From Pseudonocardia sp. (GTDB lineage Bacteria > Actinomycetota > Actinomycetes > Mycobacteriales > Pseudonocardiaceae), in contig JAJCYC010000071.1 in assembly GCA_029263115.1 (NCBI GenBank), positions 1-36,487 of the forward strand: a stretch of DNA of 36,487 nucleotides, given 5' to 3'. Below the pieces are notes generated by a model, which was not told the DNA's origin, ran no database searches, and worked only from the letters and a program-made list of their open reading frames with translations. The position numbers were made by a program, and so were the translations under genes. Below are positions 1-36,487 of the stretch, piece after piece. Every line of letters starts with the position of its first letter. The stretch's first letter is position 1.

Positions 1-6
1 GAGCTG

Positions 7-261
7 ATGGACGACCGTCCCGAGCCGATGATCCCGCGCTGGTTCACCTGGCTGACCTTCGCCGGCGCGGCGACGCTGTTCTTCGCGGCCGGTCCGGCGT
101 TCTTCAAGAGCGGCCCGTTCGCGTACCACGGCCTGCTGGCCTTCTACCTGCCCGTCGTGGTCTGGGGTGGATACCTGAGCCTCACCAGCTGGTTCATGCT
201 GAAGGAACTCGACCGCGACCGGTCGAGCACCGACGCTTCGGACCCAGCGGTCTCCGTCTGA
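7..261 (+). CDS. small membrane protein, possibly the C-terminal part of a longer gene
   Basis: At least 84 residues. Two hydrophobic segments are visible (about residues 13-33 and 40-64), followed by a charged tail of mixed Asp/Arg. I do not recognise a family. The reading frame is open to the left edge of the window (GAG CTG precede the ATG), so the true start may lie outside and this could be the C-terminus of a larger membrane protein. There is no visible Shine-Dalgarno sequence in the six bases available. It is the last gene before the accessory region, and the following 150 bases contain no gene. Confidence 0.6.
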   Translation: MDDRPEPMIPRWFTWLTFAGAATLFFAAGPAFFKSGPFAYHGLLAFYLPVVVWGGYLSLTSWFMLKELDRDRSSTDASDPAVSV

Positions 262-409
262 CCGTTCCTTGTGGGCGTGCGGGGTCGGGACCGATGCAAC
301 GGAATCAGATCGGCGCCGACCTGGCGGGCACACCCACGTGAGGCCCCGGGAGGGTGGCCCGGGGGTGATGCACGGTGAGGGCGCGCCGCACCAGACGGCC
401 TTGCTGCAC
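262..409. other. intergenic stretch with decayed coding sequence
   Basis: No intact gene is seen. On the minus strand, out-of-frame stretches look like the continuation of the neighbouring metallo-beta-lactamase-fold gene, for example RLKRNLWRPL right after its premature end and LVRRALTVHH in another frame. This suggests accumulated frameshifts. It is also where the left boundary of the accessory region may lie. I found no copy of the tRNA-Gly 3' end here that would mark an attachment site. Confidence 0.4.
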
Positions 410-787
410 TCAAGGGTCGCCACAGGTTGCGCTTGAGGCGGGGCGGCGGTCTACGGGTTTCGTGGTCTGGGTGATTGCCAGGTCCTGTTCGTGCACGTAC
501 ACCGGTACGCCGCGACGGTCGAAGTCGCCGGCGAACCCGACGTGGTCGGGATGCGCATGGGTGATCACGATTGCTTCGATGTCTTGCATGGTCCGGTTCG
601 TTGCGGCGAGCCACTGGTGGAGGTAGCGCAGATGTCCGTAGAGGCCGGCGTCGACCAGTGTGATCGATCTGCCGTCCAGGATCGCGTAGAAGTTGACTCG
701 GTGGCTGCCGAGCAGCCACACGCCGTCGACGATCTCGGTCGGGGTTCGGGGTCGAGCGAAACGGTTGCGCGTGAGCAGTGGAGTCAT
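410..787 (-). pseudogene. truncated metallo-beta-lactamase-fold hydrolase
   Basis: The 125-residue product carries the metal-binding signature THAHPDH of the metallo-beta-lactamase fold at about residue 75, after the typical opening (GVWLLGS..., ITLVDAGL). Family members are usually over 200 residues and need further His/Asp ligands downstream, which are absent. The frame ends in a short unrelated tail (ASSATCGDP), while the next frame continues with family-like sequence (RLKRNLWRPL), so a frameshift followed by further decay is likely. It begins 17 bases after the preceding coiled-coil gene and appears to be the last member of the minus-strand operon. Its original role (glyoxalase-like, lactonase-like or other hydrolase) cannot be told. 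A new short functional protein is less likely. Confidence 0.7.
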
Positions 788-803
788 GGAGTCGCCTGGA
801 TTC

Positions 804-1325
804 TCATCGGGTACCGGAAGGCACTAGCAGCAGTATCCGCAGCTTGCTTTCGATGGTTCGGGCGCGCGTCAACGACTGGTCGAGCTTTGTCCCGAGTTGG
901 TGCGCGTTGTCGTTGGCCCGGCTGAGGGTGGTGGCGATGTGGTCGACCGGCGGCTTGGCGTGGGCGGCCGCGTCGTTGGTGTTGCGGATCTCGGTGACGA
1001 TCGAGTTCAGTGGGGGGCCGGCGCTGTCGAGGACGTCTCCGAGCGCGATGAGCTGATCACCCAGTGTGCCCAGGGTGGTACGGGCTCGGACGAGGGAGTC
1101 CGTCGTGCGCACCACGGAGGGCAGGCTGTCGCGCAGTGCGCCATTCGCGCCCGGTAGCTCTTGCCCGGCGGCGAGCGCGGTGTCGGTGGTGCGGTCGAGG
1201 ATCTGGGCCTGCTCGACGCCGGCCCGGAAGCTCGCGGCGCTGAGCGCCTGGTCGCTGGTGAGGATCAGGATACCGGCGACTGCGGCGATGGTCGCGGCCA
1301 GCGCGACCGCCCATGCTAGGCGCAC
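804..1325 (-). CDS. single-pass membrane protein with helical body (fifth of five)
   Basis: 173 residues. One N-terminal hydrophobic helix (about 4-22) is followed by an almost entirely Ala/Leu/Thr/Asp/Arg-rich segment that looks like long amphipathic helices, with a short hydrophobic stretch (LRILLLV) near the end. I recognise no named domain, and no MCE/MlaD beta-barrel signature. The GTG start is preceded by GGGAG about 8 bases upstream. It is one of five adjacent genes of the same size and architecture, so I infer a hetero-oligomeric membrane complex. By topology the body should lie outside the cytoplasm (positive charge at the N-terminus). Function unknown. Confidence 0.75.
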   Translation of the reverse strand: MRLAWAVALAATIAAVAGILILTSDQALSAASFRAGVEQAQILDRTTDTALAAGQELPGANGALRDSLPSVVRTTDSLVRARTTLGTLGDQLIALGDVLDSAGPPLNSIVTEIRNTNDAAAHAKPPVDHIATTLSRANDNAHQLGTKLDQSLTRARTIESKLRILLLVPSGTR

Positions 1326-1367
1326 GGTGTCACTCCCACTTTCGGCTGTGCGTCGCTGCTGTCCATG

Positions 1368-1973
1368 TCATCGGGGGGTGGCTCGCGGGGTCAGGTTCAG
1401 GACTGGTGCTGCCGGCGCCAACCGTTGGGACTCGCGCTCGATGCGGGCGAGTACATCGGCGATCGCGTCGGCGCGCGGGCCGAGCGGACCCAGGCCGGCG
1501 TGGAGTGCCGTCAGCCGGTCGCCCACCTTGGCCAGTCCCGCGTCGAGAGACGTGACGGTTCCGCCCAGGTCGTTGGCGGCGTCGGTGGCCTGCTCGGCTC
1601 TGCCGGTGATCCGGGCGATGAGCGCGGGTAGTGGTCGGGCGACGTCGACGACGTGACCGGTCGCCTGGTTGGCGTCGCCGGCCAGCGGCGTCAGCTCTCC
1701 GGCTTGATCGACGACGTCGTCCAGCGAACCGGCGACGGTGCTGAGGACGCCGATCCGGCGGGTGAGCTCGGCCTGCTTGGGCAGCAGCACCGTGGTGACC
1801 TGGTCCAATCCGGCCGATGAGGAGACGATCGAGTCGGTCAGCGTCGCGGGCCTGCCCAGGGGGTCCAGCAGGTCCTCGGTGCTCGGCACGTAGCGGAAGA
1901 CCACAGCGAGCAGGACCGAGGCCCCGCCGCCGAGGATGGCGACGACGAGCCACCACGAACGTGTGCTGATCAC
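1368..1973 (-). CDS. single-pass membrane protein with helical body (fourth of five)
   Basis: 201 residues. The N-terminus (MISTRSWW) runs into a membrane helix at about 8-27. A conspicuous short segment VPSTEDLLDPLGRP follows, then about 150 residues of predicted helix rich in Leu, Ala, Asp and Val (for example LDDVVDQAGEL, LDAGLAKVGDRL). A Pro-rich tail closes the protein. The GTG start lies three bases after the stop of the preceding gene, so the two are probably translationally coupled. No family recognised. The architecture matches its four neighbours although sequence similarity is not obvious by eye. Confidence 0.75.
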   Translation of the reverse strand: MISTRSWWLVVAILGGGASVLLAVVFRYVPSTEDLLDPLGRPATLTDSIVSSSAGLDQVTTVLLPKQAELTRRIGVLSTVAGSLDDVVDQAGELTPLAGDANQATGHVVDVARPLPALIARITGRAEQATDAANDLGGTVTSLDAGLAKVGDRLTALHAGLGPLGPRADAIADVLARIERESQRLAPAAPVLNLTPRATPR

Positions 1974-1976
1974 GGC

Positions 1977-2600
1977 CTACCGTCCCCCGGGGAGGCGGCC
2001 GAGAAGTGGCTGTTGCCCGGTGTTCGGAGGGATCGGCACGGCGGGCAACAGCGCTAGCTTGCGCTGGATCTGGGCGAGCTGGGCGTTGAGCTGGTCGATG
2101 CGCTGGTTGGCCAGCACTACCTGGCGGTTGGCGGCTGATGCGGTGTTGTCTGCGTCCTCGGAGATCTCGTGAAGGTCGGTGCCCGCTTTCCGCAGTCTCT
2201 CGGCCACCGGCACGAGCTCCCGAGCGATGGTGACATCGCCCCGGCCGGCCAGGATCAGGCGCTGCACGTCGGGCAAGGTCGAGGCGAGGAGGTCGACGTC
2301 AGCGGCCGCTGTGGTGTCGAGGTCGGTCAGTACCGTGTTCAGGGTCTGAAGCTGTTGGCGTGCCCTCGCCGGAGCGGTGAAGTCCGCCCGGGTGTCGAAC
2401 AAGCCGTTGAGGGTGCGGAAGGCGGCGGTGGTGGCCTCCCCGGCGAGCTTGGTCTGCCGTCCGTGGTGGATGGCCACGATGACCAGGGCCAGCAGCACCA
2501 CGGCGGCGACGGCGCAGAGCCGGGCCAGGTACTCCAGCGCGATGGCCGACCAGCTCGAACCGGGCAGGCCCCCCGGTGGGATGTCGGTGCGTCTTTTCAC
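1977..2600 (-). CDS. single-pass membrane protein with helical body (third of five)
   Basis: 207 residues from a GTG start chosen because AAGAGG sits about 6 bases upstream; the frame stays open further upstream, but that extension overlaps the preceding gene and reads like non-coding sequence. About 25 polar residues precede one membrane helix (about 28-46). The body is helical and ends in a convincing coiled coil (NRQVVLANQRIDQLNAQLAQ) and a Pro/Gly-rich tail with LLGRLPGG. No domain recognised. It is separated from the upstream gene by about 35 bases and almost touches the downstream one. Confidence 0.75.
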   Translation of the reverse strand: MKRRTDIPPGGLPGSSWSAIALEYLARLCAVAAVVLLALVIVAIHHGRQTKLAGEATTAAFRTLNGLFDTRADFTAPARARQQLQTLNTVLTDLDTTAAADVDLLASTLPDVQRLILAGRGDVTIARELVPVAERLRKAGTDLHEISEDADNTASAANRQVVLANQRIDQLNAQLAQIQRKLALLPAVPIPPNTGQQPLLGRLPGGR

Positions 2601-2634
2601 GTGGGCCTCTTCATCGCTCAGACATGGGTGGTGG

Positions 2635-3165
2635 TCAGCCGGGCAGCGGTATAGCGTTGTTGACCCTCTGCGCGGCCGTGATGCTGCGGTCGAGGTCGTC
2701 GTTGATCCCTTGCAGGATCGTGAGCAGCTCTCTGCCCTGGTCACCGAACGCAGCAGCCGAGGGCACCAACGGCAGCACCCGCTGTCGTAGCTGCACGGCG
2801 ATCTGTTGTATGCGACGCAGGTCCGCCTGGCTCTTCTCGCCACCGGCGCGGCCCACGGCGATGGAGTCCGCAGCCGGCCGAGTCACGTCGTGCAGTTGCA
2901 CCAGCAACGGCTTCAGTGCGCGGGTGTCGTCGAGTGCCAGCTGTGCGGTGTCGGTGAGCCTGGTGAGCTGGGCCAACCGGGCGGTCAACCGGTCGGTGAC
3001 CGCCACGGCCGCCTCGGCGTGGCGCTGAGACTCCTGGTTGATCGCCGCCTGCGCGGCCAGGTTCTGACCGAGCCGCGCGAAGGTGACGATGAGCACCAGC
3101 AGCACCATCAACGTGACCGCGGCGAGCACCGCCTTCAACGGCCCGGACCGCATCCCGAAGATCAT
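2635..3165 (-). CDS. single-pass membrane protein with helical body (second of five)
   Basis: 176 residues. A basic N-terminus leads into a strong membrane helix at about 10-30, followed by an Ala/Gln-rich helical body with heptad-like leucines (LTARLAQLTRLTDTAQLAL). The ATG start has AGGAG four bases upstream and directly follows the preceding gene, indicating a single transcript. No enzyme motif, lipobox or MCE signature is seen. Function unknown; a structural subunit of a membrane-spanning assembly is my inference from the five-gene context. Confidence 0.75.
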   Translation of the reverse strand: MIFGMRSGPLKAVLAAVTLMVLLVLIVTFARLGQNLAAQAAINQESQRHAEAAVAVTDRLTARLAQLTRLTDTAQLALDDTRALKPLLVQLHDVTRPAADSIAVGRAGGEKSQADLRRIQQIAVQLRQRVLPLVPSAAAFGDQGRELLTILQGINDDLDRSITAAQRVNNAIPLPG

Positions 3166-3172
3166 GTCGCTC

Positions 3173-3739
3173 CTATCCGTTCGGTCCGGCGACGTTGTCG
3201 GCAGCCGAGCGTGCGGACTCGCTTGCGCGGTCGACTTCGTGAGCGATCTGCCGTGCCCGCACCAGGATTCGATCGAGCTTCTCCCGGTCCTCGGTGACCG
3301 TGTGCCTGATGTCCTGGACCGGATCGTCGAGCCCGCTCAGCTCCGCTTCCAGGTCGTCGAGTGAACCCAGCAGGTCGTTCACCCGGGTGTTGGTCCGGTT
3401 CAGCACAGGCTGCACCCCGGTCCGGATCTGCCCGACCAGTGTGCGCAACTGCGCGGCCACCTCCGCGTCGGTGCGGCGAACCCGGCCAAGGGCGGCGTCG
3501 ATCCGATCCAGCGCGGCGAGGGCGGTGAGCGTGTTCCATTCGTGTTCGACGATCATGACGATCCGCGGGTTGTAGACACGACCGTGATCGAGGGATTCGT
3601 CGAACTTGGTCGGTATCTGCACCAACGCGATCGCCCGGGGGATCACGTAGAAGCCCAGTGGGACGAGCAGAAGGATCAGCAGGGCCCGAGCCGCGAGCAC
3701 CCGCGCGGGAACGCTCCGGTCGCCGAGGATTCGCCGCAC
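3173..3739 (-). CDS. single-pass membrane protein with helical body (first of five)
   Basis: 188 residues. A basic N-terminus precedes a membrane helix at about 17-38 (LLILLLVPLGFYVIP). The segment after the helix contains a short stretch that looks less helical (IPTKFDESLDHGRVYNPRIV), then long helices rich in Asp/Arg/Leu (LGSLDDLEAELSGLDD). The GTG start follows GGAG by about 6 bases and lies ten bases after the stop of the SCP2-like gene. It opens the run of five similar proteins. No known family recognised. Confidence 0.75.
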   Translation of the reverse strand: MRRILGDRSVPARVLAARALLILLLVPLGFYVIPRAIALVQIPTKFDESLDHGRVYNPRIVMIVEHEWNTLTALAALDRIDAALGRVRRTDAEVAAQLRTLVGQIRTGVQPVLNRTNTRVNDLLGSLDDLEAELSGLDDPVQDIRHTVTEDREKLDRILVRARQIAHEVDRASESARSAADNVAGPNG

Positions 3740-3748
3740 AACCAGCTC

Positions 3749-4226
3749 CTACTCGGCCGGGGACAGCAACGACAGGAACTGCAGGGCGGTGAGCGGGTGT
3801 CGAAGCAGGCCCGTGATGCGGATCCGGCGACCCGCGATCTCACCGAGGATGGTCGGGCCCGCCGCCGGATTGCCGCCGGATGTCGCGTTGGCGGGTGAGG
3901 AGTCGTCGCTCGCCAGCGGCAGCCGCCAGACATCACGTAGTCGATCGGTACCGGCCCGCACGACGATGCTCGGCCGACCAGCCAGATCGTTCGTTGTACA
4001 GCGTCGCCCGGTCCTGCTCGAAGGCCAGCGTCACGGTCGTTTCGGTGTCGCTGTCGTGCACCACGACGGGCCGAGGGATCCGCTGGGCCGTCCGTGCCCG
4101 AGCCGGACACCTATCGACGTTCCGAACCAGCAGAGCGGCAAGCGCGCTCGCCACCTCGTTGGGTTCCTCGTCATAGAACTCGAACCGGTATGCACGAGCC
4201 TCCTCGTGGGTCACGTCGTCCTCCAT
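3749..4226 (-). pseudogene. SCP2 sterol-binding-like protein, broken by a frameshift
   Basis: Two overlapping frames together give one protein of about 158 residues. The first (ATG at 4226, GGAG about 8 bases upstream) begins MEDDVTHEEARAYRFEF and runs to ...FEQDRATLYN; the second continues DLAGRPSIVVRAG and ends ...GLLRHPLTALQFLSLL. The pattern 'VTLAF..DRATLYNDLAGRPSIVVRAG...GRRIRITGLLRHP' resembles SCP2-type lipid-binding domains of actinobacteria. The break coincides with a tandem duplication (CGTT twice on the plus strand, 3988-3995); removing one copy restores the frame exactly. As it stands the product is truncated after about 97 residues. It heads the operon, so a lipid ligand for the five membrane proteins is a reasonable inference. 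Programmed frameshifting or a sequencing error are alternatives. Confidence 0.65.
3988..3995. repeat. 4-bp tandem duplication that breaks the SCP2-like frame
   Basis: Plus strand CGTTCGTT (AACGAACG in coding sense). Deleting one unit makes the coding sequence read CTG TAC AAC GAT CTG GCT GGT, i.e. LYNDLAG, joining the two family-like halves without a gap. Confidence 0.75.
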
Positions 4227-4846
4227 AACAGCTGCTCCGGCGACCGCCAGCCAACCGGAAACGAAGTTGCCTTCAGCTGCCTGGACACCGTCCGCCTTGG
4301 GACGCGCAGCCACCAGGGGGCGGTCACCGAAGGCGGAACTGTGTAACCGAGCGTGTCCATGGCATCACTAGTTCGATTGATTAGATTCCTCTTGGAAGCT
4401 ATACCACCAAGGTGGATCAAGGCCCTCGGGGTCGCCGGCGTGTTCGGCTCGAAAGAGTGAATCGGTGGGCTGCCTCCGGCGCCGAGGGCGCTTGGGTCAC
4501 TCTTGACCTGGACAATCATCGGGGGCCGGACCTGTCGGAACATGTCAGGGTCTTATGCTCGAGAATGTGCAGCCCCCGCTCCCCGCCGAGACTGTTCTGA
4601 CGCCTCTGTTACTCACCGTGGCCGAACTGCTACGGTCTGCGTCAAGCCGCGTCTGGCCCGTCCCGTCGGCGAGGCGGCTCACTTAGCGCGACGTGTCGGT
4701 AGCCGAGGCCGACCGTAGCCTGGAGAGCGTCCGTCGCAGCCACTTGCGATCTATAGAATGTGGTTCACGCCGCGTCACCGCGTCACGACTATGGCCGATG
4801 AGTAGCGACGTTCCTACCGCTCGAGGTGCGTGGAGGTGTTTTCGCT
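4227..4846. other. long divergent intergenic region between the operon and tetR
   Basis: About 620 bases without a convincing gene. The part around 4365-4420 is noticeably less GC-rich than its surroundings and holds the promoter candidate. Short open frames here have no start signals or recognisable product. The rest probably carries the tetR promoter, which I could not place. Confidence 0.5.
4397..4415 (-). promoter_or_regulatory. candidate promoter and operator of the minus-strand operon
   Basis: In minus sense the sequence reads TGGTATAGC, an extended -10 element (TG-n-TATAGC). It is overlapped by an inverted repeat CCACC-AA-GGTGG (4404-4415) placed where a repressor such as the divergent TetR protein could bind. 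This would give a leader of about 160 bases before the ATG at 4226. No good -35 is seen. Inference from sequence only. Confidence 0.3.
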
Positions 4847-5425
4847 TTGCCTCGGTCATCACGCGCGGACACCGCCCGTCGTCACGAAGCCATCATCGAC
4901 GCCGCGTCCCGGTTGATCCGCGAACGTGGCGTTGAATCGGTGACCCTCCCCGAGGTCATGGGCGAGGTCGGGCTGACCAAGGGCGGGTTCTACAAGCACT
5001 TCGAGTCCAAGGAGGCCCTGGTGGCCGCCGCTGCCGAAGCCTGCTGGAGCGAGGAGTTCGACAGACTCGCGCAGATCGCCGCCAGACACCCCGACGATCT
5101 CGCCGCCATCCGCTCAAAGTTCTTGGACTGGTACCTCTCACCCGAACACCGCGACAATCCCGGCTCCGGATGCCCCAGCGTCCTGGCCGGCGCCGTCGCC
5201 CGATCCGCACCCGACAGCGCCCTACGCAAGGCGCACATCGCCGGGATCTACAAACTCCTGGCCATGCAGGGTCTGAACGACCTGGAAACCGACCCCGACG
5301 AACGGCAAGACCACCTACTCAGCGAGATAGCCACTCTCGGCGGGGCCCTCATGATGGCCCGCGCCACTGTCGGCGACCCACTCTCGGAGATCATCCTCAG
5401 CGCCGTACGCCGCAGCCTCGGCTGA
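4847..5425 (+). CDS. TetR-family transcriptional regulator
   Basis: 192 residues from a TTG start, chosen because GGAGGT (4832-4837) lies nine bases upstream and the product then begins MPRSSRADTARRHEAII as usual for the family; a GTG eight codons upstream (4826) is the alternative. The N-terminal TetR helix-turn-helix is clear (IIDAASRLIRERGVESVTLPEVMGEVGLTKGGFYKHFESKEAL reads across about residues 15-55). The C-terminal ligand domain resembles the TetR_C subgroup with GCP motif (GSGCPSVLAGAVARS). It diverges from the SCP2/five-protein operon and is its likely regulator. Ligand unknown; a lipid or other hydrophobic compound would fit the neighbours. Confidence 0.9.
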   Translation: MPRSSRADTARRHEAIIDAASRLIRERGVESVTLPEVMGEVGLTKGGFYKHFESKEALVAAAAEACWSEEFDRLAQIAARHPDDLAAIRSKFLDWYLSPEHRDNPGSGCPSVLAGAVARSAPDSALRKAHIAGIYKLLAMQGLNDLETDPDERQDHLLSEIATLGGALMMARATVGDPLSEIILSAVRRSLG

Positions 5426-5453
5426 CCCAGTCCGCCCGTCGCGCTGCCAGACC

Positions 5454-6191
5454 GTGAGGCGACGCTGGAAAGACGACCACGCCCAGGGCGGCTACGTCGA
5501 CTCGACCACCGGCCGTCTCCTGGCCTCCTGGGATGCCGCGCTCGATGCGATCGACGACGACCCGGAGGCCAGGCCGGCGCACGTCGTCCGGTTCGGTACC
5601 CGAGGCGTCGACGTCCAGGGCGTGGTGGCCGGGACGAAGCGGGCCGGCGGGTGCCTGAACTACCTGGTCAAGTACCTCACCAAGTCCGTCGCCGACTGCC
5701 ACGAGCCGCAGACATCAGCGGCCGACGCACATCAGAGGCGGCTGGCCGAGGAGCTGCGCTGGCAGCCCTGCTCGCCGCGCTGCTCGAACTGGCTGCTCTA
5801 CGGCATCCAGCCAGCGAACGCGCACGCGCACGCGGAGATGCTCCCGGGTTACTGCCCGGCAAAGGCGCACAAGGCCGCCAGCCTCGGCTACGCCGGACGC
5901 CGCTGCCTGGTCTCCCGCCGCTGGACCGTCAAGACCCTCGACGAGCACCGGGCCGAGCGCCGCGAGCACGTCATGAAGATGCTCGGCGCGGTGGGCATCC
6001 GACCCGAGCAAGACACCCAGGACGACGCGGCCGACCGCTACCAGTGGGACCCCATTCCGCTCGGCAGCCACGAGCAGCCCAACCGGGCCGAACTCCTGCT
6101 CAAGGCCGTCAACCAGCGAAGACGCTGGCGGGCGGAGTACCAACGCGCTTGTTCGGCAACTGCTGATCTTGACTCGGCGAGGGTGGCGTGA
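5454..6191 (+). pseudogene. N-terminally truncated replication initiator (RepSA-like) of an integrative element
   Basis: 245 residues matching the C-terminal half of the replication initiators of actinomycete integrative and conjugative elements. Recognisable parts are AHVVRFG, the motif LNYLVKYLTKSV, and the Cys/His-containing stretch CSPRCSNWLLYG followed by CPAKAHKAASLGYAGRRCLVSRRW. Full-length relatives are roughly twice this length. The fragment begins right after tetR, with no ribosome-binding site and the usual N-terminal part absent, so I call it a remnant. Its stop codon overlaps the start of xis (GTGA), the normal arrangement in such elements. Confidence 0.8.
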
Positions 6192-6403
6192 CCAAGTACC
6201 TGACGGTGGCTGAGGCGGCCGAGTACCTCAACACCTCCGAGCGGTTCATCCGCCGTCTCATCTCGGAACGCCGAATCGCCTTCCACCACGTCGGCCGGCA
6301 CGTCCGGATCGCGGTCATTGATCTCGACGCGTTCGTACAGGCCGGAAGGGTCGACGCGGTCACCCGGGCCAGCGTGCGCCAGACGTTCCGGGGGGTGGCG
6401 TAG
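6188..6403 (+). CDS. xis: excisionase-type helix-turn-helix protein (Xis)
   Basis: 71 residues. A MerR/excisionase-type helix-turn-helix is evident: LTVAEAAEYLNTSERFIRRLI, then the wing with HHVGRHVRI and DLDAF. The length and position are standard for pSAM2-like elements, where Xis binds near the attachment site and directs the integrase towards excision. The GTG start overlaps the rep stop by four bases, and the stop codon is followed immediately by the ATG of int, so rep-xis-int are coupled. Confidence 0.9.
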   Translation: MTKYLTVAEAAEYLNTSERFIRRLISERRIAFHHVGRHVRIAVIDLDAFVQAGRVDAVTRASVRQTFRGVA

Positions 6404-7579
6404 ATGGCGAACAAGGATGGTCATCGACGGTTCGGCAACGTTCGTAAGCGGGAGTCTGGCCGCTGGCAGGCGCGCTATCTCGGTCCGGACGGGCGCTTGC
6501 GGCCGGCTCCGTACACCTTCGCCACGAAGAAGGAAGCGGAGCGCTGGCTGACTCTGACCGAGAGCGACATGATCCACGGCAAGTGGGTCGACCCGGAGCA
6601 GGCGAAGACCCAGCTCGGTCCCTACGCCGAGCGGTGGATCACCGAGCGGCCGGCGTTACGCCCGCGCACCGTGGACCTGTACCGCTGGTTGTTCGGCAAG
6701 TACATCGAGCCGCAGCTTGGCGGGGTCAAGCTCGGCGATCTCACCACCGCACTGATCCGTGAGTGGCGATCCGATCTGCTCAAGGCCGGCGTCTCGCAGA
6801 CGATGGCTGCCAAGGCGTACAGGCTGCTCCGGGCCATCCTGACCACAGCGGTGCAGGAGGGCGGCATTCTGTCCAAGAATCCATGTCGGGTCCGGGGTGC
6901 CGATCGGGAGAACCCGGCCGAGCGCCCGGTGCTCACCGTCACCCAGGTGTTCCAACTCGCCGACGCGATGAGGCACCGCCGGCTGCGAGCGATGATCCTG
7001 GTTACCGCGTTCGCCACCCTCCGATGGGGTGAGGTCTCTGCGCTCCGGCGGAGCGACGTCGCCCCGGACGGAAGTTGGATTCGGGTGTCGGTGGCGCACA
7101 CCGAGGTGGTGGGCCGGGGGATCGTGGTCGGTCCGCCGAAGTCCCGGGCCGGCGTTCGGACCATCGCGGTGCCGGCAGCGATCCGCCCGGAGATCGTCAA
7201 GCACCTCATGACGTACGTCGGGCCGGCGTCGGACGCGCTGGTGTTCACCGGGCCCAAGGGTGGGCCGCTGCGCCGGGCGCACTTCAACAACCTGACTCGG
7301 TGGGTCGAGACCGTGAAGAAGATCGACGCGCCGGGCCTGCACTTCCACGACCTCCGGCACACAGGCAACCTGCTGGCCGCGCAGACCGGCGCCAGCACCA
7401 AGGACCTGATGGCGCGGATGGGGCACGACGACATGCGCGCCGCGTTGATCTATCAGCGGGCCACGAGCGAGGCGGATCAGCGGATCGCGGACCGACTCAG
7501 CGATCTTGTGGACGGCCGCGAGCAGGACGGCGACGACGACGAGGACGGGCCGGCGGGGGCCCTCGTTCCGGTGAGCTAA
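6404..7579 (+). CDS. int: site-specific tyrosine recombinase (integrase)
   Basis: 391 residues. An N-terminal arm-binding region (about 1-60) and a SAM-like core-binding domain (about 65-165) precede the catalytic domain. The catalytic set is complete: Arg in TLRWGE (about 206), HDLRH (about 315-319), the His of GHDD (about 340), and the nucleophile Tyr in LIYQRAT (about 350). An Asp/Glu-rich tail closes the protein. It is of the type that inserts elements into the 3' end of tRNA genes, and a tRNA-Gly lies 90 bases downstream. It appears intact, so the remnant could still be mobilisable in trans. Confidence 0.95.
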   Translation: MANKDGHRRFGNVRKRESGRWQARYLGPDGRLRPAPYTFATKKEAERWLTLTESDMIHGKWVDPEQAKTQLGPYAERWITERPALRPRTVDLYRWLFGKYIEPQLGGVKLGDLTTALIREWRSDLLKAGVSQTMAAKAYRLLRAILTTAVQEGGILSKNPCRVRGADRENPAERPVLTVTQVFQLADAMRHRRLRAMILVTAFATLRWGEVSALRRSDVAPDGSWIRVSVAHTEVVGRGIVVGPPKSRAGVRTIAVPAAIRPEIVKHLMTYVGPASDALVFTGPKGGPLRRAHFNNLTRWVETVKKIDAPGLHFHDLRHTGNLLAAQTGASTKDLMARMGHDDMRAALIYQRATSEADQRIADRLSDLVDGREQDGDDDEDGPAGALVPVS

Positions 7580-7622
7580 TGGCCCGCTAATGGCCCGAGG
7601 CCTGAACTACACCTATGTACAC

Positions 7623-7664
7623 GAAAGCCCAGGTCTCCGGGGAACTGGTTTGACCTGGGCTTTC
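7623..7664. terminator. hairpin between int and tRNA-Gly
   Basis: Perfect 13-bp inverted repeat, GAAAGCCCAGGTC at 7623-7635 and its complement at 7652-7664, with a 16-base loop. The two genes converge on it, so it can serve as a terminator for both. Its arm sequence is of a kind often seen between integrases and tRNA target genes. Confidence 0.75.
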
Positions 7665-7668
7665 GGGG

Positions 7669-7742
7669 TGGAGCGGATGACGGGAATCGAACCCGCGTAT
7701 TCAGCTTGGGAAGCTGATGTTCTACCATTGAACTACATCCGC
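7669..7742 (-). tRNA. tRNA-Gly (anticodon CCC), likely integration target
   Basis: In minus sense it starts GCGGATG and ends CATCCGC-T-CCA, a perfect 7-bp acceptor stem with encoded CCA. The anticodon stem TCAGC/GCTGA encloses loop TTCCCAA, anticodon CCC. The T arm contains GGTTCGATTCC and the D arm AGTTCAATGGTAGAAC. The 3' end faces the integrase, as expected where an integrative element has inserted and regenerated the gene. I could not find the second copy of the 3' end that would mark the far attachment site within the window. Confidence 0.95.
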
Positions 7743-7759
7743 GTGGTCGTGCTCGCCCG

Positions 7760-7787
7760 AGCTTAGCACCCCGCCGGGGGCGCCCAA
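7760..7787 (-). promoter_or_regulatory. promoter of tRNA-Gly
   Basis: In minus sense TTGGGC (7782-7787) and TAAGCT (7760-7765) are separated by 16 bases, placing the start site about ten bases before the tRNA 5' end. Confidence 0.5.
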
Positions 7788-7899
7788 CGGGGTAATCCGA
7801 TACCTCCGTTTGCCGGCTCGACACCCGGGCACGGCACCGGCATCGTGGGGATTCGCAACAATCTCGCCGCACGCTCCCCGCCCGGCTGCCGAGGAACTC

Positions 7900-9030
7900 A
7901 TGTTCAGTGTCGACCCACTGGGTGCACCGCCCGACTACCCGCCCGAGGTGCTGGTGCTCGCGGGGAGCCGGCCGGAGGCTGCCCGGTTGGCGCCGGTGGC
8001 CACGGCGATGGCGGACCAGGGGCGGGTCGACCCGGTGGTCGTGGCCGGCGGGTCCGATCCGATGCGGGTGCACGACGCGTTCGAGGCGCTCGGCGCGCCG
8101 CCGGAGATCACTCTGCTGCTCGGGGCGGCGCCCACCTCCCAGGTGCAGGTCGCGGCGGCGCTGTCGGTGCGGCTGGACGAGCTGATCGTCGAGCGGATGC
8201 CGTCGGCGGTACTGATCGCCGGGGGCGGGGTGGCCCCGCTGGTCGCCGCGCAGGTGGCGTTCTTCCGGCGGATCCCGGTGGTGCACCTCTACACCGGCAC
8301 CGACGTCGACGATCTGCTCTGCCCGTTCCCGGAGGAGGGTAACCGGCGGGTGATCGGTCAGCTGTCCTCGCTGTTCCTGCACACCCGCGGCCGGGGCGTG
8401 CTGTGCAACGTCGCCGGCCCGAACTCGATCGCGGTCGGCGACACACTCGCCGCGATCACCCCGGTCGACCCCGACCTGGCCGACCTCGCCGCCCGGGCCC
8501 GCGCCGGCGCCACCCGGGTCGGGCTGCTCGACGCGTCCTGCCCGGCGATCCTGGCGGCCACCGCGCGGTTGCTCACCCGCCACCCGGACGTGGAACTGGT
8601 GCTGGTCGACCTCCCGGGCCCGCAACCTGGCGAGGGCCCGGTGCTGGACTGGCTGCGCGGCCACCCCCGGGTGCACGCGGTGGACCGGTTGCGGCTGGTC
8701 GACCTGATGGGCGCGGTCGCGGTGCTCACCTTCGCCGCCACCGACCGGCCGCACCGCCAGCACGAGCTGCTGGCCTGCGGGGTGCCGGCACTGCTGGTGG
8801 GCGAGCCCGAGTCGCCGGCCGACCTGCTCGACCCCGGCTGCATGGTCACCGTCGATCCGGACCCGGAATCGCTGCTCGCGGCGATGTCGCGGTTGCTGGC
8901 CGGCTCCTCGCGCGGCGCGCTCGACCCCGCGGGGACCGCCGCTGCGCACCGGGCAGAGCATGCGGTGGCCTGGATGCTCGGCCTCGAACGCGACGCGGTG
9001 CCTTCCTGGGACCCGGCCAGCGCGCGCTAA
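7900..9030 (+). CDS. UDP-GlcNAc 2-epimerase-like protein with altered active site
   Basis: 376 residues from an ATG with GAGG five bases upstream. The fold-family hallmarks are present: an opening RPEAARLAP (like RPEAIKMAP of WecB/MnaA) and [11 protein letters not shown]. However, the usual GDT motif is replaced by AGGG, VEAGLR by LYTGTD, and the HRRE-type His motif is not seen. In the characterised enzymes these motifs supply catalytic Asp, Glu and His residues. I therefore infer a non-epimerising or redirected member. It directly precedes dcd. An intact frame and even codon use argue against a dead gene. Confidence 0.8.
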
Positions 9031-9071
9031 CCGGCCCCCTGACCAGGGCGGCCCGGCCCGGGCGCATGTCC

Positions 9072-9086
9072 TACGCTGAACGGGTG
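9072..9086 (+). promoter_or_regulatory. -10 box placing the transcription start at the dcd start codon
   Basis: TACGCT at 9072-9077 lies six bases before GTG 9084 and no Shine-Dalgarno sequence is present. This is the typical arrangement of leaderless actinobacterial genes. Confidence 0.5.
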
Positions 9087-9674
9087 CTGCTGTCGGACGG
9101 TGACCTGCGCAAGGAGCTCGCCTCGGGGCGGCTGGTGCTCGATCCCTGGGATCCGGCGATGCTCCAGCCGTCCAGCATCGACGTGCGCCTCGACCGCTGG
9201 TTCCGGGTCTTCCAGAACTCCCGCTACACCCACATCGACCCCCGCGAGCGGCAGGACGAGCTGACCTCGCTGGTCGAGCCGGACGGCGACGACCCGTTCG
9301 TGCTGCACCCGGGGGAGTTCGTGCTCGGCTCGACGTTCGAGTCGGTCGGTCTGCCCGACGACCTCGCGGGCCGGTTGGAAGGCAAGTCCTCGCTCGGCAG
9401 GCTCGGGCTGCTGACACACTCCACCGCCGGGTTCATCGACCCCGGCTTCACCGGGCACATCACCCTGGAGCTGTCCAACGTGGCCAACCTGCCGATCACG
9501 CTGTGGCCCGGGATGAAGATCGGCCAGCTGTGCCTGTTCCGGCTGTCCAGCCCGGCGGAGCACCCCTACGGCAGCTCGGTGGCCGGCTCGCGCTACCAGG
9601 GGCAGCGCGGCCCCACCCAGTCCCGGGCGTACCTGAACTTCCACCGGGCGAACACCCGGGACAGGCACAGCTGA
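9084..9674 (+). CDS. dcd: dCTP deaminase
   Basis: 196 residues from GTG 9084, the start that gives the canonical N-terminus VLLSDGDLR. Diagnostic motifs are [32 protein letters not shown], the active-site stretch [24 protein letters not shown] (in parts), and GHITLELSN with the catalytic Glu. The enzyme converts dCTP towards dUTP/dUMP for dTMP synthesis in the cytoplasm. Its mycobacterial ortholog is a bifunctional deaminase/dUTPase, and the sequence here looks like that type. The gene sits near tRNA-Gly, as it does in mycobacteria. A longer open frame exists upstream but is only the shadow of the preceding gene. Confidence 0.95.
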
Positions 9675-9826
9675 GTGGTGGCCCGCGGGTGCTACCTGCC
9701 CTACCGGGAGGCGGCCGGCTGTCTCAACCGGCGGCTCGAGGCCAGCGATGCGTTCCACGACGTGTTGCTCGGTGACGGCGCGGACGGCGGCCACCCCGGG
9801 AGCGACCCGGCTAGGGTCGGTACGCG

Positions 9827-10717
9827 ATGGACGAGCGAACCGGGTGGGGGCGGTCCACGGGGTCCGGTGGCGCCACGGGGTCCGGCCGGCCGCGGGCCGA
9901 AGCGTTCCCTCCGGAGACGGAGCAGACCGAGCCCGGACCAGTGATACGTCGGCGCCCGCTCCGGGTGGTCGCCGGCGTGGCGATCCTCGCCGCGATCGGA
10001 CTGCTGTGGCCGTTCGCCGGGTTCGACTGGTGGCCGGTGGTGGCCGGGCTGGGCGTGCTGGTGCTGCTGTTCGTGTCGCGGCTGGACCGGCTGCTGCTCG
10101 GCTGGGCGCCGCACCTGGCCGGCCTGGTCGCGGTGGCCCTGCTGCTGTCGCGGACGGGGCCGTGGGTGTGGGGGTTCGCCGTCGGGCTGGCCGTGCTCGC
10201 CGCCGGGCTGGTCCGGCTGCCGGACTGGCGGGTGCTCGCCGCCGGCGCCGCGCTGACCGCCGTGTTCGGCATCGGCTACGGGCTCACCCAGTACCGCACC
10301 GCCGCCGAACTCACCGCCCAGCAAGCCCGCACCGGCGCCGAGCAGGCCGCCGACGTGATGGCCACCGCCGCCGAGCTGGTGCTGCCCTCGCTGACCAACA
10401 GTCTGGCCGGCGGTGACGCGCGGACTGTCTGCGCGCTGCTCGGGCCCACCGCCGGCACCCAGCTCGCGCAGGCCCGCCGCGCCTCGGACTGCCAGGCCGC
10501 CGCACGGGGGATGGCCGCCGAGGTGCGCGACCCGGCCGGCTACCGGGCGGGCACGCTGCCGGCGGGGTCGATCGTCAAGCGCGCCGACGGCGCCAGCGTG
10601 GACGCCTGCCGGGCACGCTGGTCGAACCCGGCAGCCGGTCCCGGCCTCGGTCGCTTCGAGCTGCGCCGACACCAGGTCGAGCGGTTCTTGATCGTCGGCT
10701 ACCAGCCCTGCCGCTGA
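9827..10717 (+). CDS. multi-pass membrane protein with extracytoplasmic domain
   Basis: 296 residues. A polar, Gly/Ser/Pro-rich N-terminus (about 1-40) is followed by about five hydrophobic helices between residues 45 and 155. A soluble C-terminal domain of about 140 residues contains four cysteines (VCALLG, DCQAAA, DACRAR, YQPCR) that could form disulfides outside the membrane. I recognise no family. TAGGGT (9812-9817) lies nine bases before the ATG, so the transcript may be nearly leaderless. It faces the patatin-like gene; the 65 bases between them are GC-rich and may hold a terminator. Confidence 0.8.
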   Translation: MDERTGWGRSTGSGGATGSGRPRAEAFPPETEQTEPGPVIRRRPLRVVAGVAILAAIGLLWPFAGFDWWPVVAGLGVLVLLFVSRLDRLLLGWAPHLAGLVAVALLLSRTGPWVWGFAVGLAVLAAGLVRLPDWRVLAAGAALTAVFGIGYGLTQYRTAAELTAQQARTGAEQAADVMATAAELVLPSLTNSLAGGDARTVCALLGPTAGTQLAQARRASDCQAAARGMAAEVRDPAGYRAGTLPAGSIVKRADGASVDACRARWSNPAAGPGLGRFELRRHQVERFLIVGYQPCR

Positions 10718-10782
10718 ACTCCGGCCCGCGCCGGCCCCGGCGGCCTGCTCGGCGGTCGGGAGCCCGGCCCGGCCGGTCGCCT

Positions 10783-11805
10783 TCAGCGCTGGTCGGCCGC
10801 GCCCTGGACCGCGCGCGCCGTCGACTCCTCGCCGATCCGCACGGCGTCGGCCACGGCCACCGGGTCGATGGTCAGCGAGCCGATGCCGGCCGAGCGGGCC
10901 GGGCCGACGGCCAGCAGGTGCGCCGGCCCCCGGTCGGGGTGCGCGGCGTCGGTGACCAGCCGCAGGTCGCGGCCGTAGCGCCGCGAGCCCTGCGCCACCG
11001 AGCCCAGGCCGGGCACCAGCCGGTCCAGCGCCCGGGCCCATAGCGACAGCCGGGCGTCGGCGTCGGCGTGCAGGTCACCGGTGCCCCGGCAGAGCAGCGC
11101 CAGCACGTGGGTGGCGCCACCACGTAGTGCCCGGAGCACGGCGAGCGGCTCACCGACCGACCCGTCGATCCACCGCCGCCCGTCGATCTCCACCGGTGGG
11201 CCGGCCAGCAGCGGGATGCTCGCGCTGGCCCGCAACGCGCGCTGCCAGTCCGGCACGCTGACCGGTGCCAGGGTGTGCGCGGTGAGATCGGCGGTGTCGG
11301 TGGCGACCACCCGCATCGGCGCCCGGCTGGGCGCCAGGTCGTCCCAGGCCAGGGGTTTGCGGTGGGCCAGCACCTCGTGCACCAGGTGGTCCAGGGCGAC
11401 CACCGGGCGCCCGGTGCCGAGCCGGCGCAGGTCGATGAACCGCCGGCTGGCCATGTCCTCCGGCCACGCCGCGGCGCCGGCCTCCGCCGACCCGACCAGG
11501 AACGCCGCCGCCGAGAACGCCCCCGACGACGCCCCGTACACTTCGTCGAACCCGCTCCGCAGCCCCGCCCGGTGCAGCGCACGAAGCATCCCGGCGGTGT
11601 AGGCGCCGCGCATCCCGCCGCCACCGACCACCAGCGCCACCCGGTGCGGATCCCGGCGCCCGCCCGGCCGGCTGGCCTCGGCGGCCCGGGCGAGCAGGAC
11701 CCGCAGCACGTCCGGATCACCATGCACGTGCGACAACAGCACCGGGGTCACGTCGGAGAGTTCGTTCGCGGGGCCGCCGCGGATCGGGTGGGTGTTCGGC
11801 TGCAC
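10783..11805 (-). CDS. patatin-like phospholipase
   Basis: 340 residues from GTG 11805, the only plausible start downstream of the preceding gene's stop. The patatin signatures are all present: oxyanion-hole glycines GGGGMRGAYTAG, the nucleophile elbow GASSGA (G-x-S-x-G), and the dyad Asp in IDGSVG. Members hydrolyse acyl esters of phospholipids or other lipids with a Ser-Asp dyad. No signal peptide is seen, so a cytoplasmic or peripheral enzyme is likely. The substrate cannot be told. The start lacks a Shine-Dalgarno sequence, so it may be leaderless. Confidence 0.88.
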   Translation of the reverse strand: MQPNTHPIRGGPANELSDVTPVLLSHVHGDPDVLRVLLARAAEASRPGGRRDPHRVALVVGGGGMRGAYTAGMLRALHRAGLRSGFDEVYGASSGAFSAAAFLVGSAEAGAAAWPEDMASRRFIDLRRLGTGRPVVALDHLVHEVLAHRKPLAWDDLAPSRAPMRVVATDTADLTAHTLAPVSVPDWQRALRASASIPLLAGPPVEIDGRRWIDGSVGEPLAVLRALRGGATHVLALLCRGTGDLHADADARLSLWARALDRLVPGLGSVAQGSRRYGRDLRLVTDAAHPDRGPAHLLAVGPARSAGIGSLTIDPVAVADAVRIGEESTARAVQGAADQR

Positions 11806-11861
11806 GGTTGCCAGCCTGGCAGGCTGCCCGGTCCGGTGGCACCCGATCAGCGTGCGTTGGC

Positions 11862-14144
11862 TCAGTCGGAGGGGTTCCCGTCCGACCGGTCGGCCTCGCC
11901 GGGCGTGGCCGGTTCGGGCTCGACGGCTGGTTCCGCCGCCTTGGCGTGGCCGTTGCTCGAGGGATCGCCGCGCTTGACCGAGGCCAGCAGCATCTGGGCC
12001 ACGTCCAGCACCTGGACGCCTTCGCCCTCGCCGGCGTTCTGCTTCTCCGTCACGCCGTCGGTGAGCATGGTCTTGCAGAACGGGCAGCCGGTGGCGATCT
12101 GGGTGGCCTCGGTGGCCAGCGCCTCCTCGGTCCGGGCCAGGTTGACCCGCTTGCCGATGTGCTCCTCCATCCACATCCGGGCGCCACCCGCACCGCAGCA
12201 GAACGAGCGGTCGGCGTGCCGGGGCATCTCGGTCAGCTTCAGGCCCGCCGCGCCGACCAGCTCACGCGGCGGCGAGTAGACCTCGTTGTGCCGACCCAGG
12301 TAGCACGGGTCGTGGTAGGTCACGTCCGCCCCACCGGAGGGGTCGGCCACCGGCACCAGCTTGCCGTCGCGGATCAGCGAGTTGAGCAGCTGGGTGTGGT
12401 GCACGACCTCGTAGTGCCCGTCCAGCTGCGGGTACTCCCGGCCCAGGGTGTTGAAGCAGTGCGGGCAGGTGGTGACGATCTTGCGCTTGCCTGGCTCGCG
12501 GCCCTCGAAGACCGCGTTGAGCACCTCGACGTTCTGCTGGGCCAGCATCTGGAAGACGAACTCGTTGCCCGCGCGCCGGGCCGGGTCGCCGGTGCAGGTC
12601 TCCTCCGGCCCGAGCACCACGTAGCCGACGCCGGCCCGGTGCATCAGCTCCGCGGTGGCCTGCACGGTTTTCTTGGCGTTGTCGTCGAACGCGCCGGCGC
12701 AGCCGATCCAGAACAGGTACTCGGTGTCGGCGGACAGTTCACCTGACCCGTCAGCACCGAAGACCGGCACCTCGAAGTCCAGTTTCTTGGCCCACTCCAT
12801 CCGGTCCTTGGCGTTCTGGCCCCAGGGGTTGCCCTTGTTCTCCAGGTTCTTGAACAGCACGCCCAGCTCGGACGGGAACTCCGACTCGATCAGCACCTGG
12901 TGGCGGCGCATGTCGATGATGTGGTCGACGTGCTCGATGTCCACCGGGCACTGCTCCACGCAGGCGCCGCAGGAGGTGCACGACCACAGCACGTCCGGGT
13001 CGATCACGCCGCCCATCTCGGCGGTGCCGACCAGCGGGCGGGCGGCCTGGTCCTCGCCCGAGCCGGTGACCCGCTCGAAGCCGGACTCCGGGACCCCGTG
13101 CCCGTTGGAGCTGATCTCGACCGATCCCTCCTCCGGCATGTCCTTGCCGCCGATGAGGTAGGGCGCCTTGGCGAACAGATGGTCCCGCAGGTCCATGATC
13201 ACGAGCTTCGGGGACAGCGGCTTGCCGGTGTTCCACGCCGGGCACTGGCTCTGGCACCGACCGCACTCGGTGCAGGTGGCGAAGTCGAGCATGCCCTTCC
13301 AGGTGAAGTCCTCGATCTTGCCGCGACCGAAGACGTCGTCCTCGCCCGGGTCCTCGAAGTCGATCGGCTTGCCGCCCGACTCCATCGGCAGCAACGGGCC
13401 GAGCGCCTTGGGCAGCCGCTTGGCCGAGACGTTGATCGGCGCCACGAAGATGTGCAGGTGCTTGGAGTAGAGCACGAAGATCAGGACCGCCAGCATGACG
13501 CCGATGTGCAGCACCAGCCCGACGCTCTCCAGGATGAACAGCGCCGACGGGCTCAGCCCGGAGAACAGGTGGCCGAGGCCGATCGAGGCGAACGCGCCGG
13601 ACTCGTAGGGCAGGTTGCCCGCCGCCGAGGCCGCTGCGCGGAAGAAGAACAGTGTCCAGACCACGTTGAAGATCATGAACAGAATGAACCAGGCCGGGCC
13701 CGTGTGCGAGCCGTAGAACCGGGACTCACGCTGGCGGCGTTCGGGCGCCTGCCGCACCCGCAGGAGGGCGAACACGCCCAGCGAGAGCAGCACGGCGACC
13801 GCGATGAAGTCCTGCAGGAAGCCCAGCGCTGCCCAGCGCCCGATCAGCGGGATGTGGAACTTCTCGTCGAACAGTGCGCCGTAGGCCTCGATGTAGACCG
13901 TGAGCAGCAGCACGAACGCCCAGAAGGTGAACAGGTGCGCGATTCCGGGCACCGACCATTTGAGCAGCTTGCGCTGGCCGAACACCTCGACGACCTGGGT
14001 CCGCAGTCGGGCACCGAGTTGGTCGGTGCGGTCGAAGGCGGGTTGGCCGGCGCCGATCAGCCGGTAGAGCCACCAGGCCCGCCGGGCCGACACCGCCAAC
14101 ACCAGCACCGTCAGGGCCAGGCAGATCACCAGTCGCGCGATCAC
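11862..14144 (-). CDS. membrane-bound iron-sulfur heterodisulfide-reductase-like protein (Rv0338c type)
   Basis: 760 residues from GTG 14144, with AGGAGG seven bases upstream. An N-terminal half of about six membrane helices resembles the heme-binding NarI/gamma-type subunit. Two [4Fe-4S] motifs follow, CTECGRCQSQCP (about residue 290) and CTSCGACVEQCP (about 386). The C-terminal half has two CCG-type cysteine-rich domains (CPHCFN, HDPCYLG, FCCGAGG, GCPFC). This is the layout of the mycobacterial protein Rv0338c, a putative membrane oxidoreductase related to HdrD/GlpC. It presumably passes electrons between the quinone pool and a soluble partner; the substrate is unknown. The acidic C-terminal tail looks disordered. 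Confidence 0.92.
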   Translation of the reverse strand: MIARLVICLALTVLVLAVSARRAWWLYRLIGAGQPAFDRTDQLGARLRTQVVEVFGQRKLLKWSVPGIAHLFTFWAFVLLLTVYIEAYGALFDEKFHIPLIGRWAALGFLQDFIAVAVLLSLGVFALLRVRQAPERRQRESRFYGSHTGPAWFILFMIFNVVWTLFFFRAAASAAGNLPYESGAFASIGLGHLFSGLSPSALFILESVGLVLHIGVMLAVLIFVLYSKHLHIFVAPINVSAKRLPKALGPLLPMESGGKPIDFEDPGEDDVFGRGKIEDFTWKGMLDFATCTECGRCQSQCPAWNTGKPLSPKLVIMDLRDHLFAKAPYLIGGKDMPEEGSVEISSNGHGVPESGFERVTGSGEDQAARPLVGTAEMGGVIDPDVLWSCTSCGACVEQCPVDIEHVDHIIDMRRHQVLIESEFPSELGVLFKNLENKGNPWGQNAKDRMEWAKKLDFEVPVFGADGSGELSADTEYLFWIGCAGAFDDNAKKTVQATAELMHRAGVGYVVLGPEETCTGDPARRAGNEFVFQMLAQQNVEVLNAVFEGREPGKRKIVTTCPHCFNTLGREYPQLDGHYEVVHHTQLLNSLIRDGKLVPVADPSGGADVTYHDPCYLGRHNEVYSPPRELVGAAGLKLTEMPRHADRSFCCGAGGARMWMEEHIGKRVNLARTEEALATEATQIATGCPFCKTMLTDGVTEKQNAGEGEGVQVLDVAQMLLASVKRGDPSSNGHAKAAEPAVEPEPATPGEADRSDGNPSD

Positions 14145-14591
14145 GGTTCGTCCTCCTACTTGCGGTTGCCGGTGCAGGGTAAACCCCGTCGACGCAGGTC
14201 GCCGGTCATGCCTCTCCGGGGCCCCCGGACCCGCCGTTCGGACACCCACCCACCGGACCCGCCGTTCGGACACCCACATTGGGCTACCCGACGGTAACAA
14301 GCCGGCGGTCGGATGAGGGCGCGCGTTACCTCACATCGCGGTTGCTCCATACGTGTTACCCGAGGCGACAATTTCGGCGGAATGTACCCCTACCGGGCGA
14401 CGATTGACACGGCAGGTCGCAACGCCGGTCATCCTCCCGCCTACTCCCTGTTGTGCGTCCTAGGATTCGTCCGTTCAGCATGGTCTACTCGTCCCCGGAG
14501 GATCAGGTCAGAGATCACCCGGTCGGGCGGCCGGCCGCCCGAACAGGTGGCCGAGCCCGGCCCGGCCGACCCAGCACAGGGAGGAGCAGTC
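14145..14591. other. divergent intergenic region upstream of the reductase and the T4SS-like operon
   Basis: About 450 bases without a convincing gene. It contains a duplicated 25-bp block (14225-14277) on the reductase side. Towards the plus-strand operon there are weak promoter-like elements only, such as TTGACA near 14404 and TAGGAT near 14461, which do not pair well with partners. Confidence 0.5.
14225..14277. repeat. two direct copies of a 25-bp block
   Basis: Copies at 14225-14249 and 14253-14277 are identical and begin CCGGACCCGCCGTTCGGACA; they repeat with a 28-base period, about 80 bases upstream of the reductase start. They could be a paired operator or a local duplication. Confidence 0.8.
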
Positions 14592-14861
14592 ATGACCAGC
14601 CTGTACTCCAGCGCGGTCGTGCTCGCTCAGGGCCAGGGGCTCAGTACCAGCCCGCTGCAGACGTTCATCACCGACAACATCGTCCCGCTGCTGCTGTTGA
14701 TGATCGCCGTGGTGCTGCTGTGGATCGGCGGCCGGGGCGACAACGCCGGGGTCGCCCGTCGTTCGATCGGCCTGGTGGTCGGGTTGGCCGCGCTCGGCAT
14801 CGCGGTCTCCGGCCGGGCCGGTGACGTCGGCGAGTTCCTGGCCAGCCTCATCATCGGGTGA
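14592..14861 (+). CDS. small two-helix membrane protein, T4SS pilin/TcpD-like position
   Basis: 89 residues. The ATG has GGGAGGAG about five bases upstream. After a short N-terminal stretch, two hydrophobic helices are visible (about 31-48 and 60-76), the second followed by a short end. I cannot assign the family from sequence alone. The size, topology and place as the first gene of the operon match VirB2-like or TcpD-like small subunits of conjugation machines. The stop overlaps the leader of the next gene by a few bases. Confidence 0.75.
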   Translation: MTSLYSSAVVLAQGQGLSTSPLQTFITDNIVPLLLLMIAVVLLWIGGRGDNAGVARRSIGLVVGLAALGIAVSGRAGDVGEFLASLIIG

Positions 14862-14865
14862 TGAG

Positions 14866-15390
14866 TTGCGCGTACGGACTGACGACGAGATCTACCGGAT
14901 CGACGCGGTGTGGCTCGGCCCGCCGAGAGCCACGTTCCCGTGGCGTGCCACCTACGCGAGCTACCTGCTCGGGTTCCTGATCTTCATCGCGGCGCTGTTC
15001 GTGCAGCGTCGGCTGGGCATCGCGTTCGGCCTCTTCCCCACGGCCTGGGCGCTGGTGATCACGGTGTTCCTGACCCGGGTGATCTCCCGCAAGGTCAACT
15101 ACGAGAAGGGTGTCGTGCACCTCTTCGAGCATTTCTGGGCCGAGGTCACCGGGCCCAGGGCCGGCACCGGGCACCGCCGCGCGTCGGTCCGCAGCAACCA
15201 CGTCCGGGTCCACGTGCACCCGACTGAGGCGGCCGCCCGGCAGGCCCGTGGTGGGTCTCCCCGCACGGTAGCCCGTCCGGTGTCCCCGGCCGGGCGGGCT
15301 ACCGTGCCGACCAGGTCGTCGAGGGGCGGGCCGACGAGGGTGCCGGGGTCCGGCGATCGGGGTCGGTCGGGCCGCGGCGGTGGGCGGTGA
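14866..15390 (+). CDS. TcpE/VirB3-like membrane protein of a T4SS-like operon
   Basis: 174 residues from a TTG start (no ATG or GTG fits in this frame after the preceding stop). Residues 1-100 contain two closely spaced membrane helices (YLLGFLIFIAALFVQ and FPTAWALVITVFLT) and end with VISRKVNYEKGVVHLFEHF. The remaining 75 residues are a basic, Gly/Ser/Arg-rich, probably disordered tail. The position directly before a VirB4-like ATPase is that of VirB3/TcpE/PrgI proteins, which recruit the ATPase to the membrane channel. The stop overlaps the ATG of the ATPase (TGATG). Confidence 0.75.
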   Translation: MRVRTDDEIYRIDAVWLGPPRATFPWRATYASYLLGFLIFIAALFVQRRLGIAFGLFPTAWALVITVFLTRVISRKVNYEKGVVHLFEHFWAEVTGPRAGTGHRRASVRSNHVRVHVHPTEAAARQARGGSPRTVARPVSPAGRATVPTRSSRGGPTRVPGSGDRGRSGRGGGR

Positions 15391-18300
15391 TGTTCGGCAA
15401 GGGTCCGGAGAATCCCCGGAACATGCCTCGCAACGGCGTCGTCGGAGGCGCGCGCCCCCGCAGCCAGCCGCCTCGCGCGGCGGCCACCCCGAAGGCGACC
15501 CCGAAGGCGACCCCGAAGGCCCCGAAGGCCCCGAAGGCGACACCCTCCGCCGGACCCCGGCGCAGCTCGAAGGCCGCGCGCACCCGGGCCGGCGAGGCGG
15601 CCGCGCCGAAGTACACCTCGCCGATCAACCTGCGCTCCATCGACGGCCACCTCACCCGCACCGCCACCCAGGTGATGGCCTGGTACCGGCTGGCCCCGCA
15701 GGCCTGGAGCTTCCGCAGTGACAACCAGCGCGAACTGCTGATCAACCAGATCGCTGCGCAGCTCGGTGAGCTGCAGGGGCACTGGCTGCACCTGCGGGTG
15801 ACCACCCGGCCCTACCCGGTGCACATGTGGGCGGAGGCGTTCGACCACAACGCGCTGGGCCGCCCGCCGGACGTGGCCGGCGCCCTCGGTTGGGACGGCT
15901 TCCTGGAGGGCGAGCAGCGCCACCTGATGGGGCTGTCCATGTCGGACAAGGAGGTCTTCCTCGGCGTGGAGATCTCCGGCCGGGGCGCGCTGGACCGCTG
16001 GGTGGAGCGGGCCGCGCCGGTGCTGGGCAAGGTGCTGCCCGGCGCGGTGCAGGCCGAGCTGGAGGCGCTGTCCTCCGAGGTGCGGCACGTCGACGAGCTG
16101 CTCGCCGGCACCGGGCTGGACGCCATCCGGGCCACCGCGGACGACGTGGCGTGGCTGATGCACCGCTCCTGCTCGCTGGGCCTGCCGGCGCCGCGTGCTC
16201 TCTCGGTCGCGCCGGGGGCCACCCGCTGGGAGACCGAGGACCTGGCCGCGTTCACCGACGGCGTGGAGCTGCACCAGGAGCCCTACGCCCCGACCGTGCG
16301 GGTGGTCGGCCGGCTGCGCAGCCAGACCGTCACCCGGCATGTCGCGGTGCTGTCCGTCGGGCTGATGGACGGGCTGCGGATCCCCGAGGTCGACGACCCG
16401 TGGATGCAGCGCAGCGACCGGCTGCCGTTCCCGGTGGAGTGGTCGGCCCGGATGTACATCCGTCGCCCCGAGGAAGTGACCGGGGAGCTCCAGAGACAGA
16501 TGGGCAAGGTGCGCTCGCAGATCCGGCACTACACCCACGACCACGACCTCGACCCGCCGATGTCGCTGGCCCGGCAGGCCGACCGGGTGCTGGAGATCGA
16601 GGACGAGCTGTCCAGCGGCCTGACCAACGTCAACAGCCGGCTCTACGGCTGGTGGCGGATCGCGGTGTCCGGCCGCGACGAGGCCGAGGCGATCTCCCGG
16701 GCGCAGCAGGTGCTCGAGGTGTACCGGCCGAAGGTGTCGATCGAGCACCCCGAGGCGCAGTACCGATACGCCCGCGAGTTCATCCCCGGCGAGCCGCTGG
16801 CCTCCAGCGCCTACCGCCGGCGCGGCTCGGTCACCTGGGCGGCCGCCGCCGTCCCGGCCGCCACCGCCGCCGTCGGCGACCGTCGCGGCATCATGCTCGG
16901 CGAGACCTGCACCGCCACCCGCCGCCCGGTGGCCTGGGACCCGTGGCTGGCCCAGGAGGTCCGGCGCGCGTCCGGGCTGACGGCGGTCATCGGCGGTCTG
17001 GGGAGTGGCAAGTCCTTCCTCACCGGGCTGATCGTCTACAAGACGCTGCGGGCCGGCGCCCGCTGGACGGTGCTCGATCCGTCCGGCCCGCTGGCCGAGC
17101 TGACCCGGCTACCCGAGCTCGCGCCGTTCTCCCGCAACATCAACCTGCTGCGCGCGGACCCGGGCATCCTCAACCCCTACCGGGTGGTGGCCGAGCCGAA
17201 GCTCGAGCACTTCTACGAGGAGGAGGACGCCGAGCGGGCCTGGAAGCGGGAGCGTTCGCTCGCCGCGGCCACCCGGCGCCGGCTGGTGCTCGACGTGCTC
17301 ACCGGGCTGCTGCCGTTCGACGTGTCCCGGCTTCCGCACACCCGGATCGTGCTGCTGCGCGCGGTGCGCGAGGTCGGCGGCGCGCCGGACCGCAACCCGG
17401 CGCAGGTGATGGAGGTGCTGCGCCGGCACGCCGCCGACGGCGAGGACCACGCCGGTGTGGTGGCCGACTTCCTCGAGGAGCGCCGCGAGCTACCGCAGGC
17501 CGCGCTGCTGTTCCCGGACGAGACCCGTGACGACCCCTGGCACGCCGACCGGGACTACCGGCTCACCGTGCTGACCATGCAGGGCATGACGCTGCCCCGC
17601 CCGGGCAGCCCGCGCGAGGAGTGGACCGACGGCGAGTCGCTGGCGGTGGAGCTGCTGAACCTGGCGTCCTGGCTGACCCAGCGCACCATCTACGAGGCCA
17701 ACCGCAACCTGCGCAAGGGCGTCGCGCTGGACGAGTCGCACTTCCTGTCCCAGGTGCCCACCGGCAAGGTGCTGATCGACCGGCTGGCCCGCGACTCCCG
17801 CAAGTTCAACGTCCGGGCGCTCTTCGCCTCCCAGCTGGCCGGCGACCTGCTGCGGGTGTCCGGGTTCGCCTCGCTGGTGAACGCGGTGTTCGTCGGGCGC
17901 ACCGACGACGAGGAGGCCCAGGTGGACGCCCTGCGGCTGCTGCGGGTGCCCACCGGCGTCGGGTACGAGCAGATGCTCGGCACGCTCTCGCCGCGGCCCC
18001 GGCACGACGACCGCCCGGACGACACCCCGCGCCAGTTCGTGTTCGCCGACGGGCATGGCGGGGTGGAGAAGATCCGGATCGACATGGAGGCCCCGCACCT
18101 GGCGCACCTGGCCGAGGCGTTGGACACCAACCCGGACGCCGCTCGCGTCGCCGCGCCGACCCCGCAGTCCCCGGCGGCCGGCCGGGGCGGGGCGCCGGTG
18201 GCCGGTTCGGGTCCGAACCGGGCGGTCGGCCCGGGGGCGACCCGGGCGGTCGGCTCCGGTGCCACACCGGCGGTCGGCCCGGGTGCGACAGCGGGGAGCT

Positions 18301-18545
18301 GGCAGGCCGGGGTGCCGGGCTCCGGTTCGGCACCGGCGGCCCAGGGCGTCACCCGGAGGCCGTCCGGGGCGGTCCCGCTGCCGAACGGCCGTCCGGGCGT
18401 CCCGGCGGCACCGGGCGTGACCGATCAGCCGACCCGGTCCGGTCCGGACCGGGTCGCGGTGTCCGCCCGCGGACCGATGGACGACGAGGAGATCGACCTG
18501 CTCGACGACCTCGACGAGTTCGACCCCGCCGAGGCTCAGCAGTGA
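15390..18545 (+). CDS. VirB4/TcpF-like conjugation ATPase
   Basis: 1051 residues from ATG 15390 (GTG 15387 is equally possible). The N-terminal 70 residues are Lys/Pro/Ala-rich repeats. A VirB4-type N-terminal domain spans about 75-480. The P-loop GGLGSGKSF is at about 537 and the Walker B strand VALDESHFL at about 778, followed by ASQLAGD-type sequence typical of VirB4/TraC motor domains. From about 920 onwards the tail is low-complexity (AVGPGAT repeats) and ends with a strongly acidic stretch. VirB4 proteins energise assembly and substrate transfer at the inner face of the membrane. It is translationally coupled to the TcpE-like gene. Confidence 0.9.
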   Translation: MFGKGPENPRNMPRNGVVGGARPRSQPPRAAATPKATPKATPKAPKAPKATPSAGPRRSSKAARTRAGEAAAPKYTSPINLRSIDGHLTRTATQVMAWYRLAPQAWSFRSDNQRELLINQIAAQLGELQGHWLHLRVTTRPYPVHMWAEAFDHNALGRPPDVAGALGWDGFLEGEQRHLMGLSMSDKEVFLGVEISGRGALDRWVERAAPVLGKVLPGAVQAELEALSSEVRHVDELLAGTGLDAIRATADDVAWLMHRSCSLGLPAPRALSVAPGATRWETEDLAAFTDGVELHQEPYAPTVRVVGRLRSQTVTRHVAVLSVGLMDGLRIPEVDDPWMQRSDRLPFPVEWSARMYIRRPEEVTGELQRQMGKVRSQIRHYTHDHDLDPPMSLARQADRVLEIEDELSSGLTNVNSRLYGWWRIAVSGRDEAEAISRAQQVLEVYRPKVSIEHPEAQYRYAREFIPGEPLASSAYRRRGSVTWAAAAVPAATAAVGDRRGIMLGETCTATRRPVAWDPWLAQEVRRASGLTAVIGGLGSGKSFLTGLIVYKTLRAGARWTVLDPSGPLAELTRLPELAPFSRNINLLRADPGILNPYRVVAEPKLEHFYEEEDAERAWKRERSLAAATRRRLVLDVLTGLLPFDVSRLPHTRIVLLRAVREVGGAPDRNPAQVMEVLRRHAADGEDHAGVVADFLEERRELPQAALLFPDETRDDPWHADRDYRLTVLTMQGMTLPRPGSPREEWTDGESLAVELLNLASWLTQRTIYEANRNLRKGVALDESHFLSQVPTGKVLIDRLARDSRKFNVRALFASQLAGDLLRVSGFASLVNAVFVGRTDDEEAQVDALRLLRVPTGVGYEQMLGTLSPRPRHDDRPDDTPRQFVFADGHGGVEKIRIDMEAPHLAHLAEALDTNPDAARVAAPTPQSPAAGRGGAPVAGSGPNRAVGPGATRAVGSGATPAVGPGATAGSWQAGVPGSGSAPAAQGVTRRPSGAVPLPNGRPGVPAAPGVTDQPTRSGPDRVAVSARGPMDDEEIDLLDDLDEFDPAEAQQ
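15487..15540 (+). repeat. short tandem repeats encoding Lys-Pro-Ala/Thr units
   Basis: Units of 12 bp (CCCCGAAGGCGA) shrink to 9-bp units (CCCCGAAGG-type), so the protein reads TPKATPKATPKAPKAPKA. The unit lengths keep the frame. Such segments resemble the Lys/Pro/Ala tails of DNA-binding proteins. Confidence 0.85.
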
Positions 18546-18600
18546 CCCCCGTCCCGGCTCCGCCGACCGTGCGGGCCGCCGCCCCGGCGGAGGCTGCGCG

Positions 18601-20520
18601 GTGATCCCGGTGCTGCTCGTGGTCGGCGCGGCCGTGCTGGTCGGCTGGTTGCGCGGGCGGCGCGGCCGACGCGGGGCGGGCCGGCGTCGGGCCGCCGCGG
18701 TGCTGCTGGTGCTCGGCCTGGTCACCGGGCTGACCCTGGTCGGCGGCACCGCCTACGCCGCCCCGTTCGACTGCAAGCAGGCCCCGGAACCCGACCGGCC
18801 CGGCACCGGGCTGGTCGGCTCGCTGGACCCGGCGCCGCTCGGGCTCGGCACCCCGGACAGCGTCTACGCCGAGGTCGGTTACGCCGGCCTGGTCTGGCAC
18901 ACCTACGACCTGGGCTGCGGCGGCTCGGTGAGCGACCCGTCGGTGTCCACCGACACCTGGCTGGGCAACCAGACGTTCAACCTCGCCAAGTTCGCCGTCG
19001 GCGGGGTCAACTGGGCGCACTACCTGCTGGCCAGGGGCGGTGACGTGCTGACCCCGCTGGACACCGTCATCTCCCGGGCCACCACGGCCATGTACGAGGG
19101 CGTGTTCAGCACCTTCATCGGCCCCGCGATGATGCTGCTCGCGGTGATCATGTTGATGCTGGCCTTCCGCGGCGACCTGGCCCGGCAGACCCAGCGCGCC
19201 GGGTTCGCCGCGCTCGCGCTGCTGGTCGGCTCGGCCGCCTACCTGGCGCCGGTGAACTGGGCCAAGGTCGCCGACGGCCTGCTGCTCGACGGGGTGACCC
19301 AGATGCAGCAGGGCTTCATCGGCGCGCTGGGCCAGGGCGACGTGCACACCCTGCCCACCGTGCTGCACGACAACGTGATCTTCGCGAACTGGCAGCGCGG
19401 CGAGTTCGGGTCACCGACCGATGCCAAGGCGGTGGAGCTGAGCCGCGACCTGCTGCGGGCGCAGTCGTTCACCAAGGTCGAACTGGCCGAGGGCAAGACC
19501 ACCCAGGCCGACGTGGACGCCAAGAAGCAGGCATTCGGCGAGGTCGCGGCGAAGATGGGCGACCGCTACCCCAACTTCCAGGGCAAGACCGGCAGCCGGA
19601 TCGGGGTCGGGGTGCTGGCGGTGATCCAGGCCGTGTGCATCGCGCTGTTCCAGTTGCTGTCCAAGGTGCTGGTGCTGGTCGCGATGCTGCTGCTGCGGCT
19701 GATCGTGATGTGCCTGCCGGCGATCGCGGTGCTCGCCGTGCTGAAACCCGACGTGCTGCCCACGGTGCTCAAGGTCGCCGGATCCGCGCTGGTGAACACC
19801 CTGGTGGTGGGGGCGCTGGCCGGGCTGCACGCGCTGCTGGTGATCTCCCTGTTCAAACCGGACAGCGGGGTGGACCTCTGGCTGGCGCTGCTGGTCACCG
19901 GGGTCACCACGGTGGTGCTCTGGGCGGTCGCCCGGCCGTTCCGGCGACTGGTGGCGATGGTGTCGCTGACCCGCGAGCAGTTCGGCGGGGTGGTCCCCGG
20001 AGCAGGTGACGGCCCCATGTCGCGGGCCTGGCAGCGGGTGCGCGGCACCAGCGCCGCGGACGACCGTCAGCAGCGGTGGTGGGACGAGCGGCGCGCCGGC
20101 GGGCCAGGGCCGGGAGGTCCCGGGGACGGCACCGAGCGGCCGGAGACGGTGTCCGCGCGGGCCAGCGCGAGCGTGCTGCACCGCGGGGTGCCCGAGCAGG
20201 GTTTCGCCGGAGGCTGGCGTCCGCCGCGACGGACCGGGGTGTCCGGTGGCGTGGGAGACGGCCACCAGCTCAGCTCGGCCCAGCGCCGCGCGCTCACCGG
20301 CGGGCAGCCGCCGCTGGGCGGGATGGGCGCGGTGTACCCGTTCGGTTCGGCCGGCAGCAGTCACCAGAACGGCAACGAGCCCGCCGAGCACGACGAGCGG
20401 GTGATCTACCGCCGCCCGGACGCGGCGCCCGAGCGGCCCCGCCAGCAGCCGGTGCAGGCCGAACTGGTGGAGGGCATCCCGGTGTACCGGATCTACCGCC
20501 CGGTGCGACCCCGTGAGTGA
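18601..20520 (+). CDS. VirB6/TcpH-like polytopic membrane protein
   Basis: 639 residues from GTG 18601 with GGAGG seven bases upstream. The N-terminus carries a signal-like helix (about 34-55, ending AYAAPF), so the following 120 residues (including two or three cysteines) should be outside the membrane. Further helices lie at about 170-190, 198-215, 335-385 (two or three), 390-415 and 425-440. The C-terminal 180 residues are soluble, charged and probably cytoplasmic. Size, topology and position match the VirB6/TcpH channel component. I cannot confirm the family by motif, since these proteins share little sequence. Confidence 0.8.
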   Translation: MIPVLLVVGAAVLVGWLRGRRGRRGAGRRRAAAVLLVLGLVTGLTLVGGTAYAAPFDCKQAPEPDRPGTGLVGSLDPAPLGLGTPDSVYAEVGYAGLVWHTYDLGCGGSVSDPSVSTDTWLGNQTFNLAKFAVGGVNWAHYLLARGGDVLTPLDTVISRATTAMYEGVFSTFIGPAMMLLAVIMLMLAFRGDLARQTQRAGFAALALLVGSAAYLAPVNWAKVADGLLLDGVTQMQQGFIGALGQGDVHTLPTVLHDNVIFANWQRGEFGSPTDAKAVELSRDLLRAQSFTKVELAEGKTTQADVDAKKQAFGEVAAKMGDRYPNFQGKTGSRIGVGVLAVIQAVCIALFQLLSKVLVLVAMLLLRLIVMCLPAIAVLAVLKPDVLPTVLKVAGSALVNTLVVGALAGLHALLVISLFKPDSGVDLWLALLVTGVTTVVLWAVARPFRRLVAMVSLTREQFGGVVPGAGDGPMSRAWQRVRGTSAADDRQQRWWDERRAGGPGPGGPGDGTERPETVSARASASVLHRGVPEQGFAGGWRPPRRTGVSGGVGDGHQLSSAQRRALTGGQPPLGGMGAVYPFGSAGSSHQNGNEPAEHDERVIYRRPDAAPERPRQQPVQAELVEGIPVYRIYRPVRPRE

Positions 20521-20561
20521 GAAGTCGCGCCGGGGCGTGACTCGACCCCCGGGGGCACGCC

Positions 20562-21245
20562 GTGCCGATTAGGTCGCCGAAGGGGCGCGGGGCGGCCTAC
20601 CGGTCGCTGTGGCAGTGGCCGCTGCGCTCGCCCCGGCGGCTGATCGGCTGCCTGGTGGTGCTGGTCGCGGTCGGTATCGGGGTCAACGCCGCCACCGGGC
20701 TGCTCGGTCTGCGCCCGGCCAGTGGGGCGCTCGGCTCGTCGGGCTACCCCGCCGGCGTTGTCGACGGGGCCGCGCCGAACGCCCGACCCGCCCCGGGCGG
20801 CCCGCCCGCCGCGCCGGCGACCCCGCCCGCCCGCCTGCCCCCGGTGGCCGAGCTGACCCCGGCCACGCTGCCGCCGTCGCAGGCCCCCGCCGCCGCGCTC
20901 ACCACGGCCACCCGCTGGACCCAGGCCTGGGCCAGGCACCCCCCGGGCACCACCACGCAGACCTGGTTGAACGGGCTGCGGCCGTACACCACCGAGGAGT
21001 TCCTCGGCGTGCTGGCCACGGTCGACCCGGCCAACGTGCCGGCCACCGAGGTCACCGGGAGCGCCCGCGCGGTGCTGGTATCGCCGCGCAGCGTGCGGGT
21101 GGAGGTGCCCACCGACCAGCTCACCGTGCTGGTCCTGGTGATCGACACCGGCAACGGGTGGCGGGTCGCCGGGTACGACCGCGCCGACTCCGCCCAGAAC
21201 CCGGCCCAGAACCCGGCTCCGCGCCCGGCGCAGCCCGGTCGATGA
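20562..21245 (+). CDS. VirB8/TcpC-like bitopic membrane protein
   Basis: 227 residues from GTG 20562. A basic N-terminus precedes one membrane helix (about 28-47), then a Pro/Ala-rich linker and a compact extracytoplasmic domain of about 100 residues (TRWTQAWARHP...VLVLVIDTGNGWRVAGYD), which looks like the NTF2-like fold of VirB8/TcpC. The linker is Pro-rich (about 65-105), enough to cross part of the cell wall. The gene ends by overlapping the next start (ATGA). The last residues are an AQNPAQNPAP repeat. Confidence 0.78.
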   Translation: MPIRSPKGRGAAYRSLWQWPLRSPRRLIGCLVVLVAVGIGVNAATGLLGLRPASGALGSSGYPAGVVDGAAPNARPAPGGPPAAPATPPARLPPVAELTPATLPPSQAPAAALTTATRWTQAWARHPPGTTTQTWLNGLRPYTTEEFLGVLATVDPANVPATEVTGSARAVLVSPRSVRVEVPTDQLTVLVLVIDTGNGWRVAGYDRADSAQNPAQNPAPRPAQPGR

Positions 21246-22249
21246 CCAGTAAGTTCCGGGCACTGCGGCTGCTGCTTCCGCTGGTGGCGATCGGCGCCGC
21301 GCTGGCGCTGTTCCTGTCCATCGGGCTGATCATCAGCTTCTCCCACCAGGGTCGGGGGCCGTCCGGTCCGTGCGACGCCACGCTCGGCCCGCTGAACCTG
21401 GACGGCGCGGCCCGGTCGGCGACCAGCGTCACCCAGCTCAGCGACGAGCAGAAGCAGAACGCGGCCATCATCATCTCGGTGGCCAAGGGCATGGGCCTGC
21501 CGCCGAGGGCCTGGCTGGTGGCGCTGGCCACCGCGATGCAGGAGTCCACCCTGCGCAACATCAACTACGGCGACCGGGACTCTCTCGGGCTCTTCCAGCA
21601 GCGGCCCTCGCAGGGGTGGGGCAGCCCGGCGCAGGTGACCGACCCGGTGTACGCCACCACGATCTTCCTCGACCGGTTGAGCCAGGTGCCGGAGTGGGAC
21701 CGGTTGCCGGTCACGGTGGCCGCGCAGACCGTGCAGCGTTCCGCGTTCCCCCAGGCCTACGCCAAGTGGGAGGGGCTGGCCGCGCAGCTGGTGCAGCTGC
21801 TGTCCGACGTGGTCGACCCCACCGGGTGCGGGCTCGGCGCGGCGAACCTGCCCGAGGGCGTGGTGCGCACCGCGATCGAGTTCGCGCTCGGCGAGCGCGG
21901 CAAACCCTACGTCTGGGGTGCCACCGGGCCGAACTCCTACGACTGTTCCGGGCTGATGATGCGCGCGTTCCAGGCGGCCGGGGTGTTCCTGCCGCGGACC
22001 TCGCGGGAGCAGTACAAGGCCGGCGGGCACCTCCCGGTGGCCCAGGCGCAGCCCGGTGACCTGCTGTTCCTGGCGACCGACCCGCGGGATCCGGCGACCA
22101 TCCACCACGTCGTGCTCTACCTCGGTGACGGGATGCTGGCCGAGGCGCCGTACTCCGGGGTGCCGGTGCGCACCCGCCCGGTCGACTGGGACAACCCCGA
22201 GCTGGTCCCGCTGGCCACCCGGCCCGGCACCGCGCCCAACCCCGCCTGA
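21242..22249 (+). CDS. bifunctional cell-wall hydrolase (lysozyme-like plus NlpC/P60)
   Basis: 335 residues. One N-terminal membrane helix (about 8-31) anchors the protein. A lysozyme/transglycosylase-like domain follows (about 65-185), with a candidate catalytic Glu in MQEST (about residue 100) and the typical DRDSLGLFQQRPSQGWG. The NlpC/P60 domain (about 200-325) has catalytic Cys in YDCSGL (about 233) and His in IHHVVLYLG (about 287). Such enzymes open the peptidoglycan for conjugation machinery, as TcpG/VirB1-like components do. The ATG overlaps the stop of the VirB8-like gene, tying it to the operon. Confidence 0.92.
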   Translation: MTSKFRALRLLLPLVAIGAALALFLSIGLIISFSHQGRGPSGPCDATLGPLNLDGAARSATSVTQLSDEQKQNAAIIISVAKGMGLPPRAWLVALATAMQESTLRNINYGDRDSLGLFQQRPSQGWGSPAQVTDPVYATTIFLDRLSQVPEWDRLPVTVAAQTVQRSAFPQAYAKWEGLAAQLVQLLSDVVDPTGCGLGAANLPEGVVRTAIEFALGERGKPYVWGATGPNSYDCSGLMMRAFQAAGVFLPRTSREQYKAGGHLPVAQAQPGDLLFLATDPRDPATIHHVVLYLGDGMLAEAPYSGVPVRTRPVDWDNPELVPLATRPGTAPNPA

Positions 22250-22439
22250 GCGTCCGCGACGGAGTGTCACACCCACGGTCACCGGTGGTGCACCCCCGGT
22301 CGGGTTGCGTCCGCTGGGTGGACTGTCGCCGAACGCGCCGGAGGTGCGGTCCGAACGGACCCCGGTCACATCCGCCCCTCTGGCCGCGCGGGCCAGGACC
22401 GTTCGGCGGATTGCACCGAACGTCTGCGGTACCGGGCGC

Positions 22440-22456
22440 TTCGAAACGGTTTCGAA
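22440..22456. promoter_or_regulatory. palindrome upstream of the MEDS-HATPase gene
   Basis: TTCGAAAC-G-GTTTCGAA, perfect 8-bp arms around one central base, about 54 bases before the ATG at 22511. The size suits a dimeric repressor. Which regulator binds is unknown. The rest of 22250-22492 holds no gene. Confidence 0.55.
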
Positions 22457-22510
22457 CGCGTGATCACGAAGTAATCTCGGGTCGACGTACAGATGTGGAG
22501 GGGCCTGCTC

Positions 22511-23473
22511 ATGGGTGAGCTGACCGCCCCGGTGCGCGACGAACCGTTCGTGCACGAGGGGTTCTTCTACACCGGCGGTGCCGACTACCTGGCGGGCACC
22601 GTGCCCTTCGTGCTGGACGGGCTCGCGGCCGGCGAACCGGTGGCGGTGGCGGTCCCGGGGGAGAACCTGGGGCGGATCACCGACGCGCTCGGCTCGGCGG
22701 CCGACGGCGTGCGGTTGCTGGACATGACGGTCGCCGGGCGCAACCCCGGCAGGATCATCGGCTCGGTGCTGACCAGCTTCATGGACGACCACCCCGGGCG
22801 GCGGGTCCGGATCATCGGCGAGCCGATCTGGGCCGGGCGCACCGACACCGAGTACCCCGCCTGCGTTCAGCACGAGGCGCTGATCAACGCGGCGTTCGCC
22901 GGCCGGGACGCGACGATCCTGTGCCCGTACGACACCCGCCGGCTGCCGCCGGCCGCGCTGCTGGACGCCACCGAGACCCACCCGATCCTGGTGGAGGGCG
23001 GGGAGCGGTTCTACAGCCCGGGCTACGTCGACCCGGTTCGGCTGGCCGCCCGGCACGACGTGCCGCTGGCCGAGCCGCCGGAGTTCTGCGACGTCGACGT
23101 CATGGTGTTCGACGAGCACGTCGGCGCCCGGGCGGTGCGCCGGTTCGTGCACGAGCGGGCGCAGCGGGCCGGGTTGGACCCCGGGCGGGTCGCCGACGTG
23201 CGGGCCGCGGCGCACGAGGTCGCGGTGAACACCCTGGTGCACACCCGGCGGCCGGGCATCCTGTCGGTCTGGACCGAGGGCACTCACCTGGTCTGCGAGA
23301 TCCAGGACAGTGGAACGCTCACCGACCCGCTGGCCGGCCGGCGCGCCCCTGAGCCGTGCGACGGCGCGGGTAGCGGGCTGTTCCGGGTGCACGGGCTGTG
23401 CGACCTGGTGCGCACGCACGTCACCGGGCACGGTCTGACCGTCCGCATGCACATGCGGCTAACGAACTGGTAA
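22511..23473 (+). CDS. MEDS-domain sensor with HATPase (RsbW-like) domain
   Basis: 320 residues from ATG 22511, with GGAGGGG seven bases upstream. The N-terminal 180 residues resemble the MEDS (DcmR sensory) domain: FFYTGGADYLAGTVPFVLDGLAAGEPVAVAV, with long matching stretches (RVRIIGEPIW, CVQHEALIN). The C-terminal 130 residues are a GHKL ATPase of the anti-sigma type, with N-box HEVAVNTLVH, G1 EIQDSG and G2 GSGLFRVHGLCD. No phospho-acceptor His domain is seen. Proteins of this class control sigma factors by partner switching; no sigma factor or antagonist is adjacent. It lies downstream of the T4SS-like operon but has its own promoter region. Confidence 0.88.
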   Translation: MGELTAPVRDEPFVHEGFFYTGGADYLAGTVPFVLDGLAAGEPVAVAVPGENLGRITDALGSAADGVRLLDMTVAGRNPGRIIGSVLTSFMDDHPGRRVRIIGEPIWAGRTDTEYPACVQHEALINAAFAGRDATILCPYDTRRLPPAALLDATETHPILVEGGERFYSPGYVDPVRLAARHDVPLAEPPEFCDVDVMVFDEHVGARAVRRFVHERAQRAGLDPGRVADVRAAAHEVAVNTLVHTRRPGILSVWTEGTHLVCEIQDSGTLTDPLAGRRAPEPCDGAGSGLFRVHGLCDLVRTHVTGHGLTVRMHMRLTNW

Positions 23474-23540
23474 TGGCACTGTAACAATCGACGAGCGTGG
23501 CACGCCGCGTCGCTCGCTGCCGATCAGTGACCTCTCCGTA

Positions 23541-23570
23541 GTGAAAACGTCGCTGACCTGCACTTATGGT
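23541..23570 (+). promoter_or_regulatory. candidate promoter of the 53-aa protein
   Basis: GTGAAA (23541-23546) and TATGGT (23565-23570) are 18 bases apart, giving a leader of about 45 bases that ends in AAGGAGGT. The match to consensus is moderate. Confidence 0.3.
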
Positions 23571-23620
23571 GACAAGCCCCGGCGTGGGACAGTCGACCTC
23601 CACTCTCACAAGGAGGTCCG

Positions 23621-23782
23621 ATGCTCGCCCTCGTCGCCGCCGTTGTCTTCCTCGCCTCGTTGATCTTCAAGCTTGCCAATCTCGATCTTGGCGTGATCGA
23701 CGTTGAGTTCCTGAACATCCTCGGGTTCCTGCTCGCGGCGCTGTACCTGGCCGGAATCGGCGGTCGCTCCTGGCGGCGGTGA
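23621..23782 (+). CDS. 53-residue two-helix membrane protein
   Basis: A small gene with an ideal ribosome-binding site, AAGGAGGT (23611-23618), three bases before the ATG. The product begins MLALVAAVVFLASLIFKL and has a second helix (FLNILGFLLAALYLAGI) separated by a short acidic turn (NLDLGVIDVE), ending in a basic RSWRR. The hairpin topology is clear; the function is not. It stands alone between the MEDS regulator and the converging DAHP synthase. Confidence 0.8.
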   Translation: MLALVAAVVFLASLIFKLANLDLGVIDVEFLNILGFLLAALYLAGIGGRSWRR

Positions 23783-23788
23783 GGAACG

Positions 23789-23843
23789 CGGGGGTCGGCG
23801 TTCCACACCGCGCGGCGTCAGCGCCCGCGCGGGCCGACCCCCG
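23789..23843. terminator. hairpin between convergent genes
   Basis: CGGGGGTCGGC (23789-23799) pairs with GCCGACCCCCG (23833-23843), with further nested pairing (CCGCGCG/CGCGCGG) inside. It lies just after the 53-aa gene and before the end of the DAHP synthase, so it could terminate both. There is no U-tract. Confidence 0.55.
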
Positions 23844-23896
23844 GCACCACCACCGGGCTCCGGGCGCCCGCCGGCACTGGCCGTGCTCCGCCGCAC

Positions 23897-24973
23897 TCAC
23901 GAGCGCCGCAAGCGCACCCCGGCGGCCAGGGACTCGAGCAGAGCCGCGGTGGTGTCCCAGTCCATGCAGGCGTCGGTGATGCTCTGGCCGCGGGTCAGTT
24001 CGCCGGCCCGGCCGAGGGTGAGGTCCTGCCGGCCGCCGACCAGGAAGCTCTCCAGCATCACCCCGGCTATCCCGGGCTCGCCGGTGCCGATCCGGGCAGC
24101 GATCTCGGTGACCACCTCGGCCTGGCGCAGGTGGTCCTTGCCGCTGTTGCCGTGGCTGGCGTCGATCACCACCCGCTCGGGCAGCCCGCCGCGGCGCATC
24201 CGGGTCAGTGCGTCGGCCACGTCGGCCCGGTGGTGGTTCGCCCCGCCCGCGCCGCCCCGCAGGATCACGTGGCAGTCCGGGTTGCCGGTGGTGGCGATCA
24301 GCGCGGCCAGCCCGTCGGCGTTGATGCCGGGGAAGACGTGCTCACCGGCTGCCGCGCGCACCGCGTCCACCGCCACCTGCACGTCGCCGTCGGTGGAGTT
24401 CTTGATCCCCACCGGCATGGACAGCGCACTGCACAGCTGGCGGTGCACCTGGCTGGCCGCGGTGCGGGCGCCGATCGAGCCCCAGCTGACCACGTCGGCC
24501 AGGTACTGCGGGGTGATCGGGTCGAGGAACTCGCAGCCCACCGGCAGCCCGAGCCCGGTGATCTCCAGCAACAGGCCCCGGGCCAGCCGCAACCCCTTGT
24601 TGACCGCGTAGCTGCCGTCCAGGTCGGGATCGTTGATCAGGCCCTTCCAGCCCAGCGTGGTGCGCGGCTTCTCGAAGTAGGCGCGCATCACGATCACCAG
24701 CCGGTCGGCGAGCTCGTCCCTGACTCCCGCCAGCCGGGCGGCGTAGTCCAGCGCGGCGTCCCGGTCGTGGATCGAGCACGGGCCCACGACGACCAGCAGC
24801 CGGTCGTCCCGGCCGTCCAGCACGTCGGTGATCTCGGCCCGCGCGCGCTCGACCCGCTCCGCGTCGGGGGTATCCAGCGGGTGCTCGGCGCGCAGCAGTG
24901 ACGGTGGGATGAGCGGGCTGATCCGGGCGGTGCGTCGGCCGTCCAGCTGGGGGACGGCGGCGGCGACGGACAT
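23897..24973 (-). CDS. 3-deoxy-7-phosphoheptulonate (DAHP) synthase, class I
   Basis: 358 residues, the usual length of AroF/AroG/AroH-type enzymes. Diagnostic parts are VVGPCSIHDRDAALDYA, MRAYFEKPRTTLGWKGLINDP, GCEFLDPITPQYLADVVSWGSIGART, GIKNSTDGD, HVILRGG and IDASHGNSGKDH. It condenses phosphoenolpyruvate and erythrose 4-phosphate in the first step of the shikimate pathway. The N-terminal extension and allosteric segments are those of the feedback-regulated class Ia/Ialpha enzymes; whether Phe, Tyr or Trp inhibits cannot be read by eye. AAGGAA precedes the ATG by about eight bases. A leader peptide and alternative RNA stems upstream indicate attenuation. Confidence 0.95.
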   Translation of the reverse strand: MSVAAAVPQLDGRRTARISPLIPPSLLRAEHPLDTPDAERVERARAEITDVLDGRDDRLLVVVGPCSIHDRDAALDYAARLAGVRDELADRLVIVMRAYFEKPRTTLGWKGLINDPDLDGSYAVNKGLRLARGLLLEITGLGLPVGCEFLDPITPQYLADVVSWGSIGARTAASQVHRQLCSALSMPVGIKNSTDGDVQVAVDAVRAAAGEHVFPGINADGLAALIATTGNPDCHVILRGGAGGANHHRADVADALTRMRRGGLPERVVIDASHGNSGKDHLRQAEVVTEIAARIGTGEPGIAGVMLESFLVGGRQDLTLGRAGELTRGQSITDACMDWDTTAALLESLAAGVRLRRS

Positions 24974-25015
24974 CGGGGCGTTCCTTTCGGCAGGAGCCGC
25001 CCGGAGCCCTTCGCG

Positions 25016-25077
25016 CCGAGCCGGCTCAGGAGACCGGCTCGGGGTGGGAGGTCAGCGCACGCGGCCGCCGCCGAGCC
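25016..25077 (-). promoter_or_regulatory. attenuator-like alternative RNA stems before DAHP synthase
   Basis: In minus sense three segments can pair alternately: GGCUCGG (25077-25071, inside the leader peptide), CCGAGCCGG (25042-25034) and CCGGCUCGG (25024-25016). The last two form a perfect 9-bp hairpin with a 9-base loop; the first two can form a competing 7-bp stem. A ribosome stalled at the aromatic codons leaves the first segment free, favouring the competing stem, while complete translation covers it. No U-tract follows, so termination would be of the U-less type. Confidence 0.65.
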
Positions 25078-25117
25078 CACCCGGGGCCGGCCAGCTAAAC
25101 CAGTAGTAGCGCCGCAC
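25052..25117 (-). CDS. aromatic amino acid leader peptide of DAHP synthase
   Basis: A 21-codon open frame starting GTG and reading MRRYYWFSW before a Gly/Pro-rich tail and TGA. Five of the six residues from position 4 to 9 are Tyr, Tyr, Trp, Phe and Trp. That is extreme for a random short frame in DNA of this composition, where such codons are rare. It ends about 80 bases before the DAHP synthase start. TACAGT (25125-25130, minus sense) lies seven bases before the GTG, which suggests a leaderless transcript beginning at the leader's start codon. The role would be to sense charged aromatic tRNAs. Confidence 0.75.
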   Translation of the reverse strand: MRRYYWFSWPAPGGLGGGRVR

Positions 25118-25124
25118 GTGGATC

Positions 25125-25130
25125 ACTGTA
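25125..25130 (-). promoter_or_regulatory. -10 box of the leader peptide/DAHP synthase transcript
   Basis: TACAGT in minus sense, seven bases before the leader GTG; it lies just outside the 3' end of the kinase gene, and any -35 would fall inside it (TTCGAC with a 15-base spacer is the nearest candidate). Confidence 0.45.
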
Positions 25131-25142
25131 CACGGCCCGGGT

Positions 25143-26486
25143 TCAGTCGAAGTCGGTGAAGCCGGGGACCCAGTCGATGACGATCTGCCGGGCCGAGGCG
25201 GAGCAGTCGATCTGAGACAGGATGCTGAACCAGCCGACCACCACCCGCAGCACCATCAGGTACTGTGGCGGAAGGCTCAGTGCGCGGCCGGTCTGGAAGT
25301 CGGCGCCACCGAAGTCGGTCAACCGGCCCCCCTCGGCCTGCGTGAAGTCGCGGTTGAAGTGGAAGTGGTCCTCGCGCAGCGGGTTGGCCATCGCGCCGAT
25401 GTAGTTCAGTGCGTCCGCACCGGTGACCCGGTCCTGCAGGCCGACGAACCCCTCGCGGCGCAGCAGCTCCAGCAGCTCGTCGGGCCGGGAGTCGGCGGCC
25501 AGCCGCAGGATCTGGCCGAGCGGGCGCGGGATGCCGTCGGGCAACCGGGCCACCGCGCCGAAGTCGATCATCCCGAGCCGGCCGTCGGGGAGCAGCCGGA
25601 AGTTGCCGTGGTGCGGATCGGCATGCAGCAGGCCGACCCGGGCCGGCGAGCTGAACATCAGCTCCATGACGGTGTGGGCGGTCCAGTCGCGGAGCTTCTG
25701 CTCGTCCCCGGGATTGGCAGAGTCCGCGGCCGGCTTGTGCGCCATCGTGGACAGCGGGACGCCCTCCAACCACTCCGAGACGATCACCTTGGGCGCGCTG
25801 GCCATCACCTTCGGTACCCGGACCTTGGGGTCGTCGCGCAGCGCGTCGGCGAACGCCCGCTGGCTGTCGGCCTCGGCGCTGTAGTCCAGCTCCTCGATCA
25901 TCCGGTCCCGCAGCTCGGAGATCACGGCGCGGACGTCGGTGCCCGGCACGATCCGCTGCAGCAGGCCGGCCAGCCGGGACAGCGTGCGCAGGTCGGAGGT
26001 CAGGGCCTGGTCGGCGCCGGGATACTGGATTTTCACGGCGACCTCGCGGCCGTCGTGCCAGATCGCCTTGTGTACCTGCCCGATGCTGGCCGCCGACGCC
26101 CGGTCGGTCTCGAACTCGGTGAACCGGCGCATCCAGCCCCGGCCCAGCTGCTCGGCCATGACACGCTCCACGTCGCGCGCCGGCATCGGCGGGGCCTGGG
26201 CCTGCAGCTTGATCAGCGCCTGCTGGTAGGGCTCGGTCAGCTCGTTGGGGATCAGCGCCTCGTACACGCTCAGCGCCTGGCCGAGCTTCATCGCCCCGCC
26301 CTTGAGCTCGCCGAGCACGGCGAACAGCTGGTCGGCGTTGCGCATGGCCAGCTCGGCGGCGAGCTGATCGCGGTCGGCGCCGGCCAGCCGGCGGGCCCAG
26401 CCGCCCACCGCGCGGCCGGCGATGCCCATCGGTAGCGCGCCGAGCTTGGCCGTCCGGGCGGCGGCGCGCCGTGGCGGATCACTCAT
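25143..26486 (-). CDS. ABC1/UbiB-family atypical kinase
   Basis: 447 residues from ATG 26486; GTG two codons upstream is possible, but TACGTT (26493-26498) lies six bases before this ATG, as in leaderless genes. The family's kinase-like motifs are visible: GGAMKLGQALS (KxGQ), AASIGQVHKA, the Lys in VAVKIQYPG, EELDYSAEADSQ, the catalytic LLHADPHHGNF, and MIDFGAV. ABC1 proteins act in isoprenoid-quinone or membrane lipid metabolism and may have ATPase rather than protein-kinase activity. A hydrophobic stretch near the C-terminus (MVLRVVVGWFSIL) may touch the membrane. It shares strand with DAHP synthase but the latter has its own promoter. Confidence 0.92.
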   Translation of the reverse strand: MSDPPRRAAARTAKLGALPMGIAGRAVGGWARRLAGADRDQLAAELAMRNADQLFAVLGELKGGAMKLGQALSVYEALIPNELTEPYQQALIKLQAQAPPMPARDVERVMAEQLGRGWMRRFTEFETDRASAASIGQVHKAIWHDGREVAVKIQYPGADQALTSDLRTLSRLAGLLQRIVPGTDVRAVISELRDRMIEELDYSAEADSQRAFADALRDDPKVRVPKVMASAPKVIVSEWLEGVPLSTMAHKPAADSANPGDEQKLRDWTAHTVMELMFSSPARVGLLHADPHHGNFRLLPDGRLGMIDFGAVARLPDGIPRPLGQILRLAADSRPDELLELLRREGFVGLQDRVTGADALNYIGAMANPLREDHFHFNRDFTQAEGGRLTDFGGADFQTGRALSLPPQYLMVLRVVVGWFSILSQIDCSASARQIVIDWVPGFTDFD

Positions 26487-26613
26487 GGGCACAACGTAAC
26501 CGACGGGTGACGGCCCGCCCGCTCAGCTGGGCAGTCGGCGGCGCGCGACGGACCAGGGCGGTGTGCGGTGCGGTCGAGGCCGGGCTGGCCGCCCGGCTGA
26601 GCGGTCCGCGCTG

Positions 26614-26869
26614 ATGGTGGGGTTGGCCGAGGTCCGGCGCTGGGACGAGGCCGCGGTGGAGTCGACGTTGACCGAGCTCACCGGGCGGCCGGACGCGCTG
26701 CTGCGGTTGGACGAGCGGCTGCCCGGCCCACCCAGACCCTCACCATCGACAAGCCCGGCTCGGACAAGGTCACCGGCTACGAGCTGGCCCTGGGCGCCTT
26801 CTAGGCAGTGCGGTCAACTCCAGCTTCGCGGTCAAGACCGGCTGTCACCTGCGGGCCGTCCCCCGCTGA
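26614..26869 (+). pseudogene. decayed coding remnants before the S9 peptidase
   Basis: Protein-like segments occur in three frames. From 26614 the frame reads MVGLAEVRRWDEAAVESTLTEL..., like the helical N-terminus of WXG100/ESX-associated proteins. From about 26730 another frame reads TQTLTIDKPGSDKVTGYELALGAF and stops; the third frame then gives GSAVNSSFAVKTGCHLRAVPR. No single frame is intact. I read this as one or two broken genes, with low certainty about identity. Confidence 0.35.
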
Positions 26870-26903
26870 GTCCGGCGCGGTCGCGGCCGGGAAGGATCGT
26901 GGG

Positions 26904-28781
26904 GTGATCGAGCACCCAGCGGCGGACGTCCCGGACCGGCTCTTCGACGACCCCGAGCGGGAGCGGCGCTGGCGGGCCCGCTTCCACGCCACCCGGGTGT
27001 CGCTGCCGCAGTGGGCGATGGACGCCCCGCACGCCTGCGTGTACAGCTCCAACGCCGGCGGGACCTGGGAGATCTACGCCTGGGACCGCTCCACCGACAC
27101 CCACCGGCAGGTGACCGACCGCCCCAACGGCACCCACGCCGCCACGATCAGCCCGGACGGGCGGTGGCTGTGGTGGTTCGACGACACCGACGGTGACGAG
27201 TTCGGGCGCTGGGTGCGCGAGCCGTTCGCCGGCGGGACCGCCTCGTGCGCGGTGGCGGCGGTACCGGTCCCCTCGGGCGCCCCCGAGGACGCGCTGGACG
27301 GCTACCCGGCGGGGCTGGAGATCGGCCGGTCACTGGTAGCGGTGGGCGCCGCGACCGACGAGGGCAGCACGATCTGGCTCAGCCGCGACGGCGGGCCGGC
27401 CACCGAGGTCTACCGGCACGCCGAGGACGCCGGGGTCGGGACGCTGTCGCACGACGAGACGCTGCTGGCCGTCTCGCACTCCGAGCACGGCGACTCCCGG
27501 CACCCGGCGATCCGGGTGCTGCGCTGCTCGGACGGCGCGGGGGTGGCCGAGCTGGCGGACGGCCCGGGCAAGGGGCTGACCCCGCTGGCCTTCCCCGAGC
27601 TGGCCGGCGACACCCGGCTGCTGGTCAACCACGAGCGGCAGGGGCGCGACGAGCTGCTGATCTGGGACGTGACGACCGGTACCCGGACCGAGCTGCCGAT
27701 CGAGCTGCCCGGCGACCTCACCGGCGACTTCTACCCGGACGGCACCGCGGTGCTGGTCGCCCAGACCCGCGCCGGGCGCAGCCGGCTGTACCGCTACACG
27801 CTCGCCGACGCGACGCTGACCGAGCTGCCAACCGCCCCCGGCTGCGTGGGTTCCGCGGGCGTGCGCCCGGACGGCACGGTGGAGTACGGCTGCTCGTCGG
27901 CGGCCACCCCGCCGCAGCTGCGGGCGCTGCACCCGGACGGCGCCGACCGGCCGCTGCTCACCCCGCCGGGTGAGCGGGCGCCCGGGTCGGTGCCGGTCCT
28001 GGACGTCTGGGTGCCCGGACCGGGCGGCGAGGTGCACGCCCTGCTCTCGGCGCCGCCGGGCGCCGACCGGCCGCTGCCGACGGTGTTCGCGCTGCACGGC
28101 GGCCCGCACGCGGCCGACGAGGACCGCTTCGACGCCGGCCGCGCGGCCTGGGTGGACGCCGGGTTCGCCGTGGTGGAGGTCAACTACCGGGGCTCCACCG
28201 GCTACGGGTCGGTGTGGCGGGACGCCATCGAGGGCCGCCCGGGGCTGACCGAGCTGGAGGACGTCGCCGCCGTGCACGACTGGGCGGTCGCCTCCGGGCT
28301 GGCCGACCCGGCCCGGTGCGTGGTCGACGGCTGGTCCTGGGGCGGCTACCTCGCCCTGCTGGCCCTGGGCGCCCAGCCGGAGCGCTGGGCGGGCGGGGTC
28401 GCCGGGGTTCCGGTGGCCGACTACCTCAGTGCCTACGACGACGAGATGGAGCAGCTGCGGGCGTTCGACCGGGCGCTGTTCGGCGGCTCGCCCGAGCAGG
28501 TGCCCGATCGGTACCGGGAGTGCTCCCCGCTGACCTACGTGGACCGGGTCCGGGCACCGCTGCTGGTGCTGGCCGGGGAGAACGACCCGCGCTGCCCGAT
28601 CCGGCAGGTGGACAACTACCTGGCGGCGCTGGCCGCGCGGCCGGACGCACCGGAGTACCGGGTGCTGCGGTTCGACGCCGGCCACGGATCGCTGGTGATC
28701 GAGCAGACGCTGCGCCACGTCGCCGCTGAGATCGCGTTCTGCCGGGCGGTCGTGAGCGCCGCACCCGTGGGCGGGAAGTAG
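26904..28781 (+). CDS. S9-family prolyl oligopeptidase-type serine peptidase
   Basis: 625 residues from GTG 26904, with AAGGA seven bases upstream. The N-terminal two-thirds (about 30-360) are repeats of beta-propeller character (TISPDGRWLWWFDD, GTLSHDETLLAVS). The C-terminal alpha/beta-hydrolase domain carries FALHGGPHAADED (oxyanion region), nucleophile Ser in GWSWGGYL (about 476), Asp in AGENDPRCPI (about 559) and His in DAGHGSLV (about 593). There is no signal peptide, so it is cytoplasmic. Members are acylaminoacyl- or dipeptidyl-type peptidases cutting short peptides; exact specificity is unknown. Confidence 0.92.
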   Translation: MIEHPAADVPDRLFDDPERERRWRARFHATRVSLPQWAMDAPHACVYSSNAGGTWEIYAWDRSTDTHRQVTDRPNGTHAATISPDGRWLWWFDDTDGDEFGRWVREPFAGGTASCAVAAVPVPSGAPEDALDGYPAGLEIGRSLVAVGAATDEGSTIWLSRDGGPATEVYRHAEDAGVGTLSHDETLLAVSHSEHGDSRHPAIRVLRCSDGAGVAELADGPGKGLTPLAFPELAGDTRLLVNHERQGRDELLIWDVTTGTRTELPIELPGDLTGDFYPDGTAVLVAQTRAGRSRLYRYTLADATLTELPTAPGCVGSAGVRPDGTVEYGCSSAATPPQLRALHPDGADRPLLTPPGERAPGSVPVLDVWVPGPGGEVHALLSAPPGADRPLPTVFALHGGPHAADEDRFDAGRAAWVDAGFAVVEVNYRGSTGYGSVWRDAIEGRPGLTELEDVAAVHDWAVASGLADPARCVVDGWSWGGYLALLALGAQPERWAGGVAGVPVADYLSAYDDEMEQLRAFDRALFGGSPEQVPDRYRECSPLTYVDRVRAPLLVLAGENDPRCPIRQVDNYLAALAARPDAPEYRVLRFDAGHGSLVIEQTLRHVAAEIAFCRAVVSAAPVGGK

Positions 28782-28805
28782 CCCCAGGCGCTACCTCCCG
28801 CCCAC
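28767..28805. terminator. bidirectional hairpin terminator overlapping a stop codon
   Basis: GTGGGCGGGAAGTAGC (28767-28782) pairs with GCTACCTCCCGCCCAC (28790-28805) with a single mismatch and a 7-base loop. The stop codon of the S9 peptidase lies inside the left arm; ohr converges from the other side. Confidence 0.75.
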
Positions 28806-28831
28806 GACCCGGCGCGGCGGTCACCAGGTGA

Positions 28832-29251
28832 TCAGACCTTCGCCACCAGGGTGACGTCCAGGTTGCCCCGGGTGGCCTTCGAGTAGGGGCAGACCTGGTG
28901 GGCCTTGGCGACCAGGTCGTCGGCCTGGGCCTGGTCCAGACCGGGCAGGGTGGCGGTCAGCGTGGCGACCAGTCCGAAGCTGGTGTCGTCCGGGCCGATC
29001 CCCACCTCGGCCTGCACCGTGGCCTCGTCCGGCAGCGCGACCTTCTCCTTGCGCGCGACCAGACGCAGCGCGCCGTGGAAGCAGGCCGCGTAGGCGGCGG
29101 CGAACAGCTGCTCGGGGTTCGTCGCGCCCCCCGGTCCGCCGAGCGCGGGCGGCATCTTCACCGCGAGGTCGAGGACCCCGTCGTCGGAGCGGACCGCGCC
29201 GTCGCGGCCACCCCCGGAAGATACGGCGGCGGCGGTGTACTTGACGTCCAT
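28832..29251 (-). CDS. ohr: organic hydroperoxide resistance protein (Ohr)
   Basis: 139 residues, the standard length of Ohr in the OsmC superfamily. Both redox cysteines are present, in YAACFHG (Cys57) and VCPYSKATRGN (Cys121), with the partner Arg16 (GGGRDG) and Glu47 (NPEQLFAAAYA). Ohr is a cytoplasmic lipoyl-dependent peroxidase that reduces organic hydroperoxides. AGGGA lies six bases before the ATG. A perfect 30-bp palindrome sits 25 bases upstream of the start and is the likely operator. No OhrR/MarR gene is adjacent in this window, so the regulator must be elsewhere. Confidence 0.95.
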   Translation of the reverse strand: MDVKYTAAAVSSGGGRDGAVRSDDGVLDLAVKMPPALGGPGGATNPEQLFAAAYAACFHGALRLVARKEKVALPDEATVQAEVGIGPDDTSFGLVATLTATLPGLDQAQADDLVAKAHQVCPYSKATRGNLDVTLVAKV

Positions 29252-29276
29252 GTGCGATCCCTTTCAGGTATGGAAC

Positions 29277-29306
29277 GTTGTGCACGACAGATCTGTCGTG
29301 CACAAC
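29277..29306. promoter_or_regulatory. perfect 30-bp palindrome, putative ohr operator
   Basis: The half-site GTTGTGCACGACAGA (29277-29291) is followed directly by its exact complement (29292-29306). The length and perfection are unusual. It lies between the ohr start and any upstream promoter, so a MarR-type peroxide sensor is the natural candidate; the sequence is unlike the classical AT-rich OhrR box. Confidence 0.75.
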
Positions 29307-29433
29307 CGAACCCTGCCACAGGCATTCCGGGACGGCATCCGTAGCGGGCCGTTAGTGCGTCGTTCACGCTGTTCGGGCAGGATCGGACGGGGAGCGCTCC
29401 GGAAAGTCGTCAGGGCGTTCGGGGGAGGCACCG

Positions 29434-30483
29434 GTGGGCCTGTGGCGTGTCCATGTCGAGCTGGAGGATCGTCCCGGGCGGCTCGGTGAGCTGGCTGCCG
29501 CCGTGGGTGGCTCCGGGTGCAACATCGTCTCGCTCACCGTGCACGGCGAGCGGGGTCCGGACGGCACGGTCACCGACGAGCTGATGGTCGACGCCCGGGA
29601 CGAGGCCGCCGCCACCGGCCTGGCCGACCGGTTGCGCCGCGCCGACATCGGCTGCACGCTGGCCGTCCCGGTGCTGGCCGGTGAGCTCTCCGACCCGGTG
29701 ACCACCGCGCTCGCGCTGGCCCGCAGGGTGGCCCGCAACCCCGATGCGACGGCGGCCGCTGTGGCCAGACTGCTGCACGCCAGGTTGCTGGCCACCGGTG
29801 AGGAGGCCGTGCACACCCATCGGGTCCGAGCCTTCGGCCGCGAGGCGCGGATCGGCCGGAGCTGGCCGTTCACCGCGACCGAGGCCTCCCGCGCGGCGAT
29901 GCTGATCGAGCTGGCCGAGCTCAGCGCCGCGCCGGGTGAGGGTTCGGAGGCCACCGCGTGGTACCGCCGGGAGCACCCCAGCCTGGGCACCGTGCTGCTC
30001 GGCGATGGCTCCGAGGTGGAGCTGCGGATGGCCGAACCGTCCGACGGTCCGCTGATCGCCGCGCTGCACGCCCGGTGCACCCCGGCCACCCGCCGGGCCC
30101 GGTTCCTCAACCCCGGGCCGGTACTGGCGCCCGACGAGCTCGCGGAGATGCTCACCGGCCGGTCCGGCAAGGGCGAGTGTCTGGTCGCGTTGACCCTCGA
30201 CGGGGGCCATGCGGTCGGGCTGGCCACCCTCGACCCGGACGGCCGCGCCTCGGCCCTGCTGTCGATCCTGGTCGAGGACTCCTGGCAGGCACGCGGCGTG
30301 GGCACCGCGCTGATCCGGCGCGCGGTCGCGGCGGCCACCGATGTCGGCTGGCAAGAGCTCACGGCGGTGGCGCATCCGGGCAACCTGCGGATCACCCGGC
30401 TGATCCGCAGGGCCGGCCCCCGCCCCAGCGCCCAGCTGGTCGACGGGATGCTCCGGATCCGGATTCCGCTGGCCATGTCCTGA
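29434..30483 (+). CDS. ACT domain fused to GNAT acetyltransferase
   Basis: 349 residues from GTG 29434, with GGGGGAGG five bases upstream. The N-terminal 75 residues are an ACT domain (WRVHVELEDRPGRLGELAAAVGGSGCNIVSLTVHG in outline), which binds small ligands, usually amino acids. A middle segment of about 100 residues has no assigned fold. The C-terminal GNAT domain (about 190-345) includes the acetyl-CoA loop ARGVGTALIRRAV and AVAHPGNLRI. The fusion suggests a lysine acetyltransferase controlled by an amino acid, as known for amino-acid-regulated protein acetyltransferases of actinobacteria; the target is unknown. Confidence 0.88.
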   Translation: MGLWRVHVELEDRPGRLGELAAAVGGSGCNIVSLTVHGERGPDGTVTDELMVDARDEAAATGLADRLRRADIGCTLAVPVLAGELSDPVTTALALARRVARNPDATAAAVARLLHARLLATGEEAVHTHRVRAFGREARIGRSWPFTATEASRAAMLIELAELSAAPGEGSEATAWYRREHPSLGTVLLGDGSEVELRMAEPSDGPLIAALHARCTPATRRARFLNPGPVLAPDELAEMLTGRSGKGECLVALTLDGGHAVGLATLDPDGRASALLSILVEDSWQARGVGTALIRRAVAAATDVGWQELTAVAHPGNLRITRLIRRAGPRPSAQLVDGMLRIRIPLAMS

Positions 30484-30524
30484 GCCGGCGCATGTTCTGA
30501 GCCGGCGCACGGCACACTCGGGTC

Positions 30525-30926
30525 ATGAGGCCGATGCTGCTGTTCGACGGCAACTGCGGGTTCTGTATGCGGACGCTCGGCTGGCTGCGCCTGCTGGACC
30601 GCCGGAGCCGGATCGACACCCTGCCCTACCAGCGGCCCGGTGCGCCGGAGTCGATCGGCGCGACCTTCGACGAGTGCGCCGGTGCGCTGCAGTGGCGGGG
30701 AGCCGACGGTCGCCGGCTGGCGGGTGCGGCGGCGGTCAACGCGGCTCTGGGGGTCGCGCTGGGTGCGCGGTGGCCGGAGGCGCTCCACCGGCGCAGCGCG
30801 TCGGTCCAGGAGCGCGGGTACCGCTGGGTGGTGCGCAACCGTTACCGGCTGCCGGGCGTGCAGCCCTGGTGCGCCCGCTACCCCGGCGACTGCCGTGCGC
30901 CCGACGCCGATCCGGCCGGCGGCTGA
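30525..30926 (+). CDS. thiol-disulfide oxidoreductase DCC-family protein (DUF393)
   Basis: 133 residues. The family signature DGNCGFC (residues about 8-14) follows the opening MLLFDG, and LPYQRPGAP continues as usual in the family. A C-terminal part with RNRYRLPG and two cysteines (WCARYPGDCRA) follows. The DGxCxxC motif gives the family name; the real redox function is not established. CACACT lies six bases before the ATG without a Shine-Dalgarno sequence, so the transcript may be leaderless. A 13-bp block (CTGAGCCGGCGCA) is duplicated just upstream with a 17-base period. Confidence 0.88.
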   Translation: MRPMLLFDGNCGFCMRTLGWLRLLDRRSRIDTLPYQRPGAPESIGATFDECAGALQWRGADGRRLAGAAAVNAALGVALGARWPEALHRRSASVQERGYRWVVRNRYRLPGVQPWCARYPGDCRAPDADPAGG

Positions 30927-30983
30927 CCGCTGATCATGCTGGCTCGGCAGGCCCGCGCGCGTCCCGGTCGCCGCCCGCCGCTG

Positions 30984-31193
30984 TCAGGGCCCCGGCGGGG
31001 GTTCCGGAAGGCGCCGGAGGATCTCGGTGAGCAGCCCGGTGTGCTGGTCGAGGGTCGCGGTGTGCTGGTCGAGCGTGGCGGTGTGCTCGTCGACGGTCAC
31101 CTTGATGTCCAGCACCGTGTCGGCGAGCGCACGCTGGGACCCGTCGTACGCCGCGACTCGCCTGCTCAGCCGGGCGAACTCGGATGCCGTCAT
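30984..31193 (-). CDS. 69-residue heptad-repeat coiled-coil protein
   Basis: The product begins MTASEFARLSRRVAAYD and then runs through a regular 7-residue pattern (VDEHTAT-LDQHTAT-LDQHTGL) into LLTEILRRLPE and a Pro-rich end. The pattern predicts a short parallel coiled coil, with His/Thr on the outside. TATGCT (31200-31205, minus sense) lies six bases before the ATG, so it is likely a leaderless gene. It is divergent from the arabinosyltransferase gene. No family is recognised and no membrane segment is seen. Confidence 0.7.
   Translation of the reverse strand: MTASEFARLSRRVAAYDGSQRALADTVLDIKVTVDEHTATLDQHTATLDQHTGLLTEILRRLPEPPPGP
31039..31101. repeat. three 21-bp tandem units within the heptad gene
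   Basis: Units at 31039-31059, 31060-31080 and 31081-31101 (first two nearly identical, GTGTGCTGGTCGAG...). Each encodes one heptad, so changes in copy number would lengthen or shorten the coil in frame. Confidence 0.8.
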
Positions 31194-31373
31194 GCGAGGA
31201 GCATATCCGCTCCGGCCGCCGGGTCCCGGAAGTTGTCCACAGGCCCGAGTTCGACACGGGACGGACAGCCGTAGCCGAACGGTAATCACCGATCGGGCGG
31301 ACGCCCGGGCCTCGGAGGCCGCCGGATGCCATAGCCTGCGGATCCTCCCCGACCGTCGGCGAAGGGCCGTGCA

Positions 31374-34300
31374 CTGTCCAGGACCAGACCGTTCGGTGTC
31401 GCGGCCGCCCTGCTGATCGGGCTGGTCGGACTGGCCGCCGGACTCGCGCTGCCGTTCGCGCCGGTGCACGCCGACCAGGTGCAGATCAGCTGGCCCGCGC
31501 CGGGTCAGGCGCCGGTGTCCACCACCGCCGTCCTCGTGCCCTACCGACCCGCCGAGTTGACCGCGACGGTGCCGTGCGCCGCGGTGCGGGCCGCCGCGTC
31601 GCTGGATCGGCCGGTGACCGTGCTGGCCACCGGCGGGTCGCTGGATGCCGGCGGCGGGGTGCTGGTCCGGGTCGACTCCGGGCAGGCGTCGGTGCTGGTG
31701 AACGGACGTCTGGTGGCGCAGGCGGTGTTACCGGAGGCCCCGGTGGCCGGGTTCGGCACTGCGGGGTCGGAACGGGCGGGTTCGGAACGGGCGGGGTCCC
31801 GATCGGCGGGACCGGACGCGGCCCGGGCGACCGGGCCGGACTGCGGCGCGCGGATCACCGCCGACGGCGCGGGTGTCGAGGTCACGCTCGCCGCGTCGCG
31901 GGTCCGGCTGGCCGGTGAACCGGTGCCGGAGGTGGCGTCCTTCCGCACCGAGCTCGACCCGACGGCCGCCGCGGGGCTCACCGTCCGGGCCCGGCCGGTC
32001 ACCCCGTTCGCCACCAGCCCGACCGGGCTCAAGGCGGCGCTGCTGGTGACCCAGCTGGTGGCGGTCGCCGCCGCGTTGGCCCTGCTGTGGCGCCGGTACG
32101 CCACCCGGGGTGCCCGGTCGCCGAGGTTGCGCCCGCGGCGGGTCTGGTGGGTGGACGGCGGGGTGCTCGCGGTGCTCGGCGGGTGGGCGGTGCTCGGCCC
32201 GCTCAGCGACGACGACGGGTTCGCCGCAATGATCGCCCGCAACGCCTCGGCGGCCGGTGACCAGGGCAACTACTACCGCTGGTGGAACGCCTCGGAGACG
32301 CCGTTCGCGCTGGCCCAGCATGTGCTCGCACCGCTGACCGAGGTCAGTCTGGTCCCGCTGTGGCTGCGGCTGCCGAGCACGATGATGGGGGTGGCGGCCT
32401 GGTTCGCGCTGTCCCGGGGAGTGCTCGGCGCGATCCCCGGACTCGGCGCGAACCGGGCCCGGGTGCGGCTGGCCGCGGCGGTCTGCTTCCTCGCCGGCTG
32501 GCTGCCCTACGACCTGGGCGTGCGTCCCGAGCCGTACGTGGCGCTCGGGCTGACCGTGCTGCTGGCGCTGCTGTTGCGGGCCCGCACTCCGGCCGGGCTG
32601 GGTGCGGCCACCCTGGTCGCCGCGCTGACCATGACCGCCAGCCCGTCCGGGCTGCTGGTGCTCGCGCCGATCGTGTTGTTCGCCGGCCGGCTCCGCCGGC
32701 TCGTGGGCGCACATGACCGACAGAACGGTGTTGTGCACTCACGGGCAGCGCTTGCGCTGCTCATCGCCGGTATCGGCGCGGTGGGGATGAGCGTGGTTTT
32801 CGCCGACCAGACCCTGCACGGGGTGCTCACCGCCACCCGCTGGCACACGGAGTTCGGGCCGTCGCTGGCGTGGACCCAGGAGTGGCGGCGCTACGGTTTC
32901 CTGCTCGGTGACTCCCAGGACGGCAACGCCGCCAAACGGCTGCCGGTACTGCTGGCGTTCGCGCTGCTGCCGGTGCTCGGGGTCGCCCTGGCCCGCCGCG
33001 GCGACCGGGATCCGCGCAACGCCGCGGCGGCCCGGCTGGCCGGCGTGCTGGCGTTCGCGCTGGCTCTGCTGTGGCTGACCCCGTCCAAGTGGTCGCACCA
33101 CTTCGGTGTGCTGGCCGGGATCAACGCGGCGTTCCTGGTGGTCGCGGCGGTCACCCTGGTCCGGCATGCCCGCGAGCAGCCGACCCACCGGCCGCTGGAC
33201 CGCACCCTGCTGGGCACCGGGTTGGTCGGCGCGGCGCTGGTGGCGGTGGCGGCCGCGTTGAGCTTCGCGGGGCCGAACGCATGGTGGCAGCCGGCGGTCT
33301 ACGCGGTGCCCTGGGCGGCAGGGCCGGTCCGGCCGCTCGGGTTGCCGCTGGACTGGCCGGTGGTGTGGTTGGTGGGCGCCGGCACGCTGGCCGCCCTGGT
33401 CCGGCTCCGTTCGGGGGAGCTGGCGGCACGGGCGGCGGTGGCGGCCGCCCCGGGGGTGCTGGCCATGGTCGCGGCCGGGGTCTCGGTCGCCGTGCTGCTC
33501 CACTCGTTCGTCGCCGCCCCGCTGGTCCGGCCCGAGGGCTCACTCGCGGCGGAGAGTGCGGCGCGACTGACCGGGGGACAGGGCTGCGCGGTAGGCGACG
33601 ACATCCAGGTGCTCCCGGACACCCCGGGCGGGGTGCTCGCGCCGGCCGACGAGGGCGCGGCCGAAGAGAGTCCGGCCGACGAGGGCCCGGCGGATGAGGG
33701 ATCCCCCGACGGGGGCCGCACCGCGCTCTCCGCCGCGGGTGTGTCCGGTGCTTCCGGGGCGGTGCTGGCCGGGTTTGCCGTCGGAGCCGGATTCGGCCGC
33801 TACGGTCCGCCGGAGCCGCCGGGGGTCGGCGCGTCGACCTACACCTGGGGCAGCCGTACCGGCGGAGGTGCGAGCACCGGTCGGCTGGTCAGCGAGTGGT
33901 TCGCGCTCACGGTGCCGCGCCCGAACCAGGAGCTGGCCATGACCGTGTCCGGGCGGACCGACGACGGCAACCGGCTGGCCCTCGAGTTCGGCCGCACCGA
34001 TCCGGACGGCACCGATCCGGACGGTCGGATCACCTCGTTGGGCGAGCGCGCGATGATCGACCAGCCGCACGACGACCCGGCGGCGCCGCCGGATCCGGCG
34101 GTGTGGCGCTCGGCCTGGCTGCCGGCGGACCAGGTTCCGGCGGGCGCCGACCGGGTGCGGGTGCTGGCGGTCGACGCAGCCGCGGACGAGCAGGGCTGGT
34201 TGGCGTTCACCGGCCCCCGGCTGCGCGACGTGCGCAGCCTGCCGGAGTTCCTCGGCCAGGGTCAGCACGCCGGGCAGGACGTCGGGCCGGTGCTGGTGAA

Positions 34301-34661
34301 CTGGCCGATCGCGTTCCTGTTCCCGTGCGTGCGGGACACCGCGGTGGTGGCGCACGGGGTCGCCGCCGCTCCCCGGGTGGTGCTGGAGGCTCCGGGGCGC
34401 TACGCAGGCCTGGCCGACGCGAGCACCGACCCGGGGGTCGGCGGCAACTTCGCGGCGCTCCGGGTGCTGGGCCGGGTGGGTGAGCTGCCCAGCCGGGTGG
34501 TCGGGCACCCCGGACTGGACTGGGGCAGCGTGCGGCTGGTCGACTACCAGGTCGACGGACGGCGCCTCGCCCGGGACCGCTACCAGCTCACGCTGACCCG
34601 GGTGACGGTGCCCGGTTGGCGCGGCGACGATGCTCAGTTTCTCACGGAGGGTGATCGGTAA
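31374..34661 (+). CDS. Emb-type cell-wall arabinosyltransferase
   Basis: 1095 residues if started at CTG 31374. The first in-frame ATG/GTG/TTG is GTG 31464, but starting there would remove the first membrane helix (FGVAAALLIGLVGLAAGLAL), which the family needs; GAAGGG lies seven bases before the CTG, and the length then matches EmbA/B/C (about 1095). Emb hallmarks are the N-terminal ELTATVPC, the GT-C motif DDGFAAMIARN (in place of the usual acidic pair), LRLPSTMMG and PSKWSHHFG. About 13 membrane helices precede a carbohydrate-binding C-terminal domain. It transfers arabinofuranose from decaprenyl-phosphoarabinose to the cell-wall galactan. Disordered inserts occur at about residues 125-150 and 755-795. 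Confidence 0.9.
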   Translation: MSRTRPFGVAAALLIGLVGLAAGLALPFAPVHADQVQISWPAPGQAPVSTTAVLVPYRPAELTATVPCAAVRAAASLDRPVTVLATGGSLDAGGGVLVRVDSGQASVLVNGRLVAQAVLPEAPVAGFGTAGSERAGSERAGSRSAGPDAARATGPDCGARITADGAGVEVTLAASRVRLAGEPVPEVASFRTELDPTAAAGLTVRARPVTPFATSPTGLKAALLVTQLVAVAAALALLWRRYATRGARSPRLRPRRVWWVDGGVLAVLGGWAVLGPLSDDDGFAAMIARNASAAGDQGNYYRWWNASETPFALAQHVLAPLTEVSLVPLWLRLPSTMMGVAAWFALSRGVLGAIPGLGANRARVRLAAAVCFLAGWLPYDLGVRPEPYVALGLTVLLALLLRARTPAGLGAATLVAALTMTASPSGLLVLAPIVLFAGRLRRLVGAHDRQNGVVHSRAALALLIAGIGAVGMSVVFADQTLHGVLTATRWHTEFGPSLAWTQEWRRYGFLLGDSQDGNAAKRLPVLLAFALLPVLGVALARRGDRDPRNAAAARLAGVLAFALALLWLTPSKWSHHFGVLAGINAAFLVVAAVTLVRHAREQPTHRPLDRTLLGTGLVGAALVAVAAALSFAGPNAWWQPAVYAVPWAAGPVRPLGLPLDWPVVWLVGAGTLAALVRLRSGELAARAAVAAAPGVLAMVAAGVSVAVLLHSFVAAPLVRPEGSLAAESAARLTGGQGCAVGDDIQVLPDTPGGVLAPADEGAAEESPADEGPADEGSPDGGRTALSAAGVSGASGAVLAGFAVGAGFGRYGPPEPPGVGASTYTWGSRTGGGASTGRLVSEWFALTVPRPNQELAMTVSGRTDDGNRLALEFGRTDPDGTDPDGRITSLGERAMIDQPHDDPAAPPDPAVWRSAWLPADQVPAGADRVRVLAVDAAADEQGWLAFTGPRLRDVRSLPEFLGQGQHAGQDVGPVLVNWPIAFLFPCVRDTAVVAHGVAAAPRVVLEAPGRYAGLADASTDPGVGGNFAALRVLGRVGELPSRVVGHPGLDWGSVRLVDYQVDGRRLARDRYQLTLTRVTVPGWRGDDAQFLTEGDR
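31761..31805 (+). repeat. 15-bp tandem units inside the arabinosyltransferase gene
   Basis: Three imperfect units of GCGGGGTCGGAACGG encode GSERA-GSERA-GSRSA in an extracytoplasmic loop; an acidic PADEG-type repeat of similar kind occurs further on (about 33646-33715). Confidence 0.75.
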
Positions 34662-34724
34662 AGACCGGTGCGCGGGCAACGGTAACGATTGCCACCGGCT
34701 CGTCAGCCGGAGTTCGGCGTCGGC

Positions 34725-34730
34725 TACCCT
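34725..34730 (+). promoter_or_regulatory. candidate -10 box of the anchored exported protein gene
   Basis: TACCCT, with transcription expected to begin about 34737. This favours the start codon at 34797 over the GTG at 34749, which would leave a leader too short for its ribosome-binding site. Confidence 0.35.
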
Positions 34731-34796
34731 GGGTGAAGGTCACTACGAGTGATAGCGACTCCCCGCTCGCCGCACTCACCCCGAGGAACCGACCCT

Positions 34797-35609
34797 GTGG
34801 TCCCTACCCGCAGCACTCGTCGCCAGCGCGGGCGGCAGCGCCGATGGCGGCGCCTGCTGGCGCTGGCGTTGGCCCTGCTGGCCGGCGCGGGGATGTTCCT
34901 GACCCGGGCCACCTGGCTGCCGCTGGTCACCGATTCCGACCCGTTCGCCGGGACGCCGGCGGAGCACTTCGCGGTCGGCGCCGCCGGGATCGTGCTGCCC
35001 CCGGTCACCCCGGTGCCGGGGATGACCGACGAGCAGGTGACCGCCGCGCTCGCCCAGGTCAGGCACGCGTTGGAGGCCTCGCACCTGGACTCCCGAGTGC
35101 TGCTCGGGCGGGATCCGGAGCCGTTGCTCGACCTGCTCGCCCCGGATAGCGCCTCGGTGATCCGCTCCCGGTTGGACTCCGGGGACTACGGCACCACGTT
35201 GGTGCGGCTGCCGGCCGGGGCCACCCTCGCCGCCCCGCCGAGGGTGAACGGTCGGATGACCTACAGCCGGGTGGACTGGATGGGTACCCCGGCACTCGCG
35301 GTGGTCACCAACTACGTCTGGGCCTACGCCTTCGCCCAACCGGAGGGCGTGGTCGTGGTGCACTCGGAGACGCACTGGATGTTCCCGCTGGCCGACGACC
35401 TGCGTCCGGCCTCGCGTGGGATGTACCTGGGGCGGACGACCGGCTACTGGCACGGGATGGACTGTGCCGCAGCCGCCCGGGGGTTCACCGCGCCGGCCCC
35501 GGAGATCGACCGCGCGGCCAACCCGGACTATGCCGGCGACGACCCGGTGGACGCCTACTTCGACTCGTCCCGGTCGCTGCGGGTGGAGTCCGGCTGTCGA
35601 GGCCGCTAA
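34797..35609 (+). CDS. membrane-anchored extracytoplasmic protein of unknown function
   Basis: 270 residues from GTG 34797 (GAGGAA upstream; GTG 34749 would add 16 residues). A highly basic N-terminus (RRQRGRQRRWRR) precedes one membrane helix (about 21-37), so the remaining 230 residues should be outside. They include TPVPGMTDEQVTAAL, a beta-rich middle (RVNGRMTYSRVDW...TNYVWAYAF) and a C-terminus with two cysteines (MDCAAAARG, ESGCRG). The middle resembles NTF2-like or accessory cell-surface domains but I cannot assign a family. It follows the arabinosyltransferase by 135 bases with its own promoter candidate. Confidence 0.8.
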   Translation: MVPTRSTRRQRGRQRRWRRLLALALALLAGAGMFLTRATWLPLVTDSDPFAGTPAEHFAVGAAGIVLPPVTPVPGMTDEQVTAALAQVRHALEASHLDSRVLLGRDPEPLLDLLAPDSASVIRSRLDSGDYGTTLVRLPAGATLAAPPRVNGRMTYSRVDWMGTPALAVVTNYVWAYAFAQPEGVVVVHSETHWMFPLADDLRPASRGMYLGRTTGYWHGMDCAAAARGFTAPAPEIDRAANPDYAGDDPVDAYFDSSRSLRVESGCRGR

Positions 35610-35836
35610 CCGGCGCGAGTAACCCATCGTTCGTGTCCGCATCGCCACTTTTGAGGACATTTCCCGAGGTGATCTGACTGCAGGTCACATCGTGTTCACT
35701 CGATCAATACCTCGCGGCAACAACTGGTTGACAGATTCCCTCGGGGCGAACCCGACGCCCTAGCACTGCCTCAGCCCGTCGCGGCGCCGGGATCACTTCC
35801 GGGTCGCGGCCTGTCCTCGCAGTGGAGGGACATTCG
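35610..35836. other. promoter region of urtA
   Basis: No gene seen. TTGACA (35729-35734) is a perfect -35 hexamer but no good -10 follows at the right distance. GTCAC-n6-TTCAC near 35685 is only a weak match to a GlnR-type nitrogen-control box. A 100-base leader would precede the ATG. Confidence 0.35.
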
Positions 35837-36487
35837 ATGAAGGCACTTCGCGGATCTCGACGATCCGGTCGCGCAGCCCTACTAGCCGCCCTGTTCTTCG
35901 CTCTCACTCTGGCGCTGTCCGCATGTGGCGCCAAGGTGGACTCCGGCGGTGGTGGCGGCGCGACCGCCGCGCCCTCCTGTGTGGACACCTCCACGGACAA
36001 GATCAAGATCGGCTTTCTGAACTCGCGCTCCGGCACCATGGCGATCAGCGAGAACACCGTCTACGACGCGCTGAGCCTGGCCGCGCAGCAGATCAACAAC
36101 AGCGGCGGGGTGCTCGGCAAACAGCTGAGCATCGTGGCCGAGGACGGCGCGTCCGAGCCGACGGTGTTCGCCGAGAAGGCCCAGAAGCTGATCCGGGGCG
36201 ACTGCGTGGCCGCGGTGTTCGGCGGCTGGACCTCGTCCTCGCGCAAGGCCATGTTGCCGGTGTTCGAGCGCAACAACGCGCTGCTCTACTACCCGGTTCA
36301 GTACGAGGGCCTCGAGGCGTCGAAGAACATTTTCTACACCGGCGCGACCACCAACCAGCAGATCATCCCGGCGCTGGACTACCTCAAGGAGAAGGGCGCA
36401 AAGAGCCTGTTCCTGGTGGGCAGCGACTACGTCTTCCCGCAGACCGCCAACAAGATCATCAAGGCGTACGCGGCGGCGAACGGGATG
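35837..36487 (+). CDS. urtA: urea ABC transporter substrate-binding lipoprotein, 5' part
   Basis: The first 217 residues; the gene runs off the window. GGAGGGA lies six bases before the ATG. A lipoprotein signal peptide ends in LALSAC (Cys30), followed by a Gly-rich linker. The mature part matches Urt[59 protein letters not shown] and [21 protein letters not shown]. It captures urea outside the membrane for the UrtBCDE transporter, whose genes would be expected downstream. Nitrogen control is likely by analogy. Confidence 0.95.

Follow-up and report, generated by a model that had tools for sequence, protein, structure and literature searches.

The type I DAHP synthase gene (aroG) in the window, that is, the whole 36,487-nucleotide stretch of Pseudonocardia sp. 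DNA analysed here, is preceded by a short reading frame with Tyr, Trp and Phe codons and by RNA segments that can pair in mutually exclusive ways. As three-aromatic leaders and exclusive folds recur in many actinobacteria, this region is probably a switch for DAHP synthase, and we consider it very likely that it acts as a ribosome-mediated attenuator, through which the first enzyme of the shikimate pathway is controlled by the charging of the tRNAs for Tyr, Trp and Phe. A shortage of any one of these amino acids most likely turns aroG on. DAHP synthase controls the entry of carbon into the aromatic amino acids as a whole and into many actinobacterial natural products, and the leader would be a control point for strain engineering.

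The leader frame and its conservation

The features of the region are listed in the order of transcription.

25125–25130, minus strand: −10 box TACAGT, 7 nt 5' of GTG 25117; a leaderless transcript is predicted
25052–25117, minus strand: leader peptide frame VRRYYWFSWPAPGGLGGGRVR, 21 codons from GTG 25117 to the TGA stop at 25052
25097–25108, minus strand: putative sensing codons Tyr4-Tyr5-Trp6-Phe7, the run of Tyr, Trp and Phe
25091–25093, minus strand: Trp9, a putative extra sensing codon
25076–25090, minus strand: segment A (CCGGCCCCGGGUGGG, codons PAPGG), 5' strand of the antiterminator-like helix A:BC
25034–25048, minus strand: segments B and C (CCCACCCCGAGCCGG), directly after the leader stop; they pair with A, or C pairs with D
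25017–25041, minus strand: C:D hairpin (CGAGCCGG...CCGGCUCG), exclusive with A:BC, with no U-run behind it
25018–25027, minus strand: segment D with its 5' flank (GAGCCGGCUC), 5' strand of helix D:E
24994–25002, minus strand: segment E (GGGCGGCUC), 3' strand of D:E, 7 nt 5' of the Shine-Dalgarno sequence
24982–24986, minus strand: Shine-Dalgarno AAGGA of the DAHP synthase gene, 8 nt 5' of its ATG
23897–24973, minus strand: type I (AroFGH) DAHP synthase, 358 aa (PF00793, E 3.7e-85)

The gene product scored 476.5 bits against TIGR00034 (cut-off 173.2) in a profile search and is 76% identical to the DAHP synthase of P. spinosispora, and the leader resembles those of Pseudonocardia. The genome contains single DAHP synthase genes of type I and of class II; the stretch of DNA around the class II gene holds no comparable leader. 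Upstream, an ABC1-type kinase gene ends at 25143, while 78 nt separate the leader stop from the start of the DAHP synthase. The 21-codon aromatic frame and the −10 box seven bases before its GTG, both claimed in a preliminary description of this DNA, are present on the minus strand. The peptide was given there as MRRYYWFSW; the codons agree, and as the first of them is GTG the initial M presupposes initiation with Met. Use of an alternative in-frame GTG at 25126 would make the leader three codons longer; the leader starts of relatives align with GTG 25117. An Rfam search over the window returned no T-box or riboswitch, the sole match above the gathering score being a tRNA gene at 7672–7742 on the minus strand (RF00005, 76.3 bits); at a permissive setting, three matches were obtained within 24900–25300, all far below the gathering score. 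Positions 22493–23473 of the plus strand encode a protein that combines MEDS sensory and HATPase_c_2 domains, like an anti-sigma regulator.

Conservation was assessed in the best 80 of 578 DAHP synthase relatives, which belong to Pseudonocardia, Amycolatopsis, Rhodococcus/Prescottella, Nocardia, Saccharomonospora, Prauserella, Actinophytocola and Asanoa; counts out of 81 include the window. All 80 of these relatives carry an equivalent leader, usually of the form [MV]QR-(x)-YFWF-[ST]-x-PAPGG...R followed by the stop. A TANNNT box lies 6–8 nt 5' of the ATG or GTG start in 81/81 (7 nt in 60), the starts having been picked to maximise TANNNT spacing among in-frame ATG/GTG codons near the aromatic codons. 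Of the 81 leaders, 79 have codons for each of Tyr, Trp and Phe, the remaining two having Phe and Trp without Tyr. Comparison of the sequences thus establishes the leader, its predicted leaderless promoter and its three-aromatic content, and the window displays what is expected of an attenuator in this respect, a short leader, predicted to be translated, with codons for the amino acids of the pathway. The Phe codon that closes the run (25097–25099 in the window) is UUU in 68/68 aligned leaders, which is unusual for GC-rich genomes.

High-GC DNA is rich in short frames, with 57 mechanically called open reading frames of at least 20 codons at 22500–27500, and the leader could be a chance frame, or a translated upstream frame that serves only to boost reinitiation at aroG. 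A scan for ATG/GTG frames of 8–45 codons, with TANNNT 6–8 nt upstream and at least two aromatic residues per six codons, however, found no frame other than the leader at 25052–25117 on either strand of the window, and only two in the flanks of the relatives (406 kb, both strands counted), neither of them with three aromatics. The retention of the leader throughout the 80 relatives is likewise at odds with a chance origin, and the distance from leader stop to gene start, 69–97 nt in 81/81, is long for reinitiation. As the aromatic codons and A:BC are conserved, and the codon content tracks the position of the enzyme in the pathway (see below), either explanation is scarcely credible.

A covariance model built from the 68 alignment rows, applied with strict match filters, matched 18 of 296 genomes class-wide (E 0.01) and 47 of 200 order-wide (E 0.1). 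Because these filters were strict, the DNA upstream of DAHP synthase genes was read directly, at 72 of 109 type I DAHP synthase matches; the other matches comprised the window, 10 main genes with prior model matches, 15 of the 25 in the divergent subfamily f59, 8 of 13 extra copies and 3 fragments. A leaderless aromatic leader was found at 53/57 main DAHP synthase loci (families f1, f2, f3, f48 and f49), the loci without one being L127, L145, L146 and L147, and in 20/20 further f2 loci from 18 genera (20 read of 102 matches), giving 73/77 main-gene loci in total. The same criterion yielded a leader in 0/10 loci of f59 and in one of five second DAHP synthase copies (L148–L152), this being a weak frame with two aromatics; some second copies may lie in natural-product clusters. 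Two weak covariance-model matches, L098 and L100, proved to have no leader when the DNA was read, and at L096 the scan gave no qualifying frame, yet an ATG frame encoding SAYYWF is readable there. The leader peptides of the wider survey vary (SYRWF, YWRF, RWYAFF, QYWFF and WRFYF are examples), and 69/73 of them include each of Tyr, Trp and Phe, which, together with the close set, agrees with the earlier proposal of a sensor for all three aromatic amino acids.

Codon content and position in the pathway

The covariance model also matched leaders 5' of other aromatic genes. These include a type I-beta DAHP synthase with the leader SAYYWF (L091), four proteins in which a partial DAHP-synthase-like domain is fused to chorismate mutase (L088, L089, L094 and L095) and a stand-alone chorismate mutase (L087). 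The fusions of family f18 (L194–L223) and the four just named are partial-domain fusions in which the N-terminal part of the profile is unmatched, and they have a Phe/Tyr leader; genomes with such fusions have a complete type I-beta DAHP synthase as well. The f18 fusion protein was matched in 79/80 genomes, many of them via the separate full DAHP synthase. The type I-beta DAHP synthase genes from these genomes, four of 20 of which were checked by Pfam, have a leader (for example MRTAFWFWYGDGP) at 19/20 loci, with Trp, Tyr and Phe in 19/19. At the fusion and chorismate mutase loci of f18 a leader was found in 22 of 30; several of the eight without one gave none since the match was a fragment. 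Phe occurs in 22/22 of these leaders and Trp in one (L204); in its correct frame, the leader of L203 is without Trp. The contrast in Trp between DAHP synthase and chorismate mutase leaders gave a Fisher p of 8e-11, which, like the permutation p-values in this work, is optimistic because the sequences are related.

Chorismate mutase supplies only Phe and Tyr; DAHP synthase supplies all three aromatic amino acids. The match between codon content and pathway position, which in f18 is drawn from few lineages, is the best sign in this sequence-based analysis that the codons are regulatory. The type I-beta DAHP synthase loci L224–L243 have a second type of leader, MRTAFWFWYGDGP..., together with a U-tailed terminator.

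Competing RNA helices and the proposed switch

In the RNA, segment A lies inside the leader frame, B and C follow the stop, and D, E and the Shine-Dalgarno sequence come after them. In the window, 13 of the 15 columns of the A:BC helix are paired (−25.0 kcal/mol), which 12 of 2000 shuffled versions of BC equal. Segments C (25034–25041) and D (25017–25024) form an 8-bp hairpin, and D:E contains one unpaired G. As C is shared by A:BC and C:D, the two helices are mutually exclusive, and one of them uses the leader frame, as in an attenuator. The three mutually exclusive pairing segments of the preliminary description are supported, and the end of C:D at 25017 is close to the position 25016 given there.

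Support for these helices was sought in an alignment of 68 of the 81 sequences, and in a cognate test that compared the duplex energies of true and permuted partners in 38 representatives of the 81 (below 86% identity). The strongest signals in the latter came from A:BC (z −5.2) and D:E (−5.3), followed by the pairing of B with the latter half of A (−3.5) and with the segment 3' of D (−2.9), that of E with the Shine-Dalgarno region (−2.2) and that of BC with an extended 3' arm (−2.1); six other pairings ranged from −0.7 to +2.8. In the alignment, A:BC and D:E are paired in 90.1% of cells, compared with ∼53% when shifted by one column, and cells changed on both sides number 30, against 15.5 in shuffles; two of the five measures, pair counts and pair-type counts, did not clearly exceed shuffles (80/500 and 226/500, respectively). 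Both-sided changes in D:E occur at alignment columns 127:181 and 128:170. These comparisons demonstrate A:BC and D:E as conserved pairings, and the lack of conserved codons and stems in relatives, which the preliminary description had named as grounds for abandoning its proposal, was not observed. The covarying stems named there as a check are borne out for A:BC, and D:E, absent from that description, can be added to them; C:D gave no covariation signal. The pairs of C:D are almost invariant across the 68 sequences, so covariation neither supports nor opposes this hairpin. RNAalifold, applied to the 68 rows, predicted a pairing between leader and E besides C:D and small local pairs, one of its 18 consensus pairs being doubly changed; the leader-to-E pairing was rejected given the cognate z of +0.8 for A:E.

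Pairing of A with C extends to other families, where 26 distinct pairs had a mean of 10.96 of 13 positions paired compared with 10.27 when shuffled (0/5000), a set built from fixed A and C motifs by choosing the best-pairing C and collapsing identical pairs, which slightly favours pairing. Compensatory changes in these families include C-G to U-A and G-C to A-U. The leader start pairs with its own stop region beyond one s.d. of shuffles in 35/38 representatives, with a cognate z of −0.9; in the window, 25109–25117 is complementary to 25052–25058, the last codon and stop (GCGCUGA), which are invariant in 68/68 rows. It is possible that this pairing locks the leader when it is untranslated.

Window RNA trimmed at its 5' end is predicted to fold into A:BC, while RNA from the leader stop onward is predicted to form C:D. 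Since the first fold corresponds to RNA emerging behind a stall and the second to RNA freed at the stop, starvation should favour A:BC and expression, and plenty C:D and early ending. In the mechanism we propose, transcription would begin with the leader GTG, the ribosome loading on the leaderless 5' end of the RNA. Shortage of any charged aromatic tRNA would stall the ribosome at codons 4–7, with its front edge at about nucleotides 22–31, exposing the GGGUGGG half of A, which would pair with BC once BC is made; C:D could then not form and transcription would continue into aroG. When all three amino acids are plentiful, the ribosome would enter A and C:D would form, and the message would end at or just after this hairpin, at ∼100 nt, near 25016. 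We infer stalling, the direction of the response and early ending as the output of the compact form.

In the E. coli trp and pheA leaders, each of which is rich in the one amino acid that it regulates and forms competing helices, a ribosome stalled on the regulatory codons covers region 1. The leader in the window is like these in its abundance of regulated residues and in its competing RNA helices. It differs in that the stall would leave most of A free: with the ribosome edge at A-site +12, its usual footprint, the second half of A is free for 312/315 aromatic codons among the first 12 codons of the leaders. Classical trp-like logic, in which the stalled ribosome masks segment 1, was therefore rejected, and A:BC would be the permissive helix, unlike in E. 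coli trp and pheA.

Output of the compact form and relation to known leaders

A U-tailed hairpin follows C at 46/73 loci of the wider survey, and comparison identifies this as a true terminator in many relatives of the window. In the lineage of the window itself such a hairpin is absent, D following C after a short loop; we refer to this arrangement as the compact form. No U-run follows C:D in the window (the longest run in the next 25 nt is 1), and a U-run of at least four lies behind C:D in only 4 of the 81 sequences, making intrinsic termination in the compact form doubtful. The region had been described as a leaderless leader with a U-less terminator: the TANNNT spacing upholds the first term and the hairpin is indeed U-less, while its role in termination is doubtful.

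In terminator-bearing relatives A:C abuts the terminator and does not overlap it. The leader:C helix of the folded stalled state ends 0–4 nt 5' of the terminator stem in 46/46 loci, its 5' strand lying within the leader frame in all 46. The terminator is predicted in both states across 38 terminator-bearing loci (mean P 0.95, 0.97 and 0.98) and is clearly lower on stalling in few (L110, L111 and L128, with a smaller drop in L124), so antitermination would need abutment or another effect. Given the spacing of 0–4 nt, a locked leader:C helix could prevent the base of the terminator from entering the exit channel of RNA polymerase. In the lineage of the window C:D would replace the terminator without a U-tract, and messages would be ended or blocked by another route. 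That these leaders constitute one attenuator family, in which the aromatic codons track the place of the enzyme in the pathway and the permissive helix abuts the 3' hairpin without stealing a strand from it, is a tentative and rather unlikely proposition; if true, all three aromatics would be expected 5' of DAHP synthase, and Phe with or without Tyr 5' of chorismate mutase.

How the compact form acts on aroG could be explained in other ways. The same sensor may control translation, C:D freeing E to pair with the Shine-Dalgarno sequence, and A:BC letting D hold E and thereby opening that sequence. The lack of a U-tract behind C:D, the location of E near the Shine-Dalgarno sequence, its covariation with D and the cognate signal between E and the Shine-Dalgarno region are consistent with this view, and control by C. 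glutamicum aroR has been called translational in the available text of one report (PMC7356990). Predicted accessibility of the Shine-Dalgarno sequence, however, was higher in 13 and lower in 11 of 38 representatives between the two states, and higher in four and lower in five of 36 terminator-bearing loci (L129 and L142 dropped). As neither test supports Shine-Dalgarno switching, that mode of control was set aside, and we regard a translational output as unlikely. Alternatively, transcripts could end early at C:D through Rho or another factor, the stall and A:BC hiding a Rho site that is exposed after the leader has been completed. The compact form mostly has no U-run behind C:D and has a C-rich stretch 3' of the leader stop, and Rho has been proposed for terminator-less mycobacterial cys leaders, according to the accessible part of PMC1262725. 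The C-rich stretch, however, is already accounted for by its pairing with A, and a Rho-type output is possible but doubtful.

The sensor could also be an arrest peptide, the nascent chain responding to free aromatic amino acids. TnaC, whose nascent peptide senses Trp, provides a precedent, and the PAPGG part and the Arg-stop are conserved in the compact set. PAPGG, however, is encoded by segment A, and the peptides of other families differ (LALEEPA, QPARKPV and GSAPAG) although leader:C pairing is kept. The persistence of this pairing while the peptide changes points to selection at the RNA level, and an arrest peptide is therefore very improbable. The preferred reading, sensing of charged tRNA by a translating ribosome, has counterparts elsewhere in the phylum. 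Leaderless polycysteine uORF attenuators were reportedly described in mycobacteria by Canestrari et al. in 2020; these are also short leaderless frames whose codons sense the product of the pathway, in that case cysteine. We know of no A:BC/C:D architecture in the mycobacterial uORFs.

The closest known system is C. glutamicum aroR, a Phe-Tyr-Phe leader 5' of aroF (Mentz et al. 2013; PMC4046766, PMC11802643, PMC7356990 and PMC6892785, each as far as its available text goes), with a response reported for Phe and not for Tyr in the portion of PMC11802643 available, which also summarises attenuation of E. coli trp and pheA. As in aroR-aroF, an aromatic leader directly 5' of a type I DAHP synthase gene would exert ribosome-mediated control. 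The leader in the window differs in its Tyr-Tyr-Trp-Phe run, which includes Trp and is not Phe-Tyr-Phe, and in having C:D in place of a U-tailed terminator. Leader peptides, some without a typical terminator, have been reported in Streptomyces and Corynebacterium (Seliverstov 2005, PMC1262725); the accessible text of that study gives conserved structures only for the Trp, Cys and Leu pathways, plus T-boxes before ileS. The trp, ilvB and leuA leaders described there and in the 2021 reannotation of S. lividans (PMC8079986) resemble the present one in being actinobacterial, in several cases leaderless and in some without a typical terminator. No DAHP synthase leader is mentioned in the available parts of that study or of the S. 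lividans reannotation, and none such is listed in those of a C. diphtheriae transcriptome (PMC5784534). In a literature represented mostly by titles and abstracts, with subscription papers largely outside reach, no description outside Corynebacterium was found.

The leader in the window belongs with aroR, as a compact variant that has no U-tailed terminator, and such leaders range more widely than the accessible papers report. Judged against the literature accessible to us, the three-amino-acid sensor across several families and the compact form appear to be new, and such a sensor would explain how DAHP synthase is set in actinobacteria beyond the C. glutamicum system that has been studied. 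Leaders with and without a terminator, and with and without Trp codons, also provide a natural series for the study of attenuators in high-GC bacteria, which have few U-tailed terminators. Within this series the small-genome relatives L174 and L175 have, together with a U-tailed terminator, a leader containing RFYF, and thus the Phe-Tyr-Phe motif published for aroR.
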